DNA of 64,000 bases from Salinibacterium sp. NG253 (GTDB taxonomy: Bacteria > Actinomycetota > Actinomycetes > Actinomycetales > Microbacteriaceae): assembly GCF_015864945.1 (NCBI RefSeq), contig NZ_JADYWF010000001.1, forward strand, positions 1,922,378 to 1,986,377, in the 5' to 3' direction. Below, in pieces: positions 1 through 64,000 of this stretch. Made by a program: the position numbers and the translations under genes. A model generated the notes under the pieces. It was not told the DNA's origin. It was given only the letters and a program-made list of their open reading frames with translations, and did no database searches. The number at the start of each line of letters is the position of its first letter. The stretch's first letter is position 1.

Positions 1-633
1 CTCATTGGCGGCAGTGTTTTCGAACACTCTGAAGAGAACCCGATGCTCGGCTTCCGGGGAGCGTCGCGCTATTACAGCCCGCGCTATCGCGAAGGCTTCG
101 ACCTTGAATGTCGCGCGCTCAAGCGCGTGCGCGAGCAGATCGGATTCGCCAACATCATCATCATGGTGCCGTTCTGTCGCACTGTGGCCGAGGCCGATCG
201 TGTTCTGGACGTGATGGCAGAGAACGGCTTGGTGCGAGGCGAAAATGGGCTTCAGATTTACATGATGTGCGAGATTCCCGCCAACGTGATTTTGGCTGAA
301 AAGTTCGCCACCCGGTTCGATGGTTTCTCGATCGGTTCCAACGACTTGACGCAATTAGTGCTTGGTGTTGATCGAGACTCAGAGGAGTTGGCAGCGCTTT
401 TTGACGAGCGGGATGACGCGGTCACGTCCATGATCAGCCAAGCCATCCAGAAAGCGCACGCCGCCGGAATCAAAATCGGAATTTGCGGGCAGGGCCCCAG
501 CAATTACCCCGACTTTGCGGCGTTCCTCGTCAACGAGGGAATCGACTCCATTTCGCTCAACCCCGACAGCTTCATGAAGACGGTTCCCCATATTGCTGAC
601 GCTGAGGCTGCCGTCGAGGCGCGCGACCGCTAA
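1..633 (+). CDS. ppsA: Phosphoenolpyruvate synthase, C-terminal part
   Basis: The open frame enters from the left edge, so only about the last 210 residues are present. PEP synthase converts pyruvate, ATP and water to PEP, AMP and phosphate in the cytosol, the entry step of gluconeogenesis. The visible part matches the PEP-binding TIM-barrel domain: ENPMLGFRGASRYYSP near the left edge, GSNDLTQLVLGVDRDS in the middle, then the cysteine region GICGQGPSNYPDF and the family ending GIDSISLNPDS. The TAA stop at 631-633 overlaps the TAG stop of the convergent aldolase gene. The neighbouring aldolase and phosphofructokinase-like genes suggest a central carbon cluster. Identification is firm; the start lies outside the window. 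Confidence 0.95.
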   Translation, partial: LIGGSVFEHSEENPMLGFRGASRYYSPRYREGFDLECRALKRVREQIGFANIIIMVPFCRTVAEADRVLDVMAENGLVRGENGLQIYMMCEIPANVILAEKFATRFDGFSIGSNDLTQLVLGVDRDSEELAALFDERDDAVTSMISQAIQKAHAAGIKIGICGQGPSNYPDFAAFLVNEGIDSISLNPDSFMKTVPHIADAEAAVEARDR

Positions 634-1525
634 GTTGTGGACGCTCGAAAAATGCTGCTGATCGATTCTTCGAGCGTTGCGGTGAACTCGTCGTCGCTCT
701 GCTGAATGGTGAGCCCCTCCGTGAGCGCACGCGAAAAGCTCGCGACTACGCCGTGCTGACGGGATAGTCGAGCGTTGGCTTCTGCACGGCTGTAGCCGCC
801 TGAGAGCGCGAGCACTCGCAGCACATTCGGGTGGGCCACGAGGTCTGCGTAAAAGTCATCGACTTCGGGAAGCGTCAGCTTGAGCATGACGTACTGGTCT
901 GCGCCGAGGGAGTCGAGCTGTTCGAGAATCGCGGCCTTGAGCATCCGCTCGGCTTCATGCTTGCTTGGCGAATGGATGTCGATCTCAGGCTCAATGATGG
1001 GCACAAGACCGGCCGCCAGAATCTGACGGCTGATCTCGAATTGTTGGTCAACGATTGCCTGCACGCCTGCCGCGTTACCAAGCAGGATCAGTGATCGCAT
1101 TTTGGTGCCGAAGATGCCGTTATCGAGAGCGCGGGCCAGCACCGCGTCGAGTCCGGGCAGCGGGTTCATCAACTGGGCTCCGTCGACCTCGCGCTGGAGG
1201 CCTTTGTCTACCTTGAGAAAGGGAACGATGTTCTTGACGTCCCACAGGTAGTCGGCGCTCGGGCGACCCTCGATCTGGCGGTCCATCGTCTGCTCGAAGA
1301 GGATGGCACCCAGGATGCGGTCACCGCTGAAGCTGGCGTTGGTGACGATACGTGTGCGCATCGCATGGACGAGATCGAACATCTCCTCGTCGTCAGAGTA
1401 GGAGTCATCCTGAATGCCATAGAGCTTTAGAGCTTTAGAGCTTTGGGTGTGCTGCCACCGCTCTGGTCGAGCGCCGCAATGAAGCCGTCAGCGTCCTTGA
1501 TCTTGGTGAACTGCAATTCATTCAT
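630..1525 (-). pseudogene. fba: Class I fructose-bisphosphate aldolase, frameshifted at an 8-bp repeat
   Basis: The protein family cleaves fructose 1,6-bisphosphate to two triose phosphates. A start codon at 1525, with AGAGGAG upstream, opens [15 protein letters not shown] and [15 protein letters not shown], then hits TAA. After 8 extra bases the expected sequence resumes (YGIQDDSYSDDEEMFDL) and runs to the stop at 630. The extra bases are one copy of a unit present three times (1421-1444). With two copies the gene would encode 295 residues, the usual length of this bacterial class I family. Downstream motifs are intact: GDRILGAILFEQTMDR, FLKVDKGL, LALSGGYSRAEAN. A restart at ATG 1382 would give 250 residues lacking the N-terminal barrel strand and its conserved Asp. 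It may be a dead gene, a reversible off state or a sequencing error. Confidence 0.88.
1421..1444. repeat. Three exact tandem copies of AGAGCTTT inside the aldolase gene
   Basis: Three contiguous 8-bp units (AAAGCTCT on the coding strand) lie about 80 bases into the aldolase reading frame. Two copies keep the frame; three shift it and create an in-frame TAA. Tandem units of this size can gain or lose copies by slipped-strand mispairing. Confidence 0.95.
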
Positions 1526-1548
1526 GGTTATGCTCCTCTTCGTTTCGC

Positions 1549-2523
1549 CTAGTAGCGTGTGGCCTCCGGAAGCACTAGTTCGAGAGCTTCTACTTCCTTA
1601 AGGGCACACATCTCGGTCGCCGGCGTCGCTGCCGTTGCGCTGCCCGCAGCGACAGCAGAACGGAATGCACGTTCAGGATCTTGCCCCTGTGACAGTCGCC
1701 ACACAAACGCTCCCAGAAATGCATCACCAGCACCGACAGCACTCTGCACCCGCACCGTGGGCACTGGCAGCCGGATGACGCCGGAGGCGGAGGCGAGCAC
1801 GGCGCCGGCCTCGCCAAGAGTCAAAGCAACGAGTTGGGCGGAGCCGCGAGCGACAAGCTCGGCGGCGGCATCCACTTGACTCTGTTCGGTGGTGAGCTCT
1901 CGGCCCACGAGTTCACTCAGTTCGCGGAGGCTCGGTTTCACAAGGTAGACACCTTCGGCGAGGGCATCGGTGAGCGCTTCGCCAGACGTGTCGATGATCG
2001 AGCGTGCACCCTTCTGGTGCGCCAATCGTGCCACTTGAGCGTAGAAATCTGTCGGCACTCCGGGCGGCAGACTGCCGCTGGCCACAACATAGCCACCGGG
2101 AATGATCGCTGCTTCTAGCGTTGCAAGGCAGCGTTGCCACTCGGCTTCGCGAAACTCTGGGCCCTGCAGCACGAACCGAAACTGTTGGCCCGAATCGTTT
2201 TCGTCAACGGTGAAGCTCTCCCGAGTCGTGCCAGCGATGGGCACCGCGAGGCTGGGAACGCCTTCTGTCTCGAGCAACTGTTGATAGGTGGCTCCCGTGA
2301 GGCCACCAGCCGCGTAGATGGCAAGGGCGTCCCCGCCGAGTTTGTGGATGGTGCGCGCCACATTCACGCCGCCTCCGCCAGGGTCGATGCGGCTGGGGCC
2401 ACAGCGCATCTTGTGATCCTTAATCACCCGTGGAGTCGACGTGCTGATGTCGAGCGCGGGGTTGACCGTCAGGGTCACGATGGGCCGCCCTGTCGTGGAC
2501 AGCGGGGGAGTAACGGATGCCAT
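1549..2523 (-). CDS. pfkB: PfkB-family sugar kinase, probable 6-phosphofructokinase II type
   Basis: Predicted cytosolic kinase of 324 residues that phosphorylates a sugar phosphate with ATP, most likely fructose 6-phosphate (or fructose 1-phosphate, as in FruK relatives). The PfkB/ribokinase fold is shown by [11 protein letters not shown] at the N-terminus, the substrate motif [11 protein letters not shown], the central [10 protein letters not shown] and the C-terminal anion-hole/catalytic motif [11 protein letters not shown] containing the catalytic Asp. An in-frame GTG at 2532 exists, but the ATG at 2523 has GTGGGG just upstream and is preferred. It lies 23 bases upstream of the aldolase gene on the same strand, so the two are probably co-transcribed. 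1-phosphofructokinase cannot be excluded. Confidence 0.88.
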
Positions 2524-2564
2524 AATCCCCACTTTATGGCGTTGTTACCGCCCCATCGAACGGT

Positions 2565-2876
2565 TTAGCTCTCGGTGGAAGGGATATCCATTCCGAGCTC
2601 GTTCAGAGGCGAGTTGTCGACGGGCTCCGGCAGGTGTTCAGCAGGGCAGTCGAGAAGCGTCTCCGGCGTCGAGTGGTCGATGTAATGTTCTGACATTGGC
2701 CGCCCACACACGGGACACACGGCATCCGCAACCTTCGAGACCACGGCGTCGTAGGGCCCCACATCGGGTATGCCCAGAACGGGAAACAGTTTGTGGTTCA
2801 GCCAATCGATGAATCTGACGTAGCCGTCCAGACCAGATTCTTCGCCCTCGTCTTTAGTGTGCTCTTGTTCGCTCAT
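2565..2876 (-). CDS. Small conserved-looking protein with Cys/His residues
   Basis: Not recognised by function. The 103-residue product is acidic at the N-terminus (EQEHTKDEGEE) and has a central CPVCGRPM motif followed by two histidines and another cysteine (DCPAEH), an arrangement that could hold one zinc ion. No membrane segment or signal peptide is visible. An upstream in-frame start would add 24 residues, but the ATG at 2876 sits exactly six bases after a TACGCT box, the leaderless pattern seen in front of other genes here, so this start is preferred. It is on the same strand as the kinase gene 41 bases downstream. Confidence 0.75.
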   Translation of the reverse strand: MSEQEHTKDEGEESGLDGYVRFIDWLNHKLFPVLGIPDVGPYDAVVSKVADAVCPVCGRPMSEHYIDHSTPETLLDCPAEHLPEPVDNSPLNELGMDIPSTES

Positions 2877-2882
2877 AACCTC

Positions 2883-2888
2883 AGCGTA
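2883..2888 (-). promoter_or_regulatory. Probable -10 box (TACGCT) for a leaderless transcript
   Basis: TACGCT on the minus strand ends exactly six bases before the ATG at 2876, placing the expected transcription start on the start codon. No clear -35 hexamer was recognised. The 186 bases from here to 3074 show nothing else. Confidence 0.5.
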
Positions 2889-3074
2889 GCCACGGGTGTC
2901 GGCAAGCGTAAGGGGTAGGAAGGGTCCAGTATTGCCGGGCATCCGCACAGGATCGCACTCCTCTGCAGGGGCAGCAGCAGCCCGCTCGCCGGGCGTTGGG
3001 TGGTGCCGGTGCCTCCGGGTGCCTATGCTGTGGAACAGTTGCCCGCTTTAGGTCAGCGATAAGGCTGGGGCTCC

Positions 3075-4454
3075 ATGGAGATCGCACTTTTCATCACACA
3101 ATTTCTCGTAGTGCTCGGCTGCATCGTCATGGGTACACGATCGAGCGGGGTCGGGCTCGGCCTTTGGGGCGGAGCAGGCGTTGCTATTCTTGTTTTTGGT
3201 TTCCGTCTAGCTCCTGGCTCGCCGCCCGTCGACGCCCTCCTCATCGTTCTCGCCATCGTGCTCGCATCCTCAGTGATGCAGGTTGCCGGTGGAATCGATT
3301 GGATGGTGTCAATCGCCGCCACTCTCATCAAGAAAAATCCGAAACAGATCACTCTTGTTGCCCCGCTTGTCTCTTTCGTATTTGCGGCCGGCGCCGGCAC
3401 CTCGAACATCCTCTACCCGCTGCTGCCAATCATCCAAGACCTCTCCTACCGCAACGGCATCCGTCCTTCTCGACCGCTTTCGCTCTCCGTTGTAGCGACA
3501 GGAATCGCACTCGCTTGCAGCCCGGTCTCGGCAGCCATGGCAGCGATGATTACGCTCACCGACGTATCGCCCTTCAACTATGAGCTCATCGACATCGTCA
3601 AGGTCACCTTCCCGGCTGCGGTGGTCGGCATTGTCGCTACGAGCTTCTTCGTGCAGCGCCTCGGCAAGGACATTGCTGATGACCCCGAGATCCAGGCAAA
3701 GATCGCCGCCGGAACGATTCCTGCACCGGACGGGGTGCAGTCTGGTGGCGCAAAAAAGACGAAGCGTGGCACCCAGCTGGCACCCACCCCGGTTCAGACC
3801 ACTGTGACGACATCCGGAAGAAATGCCGCGATTATTTTCCTTCTCGGCGTCGTGGCGATTGTCGTGTTTGGTCTTTTCAAGGCCATTCGGCCGTTGGATG
3901 CGGCTGGCGACCCCGTTGGGATGACGCCAATCATCGAGATCGTCATGTTTGTCACCGGCACGGTAATCCTGCTAGTTTCGCGTCCCACGATCGCCGCTGT
4001 ACCCAAGACGACTGTTTTCCGGGCCGGGATGGTCTCCGCCATTGCTCTGTTCGGATTGGCCTGGCTCACGGATACTTTCCTTGGCGCCCATTCCGAGGAC
4101 ATCGCCTCGACTGTTGGTAACGCCGTACAGGCGGCACCGTGGATCTTCGCGCTTGGCGTCTTCGTGGTCTGCGTTCTCACCACGAGTCAGTCGACCGCGA
4201 CTAGGACGATCGTGCCGATTGGTCTGGTTTCCGGGATCCCGCTCGGGCTACTCTCTGGCATGTGGGCGGGCGCCTTCGCTGGAATCTACTTGCTTCCTAC
4301 TAACGGATCTCAGATCGCCGCGGCCAACTTCGATACGACGGGGAGCACCAAGCTGGGCACCAAGCTTTATGATCACTCCTTCTTTGTGCCTTCGCTGCTG
4401 CTGGCAGGCACGACGATCGCTGCCGGAGCGCTGTTCGGCGTGCTCTGGGGATAA
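3075..4454 (+). CDS. DcuA/DcuB-family C4-dicarboxylate transporter
   Basis: A 459-residue inner-membrane carrier of the Dcu family, which exchanges or imports aspartate, fumarate, malate or succinate. Family features include the N-terminal helix followed by GVGLGLWGGAGVAILVFG, the stretch ASSVMQVAGGIDWMV, KNPKQITLVAPLVSF, the AGAGTSNILYPLLPII motif and SRPLSLSVVATGIALACSPV. About ten or eleven hydrophobic segments are visible, with a charged cytoplasmic loop near residues 200-255. A GGGGCTCC stretch precedes the ATG. It stands alone, facing the N-formylglutamate amidohydrolase gene, whose stop lies about 20 bases away. The family is sure; the precise substrate is not. Confidence 0.9.
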   Translation: MEIALFITQFLVVLGCIVMGTRSSGVGLGLWGGAGVAILVFGFRLAPGSPPVDALLIVLAIVLASSVMQVAGGIDWMVSIAATLIKKNPKQITLVAPLVSFVFAAGAGTSNILYPLLPIIQDLSYRNGIRPSRPLSLSVVATGIALACSPVSAAMAAMITLTDVSPFNYELIDIVKVTFPAAVVGIVATSFFVQRLGKDIADDPEIQAKIAAGTIPAPDGVQSGGAKKTKRGTQLAPTPVQTTVTTSGRNAAIIFLLGVVAIVVFGLFKAIRPLDAAGDPVGMTPIIEIVMFVTGTVILLVSRPTIAAVPKTTVFRAGMVSAIALFGLAWLTDTFLGAHSEDIASTVGNAVQAAPWIFALGVFVVCVLTTSQSTATRTIVPIGLVSGIPLGLLSGMWAGAFAGIYLLPTNGSQIAAANFDTTGSTKLGTKLYDHSFFVPSLLLAGTTIAAGALFGVLWG

Positions 4455-4474
4455 TGGAGGCCGACGGCGGCGGG

Positions 4475-5587
4475 CTACCCGGCGCGGAAGGAATCCCACG
4501 CGGCCTTGCACGCCCGGGCAACCCGGTCGACGTGTTCCGGGTCGGGGGCAACCCAGCCCGTCCCCGGCTGCGACAAGATCGCCGTGTTCTTCGCGCCGAG
4601 CAGGTATTCGCGCAAAAACTCCGCCTGCACGGCGCTGAGCGAAAGGCCGGCTGTCTCCGCATCCTCCCTAACGCGCTCGAAGTGTGCCGCGGCGTCGATG
4701 ATTTCTTGACCGCCGAGATAGGGGATGTTGAGCCCGACATCGCTGGGTGAGTGTGCGCCAAAGGCTGTGCGGTGCGCATCTGCCAGCCGCCGAAGAGTGA
4801 CCGGCGTCATCGTCACGGGCTCGTCGCCGCGAGGGTCGCCTTCGTTATCACCTCGGTTGGAGAGCGCCACTATCTGCGGCAACCGGTCCTTGGGCGCACG
4901 CTCGACGCACACGGCACCATCCCTAGCGGCGGTGTGGTTCATCGTGTCGTGAAAGGACAGCGCCGTAAAGCGATGGGGTTGAGCGGAGGTGCGCGCTTGC
5001 TCAAGTTTGATCGCTATGAAACGAGCCCGGAGCTCGTCGCGGGTGCGTTCGTAGACGCCAAGTCCGCGTTCGGCGACAGCCGCAAAGGTGTCAGTGAGGT
5101 GGCGTAGCTGCGCCTCATCCTGCGGAACGAGAAGCAGCGGATAGAACGCGAAGGTCACGGGGCGCACGGCATCCACACCGCTGAGATCGACGGGTTGATA
5201 CGGTCCGGCTGCTCGCACCCGCTCCAGTGCGGCGGCGAGGCTGCCGGCGAGATCGCTCGGCTTGGCGCGATTGGGGTCGCGGATCATGCGCGGATGCGGG
5301 TTCTCCACATAGACGATGCGAGGATCGATTTCTGCCCAGCGGCGCACAACGGCGCTCGTCGAGACGTCACTGAAGTCAAACTGGAGCCTGCGAGTGAACT
5401 CAGGTGCAAGGAATTCGGAAAGTTCCTCCGGGATCGCCGCGCCCGAGTGGGGGCAGCTCACCAGCAGATCAGCGTCGCTCAAAGCCTCATTGAGCGTTCG
5501 GTTCTCAGGGTCTGCGTAAAACGTAATATCTGCTGCGGTGAAGTGTGTTCCCGCCGGGATTAACGTGGGGGAGGCGCCGTCGCTCAT
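4475..5587 (-). CDS. N-formylglutamate amidohydrolase family protein
   Basis: A 370-residue cytosolic hydrolase of the FGase family, whose characterised members remove formate from N-formyl-L-glutamate in histidine breakdown. Visible family motifs are VSCPHSGAAIPEEL (metal-binding His), VYVENPHPRMIRDPNR (in place of the usual DLNRDP-like strand) and LSFHDTMNHTA near the middle (second His). The C-terminal third has LNIPYLGGQEI. An in-frame extension of 50 residues exists upstream, but the ATG at 5587 (MSDGASP) is the natural start because the extension looks like non-coding composition. No hut genes are adjacent, so the natural substrate could be another N-acyl amino acid. Confidence 0.82.
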   Translation of the reverse strand: MSDGASPTLIPAGTHFTAADITFYADPENRTLNEALSDADLLVSCPHSGAAIPEELSEFLAPEFTRRLQFDFSDVSTSAVVRRWAEIDPRIVYVENPHPRMIRDPNRAKPSDLAGSLAAALERVRAAGPYQPVDLSGVDAVRPVTFAFYPLLLVPQDEAQLRHLTDTFAAVAERGLGVYERTRDELRARFIAIKLEQARTSAQPHRFTALSFHDTMNHTAARDGAVCVERAPKDRLPQIVALSNRGDNEGDPRGDEPVTMTPVTLRRLADAHRTAFGAHSPSDVGLNIPYLGGQEIIDAAAHFERVREDAETAGLSLSAVQAEFLREYLLGAKNTAILSQPGTGWVAPDPEHVDRVARACKAAWDSFRAG

Positions 5588-5672
5588 GTTCCCATCATGG
5601 CGAACTAGCTGAGCAAGCCCTAATGGGCAGAGCTGCTGAATCTGGTGGAGCAGAAATCCTTCGACGAATGAG

Positions 5673-6128
5673 CTAGTTCGATCGGGGTCGCGAAGCTTCG
5701 GGTGTGAGTCGAAACACTGGATGTTGTGAGGCTTCATCGACGAATTTTGTTACCGGGTCTTCCGACGTCGCATCGAAGAAAGGGGCCGTGATCGGAACAT
5801 TACGCACGTATTGCTGCAGAACCGGCCCGGCGGCATGGGCAGCCAAGCGTTCCGCATAAAGAACCTCGCTCCGTCGACCCCGCCGCAGCTTCACTGCGTT
5901 GTCGGCGCGGACGTTGTGAACCCAACTGACGTTCCCATACGGCGCCACGAGCCATCGATTCCCCGCAGCCTCAATGATGGTGACCGGTGTTGTTCTCAGC
6001 TCACCGCTCTTGCGCCCGGTCGTAGAGAGAAGATAGTTCGAGCTCGGACCGAGACCTGTTTTGATCATCGCAGTCATGAATAGATTGGCCGCGCGTCGCA
6101 CGAATCCGAGTCGGTATGTCTTGGCCAT
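5673..6128 (-). CDS. DDN/DUF385-type deazaflavin-dependent nitroreductase family protein
   Basis: A 151-residue protein of the split-beta-barrel family that includes mycobacterial Ddn, which reduces substrates with coenzyme F420. Support comes from LLSTTGRKSGELRTTPV, followed by a stretch with NRWLVAPYGNVSWVHNVRAD and a basic segment VKLRRGRRSEV. The ATG at 6128 opens MAKTYRLGF; an earlier in-frame start would add only six residues. A second member of the same family lies at 29929-30369. Membership is clear; dependence on F420 is inferred from the family and no F420 biosynthesis gene is in the window. Confidence 0.82.
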   Translation of the reverse strand: MAKTYRLGFVRRAANLFMTAMIKTGLGPSSNYLLSTTGRKSGELRTTPVTIIEAAGNRWLVAPYGNVSWVHNVRADNAVKLRRGRRSEVLYAERLAAHAAGPVLQQYVRNVPITAPFFDATSEDPVTKFVDEASQHPVFRLTPEASRPRSN

Positions 6129-6243
6129 GTGGCCATGATGCCGCAACCGCGGAGGCTAGTACAGCACAGTAGCCTGCCTTGCTAGACACTATGAGTGCTA
6201 TTCGCGTTGGTTCAGGTCGCCTGCTACTTTGCGGAACTGGCCG

Positions 6244-6789
6244 TCATTGCTCTGATCCTTGGCTTTGCCCGGTGACCTGCCCGGCCAAGGGAGAAGCGTC
6301 GAGAGACTTGGTCATTGTGAAGTTGTTCAGTTCAACGCCGTTCAGCACGGGATGCTGTTCGGCCTCCACTTGGAAGCCCCGCTTCTCGAAGAACGGCCGG
6401 GCGGTAACGCTCACGTTGGCGGAAAGTGACGGGCTCGCTCGCTCGCGGGCGATGACCTCGATGAAGTCGAGTAGCGCAGCGGCGACGCCCTGGCGCGAGT
6501 GCTGGGGAGAAACGAACATCATGTCGATGTAGCCATCCGAGCTCACATCCGAGAAGCCCGCTATCTCACCGTCGACCAGGGCGACGAAACTGTTGCGGGC
6601 GCTCATCGACTGATCCCAGACAGGTATCTCGCGCTCGTCTGCTCGTGCCCACGCCGCAATCTGCTGCGGCGAGTAGTCAGCGGATGCCGTGATGGTGACC
6701 GCAGAAAGGAACACTGCCAGCGTCGGCGCCGCATCCGCTGGCCGATACGGGCGCACGTCGATGGGAGTCGAACGCGTGCGTGGGTTCAT
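6244..6789 (-). CDS. GNAT-family N-acetyltransferase
   Basis: A 181-residue cytosolic acyltransferase that would transfer an acetyl group from acetyl-CoA to an unknown amine. The GNAT core is shown by the beta strand FVALVDGEIAGFSDV, then IDMMFVSPQHSRQGVAAAL, in which Q/R-x-x-G-x-A/G forms the pyrophosphate loop, and the late ARPFFEKRGFQ strand-helix. The ATG at 6789 has GAGGAG immediately in front, too close for normal spacing. A TTG at 6804 (five residues longer) has a perfect AAGGAGG twelve bases upstream, so the real start is open. It lies downstream of the ABC exporter genes, separated by a hairpin. Confidence 0.85.
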   Translation of the reverse strand: MNPRTRSTPIDVRPYRPADAAPTLAVFLSAVTITASADYSPQQIAAWARADEREIPVWDQSMSARNSFVALVDGEIAGFSDVSSDGYIDMMFVSPQHSRQGVAAALLDFIEVIARERASPSLSANVSVTARPFFEKRGFQVEAEQHPVLNGVELNNFTMTKSLDASPLAGQVTGQSQGSEQ

Positions 6790-6810
6790 CTCCTCATTAT
6801 GCAAGGCAAA

Positions 6811-6859
6811 CGCCCGCCTCCTTCAGCCGAGGTAGCGGTGTGGCTGAAGGAAACGGGCG
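6811..6859 (-). terminator. Hairpin after the ABC exporter genes
   Basis: CCTTCAGCC (6820-6828) pairs with GGCTGAAGG (6842-6850), and the outer CGCCCG (6811-6816) pairs with CGGGCG (6854-6859). It lies between the permease stop and the acetyltransferase start, so it may terminate or attenuate transcription. No U-run is present. Confidence 0.55.
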
Positions 6860-6881
6860 AACTTCTGCTCCGTCGAAACGT

Positions 6882-7766
6882 CTAGGCGTCGCGACGCTTG
6901 ATGAGCGCGGATGCGACGATGAGCAGTACAACAACCCAGGCGAGCAGCACGAGGAAGCCCTGGGTCGGATCGAGGGTGAGTACTTCGTCGGCGATCCCTC
7001 CGAGGGGCGGGCCGCCCGCGGCGGAGTCGCTGCCGATGGCATACATTTGGCTGCCAGCGGATGACGGCAGTAGCGCCGAAAGGTTGTAGAGCCACGCCAC
7101 TTGCGCCACGCTCGCGAGGATGGAGAGCACGGTAGGCACCACCAGGAGTAGTCCCAACACAGTCGCAATGCCACCAGCGCTGTTACGTAGAATCGCACCG
7201 AAACCGAAAGCCAGAAGCGCAATGAGGGTCAGGTAACCGGCGCCGCCTACGAGAGCACGCATCACGTCGCCATCCAGAAGCTGCCCTTCAACGCCCTTGC
7301 TCGCAAGTATCGGCGCGGTGACCAGTGCTGTGAGGGCGATTGAGAGGAGACCGACCACGAACGTGGCTACGGCCAGCACTAGCGCTTTCGCAAAGAGGGC
7401 CGGCAATCTTTTGGGCACCGCCGCGAACGTTGAACGGATCATGCCCGTCGTGTATTCACCGCTAATGATGAGCACACCAAGCACGGCGGCGACAAGCTGC
7501 GTGAAGTTCACGCCAAGCGTTGCCACCATCACCGTGAATGATTTCTGCGTTTCGACGTCAAAGGCAGGGCCTGTCGAGGTGTCGATGGTGGCTGTCATGA
7601 GGAGGCCAAATCCGACCGTGAGCAGCACGATGATCGCAAACGACCACCGGGTCGAGCGAAGCGTGCGCAGCTTGATCCATTCGGAGCGCACAACGCGCAG
7701 GAAGCTCAAGTGTGTAGAGCGTTGACCTGCCGCAGCGGGGGAAGCCTCAAGGGTGGTGTTGGTCAT
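6882..7766 (-). CDS. ABC-2 type transporter permease
   Basis: A 294-residue membrane subunit of a two-gene ABC exporter. The N-terminus is cytoplasmic (VRSEWIKLRTLRSTRW, a typical ABC-2 start) and is followed by about six membrane segments. A conserved-looking amphipathic stretch, ISGEYTTGMIRSTFAAVPKR, follows the second segment, as in bacitracin/nisin-type exporters. Its ATG overlaps the ATPase gene stop by four bases (ATGA), so the two are translationally coupled. Substrate unknown; lantibiotic-immunity-like or drug efflux would be normal for this architecture. Confidence 0.88.
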   Translation of the reverse strand: MTNTTLEASPAAAGQRSTHLSFLRVVRSEWIKLRTLRSTRWSFAIIVLLTVGFGLLMTATIDTSTGPAFDVETQKSFTVMVATLGVNFTQLVAAVLGVLIISGEYTTGMIRSTFAAVPKRLPALFAKALVLAVATFVVGLLSIALTALVTAPILASKGVEGQLLDGDVMRALVGGAGYLTLIALLAFGFGAILRNSAGGIATVLGLLLVVPTVLSILASVAQVAWLYNLSALLPSSAGSQMYAIGSDSAAGGPPLGGIADEVLTLDPTQGFLVLLAWVVVLLIVASALIKRRDA

Positions 7767-8674
7767 CGGGAAACCTCCGAGTGGTATTCAACGTCGTCTT
7801 GCGTGAGTTCTAGGTAGGCATCCTCAAGCGAGGCGGCGAGCGGAGTGAGCTCGTGAAGCACGATGCCCGCTTGTGCTGCGACCTCACCAATCTGGGCGGA
7901 TGCCAACCCGGCAATGTTCAGAACGTCACCTTCGAGGCTGGTGACGGTCACGTCGCTGCTAGCGAGGCGGTTGGCGAGATCAGCGGCCTGCGGTGTGCGA
8001 ACCCGCACTGCGGTTCCGGTTGCTAGTGCCAAAATCTCGCCGACGGGGGCATCCGCAATGATGCGACCGCGCCCGAGCACGATGAGATGGTCGGCCGTCT
8101 GTGCCATCTCGCTCATGAGGTGAGAGGAGAGGAAGATTGTGCGGCCCTCTGAGGCGAGTTGTCTCGTGAGCTTGCGCACCCACATGACGCCTTCGGGGTC
8201 GAGGCCGTTGACTGGCTCATCGAGGATCAGGGTTTGGGGATCACCGAGGAGGGCGGCGGCGATCCCGAGGCGCTGGCCCATGCCGAGCGAGAATCCGCCG
8301 ACACGTTTCTTCGCAACAGACTCAAGGCCGGTCATTGCGATGACTTCGTGCACGCGTGCTTTGCCGATGCCGTGGGTGGCGGCCATGGCGAGAAGGTGGT
8401 TGTAGGCGGTGCGCCCGGTGTGGATTGCTTTCGCGTCGAGCAATGCACCCACTTCGTGCATGGGGTTGTGGTGTTGGGCGTACTTTTTGCCGTTCACGGT
8501 AACCGAGCCAGAATCGGGGCGGTCGAGGCCGATGATGGTGCGCATGGTGGTGGACTTGCCGGCACCATTCGGGCCGAGGAAGCCGGTGACGAGACCGGGA
8601 CGGATGGTCGCGGTGATGTTATCGACGGCGGTTTTGGCGCCATACCTCTTGGTCAATCCTTGAATTTCAATCAT
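7763..8674 (-). CDS. ABC transporter ATP-binding protein
   Basis: A 303-residue ATPase partner of the downstream permease. Walker A is GPNGAGKS at residues 34-41, the signature is FSLGMGQRL, Walker B is LILDEP with the following VNGLDPEG, and the switch region is FLSSHLMSEM. The C-terminal 80 residues are the usual accessory domain of drug-exporter (DrrA/BcrA-like) ATPases. The ATG at 8674 has only a weak ribosome site but is exactly six bases after a TACACT box, suggesting a leaderless start. First gene of a two-gene operon with the permease. Confidence 0.92.
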   Translation of the reverse strand: MIEIQGLTKRYGAKTAVDNITATIRPGLVTGFLGPNGAGKSTTMRTIIGLDRPDSGSVTVNGKKYAQHHNPMHEVGALLDAKAIHTGRTAYNHLLAMAATHGIGKARVHEVIAMTGLESVAKKRVGGFSLGMGQRLGIAAALLGDPQTLILDEPVNGLDPEGVMWVRKLTRQLASEGRTIFLSSHLMSEMAQTADHLIVLGRGRIIADAPVGEILALATGTAVRVRTPQAADLANRLASSDVTVTSLEGDVLNIAGLASAQIGEVAAQAGIVLHELTPLAASLEDAYLELTQDDVEYHSEVSR

Positions 8675-8680
8675 GTCTTA

Positions 8681-8686
8681 AGTGTA
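8681..8686 (-). promoter_or_regulatory. Probable -10 box (TACACT), leaderless start of the ABC exporter operon
   Basis: TACACT on the minus strand is followed by six bases and the ATG at 8674. No good -35 was seen at the usual distance. Confidence 0.5.
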
Positions 8687-8807
8687 CGAGCGCACTCGCG
8701 TTGCGGGGTCCGTCGTAAGGATGATTTCCCCGCCACAAAGTAGCCCTCAAGCCTGAGATCACTAATTTCATTCCCGAGTAAAGCTTCATTCTGCGGGCTT
8801 CGAGATT

Positions 8808-8813
8808 TAGGCT
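8808..8813 (+). promoter_or_regulatory. Probable -10 box (TAGGCT), leaderless start of the gene at 8820
   Basis: TAGGCT is followed by six bases (GGCGTC) and the ATG at 8820. No ribosome binding site is present in the interval. Confidence 0.5.
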
Positions 8814-8819
8814 GGCGTC

Positions 8820-9815
8820 ATGCCTTTGGATGCTCGCACGCTTCTGTCGGGACCGCGCGGCCGTCGTCTTTGTGTTGCTGTGGCTCAGCACGACCCGGAG
8901 GGGGCAATCCCGGCAGCGGCATCGCTCGGATACCTTCTTGTCTATGCGGCCCATCATCTGGAGAAGGCACGAGGGCAAGGGGGAGCTATCTTCGGCTGGG
9001 GCATTCCCGATCCGCTTCCCGAGCCAAGCGTCGAGGACATTGCCGAAGCCCTCGACAGCATCCCGCTGACCCCGATCGGTATCGCCGAGGCTCTTGAAGC
9101 CTGCGCCGCTTCTGTGGATAGCGCACGCTATTGGCAAGAACCCGATGGCAGAGACGAACTTTTAGCGGATTCCCGCCTCGAGCGTTCGCTGATGCGCGTC
9201 GCGGAGCACATCGTGACGTCGCCGATGATCGAGTGGTGGAGTGACCCCGTGGCGCCGCAGCAGTGGGCGGTCAATTTTCGAGATCGCCTGGCAGATCCCA
9301 CCGCTGATGATTCGGGTGGCTGGTGGTCGCGGCCACCGTTCGGGCTTACCGCGACAACGCGGGCGCTGCCCGATCTAGGCCCGGTCGGGCTCTGGCTGGT
9401 CGAAGATCGCTCCGACGAAAAACCGGCGGACATACACTCGGTGGCCTACGAAGGCACTCCGCGTGTGTTCGAAATTGTTGCTGCAGAGTCGTGGGCCGAA
9501 CTTTGCCGGCGGTACCCGCTCGAGATCACCGCTACCCGGCGCCACGACTGGTACCGCACCACAGGCCGTAGCGGCAAATGGATGATGCCTGACTGGTCGA
9601 GGGTCGCCCACGATTTCGACGCGGTGCACCTTACTCTCGCGGCTTATCTCTCTGCCGCCGGAGTCGTTATCCCGCTCGACGACGGCTTCGCGAGTGTCAT
9701 TGCCGGGTGGAACCCCGACGAAACCTACTGGTTCACCGATGTCGTGACGCATGCGGGTTCTGATGCGACGTGGATGCGAGACGAGCAGACAGGACGGTGG
9801 TGGCAGCTCGGTTAA
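8820..9815 (+). CDS. Hypothetical protein rich in Trp and acidic residues
   Basis: Not recognised. The 331-residue product has no signal peptide and no membrane segment and looks like a soluble cytosolic protein. The N-terminal 100 residues form an alanine-rich helical region; the rest has many tryptophans (IEWWSDPVAPQQWAV, GGWWSRPPFG, ATWMRDEQTGRWWQLG). Near residue 270 there is a beta-rich end with VIPLDDGFASVIAGWNPDETYW. Codon use and GC match the neighbours, so it is a real gene. It is followed by a strong hairpin that also ends the opposite gene. No operon partner; divergent from the ABC exporter operon. Confidence 0.75.
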   Translation: MPLDARTLLSGPRGRRLCVAVAQHDPEGAIPAAASLGYLLVYAAHHLEKARGQGGAIFGWGIPDPLPEPSVEDIAEALDSIPLTPIGIAEALEACAASVDSARYWQEPDGRDELLADSRLERSLMRVAEHIVTSPMIEWWSDPVAPQQWAVNFRDRLADPTADDSGGWWSRPPFGLTATTRALPDLGPVGLWLVEDRSDEKPADIHSVAYEGTPRVFEIVAAESWAELCRRYPLEITATRRHDWYRTTGRSGKWMMPDWSRVAHDFDAVHLTLAAYLSAAGVVIPLDDGFASVIAGWNPDETYWFTDVVTHAGSDATWMRDEQTGRWWQLG

Positions 9816-9834
9816 CCGCGCTCTGCACAAGCAA

Positions 9835-9872
9835 AGGGAGTGTGACCCGCACTGGTGCGGACCACACTCCCT
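9835..9872. terminator. Strong bidirectional terminator hairpin
   Basis: AGGGAGTGTG (9835-9844) pairs with CACACTCCCT (9863-9872), and the inner CCGCAC (9847-9852) pairs with GTGCGG (9855-9860), leaving a tiny loop. It lies between two convergent genes and can serve both strands. Confidence 0.8.
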
Positions 9873-9889
9873 CTACTGGTTGTACGGTG

Positions 9890-12800
9890 TTAGCTGCAGA
9901 CCTTCAGGCTTGCCACTGACGAGGTGAGCACTCCCGTGCCACCGAGCAGTACTACCTTCGGGTTGTCGAGATTGGTGATCGCAGTCAGGACTGACTGCGG
10001 CACGCAATTTGATGGGGTGATGAAGAGCGGAGCGTCTTGTGATCCTGCGAGAGCGGCACCGGCGAGAGCATCCGCAAACCCGGAGCCTGTAGCGAGATAG
10101 ACGGTGCTCGCTGAAGAGAACTCGTTGGCATTGATCGCAACCGCGGTCGCGTAGCGGTCGGAACCACTGTTGCGCTTGACGGTCGAGAAGTTCGTCTTCA
10201 GGTTGGTCAGGATGGCGCTAGAGACAACGCCACTGCCGCCGGCGATCTTCACCGAGGTCACTCCCAGAGACTTCAAGAGCGCTACGGTTGCCGAATCAAC
10301 TTTGCTTGCGTTGCCAGGAATCAGCACGACTGGACCGCCAAGGTTGGCGGCAGCAGGGGTTGCTGTGAGCGCATCCGGGAAGTCGCTACCGTTGGCAACA
10401 TAAGCGGTGGTCACGGCTGAGGCCGGGAACGTTGCTTGTGCCAACAGTCGCGATGTTGCGTAACGGTCAGCGCCGCCAATGCGACTCACCGACGGGTTGA
10501 ACGACAGCGACTGAAGGCTCGCCTTCACACTGTTCGAGACGGCGCCGCTTCCTCCGACAATGATGATCTTGCTCGGCTTCAATCGCAGCAGTTCAGCTTT
10601 AGCCGCGGCAGACAGTGACTTGGAGTCAGTCAGCAGCAGCGGGGCATCCTTGTAGGCAGCAGCAGAACTCGCGCTGAGAGCGTCCGCGAAACCAGCGCCC
10701 GTCGCAATGTAGACAACGGAAGCGCTGTCCCACTCCTGAGCAATCTCAGCGGCAGTCGCATAGCGGTCGGCACCGGAGAGGCGCGAAACAACGATGCGGT
10801 CGTTGACTACTGAGCTCGTTGTCGGCGAAGTCTCGGATGCGCTGGTGTAGCCCGCGAGGGAGCCAGTGACAGTGACCGTAATCTTCTTGCCGAGCTCCGC
10901 TGCCGCAACGTTGTATGTTGAGCCGGTTGCTCCCGAAATTGCGGTGCCGTTCGCTTTCCACTGGTACGTGAACGTCACGCCGGTGGATGGCATCCACACA
11001 GTAGCTTTCGGCTGCGCCGTAAGAGTCTCCCCAACCTTCGCGGTTCCAGAGATTGCGGGGGCAGCCGCAATTACTTTGAGGCTGAAGCTGTACTCGGTGG
11101 TGCCCCACGTCAGGCTCGAGACTTGTGCAGCATGATCGGCCTGAATGCCGAAAGCAGTGCCCAGCGCGTTGCCTTGAGCGTTCAGAGCATCGAGGATGTC
11201 GCCGAGCGCATACTCCGTGTTGGCCACAATTGCGGTGCCGATGTTTTTGCTCGACTTCCACGGGTCACTGAGGTTGAACGTGTGTTCTCCGGCGTCCAGG
11301 CTTGCGGAACGGATGGTTCCCCAACCGATAGCTCCGTCGTGCGTGAAAGCAACCTGGTAGGTGACGAGGCCACTATCCACGGTCACCGCAGCGTGGCGGG
11401 TGAGTTGCGCGTAGAGGTCACTGCCGTCAACCGGAGTCTCTAGACCTTTGAGAATCTGAGAGTGCGACGGGCTGCCGAACGAAAGCACATCAGCCGCAAC
11501 GGAGAAGGACTTCGTCGCATTGGCATAGCCCTCATGCCAGGTGGTGTAGTTCGCTGGGGTTTCATTGAGTGCAATTTCGTCGTACGCGACCACAACGTGA
11601 TCAGTAGTCGCCTCCGCAGAGGTGGGCACGAAGCTGTAGTTCGTGTCGTTGAACACCAAGTCTTGAACGACAGCCGAGCTATCTGCCTGCACACCGAAGC
11701 CCAGCAGGGTGATGTCCCCTTGGGTGCCAAGGAAGGCGACAAGGTCCGCGATGGTGAAGGCGTTCTCCGGGGTGAACGTCGAGCCGTTAGCCAGCTTGAG
11801 CGGTCGAGATGTAACCCACTTGTCGGTTACATCAAAGTGATGTTCGTTGTTAGACACCAACGAAGTTGATCGAAGCGTCGTGAAGTTCGCGGCGGTGCCA
11901 TACGTAATCGGAATCTGGAAGGTCACCCTGCCCTCAAGAACATTGATGCTTGCACTCGTGATCAGTGCTTCGAGCTCCGTGGCGGTAACAGGGCCGGGGG
12001 TTCCCAGCATCACCTGCGACGGGGTGCCGTCACCCAGGTGCAGTCCATCAGCCTCAGTCGAGTAGGCCCGCACAGTGTTGCTGTTGTAGCCCTCATGCCA
12101 GGTCTCGTAGTTGTAGCTGGCGGAGGCGGGATCGGAATCCTCGAACGGTGCAATCTCGGAGTCGTCAACGGCGACGGTGGTGGAGGCCGAATACGCGTTA
12201 TCGACGCTGAAGCCGTAGCTCACACAACCTACTTCGATGGACTCGATAACGGCATCACCCAGAACGCCTGAGCCGAGGCTGTAGCCGATCTGCAGTACGC
12301 GAGCATCCGGGAATTCCACGAGCCACTCATCGAGTGTGCCGTGGTAGGCGCTCCCGTGACCGCCCGAAGTGTCGGGGGCGTTGTCTTTAACGAAAGCTGC
12401 CGCGCTGTTCGGCACCCAGAAATCGCTGCCGTAAAACGATGGTTCGCCGACCAAGATTCCATCAGCAGTGCCATCGTTGTCGAAGTCCGTGATGAGTTGG
12501 AGGCTAGGAACGCCACCAGAGTTCGACACAAAGTTGACCACCGGCACTCCGGCATCCTTTAGCGCAAGATCGACTGACTTGTACGCGGCTGCTTTGTCAG
12601 CGGAGGTCGCGCCTTCGGTCCACACGTGAAGTCCCGCGGCTGTGAAGTCATTGTGACCCTTAGCGCGAGTGTCGGTGAAGGTCCACCCCTGAGAAGTCTG
12701 GTTAGTAGCGATAGGACCGTTAGTCACTGCGGCGCATGCCTCGGTGGTGGGCCCGGGTGCTGCGGTGGCGGGAAGCGCACCAGTTACAGAGACTCCGATC

Positions 12801-12901
12801 GCTAGCAGCGCGGTGGATGCAACAGCGAGGAGCTTCTTCGCGCTCGCTCTCGTGGGGGCTGGCCGATTTTGGGCAGGCGGACGTTTATGGGTCAACAACA
12901 T
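9890..12901 (-). CDS. Secreted protein with two novel-looking repeats, an Ig-like domain and three CWB2 cell-wall-binding repeats
   Basis: Predicted exported wall protein of 1003 residues. It starts MLLTHKRPPAQ, then a signal peptide (KKLLAVASTALLAIGVSV, cleavage near ATAAPG). Residues about 45-245 form a unique domain with FDNDGTADGILVGEPS. Residues 245-435 and 436-607 are two related copies marked by TWHEGY near the start and FGVQAD then YSF near the end. Residues 608-703 are an Ig-like domain (VGETLTAQPKA, YQWKANGTAISGAT). Three CWB2 repeats (704-804, 805-907, 908-1003) carry GADRYAT or GSDRYAT, GFADAL/DFPDAL and GGSG/GGTG, and probably hold it non-covalently to wall polymers. The ATG at 12901 has GGAGAG upstream; a 70-residue upstream extension is probably leader. 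Its ligand is unknown. Confidence 0.87.
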   Translation of the reverse strand: MLLTHKRPPAQNRPAPTRASAKKLLAVASTALLAIGVSVTGALPATAAPGPTTEACAAVTNGPIATNQTSQGWTFTDTRAKGHNDFTAAGLHVWTEGATSADKAAAYKSVDLALKDAGVPVVNFVSNSGGVPSLQLITDFDNDGTADGILVGEPSFYGSDFWVPNSAAAFVKDNAPDTSGGHGSAYHGTLDEWLVEFPDARVLQIGYSLGSGVLGDAVIESIEVGCVSYGFSVDNAYSASTTVAVDDSEIAPFEDSDPASASYNYETWHEGYNSNTVRAYSTEADGLHLGDGTPSQVMLGTPGPVTATELEALITSASINVLEGRVTFQIPITYGTAANFTTLRSTSLVSNNEHHFDVTDKWVTSRPLKLANGSTFTPENAFTIADLVAFLGTQGDITLLGFGVQADSSAVVQDLVFNDTNYSFVPTSAEATTDHVVVAYDEIALNETPANYTTWHEGYANATKSFSVAADVLSFGSPSHSQILKGLETPVDGSDLYAQLTRHAAVTVDSGLVTYQVAFTHDGAIGWGTIRSASLDAGEHTFNLSDPWKSSKNIGTAIVANTEYALGDILDALNAQGNALGTAFGIQADHAAQVSSLTWGTTEYSFSLKVIAAAPAISGTAKVGETLTAQPKATVWMPSTGVTFTYQWKANGTAISGATGSTYNVAAAELGKKITVTVTGSLAGYTSASETSPTTSSVVNDRIVVSRLSGADRYATAAEIAQEWDSASVVYIATGAGFADALSASSAAAYKDAPLLLTDSKSLSAAAKAELLRLKPSKIIIVGGSGAVSNSVKASLQSLSFNPSVSRIGGADRYATSRLLAQATFPASAVTTAYVANGSDFPDALTATPAAANLGGPVVLIPGNASKVDSATVALLKSLGVTSVKIAGGSGVVSSAILTNLKTNFSTVKRNSGSDRYATAVAINANEFSSASTVYLATGSGFADALAGAALAGSQDAPLFITPSNCVPQSVLTAITNLDNPKVVLLGGTGVLTSSVASLKVCS

Positions 12902-12936
12902 GAAACTCTCCAGATTCGGGTTCGGAGGGTGAAAGG

Positions 12937-12985
12937 GTAAATCAGGTCGTGCAGGTAAGCCGGGTAAGGCTGGTAAATCGGGTAA
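12937..12985. repeat. 9-bp periodic array in the leader of the wall-protein gene
   Basis: GTAA recurs at 12937, 12955, 12964, 12973 and 12982, with a degenerate copy (GTCG) at 12946, giving six units of exactly 9 bp. On the minus strand the unit reads roughly nnTTACCnG. If translated in the frame of the downstream gene it would give repeats of x-Leu-Pro. Confidence 0.75.
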
Positions 12986-13373
12986 TACGAATCGACGCAC
13001 AGAGATCAGCCATGCACGGTACGCCGAAACACTATCGCCGGGGTTCTCTGGGCAACAGAGGAACACAAAGTGGTATCGAGGGAAACTCCGGAAAACCAGG
13101 GGCATTTTCAAAGTGGTATTTTCTCAGGAGATTCATACTCGAGCGAAAGTGGTCTACGGGCTGCCGCCAAACGGTGTGAGCTGAAGCACCAAGGGGGTCG
13201 ATGCTGGCCCCAGTTCGGGCGATTTCTCAGCGAGACCGAAAGGCAGACGACTTTTAGTGGTGGACAAACTGGTCTACCTGGTCATGCTCGCCCGTTAAGC
13301 GAGGGGTAGACAAAGCGGTCGGATGAGGAGTAGAAGCCGCGCCCGACATCTGTCGCGGCGGGGCAGGGTCACA

Positions 13374-13379
13374 TAAAAT
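13374..13379 (+). promoter_or_regulatory. Probable -10 box (TAAAAT), leaderless start of the gene at 13386
   Basis: TAAAAT is followed by six bases (GAGCGC) and the ATG at 13386; no ribosome binding site lies between. Confidence 0.5.
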
Positions 13380-13385
13380 GAGCGC

Positions 13386-13589
13386 ATGTCTGATTTCACG
13401 GGTCGCCAATTGATCACCGTCAAAGTTCCCGGCACCAACATGGAGGTCGCGACGGCTGCGCTCCGCGAGAAGCTGGCAGAGTTTCCCAACGCTCGAGTGA
13501 CGGCGCTCACGCAGCGGTCGACGAGCGTGTGGGACGGTATCTTTTCGCAAAACATCCAGCTTCTCGCCGCGATCGAATACACCGAATAG
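13386..13589 (+). CDS. Small hypothetical protein, 67 residues
   Basis: Not recognised. The product is soluble-looking, with an alternating strand/helix pattern: MSDFTGRQLITVKVPG, then a helix EVATAALREKLAEFPNA and a closing strand NIQLLAAIEYTE. It could be a small ferredoxin-like or dodecin-like fold, but no motif proves that. It has a TAAAAT box six bases before the ATG and stands alone, facing the sigma factor gene 35 bases away. Its reading frame has the normal high-GC third-position pattern, which supports it being real. Confidence 0.6.
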   Translation: MSDFTGRQLITVKVPGTNMEVATAALREKLAEFPNARVTALTQRSTSVWDGIFSQNIQLLAAIEYTE

Positions 13590-13624
13590 CGCGGTTGCCT
13601 CTAATGGTTGTAGCGCGCGTTGGG

Positions 13625-14140
13625 TTAGCTCATCCGCACGTGCGCAGACAGCTCGGCCTCGATAGTGGCCTTCGCAACTGAATAGCGGCTGCGCACAGTC
13701 GAGGCATTGAGCCCGAGCACGGCAGCGGCATCCGCGATGGTGAGGCCGTCCCAGTGGATGAGTTTCAATAGTTCGGATTGCGCGGTCGGCAAGGTTTCAA
13801 GAGCAGCGCGAACCTCGCGTTGAGAATCATCCACACTCTCGGCGACGGCGATTGTGTCAGCACGCACGAGTTCGGTGCGCAGGGTCTCGACAAGTTTGCT
13901 GCGCCGGCGCAGTGTGCGGCGATGGTTGAGCAGCGTATTGCGCGCAACTCCATACAGCCACCGCTTTGCTTCCTCGTCGGGGGCGGGCATTGTGCGTCGT
14001 CGGCGCCACGCGACAAGAGCTGTCTCGGAGAAGAGGTCTGCGGCATCCTCGACGTTGTCTACGCGGTAGGTGAAGTAGGCGAGGAGTGCAGACTGGTGCC
14101 GCCGGATCGCATCCCGAGCCCGAGTATCTACAGCGTGCAC
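13625..14140 (-). CDS. ECF-family RNA polymerase sigma factor
   Basis: A 171-residue extracytoplasmic-function sigma factor that would direct RNA polymerase to a small stress regulon. Region 2 is seen as LLAYFTYRVDNVEDAADLFS and EEAKRWLYGVARNTLLNHRR (2.4-like, promoter -10 recognition). Region 4 is LPTAQSELLKLIHWDGLTIA, followed by the helix-turn-helix DAAAVLGLNASTVRSRYSVAK. It starts with GTG at 14140, inside the end of the upstream membrane-protein gene (13-base overlap), so translation is coupled. It is the downstream gene of the pair, whereas anti-sigma genes usually follow the sigma gene. Confidence 0.92.
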   Translation of the reverse strand: MHAVDTRARDAIRRHQSALLAYFTYRVDNVEDAADLFSETALVAWRRRRTMPAPDEEAKRWLYGVARNTLLNHRRTLRRRSKLVETLRTELVRADTIAVAESVDDSQREVRAALETLPTAQSELLKLIHWDGLTIADAAAVLGLNASTVRSRYSVAKATIEAELSAHVRMS

Positions 14141-14700
14141 TCGTCGATTCCTCTCCCCGAGATACCCAGCAACGGGGTGCCGCGCGACTCGAACTCAGCG
14201 ATCACGGCCGCCATAACCTGAGTCTTGATAGACCTCGCGAGGATCTCTGCGGTCTGCTGGGCGGTAACAGTTTCATGGTCCATGAAGGCGGGATCGGGGC
14301 GCACGCTTGACCAGTCTTCTGTCTGAAGAAAGAGTTTTGCGTCGTCATAGATCTCTTGGTCGAAGCCGGGTTGATCCTCGACGGGCTGGAGGGTGTACCC
14401 GCCGCTGCACGCAAACTCTTGCCCGTGAGTGGTGATGACGACGTTCCAGGAGAGGTCATAGCCCTCGCCAGTTTCGAACAGGGAGGGCGGAAGGATCGGG
14501 AATAAGAGCCCCGCGGCGGCCGCAGCTGCGGTACCGGTCCCGACGAGAAGCGCTGAGATTCCGGCAATGAAAGCGGGGCGTCGATACCGTGGTGAGCGCG
14601 TGGACGACTCCACAACGTCGCTCAACGCCGCAGTGATGGCAGGCGTGGCCAGCTCGCGCCGAGGGGCGCTCGCGTCGAGCAATTCGGTTGTTCTGTCCAT
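14128..14700 (-). CDS. Membrane protein paired with the ECF sigma factor, possible anti-sigma
   Basis: A 190-residue protein with a cytoplasmic N-terminus of about 45 residues, one clear membrane segment (PAFIAGISALLVGTGTAAAA, continuing to LLFPIL) and an extracytoplasmic domain of about 115 residues containing two cysteines (FACSGG and the terminal DECTL). That topology fits an anti-sigma factor that senses envelope conditions, but no zinc anti-sigma HxxxCxxC motif is present. GTG at 14703 and ATG at 14700 both fit; GGAG six bases before the ATG favours 14700. It overlaps the sigma gene by 13 bases. The role is inferred from context only. Confidence 0.72.
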   Translation of the reverse strand: MDRTTELLDASAPRRELATPAITAALSDVVESSTRSPRYRRPAFIAGISALLVGTGTAAAAAAGLLFPILPPSLFETGEGYDLSWNVVITTHGQEFACSGGYTLQPVEDQPGFDQEIYDDAKLFLQTEDWSSVRPDPAFMDHETVTAQQTAEILARSIKTQVMAAVIAEFESRGTPLLGISGRGIDECTL

Positions 14701-14866
14701 CACATTCTCCGATTCGTAGGGTTGCTCCTACTCAGTACATGTCCGGTGCGTGGCTGACTGTCCAACCCGCTCGCCGCCATTGTGCGCAGACGCCAGATTT
14801 GCTCGACAATTTCTCGACTTCATGATTACTCTAAGAGTGATCACCGAGGGCCACCAAAGGAGTTTC

Positions 14867-15337
14867 ATGCCGCGCATCGAGGAGTCTGAAACAACGGATG
14901 CCGTGAGCCTGGTGCCGGCGCGACAGATTGTGGCGCGCATCCGTCGACTGATTCTTACCGCGGGAATCGCCGCAGCGGTTTATGCGATCTTTACCACCGG
15001 CAGTAGGGGCTACTGCCCGACCCCCGAAGGCGCGGTGGACCCGAGCTGCATCTCGCTGACGTTGCAACCAAGTGGCTTGATTTTCCTGGCGATCTTCGCG
15101 ATCGTTATTGTGAACCTCAACTTTGTGCTCCGGCGGGCACACACGGTTGAGTCCGCGCTGCGCTACCTTGATCGTGCCGCCGCGATCATCGCGATTCTCG
15201 TCGTCGCTTCGGTGCTCATCAGCCAAATCTGGTTCTGGATGATCCCGATCACCGACTGGGACGGCACGGGCACCTTCTTCTACCCGTTCCCCTTTGGCGC
15301 TGTCGATCTCGTCACCACACCTCTCAACACGCAGTAG
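14867..15337 (+). CDS. Membrane protein with three or four predicted helices
   Basis: Not recognised. The product of 156 residues starts MPRIEESETTD, supported by an AAAGGAG ribosome site at ideal distance; longer in-frame starts lack one. Hydrophobic segments are LILTAGIAAAVYAIFT, LIFLAIFAIVIVNLNFVL and IIAILVVASVLISQIWFWMI. Two cysteines lie in the first external loop (YCPTPEG, SCISL). It is divergent from the sigma/membrane pair, with 166 bases between them, so it could be part of the same response, but no shared box was found. Confidence 0.72.
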   Translation: MPRIEESETTDAVSLVPARQIVARIRRLILTAGIAAAVYAIFTTGSRGYCPTPEGAVDPSCISLTLQPSGLIFLAIFAIVIVNLNFVLRRAHTVESALRYLDRAAAIIAILVVASVLISQIWFWMIPITDWDGTGTFFYPFPFGAVDLVTTPLNTQ

Positions 15338-15421
15338 CGCGAATGACGCGTCGCGTGCGAAAACGAGTGCGATTCTTGGGGTGGCACTGAGCTGGTGATC
15401 GGGACTGGGAGTATTGACCCT

Positions 15422-16615
15422 ATGACCACCAGCACCACCGCATCCGCAGCACAACTCAGAGTTGCTGTTGTCGCGACGTTCATCGTCTTCGGCGTCAACG
15501 GTCTGGTGTTTGCCAGCTGGGCGGCGCGCATTCCCGCTGTCACTGACATTCTCGGTCTCACGCCTGGACAGATGGGTAGCTTACTGCTCTGCCTTGCCGT
15601 CGGATCCCTTGTCGCGCTGCCGACCGCCGGCTGGGTCACGGGCAAGCTAGGCACGGCGCATTCGGTGCGGCTCGCGGGGCTTGTTTCTGCACTCGCCGGG
15701 ATCGGCATCGCCGGTTCCCTCTCGGCGGCAACGACGATAGGCACCGCAATTTCGTTGTTCGTCTTTGGCATCGGTATTGGGCTCTGGGATGTCGCCATCA
15801 ACATTGAGGGCGCCGACGTCGAGCACAAACTGGGCCGCACGGTCATGCCTCAACTCCATGCGGCCTTCAGCGGAGGTGCGTTCGTCGGCGCCATCATCGG
15901 CGCGGGGCTCGCGAACATTGGTGTGGGGCTTCCGGCTCACCTCCTCGTGATCGCTGGCGTTGTGGTTGCGGCAACGCAGTGGCTTCCGAAGTACTTTCTG
16001 CCGCGCATCCCGGAGCCGCAGCAGCCCGCGGGCGAGGCTGCACCGCCCAAGGTGCGGAGTGCGTGGCGCGACCGGCGCACTCTGTTGATCGGTGTCGTCG
16101 TGCTCGGCGCGACTCTGACCGAAGGCGCCGGCAATGACTGGATCGCGAAAGCCGCCGTCGATGGGCTCGGCGTTACCAACGCCAACGGCGCATTCATGTT
16201 TGCCACCTTCGTTCTCGCGATGACCGCAATGCGATTCTTCGGTGGCAGAGCGATCGATGCGTTTGGTCGAGTTCCCGTTCTGCGCGGAAGCATGGCCGCC
16301 GCCGCGATCGGGCTCACCGTGTTCGTCTTCGCGCCCACCCTGTGGCTCGCGCTGATCGGCGTGGCCCTGTGGGGGATTGGTGCAGCGCTCGCATTCCCGA
16401 TGGGGATGTCGGCAGCAGCCGACGACCCGAAGCGCGCTGCGGCCCGAGTCTCCGTGGTTGCCACCATCGGCTACGTCGCATTTCTGTCGGGGCCGCCACT
16501 GCTGGGGTTCCTTGGCGATGCTGTCGGCATCCGGTTTGCGCTGCTCGCTATCGGAGTGCCGATTGTGGTCGCGCTCGTACTCGCGGGCGCTGCGAAGCCG
16601 CTGCCGAAGAAGTAG
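15422..16615 (+). CDS. MFS transporter (YbjJ/FucP-like fold)
   Basis: A 397-residue, roughly 12-helix major facilitator. Typical elements are FASWAARIPAVTDILGLTPGQMG at the N-terminus, the loop 2-3 motif with GKLGTAHSVRLAG, and a central cytoplasmic loop near residues 195-225 rich in Pro and Arg. The opening resembles the YbjJ-type group. An earlier GTG at 15395 is possible, but the ATG at 15422 follows GGGAG and is preferred. It stands alone; substrate unknown. Confidence 0.85.
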   Translation: MTTSTTASAAQLRVAVVATFIVFGVNGLVFASWAARIPAVTDILGLTPGQMGSLLLCLAVGSLVALPTAGWVTGKLGTAHSVRLAGLVSALAGIGIAGSLSAATTIGTAISLFVFGIGIGLWDVAINIEGADVEHKLGRTVMPQLHAAFSGGAFVGAIIGAGLANIGVGLPAHLLVIAGVVVAATQWLPKYFLPRIPEPQQPAGEAAPPKVRSAWRDRRTLLIGVVVLGATLTEGAGNDWIAKAAVDGLGVTNANGAFMFATFVLAMTAMRFFGGRAIDAFGRVPVLRGSMAAAAIGLTVFVFAPTLWLALIGVALWGIGAALAFPMGMSAAADDPKRAAARVSVVATIGYVAFLSGPPLLGFLGDAVGIRFALLAIGVPIVVALVLAGAAKPLPKK

Positions 16616-16659
16616 TTCGGCGTCCGCAGAGACGCGGCGCGAACGGCGGGAGCGGCGGC

Positions 16660-17022
16660 TTAAACCTTCTCGTCGACGATGCCCACGAAGCGACTACCGA
16701 TGCCGTCGATCTCCGAGCGAAACACGCCCTCAGCGGGAGCGGGCAGTTCATCTGCGTCATGCCAATCGCACGTCAAATACGTGAACGCTGGCCACCACTT
16801 CTTGGGGCGGGCCGCCTCCGTGAAGCCGCAGACCGTGCACGTGAGCTGCATCCAGACGGGGCGTTTGCCGGTGCGGTTGGCGAGCGACTGAACCAGCCAC
16901 GCTGGCGGGTTGGCTTGCAGCTCGTCGAACTCGGCATCCGACATGCGATTCGGGAGGTCATGCCGTCTCGCCATTTCCAAAGGAATGTCGAGGCGGAGTG
17001 CAACTTCCCGTCGTGTGATCAT
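16660..17022 (-). CDS. Conserved-looking hypothetical protein with a CxxC pair
   Basis: Not assigned. This 120-residue protein begins with a helix-turn-helix-like stretch (REVALRLDIPLEMARRHDLP), then FDELQANPPAWLVQS, a pattern I have seen in small actinobacterial proteins of unknown role. The middle carries LTCTVCGFTEAARPKKWWPA and a later TCDWHDADE, so C-x2-C with a further Cys/His could bind zinc. It has a TACCGT box six bases upstream of its ATG, and AGGAG also lies within that interval, so it could be translated either way. Monocistronic, convergent with the MFS gene. Confidence 0.72.
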   Translation of the reverse strand: MITRREVALRLDIPLEMARRHDLPNRMSDAEFDELQANPPAWLVQSLANRTGKRPVWMQLTCTVCGFTEAARPKKWWPAFTYLTCDWHDADELPAPAEGVFRSEIDGIGSRFVGIVDEKV

Positions 17023-17028
17023 GCTCCT

Positions 17029-17034
17029 ACGGTA
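17029..17034 (-). promoter_or_regulatory. Probable -10 box (TACCGT) before the gene starting at 17022
   Basis: TACCGT on the minus strand is followed by AGGAGC and the ATG; the interval therefore also contains a ribosome-site-like AGGAG. Confidence 0.45.
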
Positions 17035-17067
17035 CGCGACGCAGCCGTGCTCGGCGGCGCACGCGAG

Positions 17068-17424
17068 CTAGCTGATGTAGATCTTGCGCAGCGTTTCGGT
17101 GATCGTCCAGGTGGTCTGCATGCCCTCGGTGAGCCGCACAACATCGCCGGGGCCCACAACGACGGTGCGATCATCCGCAGCGAAGTGGATGCTGGCGCGC
17201 CCGCTAATGACCACAAAGACCTCATCGACCTCGGTGTCTGTTGCGGTGCCCACGGTCATTTCCCAGATGCCGATCTCGCTGTCGCCGAGGGTGTCGAGCA
17301 CGGCGTAGCCCGCGGTGGGAGTGCCCTCCACCACCTCGTCTGCCTCAAGGGCTTCGTGGGCGACGGGGACGGCGCTCGCCGCGAGGGGCGTGCCGGGGCT
17401 GAGGAGTGTTGCGGGTTCGGTCAT
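17068..17424 (-). CDS. Cupin-domain protein
   Basis: A 118-residue single-domain cupin, RmlC/EutQ-like. The beta barrel is seen from IGIWEMTVGTATDTEVDEVFVV, through ISGRASIHF and DDRTVVVGPGDVVRL, to TEGMQTTWTITETLRKIYIS. The metal-ligand histidines of catalytic cupins are mostly replaced (TEVDE in place of HxH), so it may be a binding or regulatory protein rather than an enzyme. It starts five bases after the YhgE gene stop on the same strand but has its own TAGGCT box six bases before the ATG, inside the end of that gene. Confidence 0.8.
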   Translation of the reverse strand: MTEPATLLSPGTPLAASAVPVAHEALEADEVVEGTPTAGYAVLDTLGDSEIGIWEMTVGTATDTEVDEVFVVISGRASIHFAADDRTVVVGPGDVVRLTEGMQTTWTITETLRKIYIS

Positions 17425-17428
17425 GGGC

Positions 17429-19288
17429 TCAGCCTATGAGACTGGGCTGCAGATCGCGCAGGGTGCGGCGGTGGGTCATGCGTGTCACTCCGATGGCAGA
17501 GAGGATGAGCGCGCCACCGAGCCAGGCGCCGAGCACGAGAGCGTCGGTGCCGACTCGGGCGATGTCGCCGCCGTACATGAATTGGCGCATGGCATCCACG
17601 ACGTAGCCCATCGGTAGAACGTGGTGCAGGGCAGCCAGCGGTGCGGGCAGGGTTTGCCATGGGAAGGTGCCGCCGGCGGTCACGAGTTGCAGCACCATGA
17701 GCACGAGCCCCAAGAATTGGCCGACGGAGCCGAACCAAATGTTGAGGGCCAGAATGATGGCCGCGTAGGTGAAGCTTGCCGCGATCATCACGCCGAGGGT
17801 GCCGAGGGGATGCGTGAAGTTGAAGCCGAGAGCGATGGCGAGAATGCCGAACAGCGCCACCATTTGCAGCGCGCCAAGCACGGCGGGCGTGAGCCAGCCG
17901 GCCAGAGTCACACGAATTGGTGATCGCAGGGCGGTGACGGCGCGCTTGGAGACGGGCTTCACAATGAGGAAGAGGGCGTAGATGCCGATCCAGCCAGCCA
18001 GAGCCGTGAAGAACGGGGCAAGGCCAGCACCATAGTTGCCAGCGGTCGTCACAGCGCTGGTCTCGACCGCGACCGGGTCAGCAATCGTTTCGGCCTGAAG
18101 AGCGCGCAGTGCTTCGCTCGAATCGGGCAGTTCCTCGACGCCGCTCGCAAGGCCGTCGCGCAGTTCGGCGGTGCCGTCGGCGAGAGTGCCGAGGCCATCT
18201 TTAAGGGTGCTCACTCCATCACTGAGTGTTGATGCTCCGGATGTTGCGGAGCCGGTCGCTGTGGCGATCTGCTGCGCCCCCGAGGCGAGCTCAGCTGCAC
18301 TACTCGCGAGCGTGTGTGCGCCGGCGGCAAGTTCATCGACCTGCGACACCGCGGACTGCACGGTGCCGTTGCCCTCAGCGATGCGATCACTGAGCGGGTC
18401 GAGTGCCGTGAGCACGTCGTCAATCTCGGTCGCGTCGAGCCCCTGCTCGGTGAGGGCGGTCACGAGGTCGGCGCGAGCGGTGGGCAGGGCATCTGCGATG
18501 TCTTGGGCGGCCGTGCCCGCGCGATCGGCATACCCGGCAAGCTCGGTGTTGCCGGCGGCGACCTGCGCTGCTCCGGCGGAGAGCTGGTCGGCTCCGCTCG
18601 CGAGAGTGTCGGTGGCGGTGCTGAGCTCGGTCAGTCCCGAAGTCAGAGTGCTCGCGCCATCCGATAGCTCACCAGCACCAGAGACGGCATCCTGTGATCC
18701 GTCGAGAAGTTGGGAGGCGCCATCGGCGGCATCCGATAGCTCCGAGCGGATGTCAGAGATCGCCGTCAGCAGAGTGCCGGCCGCTTCTTCTCCCACGAGT
18801 TCCGCTACCGACCGCCGGATCTGTTCGACGGCCTGTTTGCCGATGGTGGACGCCAAGTAGTTGTTGGCATCGTTGGTTTCGAGGTCGATCTCAGCCTGAT
18901 GCGGATCAGTGTCCGCGATGGAGGTGAGGGCATCCGAGAAATCGTGCGGGATGGTCACCGTGAAGTCGACATCGCCGTCGGCCAGCGCGGTCTCAGCGTC
19001 GGCGGCGGAAAGCACATGCCATTCGAAGTCATTGCCCTCGAGCAGATCGTCGGCGACTTGCTGGCCGTAGTTCACAGCCTCGTCGTCGCCGTCTGCGGGC
19101 ACGCCATCGTCGTTGACGACCAACCCGACCGGCACTTCGGCAAAGCTGCCGTAGGGGTCCTGGTTGGCCCACAGGTACACGCCGCCATAGAGCACAGGCA
19201 CGAGCATGAGCGCGAGCAAAGCGAGCATCGCCATGCGTGACGAAGTGAGTCGCCGCAGTTCAGCGGCGATCATTGCGGGAACCTTCAT
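17429..19288 (-). CDS. YhgE/Pip-family membrane protein
   Basis: A 619-residue protein of the YhgE/Pip family (relatives: the phage infection protein of Lactococcus and ESX-like export accessory proteins). The N-terminal helix is MAMLALLALMLVPVLYGGVYL, followed by the family block WANQDPYGSFAEVPVGLVVNDDG. A long extracellular helical region of about 250 residues follows, with repeated LSDGASTLTSGL-like heptads typical of the coiled-coil stalk. The C-terminal 230 residues contain about six membrane segments related to ABC-2 permeases. Its ATG overlaps the upstream ATPase-like gene by four bases. Function is probably export or envelope remodelling together with that partner; substrate unknown. 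Confidence 0.88.
   Translation of the reverse strand: MKVPAMIAAELRRLTSSRMAMLALLALMLVPVLYGGVYLWANQDPYGSFAEVPVGLVVNDDGVPADGDDEAVNYGQQVADDLLEGNDFEWHVLSAADAETALADGDVDFTVTIPHDFSDALTSIADTDPHQAEIDLETNDANNYLASTIGKQAVEQIRRSVAELVGEEAAGTLLTAISDIRSELSDAADGASQLLDGSQDAVSGAGELSDGASTLTSGLTELSTATDTLASGADQLSAGAAQVAAGNTELAGYADRAGTAAQDIADALPTARADLVTALTEQGLDATEIDDVLTALDPLSDRIAEGNGTVQSAVSQVDELAAGAHTLASSAAELASGAQQIATATGSATSGASTLSDGVSTLKDGLGTLADGTAELRDGLASGVEELPDSSEALRALQAETIADPVAVETSAVTTAGNYGAGLAPFFTALAGWIGIYALFLIVKPVSKRAVTALRSPIRVTLAGWLTPAVLGALQMVALFGILAIALGFNFTHPLGTLGVMIAASFTYAAIILALNIWFGSVGQFLGLVLMVLQLVTAGGTFPWQTLPAPLAALHHVLPMGYVVDAMRQFMYGGDIARVGTDALVLGAWLGGALILSAIGVTRMTHRRTLRDLQPSLIG
17431..17436 (-). promoter_or_regulatory. 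Probable -10 box (TAGGCT), leaderless start of the cupin gene
   Basis: TAGGCT on the minus strand, six bases before the ATG at 17424, lies within the last codons of the YhgE-like gene. Confidence 0.5.
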
Positions 19289-19992
19289 ACGTTGTCTACT
19301 CCTACGCCGCCGCCACTTTGGGCCCAGGCAGCGCTACGTTCGTCAAAAGCTCCTAGGCTGTTGCGCAGGGATGCTTCGGCAGATTCGGCACGCTCGATCA
19401 CATCGGCGTGGGTAATGGCCCATTCGGAGGCGCGACCAGCGACCGCGAGAACGGCGAGGCCGCGATCAGCAAATTCGCCGAAGAGGGTCCACCATTCGAG
19501 GGGCTGGCCGCCGTGGCGGTCGGGTGCGGTCACGACGAGCGCTTCGACGTGAGGGCGCAGAACGGCTAGCTCGCACAGAACGCGCAGTCTCGTGATCGGC
19601 TCAATGTCGGCTATCGCGGTCGAGGCAAGCGAACGAAAGCCTGCCGCGTCGAGCCAGCGCCGGGCCGAGATCGGGTCGGCGCGACGGCCAGCGAACATCA
19701 GCTCTTCGGCGACGACACCGACGAGCGGCACTCCGGCATCCGGATCAGAAACTCCGGGGGCATCGACGAGAGCGACGCTGCGGCGGAGCGCACGGGCATC
19801 CGCTCGGCCATCGATTGTGACGGTGCCCGAGTCTGGCCGCATGCGACCAGAGGCAATAAGGCCAAGCACGGTCGGGCGCTGTTCGGTTTCGGCTACCGCT
19901 AGCGTCACTGTGCCGCTTTCAAAGGTAATGGATGTCGCGGGCAAGTCTTCGGCGTCGTGACCCTTCGTCACCCCGCTCAATTCGACGCGCAT
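19285..19992 (-). CDS. ABC-ATPase-like protein lacking Walker A, Walker B and signature motifs
   Basis: A 235-residue protein that follows the ABC-ATPase outline but has lost the nucleotide motifs. The strand order VELSGVTKGHD, ITFESGTVTLAVA, then LGLIASGRMRPDSGTVTIDG matches the region around Walker A in a normal ATPase, yet residues 34-41 read AETEQRPT with no glycine loop or lysine. Where LSGGQ should be (about 130-136) it has IEPITRL, and Walker B is replaced by ALVVTAPDRHG. The gene sits between TetR (one-base overlap) and YhgE (four-base overlap), where related clusters usually have a real ATPase. It may act as a structural subunit or regulator; reading this as gene decay is less likely since the frame is intact. 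Confidence 0.78.
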   Translation of the reverse strand: MRVELSGVTKGHDAEDLPATSITFESGTVTLAVAETEQRPTVLGLIASGRMRPDSGTVTIDGRADARALRRSVALVDAPGVSDPDAGVPLVGVVAEELMFAGRRADPISARRWLDAAGFRSLASTAIADIEPITRLRVLCELAVLRPHVEALVVTAPDRHGGQPLEWWTLFGEFADRGLAVLAVAGRASEWAITHADVIERAESAEASLRNSLGAFDERSAAWAQSGGGVGVDNV

Positions 19993-20705
19993 CAGCGTTT
20001 GGCCCCGGCAGTCGCAGTGTCGGCGGTTGCGGGAGTGGCGTCAGCAGTCGCGGGAGCGGTGCCGTTAGTTGCAACATCGCCAGCCGCCGGAGCGCCGAGA
20101 ATATCGGGATGCGCCTCGAGCAGCGCGACCGTCTCGCGCCACGAGAGCCCAGCCATGCTGAGCGTGGTGCGCACGGCGAGGGAACGAGCTTCGGGCAGTG
20201 TCGCATCGACGCGAGTGATCGCGGCGCGCGCAGCCTCTTCGACGAGGCGAGCGAGGGTGGTGACATCCACATCGGTGCGGAGCGTGCCGTCGTTCTGGCC
20301 GCGCTGGAGGATGGCGGCAACAGCATGCCGTAGCGGTGCGAGCGCTTTTCCGGTGGCTTCAAGGTGAGCGTCATCGAGGGCGATGGAGGCGGCAACCTGC
20401 ACGTGGGCGGCCTGTTGCCACAGCAGTGACGTGAGGCGGGCAAGCGCGACTTGAGCATCGGTGTCGGTGACGTCGCTGGCGATGCGGTTGAAACGTTCGG
20501 CGCCTGCATCGATGATTTCGGCGAGAAGCGCGTTGCGGTCGGCGAAGTGGCCGTACAGGGCGCGACGAGAGAGCCCGGCACTGCGGGCGATGGTGTTGAT
20601 CGACGCCTGGGGGTCGTGGGCAATAGCGGCGGTGGCGGCACTGAGAATGCCGGCGCGGTTATCGACTGCGTCCTGTCGCGGGCGACGGGGAGCGGAAGTG
20701 GTCAT
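19992..20705 (-). CDS. TetR-family transcriptional regulator
   Basis: A 237-residue repressor. The helix-turn-helix is at about residues 36-58 (SINTIARSAGLSRRALYGHF, followed by ADRNALLAE). The C-terminal ligand domain has aromatic residues and ends in a low-complexity Ala/Thr/Pro/Asp tail of about 35 residues (PATADATPATADTATAG) that the family does not need. It is the first gene of the TetR / ATPase-like / YhgE operon and lies under a perfect 16+16 base inverted repeat that overlaps the promoter, so autoregulation is very likely. The inducer is probably the substrate of the YhgE system. Confidence 0.92.
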   Translation of the reverse strand: MTTSAPRRPRQDAVDNRAGILSAATAAIAHDPQASINTIARSAGLSRRALYGHFADRNALLAEIIDAGAERFNRIASDVTDTDAQVALARLTSLLWQQAAHVQVAASIALDDAHLEATGKALAPLRHAVAAILQRGQNDGTLRTDVDVTTLARLVEEAARAAITRVDATLPEARSLAVRTTLSMAGLSWRETVALLEAHPDILGAPAAGDVATNGTAPATADATPATADTATAGAKR

Positions 20706-20711
20706 GCAGCC

Positions 20712-20750
20712 ACTGTAATAACTTGCACAGTGATGTGCAAGTTATTACAG
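20712..20750 (-). promoter_or_regulatory. TetR operator and promoter: perfect 16-bp inverted repeat
   Basis: CTGTAATAACTTGCAC (20713-20728) is mirrored exactly by GTGCAAGTTATTACAG (20735-20750), with a six-base spacer. On the minus strand TTGCAC serves as -35, TACAGT (20712-20717) as -10 with 17 bases between, and the ATG at 20705 follows six bases later. The repressor would therefore cover the whole promoter. Confidence 0.85.
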
Positions 20751-20786
20751 GTGACTGACAGGTGTGTTCGCGCCGCGCGGGTTGTT

Positions 20787-20819
20787 GCGCGACCGGAGCC
20801 GCAAAAGCGCCGGTCGCGC
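20787..20819 (-). terminator. GC-rich hairpin ending the polyamine operon
   Basis: GCGCGACCGG (20787-20796) pairs with CCGGTCGCGC (20810-20819) around a 13-base loop. It lies just after the oxidase gene stop at 20828 and upstream of the TetR promoter. Confidence 0.7.
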
Positions 20820-20827
20820 GACCCTCG

Positions 20828-22255
20828 CTAAGAGTCGAAACCGAGCCCCAGCGCATCCAATGTTTTGAGAATCAGGTTGCGGCGACCCTGGTTGTGGTCG
20901 GCACGATTGAGCGACCAGCGCGTGGCCTGAATGCCCACGGAAGCAATCGGCTCGGGCGGGAACGGGAGCGGCATCTTCTTCACCATCTCCAGCTCGGTGC
21001 GCTCGGTCGTGAGACCGTCGAGCTTGTCGAGCATCACCTGCGCGGCAAAGCGAGTCGCGCCAACGCCAAGCCCAGTGAAGCCAGCCGAGTACGCCACGCG
21101 ACCGTTACGAGCCAGACCGAAGAACGCACTGAACTGAGTCGACGCATCAATCGCGCCCGCCCAGCGGTGGCTGAACTTGAGGCCCTCCAGCTGCGGGAAC
21201 GTCGTAAAGAAGTGACTCGCGAGGCGCTCGAAGCTCTCCGGACGGTTCTCGTACTCATCGCGAACCTTGCGGCCGTAATGGTAAACCGCGTCGTAGCCGC
21301 CGAACAGAATGCGGTTGTCGGCGCTGAGGCGGTAGTAGTGGAACTGGTTCGCCATGTCAGCAAGACCCTGACGGTTCGACCAGCCGATTGACGCCAGCTG
21401 CTCGGGGGTCAAGGGCTCCGTCATGAGCACATAGTCATACACGGGAACCGTCTGCAGGCGCGCACGCTTCAGCAACGAAGGGAAGGCGTTAGTCGCGAGC
21501 GCAACCTTGGCGGCGTGAACGCGACCATGCTTGCTGTGCACGACTGCGGCATCCGTCGGGCCACCGGATGTCGCGACTTCACGAACAGGCGAGTTCTCAA
21601 AGATCTCAACTCCGAGTTCGATCGCGACCCGCGCCAACTCATGAACGAGCTTGGCGGGGTGAATGATCGCGTTGATCCGCTTGTTCCAAACGCCAGCGAG
21701 ATACGTCGGCGAGTTCACTTCGGCACGGATCGCAGCCTCATCGAGGAAGACAGTGTCATCGTCGGTGATCGTTTCTTTGAGCCAGTCGATCTCGTGTTCT
21801 TCGATGGCGAGGTCAAGTGAACCGGTGCGCTCGAAGTCGACATCGAGTTTGAGGGTCTTCACGGTCTCCTCGATCTCATCGAGGTTCTGCAGGCCGAGGC
21901 GTTCGAGCTGGTTGTACTCTTTCGGCCAGCGGCTCAGACCGTTCTCTTCGCCGTGGGTGAGGCTCGCTTCGCAGAAACCACCGTTGCGGCCCGAAGCGGC
22001 CCAGCCGAGTTCGCGGGCTTCGAGCAGCACAACGCGAGCATCAGGGTTGCGCTGCTTCGCTAGCACAGCCGTCCAGAGGCCGAGATATCCTCCGCCCACA
22101 ATGGCGAGGTCGGCGGTGACGTCGGACTTCAACGCGCTGAAGGTAGGCGCGCCGGAGACATCATCGATCCAGAACGGCTTGTGAATCGAACCCTCAAGGG
22201 AGTGGCTGATTACGGATGCCGCTGGCACATTTCTTTCGAACACTATCTTGCCCAT
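20828..22255 (-). CDS. FAD-dependent amine/amino-acid oxidoreductase (PuuB/DAO family)
   Basis: A 475-residue flavoenzyme of the D-amino-acid oxidase superfamily, related to gamma-glutamylputrescine oxidase. The dinucleotide fold is DLAIVGGGYLGLWTAVLAK (GxGxxG), then the acidic end VLLEARELGWAASGRNGGF, which places the FAD. Later elements are VALATNAFPS and the C-terminal VAYSAGFTGLGVGATRFAA, which closes the FAD site. The protein would oxidise an amine to an aldehyde or imine with release of ammonia and hydrogen peroxide or reduced flavin. It is the last gene of the polyamine ABC operon, so its substrate is probably the imported amine or its derivative. The GAGGAAAG ribosome site supports this start. 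Confidence 0.85.
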   Translation of the reverse strand: MGKIVFERNVPAASVISHSLEGSIHKPFWIDDVSGAPTFSALKSDVTADLAIVGGGYLGLWTAVLAKQRNPDARVVLLEARELGWAASGRNGGFCEASLTHGEENGLSRWPKEYNQLERLGLQNLDEIEETVKTLKLDVDFERTGSLDLAIEEHEIDWLKETITDDDTVFLDEAAIRAEVNSPTYLAGVWNKRINAIIHPAKLVHELARVAIELGVEIFENSPVREVATSGGPTDAAVVHSKHGRVHAAKVALATNAFPSLLKRARLQTVPVYDYVLMTEPLTPEQLASIGWSNRQGLADMANQFHYYRLSADNRILFGGYDAVYHYGRKVRDEYENRPESFERLASHFFTTFPQLEGLKFSHRWAGAIDASTQFSAFFGLARNGRVAYSAGFTGLGVGATRFAAQVMLDKLDGLTTERTELEMVKKMPLPFPPEPIASVGIQATRWSLNRADHNQGRRNLILKTLDALGLGFDS

Positions 22256-22270
22256 GGGGCACTTTCCTCT

Positions 22271-22286
22271 CTCGCCTGGTGGCGAG
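22271..22286 (-). other. Short hairpin between amidohydrolase and oxidase genes
   Basis: CTCGCC (22271-22276) pairs with GGCGAG (22281-22286) around a four-base loop, 15 bases before the oxidase start codon region. It could tune translation or protect the mRNA; there is no terminator U-run on the coding strand. Confidence 0.4.
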
Positions 22287-22288
22287 TT

Positions 22289-23950
22289 TTATGGTTGGGC
22301 GGGCGCGCGGTACACGCGCTCGCCTTCGACGAACGTCTGCTCGGTGCGGGTGCGGCCGATGTCGGCGGCTGCTTCCGCGAAGGGGTCGCGATCGAGAACG
22401 ACCAGATCGGCGAGCTTGCCGACCTCAATCGTTCCCGTCTCATCCAAGTGATTAGTGAACGCGCTGCCTGCGGTATACGCGGTCATGGCGGTCAGCAGGT
22501 CAATGCTTTGCTCGGGCAAGAAGGCGTCATACTCGCCCTCTTCGTGGCCGGGAGCCGCCTTGCGGTTGACGGCAACGTGGATGGCCGCCATGGGGTCGGG
22601 GCTCGATACTGACCAGTCGCTGCCGGACGCCAAGTGCGTTCCGGCGCGGTGCAGGTCGGCCCACGGGTATTGCCACGAGCTGCGCGGGTTGCCTAAGAAT
22701 GGCAGCGTCAGGTCGACCATCTGAGGCTCGAGCGCGGCCCAGTACGACTGCAGGTTGGCGGTCACGCCGAGTTCAGCGAAGCGGTGCACGTCATCCGGAT
22801 GCACCACCTGCAGGTGCGCGATGTGGTGACGGTTGTCGTTGGGGCCGTTGATCGCTCGCGCAGCCTCAACTGCGTCGAGGCACTCGCGAACGGCGCGGTC
22901 ACCGATGGCGTGGAAGTGCACTTGGAAGCCAAGAGCGTCGAGTTCAGTAACGTTCGAGATCAGCTGCGCGGCATCCACGAAGGAAATGCCGGAGTTGTCG
23001 GTGTGGTGGCCACAGCCGTCGAGGTAGGGCTCAAGCATGGCGGCGGTGAAGTTCTCGGCAACGCCGTCTTGCATGATCTTCACACTCGTGGCGGCGAAGC
23101 GCCCAGTGGCGTTCTTCTCCCGGCGCATCACGAGCTCGGGAATCTGTTCGGGGCCACGCGTGCGATCCCACCAGAGGGCCCCGACTACGCGAGCGGTGAG
23201 GTCTCCCGACTCGGCCGCAGCCATGTAGGCGGGAGTGGCATCGCCGGCATCCCCGTAGCCGCCCAAGATGGCATCTTGCCACGCGGTCACCCCGAGCGAG
23301 TGCAAATATTCTTGCCCGATCAGCAGCGCGCGAGCGTAATCTTCGGGCGACGTTTCGGGCAGCAGCGCGTTCACGAGCGACATTGCGCCCTCGTGCAGCG
23401 TGCCCGTGGGGTGGCCGTCGGCGTCGCGCTCGATGCGGCCATCGGCAGGGTCGGGTGTCTCGGCGGTGATGCCGGCAAGCTCCAGCGCGCGCGAGTTCAC
23501 CCAGGCACCGTGGCCGTCGCGGTTCGGAATGAACGCGGGCCGGTCAGCAACAGCGAGATCGAGATCGGATGCCGTTGGCGTGCCCCCGGGGAAGGCCGAC
23601 ATGTTCCAGCCACCGCCCAGAATCCACTCGAGCTCAGGGTTCGCCGCTGCATAGTTCTTCAGCCGCGCTACATACTCATCGCGCGTCGAGTCCCCGGAGA
23701 GATCACAGCGGATGAGGTCGAGCCCGCCCCACACGGCGTGCACGTGAGCATCCTGAAATCCGGGGATCAGCAGTTTGCCGTCAAGGTCAACAACCTCGGT
23801 AGCGGGACCGATAAACGGCTGGATGTCGGCGTCGACGCTGCTGACAGCGATGATGCGGCCGTCGCGCACGGCCACGCTTCCGCGGCAGGGCTCATCGCCG
23901 GTCGCCGTGAAGACGGGGCCACCGGTGAAAACGAGGTCAGCAAACGTCAT
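22289..23950 (-). CDS. Amidohydrolase of the YtcJ type
   Basis: A 553-residue metal-dependent hydrolase of the amidohydrolase superfamily, YtcJ group. The first metal motif is LLIPGFQDAHVHAVWGGLDL (HxH), the central insert is YtcJ-like (LEWILGGGWNMSAFPGG, NRDGHGAWVNSRAL), the further ligand histidines lie in QVHFHAIGDRAVRE and HHIAHLQVVHPDD, and the last Asp is in LASGSDWSVSSPDPM. The C-terminal beta strand region LADLVVLDRDPF is standard. Its position in the polyamine operon suggests it cleaves an amide or guanidine-type bond of the imported compound or its oxidised product. Exact substrate unknown. Confidence 0.85.
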   Translation of the reverse strand: MTFADLVFTGGPVFTATGDEPCRGSVAVRDGRIIAVSSVDADIQPFIGPATEVVDLDGKLLIPGFQDAHVHAVWGGLDLIRCDLSGDSTRDEYVARLKNYAAANPELEWILGGGWNMSAFPGGTPTASDLDLAVADRPAFIPNRDGHGAWVNSRALELAGITAETPDPADGRIERDADGHPTGTLHEGAMSLVNALLPETSPEDYARALLIGQEYLHSLGVTAWQDAILGGYGDAGDATPAYMAAAESGDLTARVVGALWWDRTRGPEQIPELVMRREKNATGRFAATSVKIMQDGVAENFTAAMLEPYLDGCGHHTDNSGISFVDAAQLISNVTELDALGFQVHFHAIGDRAVRECLDAVEAARAINGPNDNRHHIAHLQVVHPDDVHRFAELGVTANLQSYWAALEPQMVDLTLPFLGNPRSSWQYPWADLHRAGTHLASGSDWSVSSPDPMAAIHVAVNRKAAPGHEEGEYDAFLPEQSIDLLTAMTAYTAGSAFTNHLDETGTIEVGKLADLVVLDRDPFAEAAADIGRTRTEQTFVEGERVYRAPAQP

Positions 23951-24005
23951 GGTCGTGCACCTTCTGGTTCGTTCGAACTGCTGCGGTCAGGAGCGGGGGA
24001 GCGAC

Positions 24006-24848
24006 CTAGCCGCCACCAACGGTCTTTGCGATATCAGTGGCAGAATCGCCAGCGCGACGCAAGACGTAGGCCACGAGGCCGAGGGCCAGAAGCGTCAGCA
24101 GCAGCATGATCGTTGAGACGGCGGCAATTTCAGGCCGCAATCCGGTGCGCACGGCACTCAACACGTAGACAGGCCACGGAGTGGAACCCGAGACCTGAAC
24201 GAAAGCCGAAACGATCGTGTTGTCGAGGCTGAGGGTGAACGAGAGAAGGCCACCAGCGAGAACGGCGGGCATCACCAGCGGGAGAGTGATCTGCGTGAAG
24301 CGCTTGAACGGGGGAGCGTAAAGGTCGGCAGCGGCCTCCTCCAAGCTCTCATCGATACCAACCAGGCGCGAGCGCACAATGTACGCCACGACGGCGGTCG
24401 CGAACAGAGAATGACCAACGACGAGGCGCACGATTCCGTTGTCGAACATGCTGAGGCCGACATCCTGACCGAGGAAGACCATCCACGGCAAGAGTGAAAC
24501 GGCATCCACAATTTCGGGGGTGACGGTAACAAGCACGAGCAAGATCAGGAACGCGGGTGCCCACTTGCCGGCCCGGCGAGCGAGTGCCACACCAGCCATG
24601 GTGCCGAGAGCGGTCGCGATGAGTGCCGCAATGAAGCCGGTCTGGATCGACACCAGCACGGCATCCGTGATGGCTGGTTTAGTGACGATGGCGGCGAAGG
24701 AGCCGAAACCGAACTCATCCCACGCCACCAGAAGGCGACCCTCGTTGAACGAGTAGATGATGATGACGGCGATGGGCGCAAAGAGGAAAACGAAAACGAT
24801 CACGGCCCACACCTTGAGCGACACGTCAGTAAGTGTCAGGCGGTTCAT
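24006..24848 (-). CDS. potC: Polyamine-type ABC transporter permease (PotC-like)
   Basis: A 280-residue inner-membrane permease with six predicted helices. The EAA loop that contacts the ATPase reads LEEAAADLYAPPFKRFTQITLP. The N-terminal segment WAVIVFVFLFAPIAVIIIYSFN and the following NEGRLLVAWDEFGF match the second permease of spermidine/putrescine importers. The start ATG at 24848 overlaps the potB stop by four bases; a longer in-frame start is ignored. It works as heterodimer partner of the upstream permease. Polyamine specificity is inferred from the family and the amine-oxidase neighbour. Confidence 0.9.
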   Translation of the reverse strand: MNRLTLTDVSLKVWAVIVFVFLFAPIAVIIIYSFNEGRLLVAWDEFGFGSFAAIVTKPAITDAVLVSIQTGFIAALIATALGTMAGVALARRAGKWAPAFLILLVLVTVTPEIVDAVSLLPWMVFLGQDVGLSMFDNGIVRLVVGHSLFATAVVAYIVRSRLVGIDESLEEAAADLYAPPFKRFTQITLPLVMPAVLAGGLLSFTLSLDNTIVSAFVQVSGSTPWPVYVLSAVRTGLRPEIAAVSTIMLLLTLLALGLVAYVLRRAGDSATDIAKTVGGG

Positions 24849-25795
24849 GATTTGTCTCCCAACACGAGGCGCTGGTTGGCGCGAAGCGGCCACGCTGCAA
24901 GCCACGCCACAAGCGCCGCGATGCCGACGGTGGTCAGGATGGTAAGCACGAGCACGACGGCCATGGCTGAACCGAGCGCCCAGTTCTGGGCGGTCTGGAA
25001 CTGGTTAGCGACCATCTGGCCAGCCATGTTTCCCTTTGCTCCACCGAGAACGGTAGCGGTGATGTAGTCACCCATGAGCGGGATGTAGACGAGAAGAATG
25101 CCGACGACGATGCCGGGCTTCGCGAGGGGCAGTGTCACGTTCATGAACGTTGACCAGCGCCCGGCGCCGAGGTCTTTGCTCGCTTCACGCATCGGCAGCG
25201 ATACGCGGTCGAACGCTACGAACATGGGCAGGATCATGAGCGGCAAGTAGTTGTAGACGACACCGATAAGCACGGCGGTGCGGGTGTAAAGGATTTCGAG
25301 GGGCTCGTTCAGCATGCCAATCGACTGGAGGGCTTCGGAGAGGATGCCGCTCGGCGCGAGGATGATCTGCCAACCGATGGTGCGAACCAAGAAGTTGGTC
25401 CAGAACGGAATCATGACCATCGCGAGCAGAATTCCGCGGCGAGCGATGGGGGCCTTGAACGCGAGCCAGTAAGCGAATGGGATGGAGATGGCCAGGCATA
25501 TCAGGGTGCCGACCACCCCCACCCACAGTGTGTTTTGGAACGTTGTAAAGAACGTCGGAGATAACGCCTCGGCGTAGCGGTCAAACGACAGCACGTCATT
25601 GGCGTGGGTTCCGAAGATGCCCGGTTTGTATCCGAAACTAAACCAGACCACGAGCGCGACGGGCGCTACGAAGAAGGCGAACAGCCACGCCCACGCCGGG
25701 ATGGCGAGGGCAAAGCTGGGCAGCTTCAACCAGCGAGGGCGCTTCGATGGCGCCTTTCGCGGTGGGGCCGTTCGGCCTTCAACGGTAGTGGTCAT
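24845..25795 (-). CDS. potB: Polyamine-type ABC transporter permease (PotB-like)
   Basis: A 316-residue permease with a basic N-terminus (APPRKAPSKRPRWLKL) and six membrane helices. The family signature is in WLFAFFVAPVALVVWFSF, IPFWTNFLVRTIGWQIIL and the EAA loop MREASKDLGAGRWSTFMNVTLP. The chosen ATG at 25795 avoids a 19-residue extension lacking family similarity. The gene lies 23 bases downstream of potD and is coupled by overlap to potC. Together with PotA, PotC and PotD it forms a complete importer of the spermidine/putrescine type. Confidence 0.9.
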   Translation of the reverse strand: MTTTVEGRTAPPRKAPSKRPRWLKLPSFALAIPAWAWLFAFFVAPVALVVWFSFGYKPGIFGTHANDVLSFDRYAEALSPTFFTTFQNTLWVGVVGTLICLAISIPFAYWLAFKAPIARRGILLAMVMIPFWTNFLVRTIGWQIILAPSGILSEALQSIGMLNEPLEILYTRTAVLIGVVYNYLPLMILPMFVAFDRVSLPMREASKDLGAGRWSTFMNVTLPLAKPGIVVGILLVYIPLMGDYITATVLGGAKGNMAGQMVANQFQTAQNWALGSAMAVVLVLTILTTVGIAALVAWLAAWPLRANQRLVLGDKS

Positions 25796-25818
25796 AGTAA
25801 ATTCCGGATGGTCGCGGG

Positions 25819-27000
25819 TTAGGCGCCGGCCGACGCCTTCGTCTTGTCCCAAATTTCAACGATGCGCTGCTGCGCGTCGCCGATGGCTTGAGTGTGCATG
25901 GTGCTGATCTGTTCTTCATCGAAGAAGACGAGGTCGAGCATTTCGAGGCCCTCAGCACGTGCTGTGTCCTCGATGCCCGTTCCGCCGGTGTGGTACCCGA
26001 TGTAGTCGAGTTCGCGCAGCGATGCCTCGGGGGTGAGTACGTAGTTAATGAAAGCGTGAGCCGCTTCAGGGTTGGGTGCGCCCTCGGCGATAGCCCAGTT
26101 GTCCATCCAGAGTTCGGTGTCGGGCGAACCGAGCACCCACTGCCAGCGGTCGGGGTCTTCGCTCTCCATGATGCCGATGCGAGCGTCACCGTTCCACGAC
26201 TGCATGAGCATGTGCTGCGCCTGCGGAATAGCGGCTCCACCGGGGTAGGAGTCGAAAGCGGAGATGTGCGGCGCGAGCTGCGTGGTGAGGAACTCTTCCG
26301 CGGCGGCAAGGTCTGCCTCGTCGGTGGTGTTCCAGTCGATGCCGTTAGCCCAGTAGTAGATGCCGAGCAGGGGAGCGGGGTCGTCGAGCACCGAGGTCTT
26401 GCCGCTGGCCTCATTCTGGGCCGCGTCGATGAAGTCACTCCAATTGGTGAGCTCGCGGGTGATCTTGGTCTTGTCGTAGACGAAACCAGTCGTGCCCCAC
26501 GCCTTGCAGATGGAGTACTCGTTGTTCGGGTCCCAGTCGCGACCGAGGAAGTCGGGATCCATGTCGGCGATATTCGGGATGAGGTCGAGGTTGAGCTTGC
26601 TGAGCAAACCGTTCTCGATCATCTGCGGGATGAACGGGCCGGTCGGAACAACGATGTCGTAGCCACTGGTGCCGCGCGCAGCAACAAGCTTCGAGATGAG
26701 TTCTTCGTTGGAGTTGAAGGCATCGAACGTGACCGTCGGGCCCAGCTCGTCAGTGAATTCACTGACCAGATCGGGGTCGTCATAGTCACCCCAGCTGTAG
26801 ACCGAAAGTGAACTTTCAAGGTCGCCGCCGGTCGCCTGGGTCGCCGAGCCAGTGTCGGAATCTGTGCTGCACGCGGCTAGAGCGGCAGCGCTGGCTGCGG
26901 CACCCGACAGCGCGAGAAAGCGACGACGGTTCAGTTCGCTCTTCATGATCTTCGTTGCCGAGGTAGAGGCAAGAATGCGAATGGGCTGTTCGTGGGACAT
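25819..27000 (-). CDS. potD: Polyamine-type ABC transporter substrate-binding lipoprotein (PotD-like)
   Basis: A 393-residue binding protein with a Tat-type lipoprotein signal: RRRFLALSGAAASAAALAAC, where the last Cys is the lipid anchor. The mature part starts with the PotD pattern LSVYSWGDYDDPDLVSEFTD and has FDAFNSNEELISKL and YDIVVPTGPFI, as in polyamine-binding proteins. It would capture ligand outside the membrane and pass it to PotBC. The ATG at 27000 has AAGGAG eight bases before it; an alternative start at 26946 (18 residues shorter) keeps the signal intact but lacks a good ribosome site. Confidence 0.9.
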   Translation of the reverse strand: MSHEQPIRILASTSATKIMKSELNRRRFLALSGAAASAAALAACSTDSDTGSATQATGGDLESSLSVYSWGDYDDPDLVSEFTDELGPTVTFDAFNSNEELISKLVAARGTSGYDIVVPTGPFIPQMIENGLLSKLNLDLIPNIADMDPDFLGRDWDPNNEYSICKAWGTTGFVYDKTKITRELTNWSDFIDAAQNEASGKTSVLDDPAPLLGIYYWANGIDWNTTDEADLAAAEEFLTTQLAPHISAFDSYPGGAAIPQAQHMLMQSWNGDARIGIMESEDPDRWQWVLGSPDTELWMDNWAIAEGAPNPEAAHAFINYVLTPEASLRELDYIGYHTGGTGIEDTARAEGLEMLDLVFFDEEQISTMHTQAIGDAQQRIVEIWDKTKASAGA

Positions 27001-27013
27001 CGGGCTGCTCCTT

Positions 27014-28249
27014 CTAGAGAGAAATTGAACTGGTTGGTGGGGCTGGGTTGGAGACCGCGCGAGCAATATCGGCCTGAGCCTGACTCGCCTGATCGCTGGG
27101 GAAAAGATGAACGGATGCGGTGTCCCAGGTGCACAGCACTGAGTCGCCGACAGCCAGACGTGGCGCGTTCGGGCGCGGAACCCGAGAGAGCAGCGTCTGG
27201 TCGTTTCCGATCGACACCAAGAACTGAAGCGTCTCTCCTTGATGGGACACCCCAATAACCTCGCCGCGAATCTGGTTCGCAGCAGTGCTCGTTGAATCTC
27301 CGGTGGCGAGCGCAACAGCAACAGCTTCGGGACGCACGGCGGCCTGAGCATCCATGCCGGCCGCGAGATCTTCATGGGGACCCGAAGCGTTAATAATTCC
27401 GAACGGCGACTCCATGACAGACAGATCGTTTGTCATCGTGCCAGCGATAAAGTTCTGCTGGCCAATGAAGCCAGCAACATAGGCGCTCGCCGGCGAATCG
27501 TAGATCGAGTCGGCGTCATCCAGCTGCTCGATGCGTCCCTTGCGCATGATCGCGATGCGGTCACTCATCGAGAGTGCCTCACCCTGGTCGTGCGTGACAA
27601 AGATGAAGGTGATACCGAGGCGCGACTGCAGAAGCTTGAGCTCGATCTGCATTTCTTCGCGCAGCTGGCGGTCGAGAGCACCCAGCGGCTCATCGAGGAG
27701 GAGAACGGCAGGGCGGTTGATGAGGGCCCGCGCCAGCGCGATGCGCTGCTGCTGGCCGCCTGAAAGTTGAGTGGGCTTGCGGTCGGCGAATGAGCGCATC
27801 TGCACGAGATCGAGTGACTCAGTGACGCGCTCGCGAATCTCCGACTTGGGCGTGCCCTTTTGGCGAAGCCCGTAGGCCACGTTCTCGGCGACACTCATGT
27901 GCGGGAAGAGAGCGTAAGCCTGAAAAACTGTGTTGACGTTGCGCTTGTGGGGAGGAATGCCCACAACATCCTGACCAGAAATGCGGATGCTGCCCGAGGT
28001 TGGCTCTTCGAAGCCGGCGAGCATGCGCAACGTTGTTGTTTTGCCACAGCCCGAGGGGCCGAGGAGAGAGAGGAACTCGCCGGGGCGCACGTGCAGGCTG
28101 ATGTTGTCGACAGCGATGGCGCCGCCGAACTTCTTAGTCACGCCCTCAAGGACAACAGAACCCTCTGGCTCGCTAGCGCTGGTCATTTCTGCACTGGACC
28201 TTCCCGCGGCTGAACCTGCGGGAGCTGTGTTCTGGGCTGACTCTGTCAC
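27014..28249 (-). CDS. potA: Polyamine-type ABC transporter ATP-binding protein (PotA-like)
   Basis: A 411-residue ATPase. Walker A is GPSGCGKT at about residues 64-71, the Q-loop is in VNTVFQAYALFPHM, the signature is QLSGGQQQR, Walker B is LLLDEPLGALD, and the C-terminal third is a TOBE/regulatory domain (VAVRPEAVAVAL-like; SHQGETLQFLV). The GTG start at 28249 has GGAGG upstream; a TTG at 28267 lacks a ribosome site. First gene of a six-gene operon (ATPase, binding protein, two permeases, amidohydrolase, oxidase) with a strong promoter at 28277-28305. Confidence 0.92.
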   Translation of the reverse strand: MTESAQNTAPAGSAAGRSSAEMTSASEPEGSVVLEGVTKKFGGAIAVDNISLHVRPGEFLSLLGPSGCGKTTTLRMLAGFEEPTSGSIRISGQDVVGIPPHKRNVNTVFQAYALFPHMSVAENVAYGLRQKGTPKSEIRERVTESLDLVQMRSFADRKPTQLSGGQQQRIALARALINRPAVLLLDEPLGALDRQLREEMQIELKLLQSRLGITFIFVTHDQGEALSMSDRIAIMRKGRIEQLDDADSIYDSPASAYVAGFIGQQNFIAGTMTNDLSVMESPFGIINASGPHEDLAAGMDAQAAVRPEAVAVALATGDSTSTAANQIRGEVIGVSHQGETLQFLVSIGNDQTLLSRVPRPNAPRLAVGDSVLCTWDTASVHLFPSDQASQAQADIARAVSNPAPPTSSISL

Positions 28250-28271
28250 GACGCTACGTACCTCCAAGATC

Positions 28272-28305
28272 GCGAAAAGTTATTCGCAACTGTTGGTGTA
28301 GTCAA
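28272..28305 (-). promoter_or_regulatory. Promoter of the polyamine operon with an operator around the -10 box
   Basis: On the minus strand TTGACT (28300-28305) and TAACTT (28277-28282) are 17 bases apart. The -10 box is framed exactly by GCGAA (28272-28276) and TTCGC (28283-28287), an inverted repeat that a repressor such as the nearby Lrp-type protein could bind. Confidence 0.7.
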
Positions 28306-28433
28306 CCGGAAAAACCGGCGAGACGCAACGGTATACATGGTTAAGTTCGTGTTACAGAACGGATTTCGTTGTTATTGGGCGTTTTTTGTGCGTAAATCTA
28401 TGAGATTCCCCCGAACCACGACAGGGCGCGTCG

Positions 28434-28871
28434 TTACTCGTAGCGTCGGTGAATCAACCGCGACAGAACGATGGAGCTGCGGGTGTTGTCGATGTTCGTG
28501 GCAGTGCGCAGTCTCTCGAGGGCGATCTCAAGCGAGTGGATGTCGCGCGAGCGCATATGGACGACTGCGTCGGCAGACCCACTGACTGTTCCGGCATCCA
28601 CCACTTCGGGAATGGCACTGAGGATGCGTTTGAGTTCTTGCGGAGCCACGTTTCCGCGGCAAAAGAGCTCGACGTACGCTTCGGTTCCCAAGCCATCGAC
28701 GGCGGGATCGACCTGCACGGTGAAGCCGCGGATGGTGCCGTTGGCAACCAAGCGGTCGACGCGCCGTTTAACTGCGGAGGCCGAAAGCCCCACGGCTTCT
28801 CCTATATCTCCATAGCCTGCGCGGGCGTTGAGGCGGAGCATGTCGATGATTCCTGCGTCCAGCTTGTCCAT
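28434..28871 (-). CDS. Lrp/AsnC-family transcriptional regulator
   Basis: A 145-residue regulator. The N-terminal helix-turn-helix is DKLDAGIIDMLRLNARAGYG, then DIGEAVGLSASAVKRRVDRL; the C-terminal RAM domain has VDPAVDGLGTEAYVELFCRG and ends with the usual dimer contact (LSRLIHRRYE). Members bind an amino acid or related effector. It is divergent from the dimethylargininase gene and lies upstream of the polyamine operon on the same strand, so it may control both. A TACTCT box lies six bases before the ATG. Confidence 0.92.
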   Translation of the reverse strand: MDKLDAGIIDMLRLNARAGYGDIGEAVGLSASAVKRRVDRLVANGTIRGFTVQVDPAVDGLGTEAYVELFCRGNVAPQELKRILSAIPEVVDAGTVSGSADAVVHMRSRDIHSLEIALERLRTATNIDNTRSSIVLSRLIHRRYE

Positions 28872-28877
28872 GCCCTC

Positions 28878-28883
28878 AGAGTA
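28878..28883 (-). promoter_or_regulatory. Probable -10 box (TACTCT), leaderless start of the Lrp gene
   Basis: TACTCT on the minus strand is followed by six bases and the ATG at 28871. Confidence 0.5.
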
Positions 28884-28886
28884 CGG

Positions 28887-28931
28887 CGAATTATTGTGCC
28901 TTGGCTAGGGATTGCGCCGAATTAGTGCGCA
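28887..28931. promoter_or_regulatory. Direct repeats in the Lrp/dimethylargininase intergenic region
   Basis: CGAATTATTGTGCC (28887-28900) and CGAATTAGTGCGCA (28918-28931) match at 11 of 14 bases and are 31 bases apart, about three helix turns. The second copy is part of an imperfect inverted repeat with TGCGC at 28913-28917. Lrp-type proteins bind phased sites of this kind. Confidence 0.55.
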
Positions 28932-28974
28932 CATTACCGAGACATTGCGGATAGGTGCGTGAAACACTGGGGCT

Positions 28975-29811
28975 ATGACGATCACTGACACCGAATCGAC
29001 CACGCCTGCCCGCCAGGCCACCGCGAAGACTGTGCTGATGTGCCGTCCCGACTTCTTTACAGTCACGTACAGCATCAACCCGTGGATGAATCCCAACGAT
29101 CCCACAGACACCAGCCTTGCTGTGAAGCAGTGGCAGACGCTCTACGACACCTACATTAACCTCGGCTTCACCGTCGAGCTCATTGACCCCATCGATGGCC
29201 TGCCCGACATGGTCTACGCCGCAAACGGCGGCTTCGTGATCGACGGCAAAGCCTACGGCGCCCTCTTCACCTACGACGAGCGCAAAGCAGAAGGCCCCGC
29301 CTACATGGACTGGTTCGGCGCTAACGGTTTTGACGTTGCTTCCCCCGAGAACGTTAATGAGGGTGAGGGCGACTTCCTCCTTGTCGGCGACAACATCCTT
29401 GCAGGCATGGGCTTCCGCACTTCGGTCGAAAGCCACCGAGAGCTTGCAGCGCTTTCGGGCCGCAACGTTGTCTCCCTCAACCTCATTAACCCCAGCTTTT
29501 ACCACGTCGACACCGCCATCGCGAAGCTCGACGAAACCAACATCGCCTACCTCGAGAGCGCGTTTGACGAGCCCTCGCTTGAGAAACTCCGTGCGCTGTA
29601 TCCCGACGCCATCCTCGCCACTGAAGAGGATGCGGCAGTGCTCGGACTCAACTCCTACAGCGACGGCTACAACGTCGTGATCGCCGCCCGCGCCAAAGAC
29701 TTCGAGCGCCAGCTCAAGGAACGCGGCTACAACCCCATCGGCGTCGACCTCTCCGAGCTGCTGCTCGGTGGCGGCGGCGTAAAGTGCTGCACCCTCGAAC
29801 TGCGCCGCTAG
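28975..29811 (+). CDS. ddaH: Dimethylarginine dimethylaminohydrolase
   Basis: A 278-residue enzyme of the guanidino-group-modifying superfamily that converts dimethylarginine (or a close arginine derivative) to citrulline and an amine. The family pattern is clear: LMCRPDFFTVTYSINPWMN, LPDMVYAANGGFV (substrate-binding Asp), NEGEGDFLLVG (catalytic acidic residue), FYHVDTA (catalytic His) and the C-terminal LLGGGGVKCCTLEL with the nucleophilic cysteine. It is divergent from the Lrp gene. In many relatives an ornithine aminotransferase follows; here none does. The mRNA ends at a good hairpin. Confidence 0.9.
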   Translation: MTITDTESTTPARQATAKTVLMCRPDFFTVTYSINPWMNPNDPTDTSLAVKQWQTLYDTYINLGFTVELIDPIDGLPDMVYAANGGFVIDGKAYGALFTYDERKAEGPAYMDWFGANGFDVASPENVNEGEGDFLLVGDNILAGMGFRTSVESHRELAALSGRNVVSLNLINPSFYHVDTAIAKLDETNIAYLESAFDEPSLEKLRALYPDAILATEEDAAVLGLNSYSDGYNVVIAARAKDFERQLKERGYNPIGVDLSELLLGGGGVKCCTLELRR

Positions 29812-29844
29812 CGGCACGGTACCGATAACTTCGCCGCTAGCGGC
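29804..29844. repeat. Two identical 12-bp palindromes at the end of ddaH
   Basis: GCCGCTAGCGGC occurs at 29804-29815 and again at 29833-29844. The ddaH stop codon TAG is the centre of the first copy. Each copy can fold on itself or pair with the other. Confidence 0.6.
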
Positions 29845-29871
29845 GAGATGCGCCTGGCGCACTGAACAGAA

Positions 29872-29910
29872 CGAATGGCCTGCGACTCGAGCGCGGGCCA
29901 TTCGTGTTTT
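29872..29910 (+). terminator. Intrinsic terminator of ddaH
   Basis: CGAATGGCC (29872-29880) pairs with GGCCATTCG (29896-29904), followed by TGTTTT. Confidence 0.8.
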
Positions 29911-29928
29911 GCTGCCGTACTGCGCGGG

Positions 29929-30369
29929 CTAGCGCTCTTCGCAGATCACGACCGGGATGTCACGGGTCGTCTTGGTCTGGTACTCCGCGTAGCGCGAGTT
30001 GGCGGCCACAATCTGGGGCCACAGCTCGGCCTTCTCGGCGGCATCCGCAGTGTGGGTGTGCACGGGCACAGTGCGTCCGCGCACGGTGAGTTCGGCATCC
30101 GGATTCGCCTGCAGATTGCGGTACCAGAGTGGGTCGCGGTCGTCGCCGCCCTTCGACGCCACAATCACCCAGCGGCCCTTGCTATGCACGGGAGCAGTCA
30201 GCATCGTTGACCGGCGGATGCCCGACACCCGGCCCGTGGTGTGAAGCTCGAGTGAGGGCATGCCCCCGAGAGTCCAGCCCAGGCGCCCGCCCGAAACCGC
30301 AAGGATCGCGCGGTGCACGCCGTTCATGAGTTTCATGCCGAGGTCGCTGAGGCGGTTGCTAGTTCTCAT
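29929..30369 (-). CDS. DDN/DUF385-type nitroreductase family protein
   Basis: A 146-residue protein of the same deazaflavin-type family as the gene at 5673-6128. The signature region is LELHTTGRVSGIRRSTMLTAP, then GRWVIVASKGGDDRDPLWYRNLQANPD-like motifs (WYRN is the conserved cofactor-side stretch) and ELTVRGRTVPV. It ends TTRDIPVVICEER. It would reduce a small molecule with F420H2 if the cell makes F420, or bind another flavin-like cofactor. Single gene between two terminators. Confidence 0.85.
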   Translation of the reverse strand: MRTSNRLSDLGMKLMNGVHRAILAVSGGRLGWTLGGMPSLELHTTGRVSGIRRSTMLTAPVHSKGRWVIVASKGGDDRDPLWYRNLQANPDAELTVRGRTVPVHTHTADAAEKAELWPQIVAANSRYAEYQTKTTRDIPVVICEER

Positions 30370-30411
30370 GGGTCTATTGTCGCGCGTCTGGTGGGATGCG
30401 GCTGGATGGCG

Positions 30412-30427
30412 TCAGGCGTCTGCCTGA
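30412..30427 (-). terminator. Short hairpin after the MFS gene
   Basis: TCAGGC (30412-30417) pairs with GCCTGA (30422-30427) around a four-base loop, between the MFS stop (30447) and the next gene start (30369). No U-run. Confidence 0.35.
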
Positions 30428-30446
30428 GTCGAGCGCGTTCAGACGG

Positions 30447-31724
30447 TCAGACAGCCGCGCGGCGCTGCGGCGGGCGCACGAAGAGTGCGAGCACGGCGAC
30501 GGCAATCGGGAGGCTCGCAAACCACACGGCCGGCTCGGTGAAGTTGCCACTGACATCGACGGCAAGGGCGAGGGCGATGGGGCCGAGAGCGGTGGAGCCC
30601 AGAGCGATCGCGGTCGTGACGCCGCGAATGGAGCCGATGTGGGCGGTGCCGTAGTAGCGCACGTAGGCGGCGGCTTCCATCCCGCGCAGGCTTCCGCCGG
30701 CAGCACCGAGCACGAGTCCGTAGAGAATAGCCGTGCCGTCGGGGCCGACGACCGAGAGCAACAGCAACGAGCCGGCGAGAGTGAGCATCGAGAAGATCAC
30801 GAAGAGCTTGGGGCTCACGCGGTCGACGAACGCTCCGACAATCAGGGTTGCCGCGATGCCGGTCACGGTTTGCGGGAGAAAGTTGGCGGCCGCTTCGAAC
30901 GGGGTGAGGCCGCGCTCGCCGAGAATCGCGATCTGGTGGAAGGCGAGGCCAGTGCTCAGCATGCCCGAGACGGCGAGGGAGGACGCGATGACCCAGAACA
31001 TGCCGGTGCGGGCTGCTTCGCCGAGCATCCACGACTCTTTCTGGATGACGATCTGCGCTGTCGACAGATCTTCGGTCTGGGCGGCAACCCGGCTGCGCCT
31101 CGGCAGGATGAACGCGAGCGGTACGACGACGGCGAGCACAATCGCGGCTTCCCAACGCCACGCGGCGTGAATCCCGACGGCCGAGATGAGTCGTTCGAGC
31201 CCAACGGGGGCGAGGGAGATTCCGGCGGATCCGATGGCGGCCGTGATGCCCAGCGCCAGACCGCGGCGGTGGGTGATGGCGCGGGCGACCGCCGTGGTGG
31301 CGGCGAGGCTGAGGGCGCCCTGGCCGAGCATCCGCACGCCGACGAAACCGGCAGTGAGTCCGGCGACGCCGTCGACGAAACTTAGGGCAAGCAGCACGCT
31401 CGCGAACAGGGCGCCGATGACGATGGTGACGTAGCGGGCGCCGAAGCGGTCGAGGGCGCGGCCGATGAAGGGTTGGGCGGCGGCACCAACGATCGTGCCG
31501 AAGAAGTAGCTGACCGAGATGCCCGTGCGGGAGACGTCGAGTTCAGCGATGAGCGGGTCGGTGAAGACGGAGATTCCGGCGGTCTGACCCGGAGCGGTCA
31601 TCACCGAGATGATGCCCGCAGCGGCGACCAGGCTCACCCACGGCAACCACCGCGCGGGCGACCGCTGTGCCGGAGAACGTCGGCGCGACTGAGCCACGTT
31701 CACATCAGAGGAAACCACAACCAC
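30447..31724 (-). CDS. MFS transporter
   Basis: A 425-residue, 12-helix major facilitator. It has the substrate-pathway helix SYFFGTIVGAAAQPFIGRALDRFGARYVT, with a motif A-like loop (GRALDRFGAR), and a matching motif in the second half. It shares features with monocarboxylate or oxalate/formate type MFS carriers (FTDPLIAELDVSRTGISVSYF). The GTG start at 31724 is preceded by GAAGGG. No neighbour points to a substrate. Confidence 0.85.
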   Translation of the reverse strand: MVVVSSDVNVAQSRRRSPAQRSPARWLPWVSLVAAAGIISVMTAPGQTAGISVFTDPLIAELDVSRTGISVSYFFGTIVGAAAQPFIGRALDRFGARYVTIVIGALFASVLLALSFVDGVAGLTAGFVGVRMLGQGALSLAATTAVARAITHRRGLALGITAAIGSAGISLAPVGLERLISAVGIHAAWRWEAAIVLAVVVPLAFILPRRSRVAAQTEDLSTAQIVIQKESWMLGEAARTGMFWVIASSLAVSGMLSTGLAFHQIAILGERGLTPFEAAANFLPQTVTGIAATLIVGAFVDRVSPKLFVIFSMLTLAGSLLLLSVVGPDGTAILYGLVLGAAGGSLRGMEAAAYVRYYGTAHIGSIRGVTTAIALGSTALGPIALALAVDVSGNFTEPAVWFASLPIAVAVLALFVRPPQRRAAV

Positions 31725-31845
31725 TCAACCCTTCGAACCCACCGTCGGGCCAGCGCTTGGCGCCGCGACTCCTGCCGCAACGCATAGCCAAAATCGTACT
31801 CGCCTCTGGCGTGACGGGATTCAGGCGCGTTGCGGAGCAGTTGCG

Positions 31846-31851
31846 TAAAGT
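31846..31851 (+). promoter_or_regulatory. Probable -10 box (TAAAGT), leaderless start of the LtrA-like gene
   Basis: TAAAGT is followed by six bases (TGCGAC) and the ATG at 31858. Confidence 0.5.
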
Positions 31852-31857
31852 TGCGAC

Positions 31858-33045
31858 ATGAACGCACTGCGCTCGCGGGTGGTGGCTCGGGACATCGACG
31901 AGCCGCACCGCAAAACGACTCCGCTCGAGCTGCTCTTTGACCTGACCTTCGTGGTCGCGGTCGCCTCGGTCGTGCGGCAGCTGACGCACGCCGTCGAGGT
32001 GGGGCATGCTTTCGAAGCCATCGCGCCGTTTCTTATGGTCTTCTTCTCCATCTGGTGGGCGTGGAACCAGTTCACCTGGCTGGCCTCGGCGTACGACACG
32101 GATGACGTTCCCTACCGTCTCTTCACCATGCTGCAGATGGGCGGCATCCTCGTTCTCGCCGCCGGCGTTCCTATGGCCTTCGACGACGGCAACTTTGCAG
32201 CCGTCACCGCGGGATACCTGATTTTGCGAATTGGGCTTATCGCGACCCTGCTGCGCGCCGTAAAAGATGACCCTGAAACGCGCGCCACCGCCGGACGTTA
32301 TGCGCTCGGTATCGGGGTCGTGCAGGTCGGTTGGTTGTTGCGCCTGTTGCTTCCCGCCGAGCTGGCCATGGTGTCGTTCGGCATTCTGGTAATTGCGGAG
32401 CTGGCAGTGCCGCTCTGGGCCGATCGTGCACAGCGACTGTCCTGGCATCCGCACCACATCGCGGAGCGCTACGGAAAGTTCACGATCCTGGTGCTCGGCG
32501 AAAGCGTGCTCGCCTCGACGTTCGCGGTGCAGGAAGCGCTCGAAGAGGGGCTGACGCCGTCGCTCATTGTGGCGTCGGCTGCTGGCCTCGTGCTGCTGTT
32601 CGCGCTGTGGTGGCTGTACTTCTCTGAACCCGCCGCCGAGGGCCTAGAAAACAGGCGCGATCGCTACCTGTTCTGGAACTACGGCCACTACTTTTTGTTT
32701 GCGGCGCTCGCCGCCGTCGGAACCGGCATCGAAGTGTCGGTGCGATCCGTCACGACAGACCTCGAGTCGAGCGAGCTTGTGGTCGGCTTCTCTCTGGCGC
32801 TGCCCGTTGCGCTCTTCATTCTGCTGCTGTGGCTGTTACACGCGCCCATGGTGGAGCGGGTGTCGATTCCGCGATCGGCAACAATCGTTGCGGTGCTCGT
32901 GATGCTGGCGCTGCCGCTGGCGGCATCCGCCATCGGCACTATCGGCGTAGCCGTGGCTATTGCGGTGGTCTCGGTAATTCTGCTGGCGGTCGCACTATTG
33001 ACGGGACGCATGCGCGCAGCAAAACTTGAGGCCAAGCAGGACTAG
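31858..33045 (+). CDS. ltrA: Low-temperature-requirement A (LtrA) family membrane protein
   Basis: A 395-residue membrane protein of the LtrA family, first linked to growth of Listeria in the cold; its chemistry is unknown. The family start TPLELLFDLTFVVAVASVVRQL, the FSIWWAWNQFTWLASAYDTDD block, the HPHHIAERYGKFTILVLGES block and a late KNRR-like/FWNYGHYFLF stretch are all visible. About eleven hydrophobic helices. It may be co-transcribed with the small VOC protein 20 bases downstream. Cold association would fit a cold-adapted microbe, but this is only suggestive. Confidence 0.9.
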   Translation: MNALRSRVVARDIDEPHRKTTPLELLFDLTFVVAVASVVRQLTHAVEVGHAFEAIAPFLMVFFSIWWAWNQFTWLASAYDTDDVPYRLFTMLQMGGILVLAAGVPMAFDDGNFAAVTAGYLILRIGLIATLLRAVKDDPETRATAGRYALGIGVVQVGWLLRLLLPAELAMVSFGILVIAELAVPLWADRAQRLSWHPHHIAERYGKFTILVLGESVLASTFAVQEALEEGLTPSLIVASAAGLVLLFALWWLYFSEPAAEGLENRRDRYLFWNYGHYFLFAALAAVGTGIEVSVRSVTTDLESSELVVGFSLALPVALFILLLWLLHAPMVERVSIPRSATIVAVLVMLALPLAASAIGTIGVAVAIAVVSVILLAVALLTGRMRAAKLEAKQD

Positions 33046-33065
33046 CAAAGAGAGGGCGGAACACG

Positions 33066-33455
33066 ATGTTTGATCCGAAAGATGCATTCTCTGGATTCAG
33101 CGTCAACGATCTGGAAGCCGCTGCGGCCTTCTACCGTGACAGCCTCGGCCTCGCAGTCGCCGATGGCGGAATGGGCACGCTGCGCCTCACGCTCCCCGGC
33201 GGCGCCGAAGTGACCATCTACCCGAAAGAGAACCACGAACCGGCGAGCTTCACCATCCTGAACTTTGCGGTCGAGGATGTCGAAGCTGCCGTCGATGCGC
33301 TTAACGAGCGTGGCGTGGTGACCAAGATCTATAGCGACGGCGACCTCATGGGTGACCTCGGCACTGACGCGAAGGGCATCATGCGTGGGCACGGGCCCGA
33401 GATTGCGTGGTTCAAGGACCCCGCGGGAAATGTGCTGTCGGTCATTAAGGCGTAG
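33066..33455 (+). CDS. VOC-family (glyoxalase/bleomycin resistance-like) protein
   Basis: A 129-residue single VOC domain made of two beta-alpha-beta3 halves: FSVNDLEAAAAFYRDSLGL, then GGAEVTIYPKEN, FTILNFAVEDVEAAVDAL, and the closing WFKDPAGNVLSVI. The first-half metal histidine is replaced, though His and Glu residues are available further on, so enzymatic activity is uncertain. The GAGGGCGGAAC stretch gives a fair ribosome site. It lies close behind ltrA. Confidence 0.87.
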   Translation: MFDPKDAFSGFSVNDLEAAAAFYRDSLGLAVADGGMGTLRLTLPGGAEVTIYPKENHEPASFTILNFAVEDVEAAVDALNERGVVTKIYSDGDLMGDLGTDAKGIMRGHGPEIAWFKDPAGNVLSVIKA

Positions 33456-33533
33456 TTGGGCTCAGCAGCATTAGGGTTTTGACTAGCCACCTCAAACTGA
33501 GGCTCCCTCGTGGCGAAATCTTTTGGAGAAAGA

Positions 33534-34649
33534 ATGACCTCGAAGAAGCCAGTTTCTGCCGCGCCCAATAAAGAAGGGCTGCCCGCGGCGGTCGCGGCTC
33601 AAGCAACTAGCATCGCGAAGTCGGATGGTTTCCAAGCGAAGGTCTACGACGCCATCTCGGTCCAGCGGCCAGTTGTCCTCGAATACCTAAGATCGCTGCG
33701 CCGCGAGAAGCCGGATGCGAGTCCAGCTGAATTGTTGAAAGAGCTGGAAAAGCGGTACGTCGCGACGGTTACAGTCGCGAGTACCGGGGTAGGCGCCTCG
33801 GCGGCGATTCCTGCCGTCGGTATTCCGTTGGCTCTTGGGCTCGGCGTTGCCGACCTGCTGTTCTTCTACGAGACAAGCGCTCTGTATGTTCTCGCAGCGG
33901 CGGAACTTCATGACATCGAAGTCCATGATGTGGAGCGTGCTCGACCGCTCATTTTCGGAATTCTTCTTGGTCAAAAGTCGCAGAGCCAAGTCACGCAGCT
34001 CGTGATGCAAGCGTCAGGTGCAGGCGGAGTAAGCATGGCCCGTGGCGCAGCTACCAATGCCGTCGGCGCGACGCTCTCGAGCGGTTGGGGATCAGTTCTT
34101 ACGCAGCAGCTTCCTGACTCCGCACTCGCGCCACTAGCGACTGTTCTTGCAAGGGAGGCGCTAAAAGCCAGCGCGAAGTTCGGAGTGGGAACTCTGGGCA
34201 AGGCAATTCCCTTCGGCTTGGGCGCCATTGTCGGAGGCGTCGGCAGTTATACCTTCGGCAGCGATGTAGTGAAAGCTGCCCACCTCGCGTTCCCGACGTC
34301 TCCAGAAAATTTCCCGGAGTCCCTTTCTACTTTCCGCAAGCCGAAGCCCGAAGTGACTGCCTCGTCTCGTGCCGCGCAAGCGCTTCAAGCTGCAGCTGGA
34401 GGTGTCGCCGGCTTTAGCGGCGCAGTCCGCGAAAAGACTACTGATGCAGCCGCCCTTTTCCGTTCCGTAGATCTCGACGGAGACGGCATCCCTGACGAGG
34501 CCCGAGCGGTGACTGCAGCTAAGCGGACGGGATCAGCGATCAAGGGCGCTGCAGTGGGCGGCGTCGGTGCAGTGGGTTCGCTCTTCAAGAAGAAGGGCCC
34601 GAGCGAATTCCTGTCAGGAAGCCTTACGGATAACGCCGAGGACGCGTAA
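33534..34649 (+). CDS. EcsC-like protein with an EF-hand-type loop
   Basis: A 371-residue protein of uncertain function. Residues about 60-200 resemble EcsC-family proteins: a glycine/alanine-rich amphipathic segment (ATVTVASTGVGASAAIPAVG, then IPLALGLGVADLLFFYE), followed by ELHDIEVHDVERARPLIFGILLG. Near residue 310 there is a calcium-loop-like DLDGDGIPDEA, and the C-terminus is Lys/Gly rich (VGSLFKKKGPSEF). ATG 33534 has GGAG five bases before it; a GTG at 33510 is less likely. No enzyme motif was found. It could sit on the membrane surface. Stands alone, followed by a hairpin. Confidence 0.7.
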   Translation: MTSKKPVSAAPNKEGLPAAVAAQATSIAKSDGFQAKVYDAISVQRPVVLEYLRSLRREKPDASPAELLKELEKRYVATVTVASTGVGASAAIPAVGIPLALGLGVADLLFFYETSALYVLAAAELHDIEVHDVERARPLIFGILLGQKSQSQVTQLVMQASGAGGVSMARGAATNAVGATLSSGWGSVLTQQLPDSALAPLATVLAREALKASAKFGVGTLGKAIPFGLGAIVGGVGSYTFGSDVVKAAHLAFPTSPENFPESLSTFRKPKPEVTASSRAAQALQAAAGGVAGFSGAVREKTTDAAALFRSVDLDGDGIPDEARAVTAAKRTGSAIKGAAVGGVGAVGSLFKKKGPSEFLSGSLTDNAEDA

Positions 34650-34658
34650 ATGTCGAAA

Positions 34659-34693
34659 CAGTGGGGCGATACGCGAGAAGTCTCGCCTCACTG
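34659..34693 (+). terminator. Hairpin after the EcsC-like gene
   Basis: CAGTGGGGCGA (34659-34669) pairs with TCGCCTCACTG (34683-34693) with one mismatch, and GCGAGA/TCTCGC forms an alternative inner stem. The rest of the 264-base gap to 34913 holds only the HigBA operator. Confidence 0.6.
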
Positions 34694-34878
34694 CCATAGT
34701 CTGCCGCGTCCACTTCTCAACATTGGCGAGCAGCCTTCCGGAGATCTCAGAGGCGCGCAATGTGCTGAAATGCGCAGCGCCTAGAGCCACAATGTGAGTC
34801 ATGCATAAACGCCATGAAGTAACGGTTGAGCTGGGCTTCGCTGGCGAGCGAACACTTCAAGCATCCTGCGTATGCTCT

Positions 34879-34894
34879 TGCTATACGTATAGCA
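34879..34894 (+). promoter_or_regulatory. Perfect palindrome, probable HigA operator
   Basis: TGCTATACGTATAGCA is a perfect 16-base palindrome ending 19 bases before the toxin start codon. Antitoxins of this type usually repress their own operon through such a site. A partial copy (GCGTATGC) lies just upstream. Confidence 0.75.
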
Positions 34895-34913
34895 TCACTG
34901 TACGGTTGAAGCT

Positions 34914-35207
34914 GTGATCAAGTCGTTTCGCCACAAAGGTCTCGAAACGTTCTTCGCGACAGGAAAGAAGTCGGGGATACGGCCAGATCACGCTAACAAA
35001 CTCCAGAGACAGCTCGCAGTGCTCGACAATGCTCGGTCGGTCGACGACATCCCCGCGGCTTGGAAGCCACACTCGCTCAGCGGCTCAACAGCTGGGGGTC
35101 GCGATGTCGCCGGTCACTATGCAATCTGGGTGAGCGGTAACTGGAGGATGGTTTTCAGATTTGAGGGCACCGACGTTTATCTTCTGGACTACCTCGATTA
35201 TCACTAG
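34914..35207 (+). CDS. higB: HigB-type mRNA-interferase toxin (RelE superfamily)
   Basis: A 97-residue toxin of the HigB/RelE fold that would cut mRNA at the ribosome. The family start is MIKSFRHKGLETFFATGKKSGI, then HANKLQRQLAVLDNARSVDDI, and the end is YAIWVSGNWRMVFRFEGTDVYLLDYLDYH with the expected basic and aromatic active-site residues. It uses a GTG start with a weak ribosome site. The antitoxin gene follows 15 bases later, toxin first, the usual HigBA order. Confidence 0.92.
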   Translation: MIKSFRHKGLETFFATGKKSGIRPDHANKLQRQLAVLDNARSVDDIPAAWKPHSLSGSTAGGRDVAGHYAIWVSGNWRMVFRFEGTDVYLLDYLDYH

Positions 35208-35222
35208 AACGGAGCAGCAACG

Positions 35223-35495
35223 ATGAGCATGCACAACCCACCCCACCCTGGCATGTTGCTGGAGGACTATCTCGGCGACGTCAGCCTCGCTGAAGCTGCC
35301 CGCAGACTCGGCGTCACGCGGGCGACGCTGTCGCGCATCCGTAATGGGCACGCATCAGTTACCGCCGATATGGCGGTGCGTCTTGGAATCTTGCTTGGCA
35401 CCAGTGCTGAACTGTGGCTCGGCATGCAGACCGCGTACGACCTGTGGGTCGAGCGCCAGAAGCCTCACCCCGAAATAGTGTCGCTAGCGAGCTAG
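35223..35495 (+). CDS. higA: HigA-type antitoxin (XRE helix-turn-helix)
   Basis: A 90-residue antitoxin: HPGMLLEDYLGDVSLAEAAR, then the DNA-binding helix-turn-helix RRLGVTRATLSRIRNGHASV, and the C-terminal toxin-contact region SAELWLGMQTAYDLWVERQK. It neutralises HigB and represses the operon through the palindrome upstream of higB. GGAGCAGC gives a ribosome site. It makes a complete pair with the preceding gene. Confidence 0.93.
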   Translation: MSMHNPPHPGMLLEDYLGDVSLAEAARRLGVTRATLSRIRNGHASVTADMAVRLGILLGTSAELWLGMQTAYDLWVERQKPHPEIVSLAS

Positions 35496-35555
35496 ACGTA
35501 GTTCCGAACGCGATCTGATAATCGATGGCCGTGGGGAATCGATAGGAGAAAATCC

Positions 35556-35753
35556 ATGATGTCGACTAAACCGTCCCACGCAGCAACCGCTCGCGAGGAC
35601 GGCGATTGGTGGCTCGTGGAAGTGCCCGAACTCGACACCGCCGGCCAAGCGCGGAGCGCCGGGGAGTGCGAGATGGTGGCCCGCGAAATTATCGGGCTTT
35701 GGCTTGACGTTGATCCGAAGGCGATCGATGTCACAGTCACAGTCGAAAAATAG
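35556..35753 (+). CDS. HicB-like small protein, possible orphan antitoxin
   Basis: A 65-residue protein resembling the partly folded RNase-H-like core of HicB antitoxins: HAATAREDGDWWLVEVPELD, then AREIIGLWLDVDPKAIDVTV. No HicA toxin gene is adjacent on either side. AGGAG seven bases before the ATG supports the start at 35556. Two ATCGAT palindromes lie just upstream. It may be an orphan antitoxin or a housekeeping small protein; these appear often in actinobacteria. Confidence 0.65.
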   Translation: MMSTKPSHAATAREDGDWWLVEVPELDTAGQARSAGECEMVAREIIGLWLDVDPKAIDVTVTVEK

Positions 35754-35797
35754 GGGTGCCCGGCGAACTTGGGCAGCGTGCTTTGCGCGCGGCACAG

Positions 35798-35803
35798 TAG
35801 CGT
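35798..35803 (+). promoter_or_regulatory. Probable -10 box (TAGCGT), leaderless start of the gene at 35810
   Basis: TAGCGT is followed by six bases (TGACCC) and the ATG at 35810. Confidence 0.5.
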
Positions 35804-35809
35804 TGACCC

Positions 35810-36913
35810 ATGACGGTACTCACCCCAGCACTGCTTGATCGCATCCGGTCGCGGGCCGCGCGCTACGACCGCGAGAACATCTTTTTTACCGAAGACCTGC
35901 AAGAGCTGCGTGCCGTTGGGTATCTGAAGCCGCGCAGTTTGCGTGAGCTGTCGGATGACCAGCGCCTGCTTGCCGCGTACGCCCCGGCCACGGCGCTCGC
36001 CATCAACATGCACCTCGTGTGGATCGGCGTTGCGTGGGCTCTGCGCGAGCGCGGCGACTCGAGCCTCAACTGGTTGTTGGCGGATGCCGAAGCCGGCGAA
36101 ATCTTTGCTTTCGGCTTGAGCGAACCCGGCAACGATCTCGTCATGTGGGACTCGCTCACCACCGCCGAAACCGTCGAGGGCGGTTACGCGTTCACGGGCA
36201 CCAAGATCTTCACCTCGCTGTCTCCGGCGTGGACCCAGCTGGGTCTCTTCGGCAAGCACACCGCCGACGACGGCACTGAAACCCTCGTGCACGGTTTCAT
36301 CTCTCGCGATGAGCCCGGCTGGCGGTCGCTCGGCGACTGGGACACCCTCGGCATGCGCGCCACCCAAAGTCACACCACGGTGCTGGATGGCGCTTTCGTT
36401 CCCGCAAACCGGGTCGCTCGCGTGCTGCCCGTCGGCCCCAACGCCGATCCATTCATCTTCGCGGTCTTCGCCAACTTCTTGCCGCTCATCGCCTCCGTCT
36501 ATGCGGGCCTTGCCGACCGCGCCCTCGAACTCGGGGTCGAAGCACTGCAGCAGCGCAGCTCGGCCATCAGCGGTGAGGCGTACTCCGAGCATCCGAATCT
36601 GCGCTGGCGAATGGCGGATGCCGCCCTCGCGCTCGACGCGATCGAACCCCAGCTGCACAGCATCGTCGATGACGTTGATGGACGTGTGGATCACGGGGCT
36701 GGCTGGTTCCGCAAACTGACCGGTGTGAAGCACCGCAGCATCGAAACCGCACGTCACGTCGTCGACCAGGTGATGCGCTCAGCCGGGGGAGGAGCGTTCC
36801 GCAGCACAAGCGAACTCTCGCGCCTGCAACGCGATGTGCTCGCCGGCATCTACCACCCCTCGAACCCGGAATCGGTGTACAAGACAGTCGCGAGCGACCT
36901 GTTCGGGAGTTAG
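35810..36913 (+). CDS. Acyl-CoA dehydrogenase family protein
   Basis: A 367-residue flavoprotein of the acyl-CoA dehydrogenase superfamily. It shows an N-terminal helical domain (DRIRSRAARYDRENIFFTED), the FAD-binding middle with FAFGLSEPGNDLV and GGYAFTGTKIFTSLSP, and the C-terminal helical bundle (GLADRALELGVEAL). The catalytic Glu of true dehydrogenases is not obvious, and the substrate loop differs, so it may belong to the flavin-dependent monooxygenase/desulfurisation-like side of the family. It ends ten bases before the stop of a minus-strand gene. Confidence 0.85.
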   Translation: MTVLTPALLDRIRSRAARYDRENIFFTEDLQELRAVGYLKPRSLRELSDDQRLLAAYAPATALAINMHLVWIGVAWALRERGDSSLNWLLADAEAGEIFAFGLSEPGNDLVMWDSLTTAETVEGGYAFTGTKIFTSLSPAWTQLGLFGKHTADDGTETLVHGFISRDEPGWRSLGDWDTLGMRATQSHTTVLDGAFVPANRVARVLPVGPNADPFIFAVFANFLPLIASVYAGLADRALELGVEALQQRSSAISGEAYSEHPNLRWRMADAALALDAIEPQLHSIVDDVDGRVDHGAGWFRKLTGVKHRSIETARHVVDQVMRSAGGGAFRSTSELSRLQRDVLAGIYHPSNPESVYKTVASDLFGS

Positions 36914-36923
36914 GCGCGCGAGC

Positions 36924-37313
36924 TCAGGGAATGTAGTTGTCGGGTGCGTAGGCCGCGGTGATGACGAGAAGCTGACCCTGAGTTTCGGCACTCAGCTCGG
37001 TGGTGAACGGGGTCCAGAATGAGCCGGCGATGTATTCTCGCGGCGTTGTGCCCAGCACGCTGGAGAGCTCGTCAGGCGTCATCCCATCCGGTGGACGCAC
37101 CGAGACTAGAGACCAACATCCGCCCGAGGCGCACTTTTCGTCGACCGCAACGATCTCGCTTCCCTGAGGGAGGGCGATCGAGGAAGTCGGCGGAACTTCC
37201 CACTCCGAAACGGCGACGGTCAGATAGGTGAGACGCAGCAAATACACGATCACGAATGCGGTGACGACGACGCTTGCGCCGATCCACACCCATTGTTTAC
37301 GAGTTATGCTCAT
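36924..37313 (-). CDS. Membrane-anchored hypothetical protein
   Basis: Not recognised. A 129-residue protein with one N-terminal membrane anchor (WVWIGASVVVTAFVIVYLL) and an external domain of about 95 residues containing two cysteines close together (DEKCASGGCWSLV), which could form a disulfide. The start ATG at 37313 lies inside the end of the upstream small gene (17-base overlap), so the two are probably translated together. Part of a three-gene minus-strand group of small membrane proteins. Confidence 0.68.
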   Translation of the reverse strand: MSITRKQWVWIGASVVVTAFVIVYLLRLTYLTVAVSEWEVPPTSSIALPQGSEIVAVDEKCASGGCWSLVSVRPPDGMTPDELSSVLGTTPREYIAGSFWTPFTTELSAETQGQLLVITAAYAPDNYIP

Positions 37314-37461
37314 AAGGCTCGACGGTACCATGACCGTCGGATGCATCGTCAGCGTCGAGCACGAGGCCGAAGATCCCCGAAGTAATGATGAGCCAGGCCG
37401 CGAGGATAATGATCGCCAGAACGGTCACGAGAACTGCGAGAGGTTGGGTGCTGCGTTTCAT
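37297..37461 (-). CDS. Small membrane protein, 54 residues
   Basis: Product with one hydrophobic segment (PLAVLVTVLAIIILAAWLII) and an acidic tail (DADDASDGHGTVEPYEH). Not recognised. The ATG at 37461 is chosen because a longer frame lacks membrane-protein character upstream. It overlaps the next gene by 17 bases. It could be a small partner of the neighbouring membrane proteins. Confidence 0.55.
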   Translation of the reverse strand: MKRSTQPLAVLVTVLAIIILAAWLIITSGIFGLVLDADDASDGHGTVEPYEHNS

Positions 37462-37578
37462 TCTGGCCCCGCTCTCGCGTTTGTCGTGATGGCTGCGACT
37501 CGTAGATGGAACCCACTGTGACACGTGCAAGCGACCGATTCGCCGAAGCGGATGGAGAGCATCCGCCCGTCGAGAGTG

Positions 37579-38130
37579 CTAGCCGCCGTTGATTGCGATG
37601 CTCACCCAGCCCAGCAGCGCAAGAACGACCAGGATGCCGCCGAGTGAGATTGCGATACGAGGTCGCTTGCCCAGAACTAGGTAGTACAGCGCGGTCGCGA
37701 TAGGTGCGGTCCACGCTCCAGCCGCGATCATGAACATGCCCAGGAACACGGGAGTGTCCAGGTGGGTAATGAGCCCCGTAACTAAGACTGCGAGACCGGG
37801 CACGATCCCGAAGAGGGGGCTCAGCGCGATGAATAGTGCGAGGGGGAGAGCTCGAGCGGGAACCCGCGCGCTCAGCCACAACCATGTCGGCACACCGAAC
37901 AACGCGGCTACCGGGAGTCCCACTGCAGTTGCGCGGGCGAAAGCGTGCAGCAGCTCTGAGCCAGTCGAGCCGTAATGGGGACTTCCCAGCACCACGAGCG
38001 CAGTGCCCAGAGCCAATGCCACTGCGACGCAGCCGAGAACGGCGGCGATGTCCGTGAAGTTTCGCTGCGGGTGCGCGCTCGCTGGGAGCGGAACACTATC
38101 GATGCGCTGTTCTGGTGCCGATGTCGTCAC
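37579..38130 (-). CDS. Hypothetical multi-helix membrane protein
   Basis: Not recognised. A 183-residue protein with a soluble N-terminus of about 25 residues and five hydrophobic segments, such as FTDIAAVLGCVAVALALGTA and TAVGLPVAALFGVPTWLWL. GTG start at 38130. It is followed by the two small membrane genes and may form an operon with them. No family motif was found. Confidence 0.65.
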   Translation of the reverse strand: MTTSAPEQRIDSVPLPASAHPQRNFTDIAAVLGCVAVALALGTALVVLGSPHYGSTGSELLHAFARATAVGLPVAALFGVPTWLWLSARVPARALPLALFIALSPLFGIVPGLAVLVTGLITHLDTPVFLGMFMIAAGAWTAPIATALYYLVLGKRPRIAISLGGILVVLALLGWVSIAINGG

Positions 38131-38191
38131 TGGTCCACACCCCCTCGAGCCACCCGAGCCACCCCGAAAGGTGACCCGTCCTCATTCGAGG

Positions 38192-41100
38192 TTACAACGA
38201 GGCGACATGCTCGCGCGCCCCGAGCCGCAAGCTCACGTCGTCGTCGCGACGCTCATCGTCGTGATGGCTCACGAGCACCACGATCTTGTCGGCGAGAGCC
38301 GTGCGCAGGTCGGTGATGAGTTGCTCAGCGCTCGCGGCATCCAAGTGGGCGGTCGGCTCATCGAGCAGCACGACATCCGCACGCGTGAGGAGAGTGCGGG
38401 CAACCGCGAGGCGCTGACGCTCACCGCCCGAGAGGCTTTCGCCCGCCGAACCCACGCGAGTGTCGAGGCCGCGGTCGAGCGAATCGAAGAGCGGGCCGAG
38501 ACCCACCTGGCGCAGCACCGCAACAAGCTCCTGCTCGGTCGGCTGATCATCGTGCGCGCGGCCCAACAACAGGTTCGCGCGAATCGTCGAATCGAAGAGG
38601 TGCGACTCCTGCGGGCACCACGTGACCGCCGCGCGCAATTGCTCGGGCGACAGCTCGCGAGCATCCACCCCATTGAGACTCCACGAGCCAGCGGCTGCCG
38701 GAAGATACCCGAGCAGCGCCGCCAACAACGTCGACTTGCCGGCGCCCGAAGGACCTTCCACGACGAGCCACTCGCCACGCGCAACCCGAGCGGTCGCGCC
38801 CGAGAACGCCAGTGTCGGGCTCGAAGGCCAGCGGATGCCGAGCTCCTGCAATTCCAGAACGGTCACGTCACCGAGTGGCTGGTCTGCGCTCGCGGCTGCG
38901 GTGTCAGCGCGGTTGGCGTCATGGCGCGCGCCGCGGCGCCCAGCCGGTGAGCCACTGTTATCGCGCACGCTCGCAGCCGAACCGCCAGCATCCGTCCCAG
39001 CAGTAACCCCGCGCACCTTGGCAAGCGCAGCGCTCAGCGCGGGCCATTGCTGCACGGAGTCAACGAACGCTATCAACGAATCAACGAGACCGATGGGGAT
39101 GAGCACGAGCACGGCGACGATTCCGATGGGAAGGGTGCCAGCGGTAACCGCGGGAGCGGCGACGGGCAGCATGGCGACGGCGGTCACCGAGCAGGCGAGT
39201 ACGACGACGGCGTTACCGATTCCGAGGGCGCGAGCGCTGCGGCGGGAGAGCGCGCCTGCTTCGGCATCGATGTGATCGAGGCGGGCGAGCATCCGCTGGC
39301 CGACACCGTTGGCGCGCAGGTCGGTGGCAGCTCCGGTCATGGCGGCGAAGGCGCGCACGACACGCGATTGAACTTCAGCGATGCCGTTCGCTGCTGAACG
39401 GTCCACCCACACGGCCACGATCGGCGCGACGATAAGCCCCACCGCGAGCCCCCACAGCAGCACGGGAACAGCGGGCGCGTGCAGCAGGCCGACCGCGATG
39501 AGCGCGGCGAGCGACGTGCCGGCTGCAACGGCGGGAGGCAACACGACGCGGGGAACGAGATCGCGCACCCGGTCCGAGGCGGCAACGAGGTAGTCGAGAG
39601 CAACCCCGCCATTGGCGAGCGCGCGTGAACCGAGCGCCCGAGCGCCCAGACCATTCCACAGAGCAACCCGTAGCTCGATCACCGAACCGAGCACGGCGCG
39701 GTGGGTGGCGAGACGTTCGGCGTAGCGCAAGGCAGCCCGCCCGATGCCAAAGAACCGCACGCCGACGATCGCGACGAGCAAGAACATGAACGACGGATGT
39801 TCGCTCGCCCGCACAATCAGCCAGCCCGAGAGTGCCGTGAGGGACAGCGCGAAGAGGCTCGCGCCCACACCGAGAGCGATCGCTCCGACGAGAGTTCCGA
39901 GGGTGGGGCGCACAAACTCGAGCAGACTGGCGAGAGTCGCGCGGGTTGTGCTGGGCTCGGCGAGAGAGTCAACATCCACGTCCCCTGCAACCGTCAGCGG
40001 ATCAACCCGAGACTCGACCGCACGAGTTCCGCCCGAGGCGCCAACAACGACTACCTGATCGGCCAGCGCCGCGATGCCCGCCTCGTGCGAGGCAACCAGC
40101 ACGGTGACGGGGCGACCGCGCAGCTCAGCAATCGCGGCTTCAACGCGGGCAGCGGATGCCGGGTCGAGATGAGCGGTCGGCTCATCGAGCAGCAATAGGG
40201 TGGCTCCCGCTTCGACGCGCAGCAGTCCGCGCGCGACGGCAATGCGGCGCAGCTCGCCCGGGCTAACCTGGCGCGGATCGGCCTCGGCAAGCCCGGTGAG
40301 CCCGAGGTCGAGCAGCACAGACTTGATGGCTTTCTCGTCGTTGCTGTAGAGGCGAAGTTCGTCGAGCACGGTGTCAGCAACAGTGTGCGGATGCTGCGGA
40401 ACCCAGGCCACCCGGGAAACGTCGATGCCCCACACGCTGCCGCCGCTGGGCTCGCGATTGCCCGCCAGCACCTCGAGAACACTGGATTTTCCGCTGCCGC
40501 TTGGCCCATCCAGAGCAGTAATGGTGCCGGGGGTTGCCCGGAAGTTCAGACCGTTGACCGCGGGCAAAGCGCGGCCGTCGTAGGCGATTGTGAGGTTCAC
40601 GACGCGGAAAGCGCCAGCACTCTGGCGGTGTTCCCGTGCCCGCGGCGCATCGATGATCGCGCGAGCGCGGCGCAGAGCGGTGAGCCCATTCTCGGAGGAG
40701 TGGAACGCGGCGCCCAGCTCGCGGAAGGGTGCGAAACACTCCGGGGCGAGTACGAGCGCGATAAGGCCGACGGTGAGGGAGAGCTGATCATCCACCAGCC
40801 GTACGCCCACAAAGACAGCAACGACCGCGACCGAAATGGTGGCGATGAGTTCGAGCACGAGCGCCGAAAGAAACGCGGTGCGCAAGGTCTCCATCGTCTT
40901 CGTGCGGTTCTCGGCAGAAATCGCGCGCAACGCTTTCGACTGCTCGCCGACTCGGCCAAGCCCCACCAGCACGGGCAGGCCGCGGGCCAACTCGACCAAA
41001 TGATCGGAGAGACGTTCGAGGCTCGCGCTTGCCGCATCGGCCCGCTCGCGAGTGTGGCCGCCGACCAGAATCATGAACACCGGAACAAGCGGGACCGTCA

Positions 41101-41590
41101 ACACAACGATGAGCGCGCTCACCCAGTCGACTGAGAGGATGCGCAGGCCGACCAACAGGGGAACTGTCGCCGTCATCACGATCGTCGGCAACACCACGCG
41201 GAAGTAGTTGTCGAGCTCATCGAGCCCCACCGTTGCAATCGCGGTGCTTGCGCCCGGGCGAGCATCGGAACCGGTGAGCACTCGCTCCGCGAGTTCGTGG
41301 CGCAGAGACTCCTTGGCGCCCAACGCAGCGCGGGACGCGAAACTCTCCGTTGCCCAAGCGGTGGCCGCGCGGAGGAGGCCAGCCGCAATGCCAAGGCCGA
41401 TCGCGAACTGCCACGCCGCGGCATCCCCGTCAATGACGCCAACGACACCGCGCGCGACCGCCTCGGCCATGAGCACGAGCGCCAATCCCTTGAGAGAAGC
41501 AAGCAGCCCCAACCCGAATAGTGTGTGCACACCACCCGGGCCGAAGCCTGCTGCGAGTCGTTCGTGGAGTTTGGCTCTCATGCCCTCCAT
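38192..41590 (-). CDS. cydDC: Fused CydDC thiol-reductant ABC exporter
   Basis: A single 1132-residue protein that joins the two half-transporters CydD and CydC, which export cysteine and glutathione-like thiols needed for cytochrome bd assembly. The first half has six membrane helices (about 20-300) and an ATPase domain with Walker A GPSGSGKS (362-369), a changed signature VSPGE (442-446) and Walker B LLLLDE (465-470). The second half has Walker A GPSGAGKS (946-953), signature LSGGE (1053-1057) and Walker B VVLLDE (1073-1078). It lies six bases after cydB. ATG 41590 and ATG 41581 are both possible starts. The VSPGE signature suggests a weakened first ATP site. Confidence 0.93.
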   Translation of the reverse strand: MEGMRAKLHERLAAGFGPGGVHTLFGLGLLASLKGLALVLMAEAVARGVVGVIDGDAAAWQFAIGLGIAAGLLRAATAWATESFASRAALGAKESLRHELAERVLTGSDARPGASTAIATVGLDELDNYFRVVLPTIVMTATVPLLVGLRILSVDWVSALIVVLTVPLVPVFMILVGGHTRERADAASASLERLSDHLVELARGLPVLVGLGRVGEQSKALRAISAENRTKTMETLRTAFLSALVLELIATISVAVVAVFVGVRLVDDQLSLTVGLIALVLAPECFAPFRELGAAFHSSENGLTALRRARAIIDAPRAREHRQSAGAFRVVNLTIAYDGRALPAVNGLNFRATPGTITALDGPSGSGKSSVLEVLAGNREPSGGSVWGIDVSRVAWVPQHPHTVADTVLDELRLYSNDEKAIKSVLLDLGLTGLAEADPRQVSPGELRRIAVARGLLRVEAGATLLLLDEPTAHLDPASAARVEAAIAELRGRPVTVLVASHEAGIAALADQVVVVGASGGTRAVESRVDPLTVAGDVDVDSLAEPSTTRATLASLLEFVRPTLGTLVGAIALGVGASLFALSLTALSGWLIVRASEHPSFMFLLVAIVGVRFFGIGRAALRYAERLATHRAVLGSVIELRVALWNGLGARALGSRALANGGVALDYLVAASDRVRDLVPRVVLPPAVAAGTSLAALIAVGLLHAPAVPVLLWGLAVGLIVAPIVAVWVDRSAANGIAEVQSRVVRAFAAMTGAATDLRANGVGQRMLARLDHIDAEAGALSRRSARALGIGNAVVVLACSVTAVAMLPVAAPAVTAGTLPIGIVAVLVLIPIGLVDSLIAFVDSVQQWPALSAALAKVRGVTAGTDAGGSAASVRDNSGSPAGRRGARHDANRADTAAASADQPLGDVTVLELQELGIRWPSSPTLAFSGATARVARGEWLVVEGPSGAGKSTLLAALLGYLPAAAGSWSLNGVDARELSPEQLRAAVTWCPQESHLFDSTIRANLLLGRAHDDQPTEQELVAVLRQVGLGPLFDSLDRGLDTRVGSAGESLSGGERQRLAVARTLLTRADVVLLDEPTAHLDAASAEQLITDLRTALADKIVVLVSHHDDERRDDDVSLRLGAREHVASL

Positions 41591-41596
41591 CGTGCC

Positions 41597-42640
41597 CTAG
41601 CTAGCTGAAGAAGAGGGGGCAACCGCAGGCTTCACGATGTGCGCCTCTGGGAGGTGGTGATCGCTCAGACGGTTGCGGAAGACCCAGTAGGTCCAGCCCT
41701 GGTAGATGAACACGAGAGGCAGTCCGAACGCTGTAACAACGCTCATCACGCCCAAGGTATATTCACCGCTCGCGGCGTTAGAGATCGTCAAGTTGAACGC
41801 GGAGTCAATGGTCGAAGGAAGCACGACCGGGTATACGGCGGCGAAGATGGATGACGCACCCGCCACCAAGAATGCTGCCATCCCGATAAACGCCCAGCCT
41901 TCATTTCCGGCCTTCGCGCTGAGCCACGCGAAGACGACCGCGATCACAGCGAAGACAACGAGAACCCAAGTAATGACGGTGCCGTTCTGGAACTGGATGA
42001 TCAGCACCCAGGCCACGATGGGAAGCAACGCTACGGGACTCCAGCGCACCACGAAGTTGCGGGCACGAACGCGCACATCGCCATCGGTTTTGAGGCCAAG
42101 GAAGACGGAGGCGTGAACGAGAGAGAAGCCGACGACCGCGAGGCCACCGAGCACGGCATACGGGGTGAACCACGCGAAGGCGCCGCCAACGCGGTCACCG
42201 TTAGCGTCGATGGGGAGGCCGGTCGTGGTGAGCGCGAGCGCTGCACCGATACCAAAGGCGGAACCCAGCGAGCCGAGGCCGAGAGCGCGGTCCCACCACA
42301 TGCGCCACTTCTCAGTGGAGCCCTTGCCGCGGTACTCAATTGCGACGGCGCGGAAGATAAGGCTCACGAGCACGATCGTCAGCGGGATGTAGAGCGCCGA
42401 GAAGAGCGATGCATACCAATACGGGAATGCAGCAAAAGTGGCGGCTCCGGCCGTGATCAGCCAGACCTCGTTACCGTCCCAGACCGGGCCGATGGCATTG
42501 AGCATGAGACGTCGTTCGCGGTCTTTGCGGGTGCTGAACAGCAGCAGCATCCCGACGCCGAGGTCGAAGCCTTCGAGAAGGAGGTAGCCGATCCACAAAG
42601 CCGCGATCGCGATAAACCAGATTGTCGGAAGAAGTTCCAT
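41597..42640 (-). CDS. cydB: Cytochrome bd ubiquinol oxidase subunit II
   Basis: A 347-residue membrane subunit with about eight or nine helices. Family markers are LPTIWFIAIAALWIGYLLLEGFDLGVGMLL near the N-terminus, AIGPVWDGNEVWLITAGAATFAAFP in the first third and the C-terminal FIYQGWTYWVFRNRL. Together with CydA it forms the quinol oxidase that reduces oxygen at low concentration. AGAAGGG before the ATG gives the ribosome site. It lies between cydA and cydDC in one operon. Confidence 0.96.
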   Translation of the reverse strand: MELLPTIWFIAIAALWIGYLLLEGFDLGVGMLLLFSTRKDRERRLMLNAIGPVWDGNEVWLITAGAATFAAFPYWYASLFSALYIPLTIVLVSLIFRAVAIEYRGKGSTEKWRMWWDRALGLGSLGSAFGIGAALALTTTGLPIDANGDRVGGAFAWFTPYAVLGGLAVVGFSLVHASVFLGLKTDGDVRVRARNFVVRWSPVALLPIVAWVLIIQFQNGTVITWVLVVFAVIAVVFAWLSAKAGNEGWAFIGMAAFLVAGASSIFAAVYPVVLPSTIDSAFNLTISNAASGEYTLGVMSVVTAFGLPLVFIYQGWTYWVFRNRLSDHHLPEAHIVKPAVAPSSSAS

Positions 42641-42658
42641 GAGTAGTAGCCCTTCTGC

Positions 42659-44248
42659 TTAGTAGGCGAACGCGAGAACGTCGTCGCGATTGTCTGGTTT
42701 GTTGGGATCGTCAGGGTCGTTGCCATCGCCATCCGAATGATCGAGCTCAGGCATTGCCGACGCAACCCCACCGCGCACGTACTTGACGAGCAATCTCACT
42801 TCGAAGACCATCAGGAAGGCGTAGACCAGAGCGAGGGAGACGAGCGAGAAGATGATCTCTTCGCCACTCACGCCGGGGGAGACGGCTGCCGCGGTGAACA
42901 TGTAGACACCGTCGACGCCACCGGGCGTCGGGTTGGGCACGACCACGAAAGGTTGGCGGCCCATCTCGGTGAACACCCAGCCGGCGATGTTGGCGCCGAA
43001 GGGGGCTGCGATGCTGAGCAGCGCTGTTCCCATGAGGAACTTCGACCGCGGCACGGTGCCCTTGCGAACGATCCACAGTGTGAGGGCGGCAAACGCGGCT
43101 GCGAGCATTCCGAAGCCGATCATGAGGCGGAAGCCCCAGTAGGTGACCTCCATGAGAGGCAAGTAATCGATCTCTTGGCCGGCGCGCTCGCCATACAGCG
43201 GGTCGTCGGGAAGGTTGGTTCCGTACAGCTCTTGGTACTGCGGGATGAGGGTGTTCACACCCTGAATCTCGGTATCAAAGTCGCCGTGCGCGAGAAACGA
43301 GAGCAAGCCGGGAATTTCAATAATGCCCACGACATCTTCACAGTTTTGGCCTCCGAGGGGGCCAATCGACAGCACCGAGAAGCTCGTGCCGTCGTAGCAC
43401 GCAGCCTCAGCGGCGGCCATCTTCAGCGGCTGCTGTTCAAACATGAGCTTGGCCTGAAGGTCACCCGTGATCGAGAGAGCGCCAAATCCGAGGATCGCGA
43501 TAACGGCACCGATGCGGATGCTCTTGATCCAGACGGCGTGATCCTTGCGATCGCGGCCCGGGATGCTGAGGTTCTCGCCGACGACGACACGACCTGTGGC
43601 ATCCACAGAGTCGATCCCATCGCGACGGCGCTGCCAGAGCTGGTACCAAGCAATGCCGACCACGAAGCCAGCACCGACGGCAATAGCACCGGTGACCGTG
43701 TGGGAGAAGGCGGAGAGGGCGGTGTTGTTGGTGAGCACGGCCCAGATGTCAGTCATGACGGGGCGACCATCGATGAGTTCAACACCGACCGGGTGCTGCA
43801 TCCAGGAGTTAGCAACAATGATGAAGAAGGCGGAGACGATCGAGCCTGCGACAGCGATCCAGAGGGTGGCGAGGTGGATTTTCTTGGGGAGACGGCTCCA
43901 GCCGAAGATCCACAGGCCGAGGAAGACGGACTCGAAGAAGAAGGCCAGCAAGCCTTCCATGGCAAGCGGTGCGCCGAAGACGTCACCGACGTAGCGGGAG
44001 TATTCGCTCCACGCCATGCCGAACTGGAACTCTTGAACGAGACCGGTGGCCACACCCATGATGAAGTTGATGAGGTACAACTTGCCCCAGAACTTGGTCA
44101 TGCGCAGCCACTTTTCGTCGCCGGTGCGCACCCACTGGGTTTGCATGAGCGCAACGATAGGGCCGAGACCTAACGTGAGCGGGACCATGATGAAGTGGTA
44201 AACGGTAGTGATTCCGAATTGCCATCTGGCGATCTCTAGGGGGTCCAC
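42659..44248 (-). CDS. cydA: Cytochrome bd ubiquinol oxidase subunit I
   Basis: A 529-residue haem-binding subunit of cytochrome bd. The start is DPLEIARWQFGITTVYHFIMVPLT, with the haem b595 ligand His near residue 18; further motifs are GVATGLVQEFQFGMAW, WMQHPVGVELIDGRP (haem b558 side) and GFGMLAAAFAALTLW. The Q-loop region between residues about 250 and 340 is of short type. A GTG at 44248 is preceded by AGAGG. It is the first gene of cydA-cydB-cydDC and is divergent from the blaI-like repressor gene. Confidence 0.96.
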   Translation of the reverse strand: MDPLEIARWQFGITTVYHFIMVPLTLGLGPIVALMQTQWVRTGDEKWLRMTKFWGKLYLINFIMGVATGLVQEFQFGMAWSEYSRYVGDVFGAPLAMEGLLAFFFESVFLGLWIFGWSRLPKKIHLATLWIAVAGSIVSAFFIIVANSWMQHPVGVELIDGRPVMTDIWAVLTNNTALSAFSHTVTGAIAVGAGFVVGIAWYQLWQRRRDGIDSVDATGRVVVGENLSIPGRDRKDHAVWIKSIRIGAVIAILGFGALSITGDLQAKLMFEQQPLKMAAAEAACYDGTSFSVLSIGPLGGQNCEDVVGIIEIPGLLSFLAHGDFDTEIQGVNTLIPQYQELYGTNLPDDPLYGERAGQEIDYLPLMEVTYWGFRLMIGFGMLAAAFAALTLWIVRKGTVPRSKFLMGTALLSIAAPFGANIAGWVFTEMGRQPFVVVPNPTPGGVDGVYMFTAAAVSPGVSGEEIIFSLVSLALVYAFLMVFEVRLLVKYVRGGVASAMPELDHSDGDGNDPDDPNKPDNRDDVLAFAY

Positions 44249-44324
44249 TCCTGGCCTCTCTAATTGTGACGATTGCCCTCATAACAGCAGCCAATGTTTT
44301 AGCTGGGTAAGTGCTGTAAGACAT

Positions 44325-44365
44325 TTCTACACCTTCGTAGAATTTATTTCTACTTAGGGTAGAAT
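44325..44365 (+). promoter_or_regulatory. Double BlaI-type operator and leaderless -10 box
   Basis: Two dyads of the same half-site pair occur: TTCTAC (44325-44330) with GTAGAA (44337-44342), and TTCTAC (44348-44353) with GTAGAA (44359-44364). The second overlaps TAGAAT (44360-44365), a -10 box six bases before the ATG at 44372. The site lies between the blaI-like gene and cydA and could control both. Confidence 0.75.
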
Positions 44366-44371
44366 TGGCCC

Positions 44372-44734
44372 ATGAATTCGCTGGGTGAACTCGAACGCAG
44401 TGTCATGGACCTGCTGTGGGCGAGCACTGAAAGCCTCTCGGCCTACGACCTGCAGGCTGCTCTGGCATCCCCTGCATCATCCGGGCGCGAGCTCGCCGCC
44501 ACCACCATTCTCACCGTGCTCTCTCGACTTGAGAAGAAAAACTTTGTGGTGCGCGAACGTGACGTGCGCCCGCACCGTTACCGCGCCGCATCAGTGCGCG
44601 CCGAACACATGGCAGACCTCATGCACGAAGTGCTCGGTGGCGCCAGCGACCGCACCGCAGTGCTCGAACGCTTCGTCGGGCAGGTCACGAGCGAAGAAGC
44701 CGAGACCCTCCGCCGCATTCTCGCCGGACGATAA
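44372..44734 (+). CDS. BlaI/MecI/CopY-family transcriptional repressor
   Basis: A 120-residue winged-helix repressor. The DNA-binding half is LGELERSVMDLLWASTESLS, then TTILTVLSRLEKKNFVVRER, and the C-terminal half is the dimerisation helix (RTAVLERFVGQVTSEEAETLRR). It is coupled to a membrane metalloprotease gene two bases downstream, the usual repressor/sensor-protease pair. Two matching operators lie directly upstream, in the gap shared with cydA. Confidence 0.93.
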   Translation: MNSLGELERSVMDLLWASTESLSAYDLQAALASPASSGRELAATTILTVLSRLEKKNFVVRERDVRPHRYRAASVRAEHMADLMHEVLGGASDRTAVLERFVGQVTSEEAETLRRILAGR

Positions 44735-44736
44735 CC

Positions 44737-45573
44737 GTGGTTGCCGCCGCGATCACACTCGGCTTCGTCGCAGTGCTGCTGGCGTGGCCACTGCCCGCAC
44801 TGCTTACGGGTGCCACCTGGGCCTACCGTCGTCCAACTCTCGGGCTGCTCGTCTGGCAACTCGTCGCCCTCGTGGGCGGCTTCAGCATGATCGGCTCCCT
44901 CGTGCTGCTCGGGGCCGCAACCTTCGCCACCGATCTTCCGGATGCCGCAACCGGCATGTGGCGCTTCGTCACCCACAACGAACTCCCCGAAGGTTCCTCG
45001 GTGTGGTCGTTGCTCGCACTCTCGGGAGCTCTCTTCCTCACTGCGCACCTGCTGCTCAATCTCCTCGTCACCGTCGTCTACGCGGAGCGTGAGCGTGCGC
45101 GCCACTCCCAACTCATCACCCTGCTGAGCGAACCGATGACCGACCGCCCCGGCACGCGACTCATCAATACCCCAGCCCCCGTGGCCTACTGCCTCCCCGG
45201 TGCCCTCACCTCCATCACCGTGCTGAGCGCCGGACTGCTGCAATTGCTCGACGAAGAAGAACTCCAAGCGGTCATCGAACACGAACGTGCCCACGTGCGT
45301 CTGCGCCACGACATCGTGCTGATCTTCTTCACCGCCTGGAAAGTTTCCCTCCCGTGGCTACCCACCGCCCGCAACGCCTCCCGTGAAGTCGCCCTCCTGC
45401 TCGAAATGCACGCCGACGATAATGCCCTCGTACACGTCGGCCGAGGCAGCCTCGCCCGCGCCATCACCATCGTCTCCGAAGGTGGCGCGCTACCCCAGCG
45501 CAGCGAACTCTCCTCAGCAATGCCCGAATCGACGCCAAAGGAACTACGGGCTCGACTGCTTCGGCTCGCCTAA
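44737..45573 (+). CDS. M56-family membrane metallopeptidase (BlaR1-like, short)
   Basis: A 278-residue membrane protease with three to four helices and a zinc motif HERAH at residues 182-186 in the context AVIEHERAHVRLRHD. Full BlaR1 proteins have an extra external penicillin-sensing domain, which is absent here, so the signal it senses is unknown. GTG start two bases after the repressor gene; the two form one operon. It would cleave the BlaI-like repressor on signal. Confidence 0.9.
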   Translation: MVAAAITLGFVAVLLAWPLPALLTGATWAYRRPTLGLLVWQLVALVGGFSMIGSLVLLGAATFATDLPDAATGMWRFVTHNELPEGSSVWSLLALSGALFLTAHLLLNLLVTVVYAERERARHSQLITLLSEPMTDRPGTRLINTPAPVAYCLPGALTSITVLSAGLLQLLDEEELQAVIEHERAHVRLRHDIVLIFFTAWKVSLPWLPTARNASREVALLLEMHADDNALVHVGRGSLARAITIVSEGGALPQRSELSSAMPESTPKELRARLLRLA

Positions 45574-45582
45574 ACCGCTGGG

Positions 45583-45610
45583 AACTAGTCCGCATTAATG
45601 ACGACTAGTT
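45583..45610 (+). terminator. Hairpin after the M56 protease gene
   Basis: AACTAGTC (45583-45590) pairs with GACTAGTT (45603-45610) around a 12-base loop, ten bases past the stop codon. No U-run follows. Confidence 0.5.
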
Positions 45611-45715
45611 TGGCCCCCAATAGGGGTCTAGCGTTCAAGTAGAGAGAAAGTCTCAGGCTTTCGCTCACGCTACACAGTCGCATTAACCAGGCAGAGCTGA
45701 AAGCAGGGGGCAGAA

Positions 45716-45979
45716 ATGAACAAGAAAGTACTCGGTTGGGTCATCGTTCTTCTCGCGAGCCTTACCGCCGCAGCCGCAGCAGCCGTCTGGCTGCTTGTGG
45801 CTGGAGTCGGTCCTGAGCTCGTTATCGTCTCGGGCCTCCCGCCACTTCCCACACTCACTCTGGGCGTGTCAGCGCTCACGGCAGTGATCGCGAGCCTCGC
45901 ACTGCTGCGTGCCGAGACGCCTCCTCGCCGTTCGCACACTCGCTCCACCTTTATCGCGCACCGGCCAGGCGCCGCCTAG
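45716..45979 (+). CDS. Small membrane protein, 87 residues
   Basis: Not recognised. Two hydrophobic segments (VLGWVIVLLASLTAAAAAAV and LTLGVSALTAVIASLALL) separated by a proline-rich turn, then a basic tail (PPRRSHTRST). GGGGGCAGAA before the ATG serves as ribosome site. It ends just before the stop of a minus-strand MFS gene. Likely a small inner-membrane protein. Confidence 0.6.
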   Translation: MNKKVLGWVIVLLASLTAAAAAAVWLLVAGVGPELVIVSGLPPLPTLTLGVSALTAVIASLALLRAETPPRRSHTRSTFIAHRPGAA

Positions 45980-45991
45980 ATCCGAGCGGCG

Positions 45992-47227
45992 TTACTCAGC
46001 GACTTTCGGGCCGCGGAGAAACGCGAGGGGCAGGGTTAGCAGCGTGATTGCTGCGGCCACCAGAATGGCGGGCGAGAAAGCGAACGCCGTGGCGAGGGTT
46101 CCGATGAGCACGGAACCGAGAGCCGTTCCGAGATCGAAGCCGATATTCCAGACGGCACTGGCTGTGCCGTATTGCTTGCGCGGAACGGCAGCAAGCGAGA
46201 TCAGGAGAGTCAGGTTTTGCAGGCCGCCGTAGGCAATGCCGACGAGGGTCATACCGACGAGGAACAACAGGATGCCGGTGGCGGCGGGATTCTGCACGGC
46301 TGCGGCAATCGCGAGCAGACCCGCGACCGCGATGATGACGAGGGGCCACAGGAAGCGGTTGGCGCCGAAACGGTCAGAGAGCCCACCAATGGCCCACCGG
46401 GTCACAGCGGCGCTCAGGGTAAGCAGAGCGAGAGAGCCTGCGGTTGCCGCTGCCGACGAGCTCATTTGCGGCGCAAAGGTGATCAAGGCGCCGCCGGCAA
46501 GGGTGACGCCGCTCAGCAGCATCATGGGGCGCAGGAGCGTGACGGCGAGCATCCATCTGGCAGATTTGCCGCCGGGTGGGGGAGCGATTGGCGTCGCACC
46601 GGTGGCTGGTAGGAGTTCGCGCTCGGCTGCTTGCTCGCGCAAAATACGGGCCAGCCGGGGTGCCGAGCTGATGCCGAGAAGGGGGAGCGCGCCGAGAGCG
46701 AAGACCGCCCAGAAGCCGACGGCGTCGGCAAGGAGTGTCGCGGCTGGCACGAGCAGAATTTGCGGAATCGCAATTGAGGCACCGTAGATGCCGACCGCGG
46801 CGCCATGCTGGGTGCGATCGACGAGGTTCGCCACCACGGTCGACCCGGTGACAGTGAGGATGCCGAAGCCGACCCCGCGCACTGCTGAAATCGCGAGAAT
46901 CCACGCCAGCTGATCAGAGACAAGCAGCAGCAGTGGCGGAACCCCGAGCAGCGCGAGCCCCGCAGCCAGCACTCGCCCTGTGCCCAATCGCGCCAGAAGG
47001 CGAGGCACGAAGGGTTGCGTCATCACGGTAACGAGCAGAAGGATTCCGTTGACCCAGCCCGAGCCGGCTTCTGTCGCGCCGCCCTGAATCGCCCACAACG
47101 GAGCGACAGGAATGAGAACAACGAACCCACCGAATCCTGCCGCCGTCAACACCAGCAGCGCGGGCATCCCGGGTGCGCGCCACACAGGCGGCGGAGTTGC
47201 GAGAGAAGGTTGAGTCACGGTGTTCAA
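45992..47227 (-). CDS. MFS transporter
   Basis: A 411-residue, 12-helix major facilitator with motif A-like VPRLLARLGTGRVLAAGLAL in loop 2-3, a second-half repeat around IGGLSDRFGANRFLW, and a short central loop. Relatives are drug or metabolite exporters. A TTG at 47227 and a GTG at 47218 are both possible starts; the former has GGCGGGG seven bases before it, inside the hairpin at 47235-47282. It lies downstream of lldD on the same strand. Confidence 0.85.
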   Translation of the reverse strand: MNTVTQPSLATPPPVWRAPGMPALLVLTAAGFGGFVVLIPVAPLWAIQGGATEAGSGWVNGILLLVTVMTQPFVPRLLARLGTGRVLAAGLALLGVPPLLLLVSDQLAWILAISAVRGVGFGILTVTGSTVVANLVDRTQHGAAVGIYGASIAIPQILLVPAATLLADAVGFWAVFALGALPLLGISSAPRLARILREQAAERELLPATGATPIAPPPGGKSARWMLAVTLLRPMMLLSGVTLAGGALITFAPQMSSSAAATAGSLALLTLSAAVTRWAIGGLSDRFGANRFLWPLVIIAVAGLLAIAAAVQNPAATGILLFLVGMTLVGIAYGGLQNLTLLISLAAVPRKQYGTASAVWNIGFDLGTALGSVLIGTLATAFAFSPAILVAAAITLLTLPLAFLRGPKVAE

Positions 47228-47234
47228 CCCTATG

Positions 47235-47282
47235 CCCCGCCGGGTGCTAGCTGACGAACGTCAGAAGCCAGACCCGGCGGGG
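47235..47282 (-). terminator. Nested hairpin after lldD
   Basis: CCCCGCCGGGT (47235-47245) pairs with ACCCGGCGGGG (47272-47282), and the loop contains CTGACG/CGTCAG (47251-47256, 47259-47264). It can end the lldD transcript and would also hide the ribosome site of the MFS gene. Confidence 0.75.
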
Positions 47283-47333
47283 ACAGAGAACTCGCGCGGC
47301 AACCCACCACAACCTGCGGCGCGAGTGGCCTAG

Positions 47334-48650
47334 TTATTTGGCAGCAGGCTTCTTGGCCGCGGGCTTCTTCGGTGCGGCGCGCTTGGCAGGAACCGCAGCG
47401 GCTGCACTGGGAGCTACGGCACGGGGAGCCAGGCGCTGCAGCTGGGTGACGTGCTTGGGCTCGAGCTCTTCGATGCTGGTGACTTCGAGCAGTTTCATAG
47501 TGCGCACGATTTGGCTGGAGAGAATCTCGATCGTGCGGTCGACGCCTTCGCGACCTCCGGCCATGAGGCCATAGAGGTAGGCGCGGCCGATGAGCGTGAA
47601 CTTGGCTCCCAGCGCCATCGAGGCCACGACATCCGCACCGTTCATGATGCCGGTGTCCACCATCACCTCGACGTCGTTGCCGACCTCGCGGGCGACCTCC
47701 GGCAGGAGGTGGAACGGGATGGGCGCGCGGTCGAGCTGGCGGCCACCGTGGTTCGAGAGCAGGATGCCGTCAACACCGAGGTCGGCAAGGCGCTTCGAAT
47801 CTTCAAGGTTTTGCACTCCCTTGATGACGATCTTGCCCGGCCACATGGCGCGGATGACCTTGAGGTCTTCGTAGTTGATCGACGGATCCATCGCCGAGTT
47901 GAGCAGTTCACCGACGGTGCGGCCGCCGGTGGACGAGAGCGAGGCAAACTCCAGCGGGGGAGTCGTGAGGAAGTCGAACCACCACCACGGGCGGGGGATC
48001 GCATTAGCGATCGTGCCGAGAGTCAGCTGCGGCGGGATTGAGAATCCGTTGCGGGTGTCCCGAAGACGGGCGCCGGCGATGGGGGTGTCGACGGTGAACA
48101 TGAGGGTGTCGTAGCCGGCAGCTGCCGCACGTTCGACGAGTCCGTACGAGATTTCGCGCTCGCGCATGACGTACAGCTGGAACCAGTTGCGACCGTTTGG
48201 GTTCGCGGCCTTCACGTCTTCAATTGATGTCGTGCCGAGCGTCGAGAGGGTGAACGGAATGCCCGCTGCCGCTGCTGCGCCCGCGCCCGCAATCTCGCCT
48301 TCGGTTTGCATGAGGCGCGTGAATCCCGTTGGCGCAATACCGAAGGGCATCGCGGAGGTGCCGCCGAGAATCTGGGTCGTGGTCGAGACGTTCGAGGCGT
48401 CACGAAGGATCGACGGGTGAAACTCGATGTCTTCGAAAGCTTGGCGCGCACGGCTGAGCGAGATTTCGCCTTCGGCCGAGCCATCCGTGTAGTCGTAGGC
48501 GGCCTTGGGGGTGCGGCGCTTAGCGATGGCTTTGAGGTCATAAATCGTGAGGGCGCTATCGAGACGGCGCTTCTTGCCGTTGAGTTCTGGTGCCTTGAAC
48601 TTCATGAGCTTGGCAAGCTCGATGGGGTTCGGGAACTGACGCTTAACCAT
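47334..48650 (-). CDS. lldD: FMN-dependent L-lactate dehydrogenase / alpha-hydroxy-acid oxidase with a basic tail
   Basis: A 438-residue FMN enzyme that oxidises L-lactate (or a similar hydroxy acid) to pyruvate. The TIM-barrel markers are [13 protein letters not shown], the FMN stretch [12 protein letters not shown], the substrate loop [12 protein letters not shown], the catalytic [14 protein letters not shown] (with the active His) and the phosphate site [21 protein letters not shown]. The final 35 residues are extra: an Ala/Pro/Lys tail ending [18 protein letters not shown], typical of histone-like proteins and unusual here. It follows a GntR regulator in the same operon. The start has AAAGGAAC upstream. 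Confidence 0.9.
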
Positions 48651-48659
48651 GGGGTTCCT

Positions 48660-49310
48660 TTAGTTGGAGGTGTCGAGGTGGGTGAGGAGGCGATCGCGCG
48701 CCCCCAGAATGTGGTCGCGGGTGAGGCGCTCCGCTGAGGCGGCATCCCCGGCGGTGATCGCATCGAGGATGCCCTGGTGTTGCTCGGCTACCTCGTGAGC
48801 GGTGATGAGGTGGGCGGATTGAACTTGCCCAATGCACAACTCGACTTCGCCCATGAGCAGTTCGTGCAGGCGAGTGAGGCGCGTGCTGGGCTGACCGGCG
48901 ACGAGCGCGCGGTGGAATTGGATGTCGTGGTGCGCGAAATCATCGGTGGCGGTAAGCGCCCGGTGGGCTGCCAGCGCTTCTGCCGGAATCGCGCCGGCTT
49001 CGGCGAGGGCGCCCATCGCGGCAGTTTCCACGATGGAGCGGGTGTCGAAGAGGTCGAGCACGTCGTCGTAGCTGAGCTCGGGCACGCGCGCGGCCCGGTG
49101 GGCTTCGCGACGCAGGATGCCGTCAGCGACCAGACGGTCGATGGCGATGCGTGCGGTGGGGCGGGCCACGCCGAACCGCAGGGCGACGGCCGACTCGGTG
49201 ATGGCCGATCCGGGGGCATCGCGCTGGGCGATGATGTCGGCGCGAAGCTTCTGAGCAACGGTCTCGGGGAGCACTGCGGCGTTTTCAATCAAGGTGCGCT
49301 CCCTCTTCAT
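48660..49310 (-). CDS. GntR-family regulator with an FCD domain (LldR-like)
   Basis: A 216-residue regulator: an N-terminal winged helix (SAITESAVALRFGVARPTARIA, then IDRLVADGILRREA) and a C-terminal FCD ligand domain (SIVETAAMGALAE, FHRALVAGQPS) that binds an organic acid. It lies nine bases upstream of lldD in the same direction, so it most likely senses lactate and controls that operon. ATG start at 49310, followed by a matching operator upstream. Confidence 0.92.
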   Translation of the reverse strand: MKRERTLIENAAVLPETVAQKLRADIIAQRDAPGSAITESAVALRFGVARPTARIAIDRLVADGILRREAHRAARVPELSYDDVLDLFDTRSIVETAAMGALAEAGAIPAEALAAHRALTATDDFAHHDIQFHRALVAGQPSTRLTRLHELLMGEVELCIGQVQSAHLITAHEVAEQHQGILDAITAGDAASAERLTRDHILGARDRLLTHLDTSN

Positions 49311-49317
49311 TGACTCG

Positions 49318-49356
49318 GATTGTCAAACAATCTAACAGAATGTAAGACAAAGTGAA
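49318..49356 (-). promoter_or_regulatory. GntR-type operator over the regulator/lldD promoter
   Basis: GATTGT (49318-49323) and ACAATC (49327-49332) form a perfect dyad with a three-base centre; the core TTGTCAAACAA fits FadR-type sites. On the minus strand TAGATT (49329-49334) could be -10 and TTCACT (49351-49356) -35, 16 bases apart, so the operator covers the -10 box. Confidence 0.7.
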
Positions 49357-49411
49357 ATAGGCCCCTGCTACATTGGCGACGTATGTTTTCGTGCGCAACA
49401 AAGGAGATGGC

Positions 49412-50404
49412 ATGACGAAGCAAGTGGCATGGGGAATCTTGGGCACCGGGTGGATCGCAACGCTGCAAACGAGTGACCTGAACGAGCACGGCCACAAGGT
49501 CGTTGCAGTTGGATCACGCACTCAAGAATCGGCCGACAAGTTCGCTGCCGAGTACGGCATCCCGACCGCTCACGGCAGCTATGAAGACCTCGTTGCCGAC
49601 CCCAACGTTGACGCCATCTACGTCGCTACTCCCCACCCGTTCCACGAAGAGCACGCGCTGCTGGCCCTCAACGCCGGCAAGCATGTGCTTGTCGAGAAGG
49701 CGTTCACGATGAACGCTGCCCAGGCGGAGAACGTCGTCTCCCGGGCATCCGAACTGAACCTTGTCGTGCTCGAAGCCATGTGGACGCGCTACCTGCCGCA
49801 TATGGTGCGCATCCGCCAGCTCATCGCCGAGGGCGCGCTCGGAAAGATCCGCAGTGTGATAGCCGACCACAACCAGAACATCTCAATGGATCCGCTGCAC
49901 CGCCTGAACAACCCGCTCTTGGGCGGTGGAGCGCTGCTCGACCTCGGTATCTACCCCGTGTCATTCACCTACGACATCCTCGGCGCCCCCACGAGCATCG
50001 TGGCCGTCGCCACCAAGACAGTGACGGATGTCGACCGCCAGACCTCGATGATCTTCAGCTACGGCGACGAAGCCCAAGCGGTTATCCAGACCACCCTCGA
50101 TCTGCGAGGCCCCACGCGCGCCGTGATCGTCGGCAGCGAAGGCCGCATCGAAATCGCCGAGACTTGGTACGCGCCCACGACCTACACGCGCTTCGATGGA
50201 AAGGGCAACGTTGTCGAAGAATTCGATGGCACCGTCACCGGTCGCGGCATGCAATTTCAGGCCGCAGAACTTGAACGGCTCGTCACCGCAGGCGAGATCG
50301 CCAACGATATTCTGTCGCCGAGCGAGACCATCGAGATCATGCACACGCTCGACGAGATCCGCCGCCAGATCGGGCTTACCTACCCGATGCTCGACGAAAG
50401 CTAG
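49412..50404 (+). CDS. Gfo/Idh/MocA-family oxidoreductase
   Basis: A 330-residue NAD(P)-dependent sugar or inositol dehydrogenase-like enzyme. The Rossmann start is QVAWGILGTGWIATLQTSDL; the active-site motif is VLVEKAFTMNAAQAE (EKP-like, here EKA), followed by the second conserved block RLNNPLLGGGALLDLGIYPV with the catalytic Asp/His region. AAAGGAG before ATG 49412 supports the start. It is divergent from the GntR-lldD operon and may share that promoter region. Substrate unknown. Confidence 0.9.
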   Translation: MTKQVAWGILGTGWIATLQTSDLNEHGHKVVAVGSRTQESADKFAAEYGIPTAHGSYEDLVADPNVDAIYVATPHPFHEEHALLALNAGKHVLVEKAFTMNAAQAENVVSRASELNLVVLEAMWTRYLPHMVRIRQLIAEGALGKIRSVIADHNQNISMDPLHRLNNPLLGGGALLDLGIYPVSFTYDILGAPTSIVAVATKTVTDVDRQTSMIFSYGDEAQAVIQTTLDLRGPTRAVIVGSEGRIEIAETWYAPTTYTRFDGKGNVVEEFDGTVTGRGMQFQAAELERLVTAGEIANDILSPSETIEIMHTLDEIRRQIGLTYPMLDES

Positions 50405-50419
50405 CGCGCGCTAACGCGG

Positions 50420-50476
50420 TTTAACAACACAGCGCCTGCTGCCGAATCGAACGGTGGCAGGCGCTGTGCTGTTAAA
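50420..50476. terminator. Long bidirectional terminator hairpin
   Basis: TTTAACA (50420-50426) and TGTTAAA (50470-50476) close an outer stem; ACAGCGCCTGC (50429-50439) and GCAGGCGCTGT (50457-50467) form a perfect inner stem. The AT-rich outer arms give U-rich ends on both strands between two convergent genes. Confidence 0.85.
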
Positions 50477-50490
50477 CGAAAGCGCGGACC

Positions 50491-51888
50491 CTAGCGCGAA
50501 CGCGGAAGGTAGCGCTTGGGCGAGAACGCGGTGGTGACGAGCGAACGCAACGCCTCCAACGAGCCCTCGACGAAACCTTGAGCCCGCGCCTGAACGAGCA
50601 CGTTGCCAATGGCCGTGGCTTCCACGGGGCCGGCGAGCACCGGCATTCCACTGCGGTCCGCGATCAGTTGGCAGAGCAACTCGTTCTGCGAGCCACCGCC
50701 GACGATATGGATGACCGACACCGACTTTCCGGAGAGGTCTGAGGCCGTGTGGACGGCATCCACGAAAGCAACGCTGAGGCTTTCGATGATGCTGCGCACA
50801 AACTCCACGCGCGATTGCGGCGCTGGCACATCGTGTTCGATGCACCAGGCGGCGATGCGCTCGGGCATGCCATCCGGGGCAAGAAAACTCGGGTCGTTAG
50901 CGTCAAAGATCGGCACCGTTGTCGTGAGAGCGGATGCCGCAGCCAACAGTTCGAGAAGGTCGACGCTGGCGTCATCCTTCTGCCATTCGCGCACACATTC
51001 GCTCAGCAGCCACAGGCCCATGACGTTGTGCAGGTAACGCACCCGCCCGTCGACGCCGCCCTCGTTGGTGAAATTGGCGGCGAGGCTTGCTTCGGTGAGC
51101 ACGGGGGAGTTGAGTTCGACGCCCACCAAGCCCCACGTTCCGCACGAGATGTACGCGAAGTCGTCGTTCGTTGCCGGAACAGCCACTACAGCGGATGCCG
51201 TGTCATGCGATCCAACGGCGATCACGTCGGCACGGATGCCGAGCTCGTCGCGCACCGGCCCCAGTGTTGTGCCGGGAGTAACCAGCTCGGGGAAGAGGCT
51301 GCGGGAGTATCCGAGCTTCTCGATGAGCGCGTCATCCCATTGACCGGTCGCGATGTTCAGCAGACCCGTTGTTGATGCGTTTGTCTGTTCAGCAACCTGT
51401 CGCCCTGTCAGCCAGTAATTGATGAGGTCGGGCACCAGCAGGAAGCCGTCGGCGTCGGCGAGATTCTCTTCGGCGGCGAACTGATAGAGCGTATTGATGG
51501 CGAGAAATTGGAGCCCGTTCGAGGCATACAGCTCGGCGTGATCGGCAATCGCGTGCACGCGCTCAATGCCAACAGCGGTGCGTTCGTCGCGGTAGTGGAA
51601 CGGGGGAGCAATCATGTGCCCGCCCGCCATCAGCGCGTAATCGACCGCCCACGAGTCAACGCCGATGCTCGATAGTTGTGGCTCATCACTAACAGCAGCA
51701 GCAAGCCCGGTAAGCACGCTCGAATAGAGCGCATCGATGTCCCAGTGCAGGCCGTCCGTGCGGCGCACAGGACCATTAGGAAAGCGCGCTACCGGGCGAA
51801 CAGCGAGCTCGTTGTGACCCACCTGGCCGAGCATGACTCGGCCACTGGTCGCACCGAGATCAACCGCAGCTACTACCCCGGCGTTCAT
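50491..51888 (-). CDS. rhaB: Rhamnulokinase
   Basis: A 465-residue sugar kinase of the FGGY/RhaB group that phosphorylates L-rhamnulose at position 1. Features are the N-terminal phosphate loop AAVDLGATSGRVMLGQ, HWDIDALY, the sugar loop IGVDSWAVDYALM, the ATP-site SHDTASAVVAVP, ISCGTWGLVG and the C-terminal IHIVGGGSQNELLCQLIADRSG. Its start overlaps the upstream aldolase/dehydrogenase gene stop by four bases. Last gene of the DeoR-controlled minus-strand operon. Confidence 0.92.
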   Translation of the reverse strand: MNAGVVAAVDLGATSGRVMLGQVGHNELAVRPVARFPNGPVRRTDGLHWDIDALYSSVLTGLAAAVSDEPQLSSIGVDSWAVDYALMAGGHMIAPPFHYRDERTAVGIERVHAIADHAELYASNGLQFLAINTLYQFAAEENLADADGFLLVPDLINYWLTGRQVAEQTNASTTGLLNIATGQWDDALIEKLGYSRSLFPELVTPGTTLGPVRDELGIRADVIAVGSHDTASAVVAVPATNDDFAYISCGTWGLVGVELNSPVLTEASLAANFTNEGGVDGRVRYLHNVMGLWLLSECVREWQKDDASVDLLELLAAASALTTTVPIFDANDPSFLAPDGMPERIAAWCIEHDVPAPQSRVEFVRSIIESLSVAFVDAVHTASDLSGKSVSVIHIVGGGSQNELLCQLIADRSGMPVLAGPVEATAIGNVLVQARAQGFVEGSLEALRSLVTTAFSPKRYLPRSR

Positions 51889-53921
51889 CGGAGGAAGGCT
51901 GCCGCAACACCAGCATCGACGGGAATGTGAAGACCGGTGGTGTGGCTGAGATCAGGCCCCGTGAGCACCGATACGGCATTGGCAACGTTCTCCGGCAGAA
52001 CCTCACGCTTGAGGATCGTGCGCTGGGCGTAGAACTTGCCGAGGTCTTCTTCTTCAACGCCATAGGTCTTGGCGCGGTTGGCGCCCCAGCCGGACGAGAA
52101 GATTCCCGAACCACGCACAACGCCGTCGGGGTTGATGCCGTTGACCTTCACGCCGTGTTCGCCCAGTTCCACCGCCAGCAGTCGAACCTGATGAGCCTGG
52201 TCAGCTTTCGACGCCGAATACGCAATGTTGTTTGGTCCAGCAAAGACCGCGTTTTTTGACGAGATGTAGATCACGTCGCCGCCCATGGCCTGTTCAATGA
52301 GAACGGGTGCGGTGGCCTTCGAGACCAAGAACGAACCCTTGGCCATGATGTCGTGCTGGAAGTCCCAATCCTTTTCCGTGGTCTCGAGCAGCGACTTCGA
52401 GAGCGAAACACCTGCATTGTTCACGACGATGTCGATACCACCGAAGGCGAGGACGGCATCCTGCACCATGCGCTCGATTGCCTCAGCATCGGTCACGTTA
52501 ACCTTGAGGCCGATCGCGACATCCGTGTTGCCAATCTCAGCGGCAGCGGCCTGAGCCTTCTCGAGGTCGAGGTCAGCGATGATCACGCAGGCGCCATCCG
52601 CAGCTAGGCGGGTAGCAATCGCCTTGCCGATGCCGGATGCTGCGCCCGTCACGAGAGCGACGCGCGTCGCGTGCGACTTGGGCTTCGGCATCCGCTGCAG
52701 CTTCGCTTCTTCGAGTGCCCAGTATTCGATGTTGAACTTCTCGGCATCGCTGATCGGAGCGTAAGTGGAGATTGCTTCGGCGCCGCGCATCACATTGATG
52801 GCGTTGACGTAGAACTCGCCTGCAACGCGGGCGGTCTGCTTGTTGGCTCCGTAGCTGAACATTCCGACACCGGGAATGAGAACGATGAGCGGGTCAGCGC
52901 CGCGAATCGCGGGGGAGTCGTCGGTCGCAAACTTGTCGTAGTACGCGGTGTAGTCCTTGCGGTACTCCGCGTGGAGTTCCTTCAGACGCTCGATGCTCTT
53001 CTCGATCGAGGCGTTGGCGGGCAGGTCGAGCAGCAGCGGCTTGACCTTGGTGCGCAAGAAGTGGTCGGGACAGCTTGTGCCGAGCGCCGCGAGTTTGGGG
53101 GCGTTGGTGCTGCTGAGAAACTCGAGCACGCGCGCGTCGTCAGTGAAGTGGCCGACCATCGGCTTGTCGTGTGAGGCGATGCCGCGGATAGTTGCGGCGA
53201 GTGCGGCAGCTTTCGTACGGCGTTCATCTTCGGCAAGCGGAGCGTTGGTGGCGACGGGAGCGCCGAACGGGGATTCTGAGCCTTCTGCATCGATGTAGGC
53301 CTGTGCCGTATCGATTATCCAGCGGCTGTTCTCTTCGCACTTGGCGGAGGTGTCTCCCCAAGCGGTAATACCGTGGCCGCCGAGGATGCAGCCGATAGCG
53401 TCGGGGCTCTTTTGTTTGATGGCCGCGATGTCGAGCCCAAGCTGGAACCCGGGGCGGCGCCAATCAACCCACACAACGGTGCCGCCGAAGATCGTCTCGG
53501 TCAGCTTCTCGCCGTCTTTGGCCGTGGCGATTGAAATTCCGGCATCGGGGTGGAGGTGGTCTACATGGGGCGCATCGACGAGCGAGTGCATGGCGGTGTC
53601 GATGGAGGGCGCTGCGCCTCCGGAGCCGTGGAGGCAGTACGCGAAGGCGTCAACCATCTCGTCCTCGCGGTCGAGGCCAGGGTAGATGTTTTCTAGGGCG
53701 CGGATGCGGTCGAGCCGCAGAACGGCGAGGCCCGACTCTGTCAATGTGCCGAGGTCGCCACCTGAGCCCTTGACCCACAGAAGTTCAACCGGTTCGCCCG
53801 TAACGGGGTCGATGTCGGTGCCCTTGGCAGAGGTATTGCCGCCAGCGTAGTTGGTGATCTTGGGGTCGCTGCCTAAAGCGTTGCTTCGAGCAACAAGTTC
53901 GGCCACGGTCGAGTTCTTCAT
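51885..53921 (-). CDS. Bifunctional rhamnulose-1-phosphate aldolase / short-chain alcohol dehydrogenase
   Basis: A 678-residue fusion. Residues 1 to about 425 are a class II aldolase that splits rhamnulose 1-phosphate to dihydroxyacetone phosphate and lactaldehyde; zinc-site histidines appear in DHLHPDAGISIAT, with GGNTSAKG near the start and ILGGHGITAWGD later. Residues from about 430 are a short-chain dehydrogenase that oxidises lactaldehyde: VTGAASGIGKAIATRLAADG (NAD site), NNAGVSLS and the catalytic YSASKADQ. This fusion is known in actinobacterial and proteobacterial rhamnose clusters. AGGAG lies four bases before the ATG at 53921. Upstream gene of rhaB in the same operon. Confidence 0.92.
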   Translation of the reverse strand: MKNSTVAELVARSNALGSDPKITNYAGGNTSAKGTDIDPVTGEPVELLWVKGSGGDLGTLTESGLAVLRLDRIRALENIYPGLDREDEMVDAFAYCLHGSGGAAPSIDTAMHSLVDAPHVDHLHPDAGISIATAKDGEKLTETIFGGTVVWVDWRRPGFQLGLDIAAIKQKSPDAIGCILGGHGITAWGDTSAKCEENSRWIIDTAQAYIDAEGSESPFGAPVATNAPLAEDERRTKAAALAATIRGIASHDKPMVGHFTDDARVLEFLSSTNAPKLAALGTSCPDHFLRTKVKPLLLDLPANASIEKSIERLKELHAEYRKDYTAYYDKFATDDSPAIRGADPLIVLIPGVGMFSYGANKQTARVAGEFYVNAINVMRGAEAISTYAPISDAEKFNIEYWALEEAKLQRMPKPKSHATRVALVTGAASGIGKAIATRLAADGACVIIADLDLEKAQAAAAEIGNTDVAIGLKVNVTDAEAIERMVQDAVLAFGGIDIVVNNAGVSLSKSLLETTEKDWDFQHDIMAKGSFLVSKATAPVLIEQAMGGDVIYISSKNAVFAGPNNIAYSASKADQAHQVRLLAVELGEHGVKVNGINPDGVVRGSGIFSSGWGANRAKTYGVEEEDLGKFYAQRTILKREVLPENVANAVSVLTGPDLSHTTGLHIPVDAGVAAAFLR

Positions 53922-53962
53922 CGAGCTCCTGACTCTGCGTCTGTGAAGGGGTCTGATCGACG

Positions 53963-54009
53963 ATGATACGCCGCGTGTGAGCAATTGTGAAATATAACAA
54001 GAAATAACA
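53963..54009 (-). promoter_or_regulatory. Promoter and candidate DeoR site for the rhamnose arm
   Basis: On the minus strand TTCACA (53986-53991) and TATCAT (53963-53968) are 17 bases apart. Immediately upstream lies AACAAGAAATAACA (53996-54009, plus strand), which shares AACAAGA with the site before the DeoR gene. Confidence 0.6.
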
Positions 54010-54037
54010 CAAGAAGTCACAAGGATGTCATGAGGGG

Positions 54038-54799
54038 CTACCGCAACTCAACATAGTTGCGAAATTCGTCGAGCCGGCTGTCGGTGGGAGCAAGTTCGGT
54101 GATGAGTACAGTGATCTGCGACAGCTCGAGGGCCGCTGCTGTGGCTTCCTGGTCGAGCTTGGATGAGTCGACACAGAGCACGATCTCTTTCGACACTTTG
54201 GCGAAGACTTGTTTCATCTGAGCCTCAGCGAGGGACACCTCCGTGGTGCCGGACTCGGCAACCACCGCGCTCGACGAGGCGAAGAATCGTGCGTACCGCA
54301 GTGATTGCGCGGTCTGCACGGCCAACGGGCCGACGAACGCGCCGGTTGATTCTTCGGTCTCGCCGCCAATGAGGATCGGAGTCACGCCAACCGTGCCGTT
54401 GATGGTCGTGTACGTCGGATAGGAGTTTGTGGCAACGATGAGGCCTGACCTCGGCCCCAACTTGCTCGCCATGATGCCAACTGTCGTTGAGGAGTCAAGA
54501 GCAATTGAACCGAATCGCGGCACGAAAGCGAGAGCCTTGTCGGCGATGATTTCCTTGGCACGGGAACGCACCGAACGTCGTTCTTCAAACGGGCGAGGGC
54601 GAAGTACTGAGATAGCACCGCCGCGAACCCGCCGCAGTAGCCCCTCGGACTCAAGGTCGGCGAGGTCTCGACGGATGGTCATGGCGGAGACCCCGAGCGA
54701 GTCGGCGGCGTCAGTGAGGCGGATAACGCTCTCTTGCTCGAGGGCATCGAGTAGTTGCTTGCGTCGATCCTCGGATTCAGCACTGCCCGTAGTAGCCAT
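54038..54799 (-). CDS. DeoR-family transcriptional regulator
   Basis: A 253-residue repressor. The helix-turn-helix is VIRLTDAADSLGVSAMTIRR, then DLADLESEGLLRRVRGGAIS (DeoR signature), and the C-terminal sugar-phosphate domain has ALDSSTTVGIMASKL, VATNSYPTY and SSAVVAESGTTEVSL. The start at 54799 is taken as the first Met after the untranslated-looking stretch. It precedes the aldolase/dehydrogenase and rhamnulokinase genes and probably senses a phosphorylated intermediate such as rhamnulose 1-phosphate. It is divergent from the plus-strand sugar operon. Confidence 0.92.
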   Translation of the reverse strand: MATTGSAESEDRRKQLLDALEQESVIRLTDAADSLGVSAMTIRRDLADLESEGLLRRVRGGAISVLRPRPFEERRSVRSRAKEIIADKALAFVPRFGSIALDSSTTVGIMASKLGPRSGLIVATNSYPTYTTINGTVGVTPILIGGETEESTGAFVGPLAVQTAQSLRYARFFASSSAVVAESGTTEVSLAEAQMKQVFAKVSKEIVLCVDSSKLDQEATAAALELSQITVLITELAPTDSRLDEFRNYVELR

Positions 54800-54836
54800 T
54801 TTCAACCGTTCGTTTGTGGTACCAATTCGACTAAAG

Positions 54837-54852
54837 ATAACAATATCTTGTT
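54837..54852. promoter_or_regulatory. Candidate DeoR operator near the DeoR gene
   Basis: ATAACAATATCTTGTT contains AACAA/TTGTT as a short dyad. Read on the other strand it begins AACAAGATAT, matching the AACAAGAAAT of the site at 53996. Confidence 0.5.
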
Positions 54853-54898
54853 CATGCCCTTTATTCGCCTGCTTTCTATTACGTGTTGATCTCCATCG

Positions 54899-54951
54899 TT
54901 GACACACAATTAGCGTGGTGCTACATTCCCTAAACGGGGTTCATTGAACCC
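54899..54951 (+). promoter_or_regulatory. Consensus promoter with a perfect operator palindrome at the start site
   Basis: TTGACA (54899-54904) and TACATT (54922-54927) are 17 bases apart. The expected start is near 54934, and GGGTTCA-T-TGAACCC (54937-54951), a perfect odd palindrome, lies right behind it. A repressor bound there would block the plus-strand sugar operon. Confidence 0.8.
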
Positions 54952-55011
54952 ACAATTATTGGCAGCGTTGCCACTCCGGTAACGCGCAAACTTCAAGGGA
55001 GAGCGTCGCTG

Positions 55012-56253
55012 ATGACCGCTGAGGCCTACGACAACGTTGTAACATCGGCAACGGCATACGATCGCGTACTCGACGCCGGTAAGGGCATCGTCCGATTGGC
55101 GCCAGCGTGGGTTCCCCGGGCATTCTGCACACCAGGCAAGCGCATCCGCCTTCATCCTGACGACTACTTCCCGCTCGGTCACGGCCGTGGCGGTATCGAT
55201 GAACGCTGGCTTTCGTCATCCATCCGTGCCGACAACGGTCCGCTCACGGGTGCTTACGAGGGGCTCAGCCTCGTCGTCGATCCCGACGGCGGACTCCTGC
55301 CGTTCGATGAGTTCATCGCTCACCACAAAGACGGCCTCATCGGTTCACGCCTCTGGGAACGTTTTGGTGCATGGACGATGTATTCCAAGTTCTACGACAA
55401 CCTCATGCCGTTGCCATTTCACGTGCATCACTCGGATGAGAAGGCAGCGCTTGTCGACAAAGTCGGTAAGCCCGAGGCCTACTACTACTCGCCTCACATG
55501 AATGACAACCTCGGCATGCAGCCGATCTCGTTCTTCGGATTTCAGCCGGGAATTACTCGTGACCAGGTCAAGGAGCGCCTCATGCGCTTCGCCGACGGTG
55601 GAGATAACCGCATTACCGACCTCTCTCTCGGATACCGCACCCAGCTCGGCACCGGATGGGACATCCCCGCGGGAGTTCTGCACGCCCCCGCGAGTATCTG
55701 CACGTACGAACCGCAATCCGCCAGCGATGTGTTTGCAATGTGCGAGTCCTGGAGTAATAACAAGGAAGTCCCAGAAGAGCTGCTGTGGAAGGACGTGCCT
55801 GAAGCGCACCACGGTGATTATGACTTCCTGCTCGATCTCCTTGACTGGGAAAAGAATGTTGACGCGGACTTCGTTTCGAACCGTTTCATGAACCCGTACC
55901 CCACAACGGCATCCAACGCCGATGGCGGAAGTGCGTATGTCGAAAACTGGATCGTCTATCGCTCGGATTCGTTCAGCGCGAAAGAGCTCACCGTGCGTCC
56001 AGGTCAGACGGTGACCATCACGGACCAAGACGCCTACGGGGTCATTTTCGTTCAAGGCTCGGGCACTTTCGGTGCACATGAGGCGCAGGCAGCAACCGTT
56101 ATTCGTTATGGACAACTCAGCCAAGACGAGTTCTTTGTTTCTGAGGCTGCAGCTCGTGCCGGAGTCACGATTACCAACCGCAGTTCGACTGACGACATCG
56201 TTATGCTCAAGCACTTTGGCCCTGGGAACCAGGAACTCGGTCATGTCGGCTGA
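55012..56253 (+). CDS. Cupin-type sugar isomerase-like protein (class I phosphomannose isomerase relative)
   Basis: A 413-residue protein with a jelly-roll cupin core. The metal motif is LPFHVHHSDEK (His 137, His 139, Glu 143), and the later GWDIPAGVLHAPASI gives another His, as in type I phosphomannose isomerases. The first 120 residues form an extra domain (FPLGHGRGGIDERWLSSSI) not found in small isomerases, and residues 320-413 hold a second, metal-free cupin-like half. It heads the plus-strand operon, directly before a mutarotase-like gene and a sugar importer, so a role as sugar isomerase for the imported sugar is likely. Substrate unknown; a carbohydrate-binding role is possible. Confidence 0.72.
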   Translation: MTAEAYDNVVTSATAYDRVLDAGKGIVRLAPAWVPRAFCTPGKRIRLHPDDYFPLGHGRGGIDERWLSSSIRADNGPLTGAYEGLSLVVDPDGGLLPFDEFIAHHKDGLIGSRLWERFGAWTMYSKFYDNLMPLPFHVHHSDEKAALVDKVGKPEAYYYSPHMNDNLGMQPISFFGFQPGITRDQVKERLMRFADGGDNRITDLSLGYRTQLGTGWDIPAGVLHAPASICTYEPQSASDVFAMCESWSNNKEVPEELLWKDVPEAHHGDYDFLLDLLDWEKNVDADFVSNRFMNPYPTTASNADGGSAYVENWIVYRSDSFSAKELTVRPGQTVTITDQDAYGVIFVQGSGTFGAHEAQAATVIRYGQLSQDEFFVSEAAARAGVTITNRSSTDDIVMLKHFGPGNQELGHVG

Positions 56254-57244
56254 TGTTTATGGAAGCTCAGTTGATGAGGCCCTCCTTCGCGTAGGCACGA
56301 TTGATCAATTCGCCCGCGTGGACCGTTTCGTCGAAGACGACGGTCCGGCGCGGGGCGCTCGCCGCTTTCGTGTTGTTAACGGGGGCGGACTCGAATTTGA
56401 TGTTCACCCCGACCGTGCGCTCGACATCGGTGCGGCGACCGTAAACGGAATTCCACTCGCATGGTTGTCGTCAACCGGATTCACCCGGCCCGAGGCCCGC
56501 GAACCCGAGGGGCGCGGATGGCTGCGCAACTTTGCTGGTGGACTCGTTACGACGTGCGGCCTCGACAATTTCGGCCCACCGGCGGATGACGAGGATGGCG
56601 TCTCGGGAATGCACGGACGTATCGGCTCGATTTCGGCCCGCGTCTCCGAGGTCACCGTTACTCCCGAGCTGATCACGATTGCCGGTGAAGTGCGTCAGGC
56701 TGCTGTCTTCCACGAGAACCTTGTTCTTCGTCGCCGAATTACTTCGCGCGTCGGGTCGTCGTCGTTCAGGATCGAAGACACGGTGACGAACGAAGGCGAG
56801 AGCGAGAGCCCGCACATGGTTCTGTACCACGTGAATCTCGGATGGCCACTGCTCGACGCTGGTGCGGTCATCGAAATACCCTCTTCTTCTGTTGAACCGC
56901 GCGATGCAGACGCAGTCGCTGGTTTTGACCAGCACACCGAGATCGGCGAACCCGTCGCGGGTACACGCGAACAGGTGTACGTGCACACGCCAAACGCCGA
57001 CCGTGTTGCCCGAGTCACTAACGCCGCTCGTGGACTCACCTTCACTCTTCGCCATTCAGAGACCCTTCCGGCGCTGTTCCAATGGAAGCTCACGGCGACG
57101 AAGCACTATGTTCTGGGTCTTGAACCCGCAAATACCGCTGAAATTCAGGGCCGTTCCGCTGCTCGAGACAACGGCAGGTTGCCGAGTCTTGCGCCGGGCG
57201 AAAGCCGTTCATACGCGATCGAGATTGAGGTGGATGCAGCATGA
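56243..57244 (+). CDS. DUF4432 / aldose-1-epimerase-like protein
   Basis: A 333-residue protein with the galactose-mutarotase-type beta sandwich of the DUF4432 group. Visible elements are FRVVNGGGLEFDVHPDRALDI, NGIPLAWLSSTGF, GGLVTTCGLDNFG and HGRIGSISARVSEV, then HMVLYHVNLGWPLL, typical of this family. It would interconvert the anomers of the imported sugar or bind it. The ATG at 56243 overlaps the previous gene by eleven bases; AGGAA lies before it. It also overlaps the transporter ATPase gene, so the whole operon is translationally coupled. Confidence 0.83.
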   Translation: MSADVYGSSVDEALLRVGTIDQFARVDRFVEDDGPARGARRFRVVNGGGLEFDVHPDRALDIGAATVNGIPLAWLSSTGFTRPEAREPEGRGWLRNFAGGLVTTCGLDNFGPPADDEDGVSGMHGRIGSISARVSEVTVTPELITIAGEVRQAAVFHENLVLRRRITSRVGSSSFRIEDTVTNEGESESPHMVLYHVNLGWPLLDAGAVIEIPSSSVEPRDADAVAGFDQHTEIGEPVAGTREQVYVHTPNADRVARVTNAARGLTFTLRHSETLPALFQWKLTATKHYVLGLEPANTAEIQGRSAARDNGRLPSLAPGESRSYAIEIEVDAA

Positions 57245-58746
57245 CCCACACCCCGTTATTAGAGCTCAAAGGCGTCACCAAGTCGTTCGGTGCCGTCGCA
57301 GCTCTCGTCGATGCCGACCTCTCGCTCGATGCTGGATCGATTCACGCAGTCATTGGTGAAAATGGCGCAGGAAAGTCAACCCTGGTCAAGATCATTGGTG
57401 GGCTGTACCGCCGCGACAACGGCGAATTCTTGATGGAAGGTACGAGCGTCGATTTCCAGAACACCCATGAGGCTAAGGCCGCGGGAATTTCTGTGATTTA
57501 CCAAGAGCCAACATTGTTTCCCGACCTGTCCGTCGCCGAGAACCTTTTTGTCGGCAGGCAGCCGTACACCCGGTTGGGGTTTCTTGACCGTGCCCGGATG
57601 CGTCGCGAAACACGCGAGCTGACTCTGCGCCTTGGTGTTCCGATCGACCCCGACCGCGAAGCGCGGGGATTGTCGATCGCCGACCAGCAAGTGGTTGAGA
57701 TCGCTAAGTCAATCTCCGTCGGCGCCAAAGTGATCATTATGGATGAACCGACTGCGGCTCTTTCTGGCATCGAAGTCGAACGGTTGATGGGCATCGCTCG
57801 TCAATTGCGAGACGAGGGCAAGGGCATCATCTTTATCTCACACCGCTTCGACGAAGTATTCGCACTATGCGACGTGCTGACAGTGATGCGTGACGGAAGC
57901 TACGTCGCCACCAACCAGACCGCTGAAGTAACAGAAGACGAGATCATCCGACAGATGGTCGGTCGCAGCGTCGAGAATCTCTTCCCGAAAGAGGTCGCAG
58001 AGATCGGCGACGCCGTCCTTGAAGTCGAAAACCTCACCAGCGTTGGCGTGTTCGAAGATGTGAGTTTTACGGTTCGTGCGGGTGAAATTGTCTGTTTCGC
58101 CGGCCTCGTCGGTGCCGGTCGAAGTGAGATTGCGCGGGCAGTGTTTGGCGTTGACGGCTACGACTCCGGGGCTGTCCGTCTCGGCGGAGCCAAGGTGCCC
58201 CGCAAAAACCCCGCAGCCGCTATGCGTTTGGGCATGGGATTCGTTCCCGAAGACCGACGCAAACAGGGCTTAGCGATGACGGCCGGTGTGCAAACAAATA
58301 TCACCATGGCGATCCGCAATCGACTTGCGCGCTTCGGAATCATCACGTCGACCCTTGAAGAGCCGAGCGCGCGAAACTGGGCAGCCCGTCTACACGTAAA
58401 AACCAACGCTCTCGATACCGAGGCGCAGATGCTGTCCGGAGGCAACCAGCAGAAGGTCGTCCTCGGCAAGTGGTTGGCTACCGAGCCCAGTTTTCTAATT
58501 GTTGATGAGCCGACGCGAGGAATCGACGTCGGCACCAAAGCAGAGGTCCATCGTCTGCTCTCCGAACTTGCCGGCAACGGCGTAGCCCTGCTGATGATCT
58601 CATCTGAACTGCCCGAAGTTTTGGGAATGGCCGACCGAGTGCTTGTTGTTCGTGAGGGCCGGATTACGGCTGAGTTCTCGCGCGAAGCAGCCACCCCCGA
58701 GAACGTAATGTACGCCGCAACCCACGCACCGGAGGTGGCAGCATGA
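57241..58746 (+). CDS. Sugar ABC transporter ATP-binding protein (RbsA/MglA type)
   Basis: A 501-residue ATPase with two nucleotide-binding halves. The first has Walker A GENGAGKS (about residues 39-46), a signature equivalent at GLSIADQQVVEIAKSISVGA and Walker B IIMDEPTAAL. The second has LVGAGRSEIARAVFG with Arg in place of the Walker Lys, normal for this family, then LSGGNQQKVVLGKWLA and FLIVDEPTRGIDVGT. FVPEDRRKQGL is the typical domain-swap stretch. It energises the two permeases that follow and overlaps its neighbours by four bases each. Confidence 0.94.
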   Translation: MTHTPLLELKGVTKSFGAVAALVDADLSLDAGSIHAVIGENGAGKSTLVKIIGGLYRRDNGEFLMEGTSVDFQNTHEAKAAGISVIYQEPTLFPDLSVAENLFVGRQPYTRLGFLDRARMRRETRELTLRLGVPIDPDREARGLSIADQQVVEIAKSISVGAKVIIMDEPTAALSGIEVERLMGIARQLRDEGKGIIFISHRFDEVFALCDVLTVMRDGSYVATNQTAEVTEDEIIRQMVGRSVENLFPKEVAEIGDAVLEVENLTSVGVFEDVSFTVRAGEIVCFAGLVGAGRSEIARAVFGVDGYDSGAVRLGGAKVPRKNPAAAMRLGMGFVPEDRRKQGLAMTAGVQTNITMAIRNRLARFGIITSTLEEPSARNWAARLHVKTNALDTEAQMLSGGNQQKVVLGKWLATEPSFLIVDEPTRGIDVGTKAEVHRLLSELAGNGVALLMISSELPEVLGMADRVLVVREGRITAEFSREAATPENVMYAATHAPEVAA

Positions 58747-59771
58747 CCACGACCCTGAAACTCCCGCCAACCGAGACGGGCCGATCTATGTTCGGCAAAA
58801 TTATCCGCGCTCGCGAAGTCAGCCTCATCGTGCTCATCATCGCGCTCGTCGCGGTTACGACAGCGATCCAGCCATCGTTCCTTTTCAGCGATGGGGGATT
58901 CCGTGAACTTCTTCGCCAGCCCACCATCCTGATTCTGATCGCGCTCGGCCAAGCGATTGTCATCATCACCCGAAATATCGATCTCTCGGTCGGCTCGATT
59001 TTGTGCCTGTGTACCTATCTTTCCGGCTGGCTCTTCGCGAACGTTCCCGGCATCCCGATCCCGGTCGTCGTCGTGATCGGTATCCTGCTCGGTGCCTTCC
59101 TCGGATTGATCAACGGCTTGCTCGTTGCGTTCCTCAAGGTGCCCTCGCTGGTGATTACTCTTGGCACGCTCTACGCGTACCGCGGTATCGCCATCCTGTG
59201 GATCGGCCCTCACTTCATCCGGTCAAGCTGGTTGCCTCCCGAGTACCGCGAGATCGGCACCATGCAGTTCTTTGGCATCCCAGTGCTGTTGATGATTGTC
59301 GCTATCGTGGTGCTCTTGGTCGCCTGGTTCATGACGAGCCGGCGAGCGGGTCGCAACCTATATGCACTGGGTTCAAACCCAGAGGCGGCGACCCTCTTCG
59401 GTCTGAGTGAACGTCGGCTCACGCTCAACGCCTTTGTCACGAGTGGGGCGCTCGCGGGCCTCGGCGGGCTCGTCTATCTTTCGATCTACGCCACGGGTGA
59501 CGCCAAGGTGGGCACCGGCTACGAACTCGAATCGGTCGCCGCAGCGGTGGTCGGCGGTGTCGCCATCATCGGCGGATCGGGCACGATCTGGGGTGTGGCG
59601 CTTGGAGCGTTCTTCCTCGCCACCATTAGTAGCGCGCTACCGGTTCTTGGTGTTCCGAGCCTCTGGCAGCAGTCGATCGTCGGTATCTTCATCGTCGGCG
59701 CGATTGTGCTCGACCGGCTTATGTTCCTCAACCGAACACGTCAGGCTAAGAGAAAGGGACAGTCACTATGA
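58743..59771 (+). CDS. Sugar ABC transporter permease
   Basis: A 342-residue RbsC-type permease with about ten helices. It has LLRQPTILILIALGQAIVIITRNIDLSVGS, the standard family stretch around the second and third helices, VPSLVITLGTLYAYRGIAIL, GRNLYALGSNPEAATLFGLS (contact with the ATPase) and AVVGGVAIIGGSGTIWG. It pairs with the next permease as a heterodimer. Four-base overlaps on both sides. Confidence 0.93.
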   Translation: MTTTLKLPPTETGRSMFGKIIRAREVSLIVLIIALVAVTTAIQPSFLFSDGGFRELLRQPTILILIALGQAIVIITRNIDLSVGSILCLCTYLSGWLFANVPGIPIPVVVVIGILLGAFLGLINGLLVAFLKVPSLVITLGTLYAYRGIAILWIGPHFIRSSWLPPEYREIGTMQFFGIPVLLMIVAIVVLLVAWFMTSRRAGRNLYALGSNPEAATLFGLSERRLTLNAFVTSGALAGLGGLVYLSIYATGDAKVGTGYELESVAAAVVGGVAIIGGSGTIWGVALGAFFLATISSALPVLGVPSLWQQSIVGIFIVGAIVLDRLMFLNRTRQAKRKGQSL

Positions 59772-60811
59772 GCGCTGTCATGACTGACCCCGCCGCGGCA
59801 GCAAAGTACCAGCGCTACGGCCGCCCGCTCTGGCGTCGACTGCTGTTGCGCACCGAAACCGCCATCATCGCGGCGATCGTGCTCCTGATTATTATTGCGA
59901 CGGCAACCGTGCCCTACTTTGCCCAGCCGTATACGTATTCCACGATGATCCTGAATTCCGCGCCGATCCTGCTGATGCTGATCCCGGTCACGTTGATCAT
60001 CATCACGGGCGAAATCGACCTGTCGGTCGGCAGCGTGCTCGGCTTCTCGAGCGCCATCTTCGGGTTGTCTTACGCGGCCGGTGTTCCTCTCTCGCTGGCT
60101 GCCGTGCTGGCGATCGTGGGCGGGGGCCTGATCGGGCTGTTCAACGGTGTGCTCGTTACCGTCGTCGGATTACCTAGCCTCGCGGTGACCATTGGCACGT
60201 TGGCGCTCTTCCGGGGAATCGCTGTTGGGCTGCTCGGCACTCGAGCCGTCACTGACTTTCCTCAAGAAGTGCTCAGCTTCGCAATCTCGCCGGTCTTTGG
60301 CTCGCCGCTTCCCATCGTCACGGTTGCGATCCTGGTGCTTGTCGTCGCATTCGCGGTCCTCCTGCACTTCACTCCCTTCGGCCGCGGTGTGTTTGCGATC
60401 GGACTAAGCCCGGAAGCGGCAGCGTTCTCCGGCGTGCGGGTCAATCGCACCAAGCTCATCCTCTTCGTGCTGAGTGGACTCGTTGCATCAGCGACCGGTG
60501 TCTACTACACGCTGCAGTACAGCAACGCGATCGGTACCAACGGATTCGGATTCGAACTTCAAGTCGTCACGGCAATCGTGCTTGGCGGTGTCTCAATTTG
60601 GGGCGGCCGCGGAACGTTGCTTGGAGCGCTGGCTGGTGGAGTGCTTATCGCAGCGCTCAACAAGACGCTGCAGCTCGCCGGAATCGGGTCCGACACCATC
60701 AGCATCGTCACCGGTGCTGCCCTCATCTTCTCCGTCGTCGTCGCAAGTGTCTCTGGCTCAATTTCGCGCCGACGCCGAGGGAAGGCTTCCGCGGCCTCCG
60801 CGGGAGCTTAG
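59768..60811 (+). CDS. Sugar ABC transporter permease
   Basis: A 347-residue RbsC-type permease, homologous to the previous gene: APILLMLIPVTLIIITGEIDLSVGSVLGFS, GLPSLAVTIGTLALFRGIAVG, GRGVFAIGLSPEAAAFSGVR and IVLGGVSIWGGRGTLLG. Ends with a basic tail (SRRRRGKAS). Two different permease genes side by side are typical of rhamnose and autoinducer-2 type importers. ATG 59768 overlaps the previous stop; an internal ATG at 59780 is possible. Confidence 0.93.
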   Translation: MSAVMTDPAAAAKYQRYGRPLWRRLLLRTETAIIAAIVLLIIIATATVPYFAQPYTYSTMILNSAPILLMLIPVTLIIITGEIDLSVGSVLGFSSAIFGLSYAAGVPLSLAAVLAIVGGGLIGLFNGVLVTVVGLPSLAVTIGTLALFRGIAVGLLGTRAVTDFPQEVLSFAISPVFGSPLPIVTVAILVLVVAFAVLLHFTPFGRGVFAIGLSPEAAAFSGVRVNRTKLILFVLSGLVASATGVYYTLQYSNAIGTNGFGFELQVVTAIVLGGVSIWGGRGTLLGALAGGVLIAALNKTLQLAGIGSDTISIVTGAALIFSVVVASVSGSISRRRRGKASAASAGA

Positions 60812-60872
60812 CGCCAACCAGCTTCACCATCCCAACCACAATGCACCACAATCCACACAGGAAGGCAGAACA

Positions 60873-61919
60873 ATGAAGTTCACATTCAGTAAAACTTCGC
60901 GCAAGCGCGGGGTAGCCGCTGTAGTAACCGTCGCGGCCTCCGCGATGCTGCTCACCGGCTGCGTTGCCCCCACGGGCGATGACAGCGGAGACGGTGACGC
61001 GAGCGCAAGCGGAAGCATCACCGTCATCCCTAAGAGCCTTGGCAACAAGTACTTTGAGGCGTCGGACAAGGGTGCTGCTGCTGCAGCTGCGGAACTCGGT
61101 CTTACCTTTACCGAGGCAGGCCCGACCGCAACCGGTTCGGCTGACCAGGTTCCATTCATCCAGACTGCAATCCAGACAGGCCAGGGAGCAATCGTCATCG
61201 CGGCGAACGACCCCGCAGCTGTATGCAACGACTTGACTGCTGCGCAGAGCGCGGGCGTCAAAGTTGTTGCCTACGACACCGACACTGATTGCCGCGACGT
61301 CTTCATCAACCAAGCAACGGTCGATGGAATCGCACAGGGTCTTGTTGACCTCACCGCTGCTCATCTCGGCGCTGAAGGTGGAACCATCGCGATTCTGTCT
61401 GGTGGAGCAAACGCCGCCAACCTGAACGCCTGGGTTGACGCTATGACCGCAATTATCGAAGAAGACCACCCCGAGATCACGATCGCTAAGGTCGCTTACG
61501 GTGACGACATCGATGAGAAGGCATACCAGGAGGCTCAGGGACTCATCCAGAGCATCCCGGACCTCGACGCGATCATCGCCCCCGACACCGTTTCGGTGAA
61601 GGAAGCCGCTCACTACCTCGCAGACACCCCTGAGTACCAGGGCGAGGTCTGGGTTACCGGTCTTGGTCTTCCGAGCGAAATGGTTGAGTACATCGACAGC
61701 GGTGTAATCGAGCAGTTCGGTCTTTGGAACCCAGAAGACCTTGGTTACCTTGCTTCATACGCAGCTCAAGCACTCATCAACGGTGACATCACTGGCGCTG
61801 AAGGAGACACTTTCGAAGCAGGCACGCTCGGTGAATACACCGTCGGCGCCGGCGGAGAGGTCGTCCTCGGCCCGATGTTCGTCTTCGATGCGAGCAACGT
61901 AGGCGACTTCTCCTTCTAG
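60873..61919 (+). CDS. Sugar ABC transporter substrate-binding lipoprotein
   Basis: A 348-residue periplasmic-binding-protein homologue of the RhaS/LsrB kind. The lipoprotein signal is AAVVTVAASAMLLTGC with the lipidated Cys. The mature region has ITVIPKSLGNKYFEASDKGA, FTEAGPTATGSADQVPFIQT, IVIAANDPAAVCNDLTAAQS and VVAYDTDTDCRDVFINQA, matching rhamnose-type binding proteins. AGGAAGG before ATG 60873 is the ribosome site. It is 61 bases after the last permease gene and ends at a hairpin. Ligand is probably rhamnose or a related sugar. Confidence 0.92.
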   Translation: MKFTFSKTSRKRGVAAVVTVAASAMLLTGCVAPTGDDSGDGDASASGSITVIPKSLGNKYFEASDKGAAAAAAELGLTFTEAGPTATGSADQVPFIQTAIQTGQGAIVIAANDPAAVCNDLTAAQSAGVKVVAYDTDTDCRDVFINQATVDGIAQGLVDLTAAHLGAEGGTIAILSGGANAANLNAWVDAMTAIIEEDHPEITIAKVAYGDDIDEKAYQEAQGLIQSIPDLDAIIAPDTVSVKEAAHYLADTPEYQGEVWVTGLGLPSEMVEYIDSGVIEQFGLWNPEDLGYLASYAAQALINGDITGAEGDTFEAGTLGEYTVGAGGEVVLGPMFVFDASNVGDFSF

Positions 61920-61966
61920 GGACGAGTTAGCTCCTAAGATTCGTCGAGAGGCGAACGGAATATCAC

Positions 61967-62003
61967 GGTAGAGCCCGCGGCAGCACTTGTTGCGGGCTCT
62001 ACC
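61967..62003 (+). terminator. Hairpin between transporter genes and the LacI-type gene
   Basis: GGTAGAGCCCGC (61967-61978) pairs with GCGGGCTCTACC (61992-62003), a perfect 12-base stem. It would end or reduce transcription into the LacI-type and aldolase genes, so they may have lower expression. Confidence 0.7.
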
Positions 62004-62024
62004 TATCCAGCGCGAAGGAGGCCG

Positions 62025-63050
62025 ATGATGGCGACCATTCATGACGTCGCACGCCACGCGGGTGTGTCTGCGGGAACGGTGAGCAACGTGCTCAACCGGC
62101 CGGCCTATGTTGCCTCCTCCACGCGCGAACGGGTTCAGGCCTCAATCTCTGAGCTGGGGTACGTTCCGACCCCCAACGCCCGACGTTTTCCTGCCGGCCG
62201 CCAGCGCACGCTGGGGCTCGCCTTGGCTGATCTATCCAACCCATTCTTTGTGGATATCGCACTCGGGGCAGAAGCGGAGGCCAAGTCCCTTGGCGTAGGC
62301 GTGGTCATTACCCACAACGGCAACGATGTGGGTCGTGAGCACGACAACCTCAACCTCTTGGTTCAGCAACGTGTGCACGGCATCATGATTGCGCCCGTGC
62401 AGGCTGACGACGTAGCACTCGACCGTTTCGATTCCCGCAACGTTCCATTGGTGTACGTCGACAGGGTCGCGGAACAGTCCAGCCGTTGCTGGGTTAAAAC
62501 CGACGACTTTGCCGGCGGACGACTTGCTGGAGCACACCTAGTTTCTCTCGGACACCGCGATATCGCTTTCGTTGGGGACCTCGGCACTAACCCCCAGGTA
62601 GATCGGCGTTTCGCCGGTTTTATGGAAGCACTGTCACCGGTCGGAATCGATCCTCGCCGCATCGTCGCGGACTCCTGGCAAATTCAGGATGGGCGGCAGG
62701 CGGCCGCGAACCTTGCGATGCTTCCTGCCCGCTCACGTCCCACCGCGATCATGTGCGGCAACGACCTCCTTGCTCTTGGCGTGCTCGTAGAGTTCGCCCA
62801 TCGCGGCATCCGGGTTCCGCAGGAGATCAGCATTATCGGATTCGATGACTTGGTGTGGGCCCAGGCAGCGACAGTCCCGCTCACTACGGTGCGCCAGCCG
62901 CGAGAAGAGCTGGGGCGGCGTGCCGTTCGGATGCTTCTTGACGAAATTGACCGCGGCGAATCCCATACTCACCACCATGACTTGCTTGTCCCCGAATTGG
63001 TGGTGCGCGATTCAAGCGCGGCACCGCCATCGTCCCGTCTTTCGGCGTGA
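62025..63050 (+). CDS. LacI-family transcriptional regulator
   Basis: A 341-residue repressor. The helix-turn-helix is TIHDVARHAGVSAGTVSNVL, then NRPAYVASSTRERV and SISELGYVPTPNARRF, followed by a sugar-binding core (ALADLSNPFFVDIALGAEAE, VDRVAEQSSRCWV, IMCGNDLLALGVLVEF). Two adjacent ATG codons (62025, 62028) are possible; GGAGG lies three or six bases upstream. It lies between the importer and the aldolase gene and probably senses the imported sugar. The palindrome at 54937 is a candidate target, although classical LacI operators have a central CG. Confidence 0.93.
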   Translation: MMATIHDVARHAGVSAGTVSNVLNRPAYVASSTRERVQASISELGYVPTPNARRFPAGRQRTLGLALADLSNPFFVDIALGAEAEAKSLGVGVVITHNGNDVGREHDNLNLLVQQRVHGIMIAPVQADDVALDRFDSRNVPLVYVDRVAEQSSRCWVKTDDFAGGRLAGAHLVSLGHRDIAFVGDLGTNPQVDRRFAGFMEALSPVGIDPRRIVADSWQIQDGRQAAANLAMLPARSRPTAIMCGNDLLALGVLVEFAHRGIRVPQEISIIGFDDLVWAQAATVPLTTVRQPREELGRRAVRMLLDEIDRGESHTHHHDLLVPELVVRDSSAAPPSSRLSA

Positions 63051-63085
63051 CGAACACACCATCAGACTCCGAGAAGGAATGAATT

Positions 63086-63859
63086 ATGGCTACCAACTGG
63101 CAACCCAGCCTCGTTACTGAGGACCTCGTCGCGCTCACTCGTACGCTCGGGGAGCCCGCCAAGGACCTCGTGATCCTCGCGGAGGGAAACACTTCGCAGT
63201 TGCTTGCAGATGGGCGTCTCGTTGTGAAGGCATCCGGCGTATATATGGCTCGCGCCGACGCAAATGATTTCGTGGTGACGGATGTGCAACCGCTCATCGA
63301 CCTCATGGATGATCCTGAGTCGACGCAGGAAGATCTGACAGTGCTGCTCGATGCCGGTGAGCACGATGGCGTTCGACGCCGCGGGTCCATTGAGACCCTC
63401 GTGCATGCTGCGGTGCAGTCGGTGCTCCCGGCAGCGTATGTCGCGCACACTCACCCCACTGCTGTGCTTGGTCTGCTCTCAAGCATTCATGCGGATACTG
63501 CTTTTGCGGAGTGGGTTTACACCGATGAAGCAGTCGTGATCGGCATTCCGCTCTTCGTTCCGTACGCTGCGCCGGGAATCGCTCTGGGGCGACTGTTCCT
63601 AGAACGTTTGCGAGACTACTTCGCTGAGCATGGCGCGCTACCGTCGGTCGTGCTGTTGGGCAACCACGGCATTGTCGCCATCGGAGGATCTGCGGATGCT
63701 GTTGAGGCAATCACCCTCATGACTGTTAAAGGCGCGCGAACCCGCGTGCAGGCGCTATCGGTTGGGGGAGTTTCCGGCCTCGGTAGCGAAGCTGTGGCGC
63801 ACTACTTTGAGCGCACGGACATGATTGAACGTCGCAAGAACCTCGCAGGCACCGTCTAA
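63086..63859 (+). CDS. Class II aldolase/adducin family protein
   Basis: A 257-residue zinc-dependent aldolase of the fuculose/rhamnulose 1-phosphate group. Elements are LVILAEGNTSQLLADGRLVVK (substrate phosphate loop, GNTS), the metal histidines in YVAHTHPTAVLGLL and the later His in LLGNHGIVAIGGSAD; the conserved Glu is in RGSIETLVHAA. It would split a ketose 1-phosphate to dihydroxyacetone phosphate and an aldehyde. AGAAGGAA precedes the ATG. An FGGY kinase gene follows at once, so the two act on one pathway, separate from the fused aldolase on the minus strand. Confidence 0.9.
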   Translation: MATNWQPSLVTEDLVALTRTLGEPAKDLVILAEGNTSQLLADGRLVVKASGVYMARADANDFVVTDVQPLIDLMDDPESTQEDLTVLLDAGEHDGVRRRGSIETLVHAAVQSVLPAAYVAHTHPTAVLGLLSSIHADTAFAEWVYTDEAVVIGIPLFVPYAAPGIALGRLFLERLRDYFAEHGALPSVVLLGNHGIVAIGGSADAVEAITLMTVKGARTRVQALSVGGVSGLGSEAVAHYFERTDMIERRKNLAGTV

Positions 63860-63884
63860 TGTCACCGCTGAACGGGTGCTGACG

Positions 63885-64000
63885 GTGGCGGCGCTGTGGG
63901 TTGGTATTGACCTAGGAACCCAGAGTACAAAGGTGTCCATCGTTGATGATGACGGCGCTGTTGCGGCCTCGGCATCGTTACCTTTGGTCAGCCATCGCGA
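63885..64000 (+). CDS. FGGY-family carbohydrate kinase, N-terminal part
   Basis: Only the start is in the window; it runs off the right edge. The readable residues include the phosphate-binding motif VGIDLGTQSTKVSIVDDDG of FGGY kinases (xylulokinase, rhamnulokinase and relatives). The start is not certain: GTG at 63885 or GTG at 63876, with no good ribosome site for either. An ATG at 63859 overlapping the previous stop closes after seven codons and is not used. It probably phosphorylates the ketose that the preceding aldolase cleaves. Confidence 0.85.
   Translation, partial: MAALWVGIDLGTQSTKVSIVDDDGAVAASASLPLVSHR

Follow-up and report, generated by a model that had tools for sequence, protein, structure and literature searches.

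A three-copy 8-bp repeat closes the frame of an accessory class I aldolase gene in Salinibacterium sp. NG253: a probable slippage pseudogene

Introduction

Frameshift pseudogenes can arise by slippage at short direct repeats, and replication slippage typically yields the gain of exactly one unit. Tandem repeats can also underlie contingency loci, in which the open state usually returns at every third unit; three copies are few for a hypermutable tract. The locus described below resembles slippage-made frameshift pseudogenes in having one extra exact unit, a gene that is otherwise open, and a related function elsewhere in the genome. No difference from such pseudogenes was seen.

Simple-sequence-repeat phase variation is the other described system to which the locus can be compared. 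According to a phase-variation review, switching must run in both directions and be detectable without selection (PMC11868660), and a G-tract switch has been described in Bifidobacterium breve (PMC9187656). As in such systems, the reading frame is set here by a tandem repeat within the gene's 5' portion; unlike them, the present locus has just three copies, would carry a stop in all larger arrays tested, and has no counterpart with a tandem pair among 94 other loci (best 80 of 411 stretches included).

The window, a 64-kb stretch of DNA analysed as a whole, belongs to a genus of the Microbacteriaceae. A sequence-only reading of it had proposed that an extra 8-bp unit switches off an aldolase gene, and that changes in copy number could toggle the enzyme. 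Here we compare the locus with its relatives and weigh the explanations of its present state.

Loci and comparisons

The repeat site was examined in 95 loci: the strain's own, two of the genus, 80 from genome contigs and 12 of the family. The genome-contig scan supplied the best 80 of 411 stretches encoding a relative (among these 80, L005 repeats L003), and in the family 17 of 299 genomes gave a match, of which two weak ones, L097 and L098, were left out. The nearest named locus among the best 80 of 411 is that of Salinibacterium sp. SWN167 (L005), with 96% protein identity across the part of the gene that remains open. For the comparison of reading frames, 66 mechanically defined sister open reading frames (ORFs) were used, 43 with a window homologue and 23 without.

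The interrupted class I aldolase gene

The features of the locus, in window coordinates, are as follows.

1-633, plus strand: 3' part of a phosphoenolpyruvate (PEP) synthase gene, convergent with the aldolase gene
630-1382, minus strand: rest of the class I aldolase gene, open over 250 codons and closed by a stop, encoding a protein 96% identical to the sister's
1421-1444, minus strand (AGAGCTTT on the plus strand): three exact copies of an 8-bp unit, where the sister gene has 16 bases
1427-1525, minus strand: truncated 5' part of the class I aldolase gene, with ATG at 1525, 32 residues, and TAA at 1429-1427
1549-2532, minus strand: open gene for a pfkB-type hexose kinase, separated by 23 bp from the aldolase gene that lies downstream

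The sister aldolase ORF encodes 295 residues and identifies the family: its protein scores above the cut-off of the NF003784 model (466.7 against 392 bits, residues 1-294) and can be aligned with structure 2iqt over residues 1-293. In profile searches, the window remainder, which begins in the aldolase frame with an internal ATG at 1382, covers positions 47-295 of the 297 in NF003784 with a score just below the same cut-off (388.8 against 392) and passes PF00274 (33.4 against 22.2). Both the sister protein and the remainder thus align with the class I fructose-bisphosphate aldolases of the NF003784 type (PRK05377 type; structure 2iqt); unlike these, the window gene closes its frame after 32 residues, and it is best called a broken member of the family. 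The TAA stop and the intact state of the rest of the gene, both claimed from the sequence alone, were found as described, the 250 downstream codons staying open. A scan for promoters and terminators found nothing.

Five presumed active-site segments, VMLKLT among them, are all present in the DNA. No single reading frame holds all of them, as the first lies before the TAA and the other four after it. With the frame closed after residue 32, the segment that presumably bears the Schiff-base lysine does not stand in one chain with the start. Of the 95 loci (best 80 of 411 included), 93 encode the peptide ALDQSGGS(S/T)P in the same frame as the rest of the protein. The exceptions are the window's own locus and L036, where Ns marking an assembly gap lie just downstream and the usual N-terminal peptide falls in another frame. 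The frame that is broken here is therefore kept in 93 of the 94 other loci (best 80 of 411 included), the remaining one being the locus with Ns.

The repeat array and its counterpart in relatives

The three exact copies reported earlier are present, head-to-tail, with AAAGCTCT as the unit on the coding (minus) strand. They had been placed within the first 100 bases of the gene; they do lie inside its 5' part, but occupy nucleotides 82-105 and so extend beyond that limit. The window contains no other perfect period-8 array of at least three copies. None was found in 74.9 kb of the sister genome or in any of 20 dinucleotide shuffles of the window, and the array's 16-mer has two overlapping matches in the 2.97-Mb genome, both at 1421-1444. 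Taken together, these searches indicate that the array is hardly a chance pattern.

At the corresponding site, where the sister encodes KALKL, its codons contain the 16 bases AAAGCCCTGAAGCTCT. These differ from two units at two positions, both synonymous, and form an imperfect repeat over conserved residues; since they sit in these conserved codons, the repeat looks like a by-product of codon choice. A single AAAGCTCT is held by 3 of the 94 other loci and a tandem pair by none (best 80 of 411 included in both counts). One slippage event on a two-copy repeat would suffice to create the three-copy array.

The proposal that the gene is off through an extra repeat unit gains support from this comparison, with 16 bases at the site in the sister and the frame kept elsewhere. 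On the sequence of one assembly of one strain, we consider it likely that the gene carries a recent slippage loss-of-function mutation and that it was dispensable. Synonymous changes would have made two perfect 8-bp copies out of the imperfect 16-bp repeat of the KALKL codons, and replication slippage would then have added one unit, so that the frame now closes after residue 32 of the class I aldolase; a class II enzyme would make the loss tolerable. A complex mutation around the array, in the form of a substitution cluster, was also considered and dropped, because the differences from the sister include denser clusters elsewhere in the gene when judged by eye.

Copy number and the reading frame

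A slippage-driven aldolase switch, that is, a contingency locus, is suggested by a perfect tandem array within the 5' portion of a gene that is otherwise open and by a unit length that is no multiple of three. The earlier proposal included an open state at five copies. However, when arrays of 3 to 9 copies are read in the entry frame, each gives KALKL followed by the same in-frame TAA; added copies never reopen the gene, so the five-copy open state does not exist, and expansion leaves the gene off. The relatives do not keep the repeat either, as two perfect copies are absent from all of them (0/94, best 80 of 411 included). The array is short for a hypermutable tract, and the target is a central-metabolism enzyme, encoded here by an accessory gene in a genome with a class II aldolase. 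The on/off switch was rejected on the stop in all arrays of 3 to 9 copies and on the missing tandem pair, and we regard copy-number toggling of this gene as very unlikely.

It is similarly very improbable that the three-copy allele represents one state of a live polymorphism, with cells with and without the extra unit coexisting and being favoured in turn. If this were true, an aldolase that travels with PEP synthase would be turned off by the gain of one unit and on by its loss.

Constraint on the gene

Over the 250-codon remainder, 38 synonymous and 13 nonsynonymous changes separate the window from the sister, giving a dN/dS of 0.094; this value leaves the frameshift undated, and so low a ratio would equally fit a gene that remains in use or an error in the assembly. 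The corresponding values are 0.088 for pfkB and 0.038 for the end of the PEP synthase gene. Beside these values, that of the remainder bears no sign of long decay, and the gene appears to have been constrained during most of its divergence from the sister, which makes the frameshift look recent. Both neighbours, PEP synthase and pfkB, have open genes; the surroundings are thus still maintained, a point that counts against a loss of function.

Assembly error and residual expression

The sequence-only reading had held a fixed mutation and an assembly error to be equally possible. A mutation, possibly fixed, is the best reading of the locus, and an assembly error appears less likely. Under an assembly or consensus error, the living strain would be intact and the third copy would come from sequencing or assembly; one 8-bp indel within a short repeat, a 9-contig assembly, and a gene otherwise under constraint are all compatible with this. 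Against it, the gain of one unit is what replication slippage typically produces, the 24-bp array is shorter than common sequencing reads, and the assembly is scored 99.9% complete. In addition, only 2 of the 43 sister ORFs with a window homologue are split between frames, namely the aldolase and one with a doubtful 5' end. In the opposite direction, 38 of 55 window ORFs have a sister homologue and 17 have none; the one split among the 38 falls within the first 19 residues of its ORF. With so few splits, frame errors are uncommon in the part compared, and we consider an assembly error an unlikely source of the third copy.

In-frame stops were flagged in 5 of 36 window ORFs and 6 of 38 sister ORFs. 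In the window, the homologues of three sister ORFs have such stops: at residue 421 of 426 in the first, at residues 26 and 34 of 285 in the second, and at residues 106 and 134 of 604 in the third, which is opposed by a 553-residue ORF on the other strand. Of the other flagged ORFs, one is a partial match and another is truncated at the window's edge. A second frameshift near 49297, in a regulator gene, was considered and set aside, because the sister ORF is split within its first 50 residues, a part judged to be upstream of the true start; the longer start of the sister's regulator ORF is probably not the true one. Upstream of this regulator ORF, at 49290-49450, a 1-bp indel and clustered changes distinguish the window from the sister. 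Elsewhere, at 22289-24109, two long ORFs are opposed, of 553 aa on the minus strand and 441 aa on the plus strand, the sister's plus-strand counterpart having 604 aa.

Working or partly working aldolase might still be made if ribosomes shifted frame or restarted at the ATG at 1382, given that the 250-codon remainder is open and begins with that codon. A restart product would, however, be without the 45 residues that precede the equivalent Met of the sister. The missing part includes ALDQSGGS, which is in frame in 93 of the 94 other loci (best 80 of 411 included) and aligned in 2iqt. Another ATG lies closer to the stop, but the 70 residues that follow from it are in a different frame, and no classical slippery heptamer was seen when the sequence was read by eye. 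Residual expression of this kind is extremely improbable, and the slippage mutation is retained as the most likely explanation of the locus.

Genomic neighbourhood and the class II aldolase

The class I aldolase gene occurs in 3 of 27 genus genomes, the strain's own included, and the same three carry PEP synthase at a minimum identity of 90%; two further genus genomes have PEP synthase relatives at 59 and 62%, and the rest have weaker matches. The entire PEP synthase gene is open over 806 codons in L114 (3591-6011). The pfkB gene, at 83% identity or more, is found in 9 of the 27 genomes, six of which have no class I gene. In five of these six, the left flank, which ends in a two-component sensor and regulator, lies no more than about 90 bp from the end of pfkB, and the PEP synthase-aldolase pair is absent; in two of the five, one base separates flank and gene. 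The sixth genome, G013, has about 1.1 kb between the left flank and pfkB, with a 288-residue ORF that matched no Pfam family. In G023 the pair is present and pfkB is not adjacent.

The PEP synthase-aldolase pair appears to behave as an accessory two-gene cassette. Window positions 1-1548, viewed with L114 (3511-6926) and with L106, L107, L108, L109, L110 and L111, display the convergent pair as present or absent as a unit downstream of pfkB. Genes may have been gained repeatedly at this place, since G013 has a different ORF there and five other genomes have almost nothing. Separately, the PEP synthase match in G023 (C1, 131202-131771) is listed with one in-frame TAA. From its pairing with PEP synthase, the class I aldolase would seem to have a gluconeogenic role. 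A bacterium with one glycolytic and one gluconeogenic aldolase, both of class II, has been described (PMC8119897).

The class II aldolase family (PF01116) is matched in all 27 genus genomes. The strain's own copy, encoded by an open gene, passes the NF006628 model for class II fructose-bisphosphate aldolase (459.6 against 297 bits); about 280 bp away is a glpX fructose-bisphosphatase gene. A PfkA-type kinase is also present in the genome. Given the class II enzyme, the strain should be able to tolerate losing the class I gene.

Conclusions

The finding matters little beyond annotation, where the gene is to be marked as frameshifted. It offers a tidy example of how codon choice, in the conserved segment of an accessory gene, can create a repeat prone to slippage, and the search for in-frame stops in larger arrays provides a cheap general test for proposed repeat switches. 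A metabolic model of the strain should rest on the class II aldolase.
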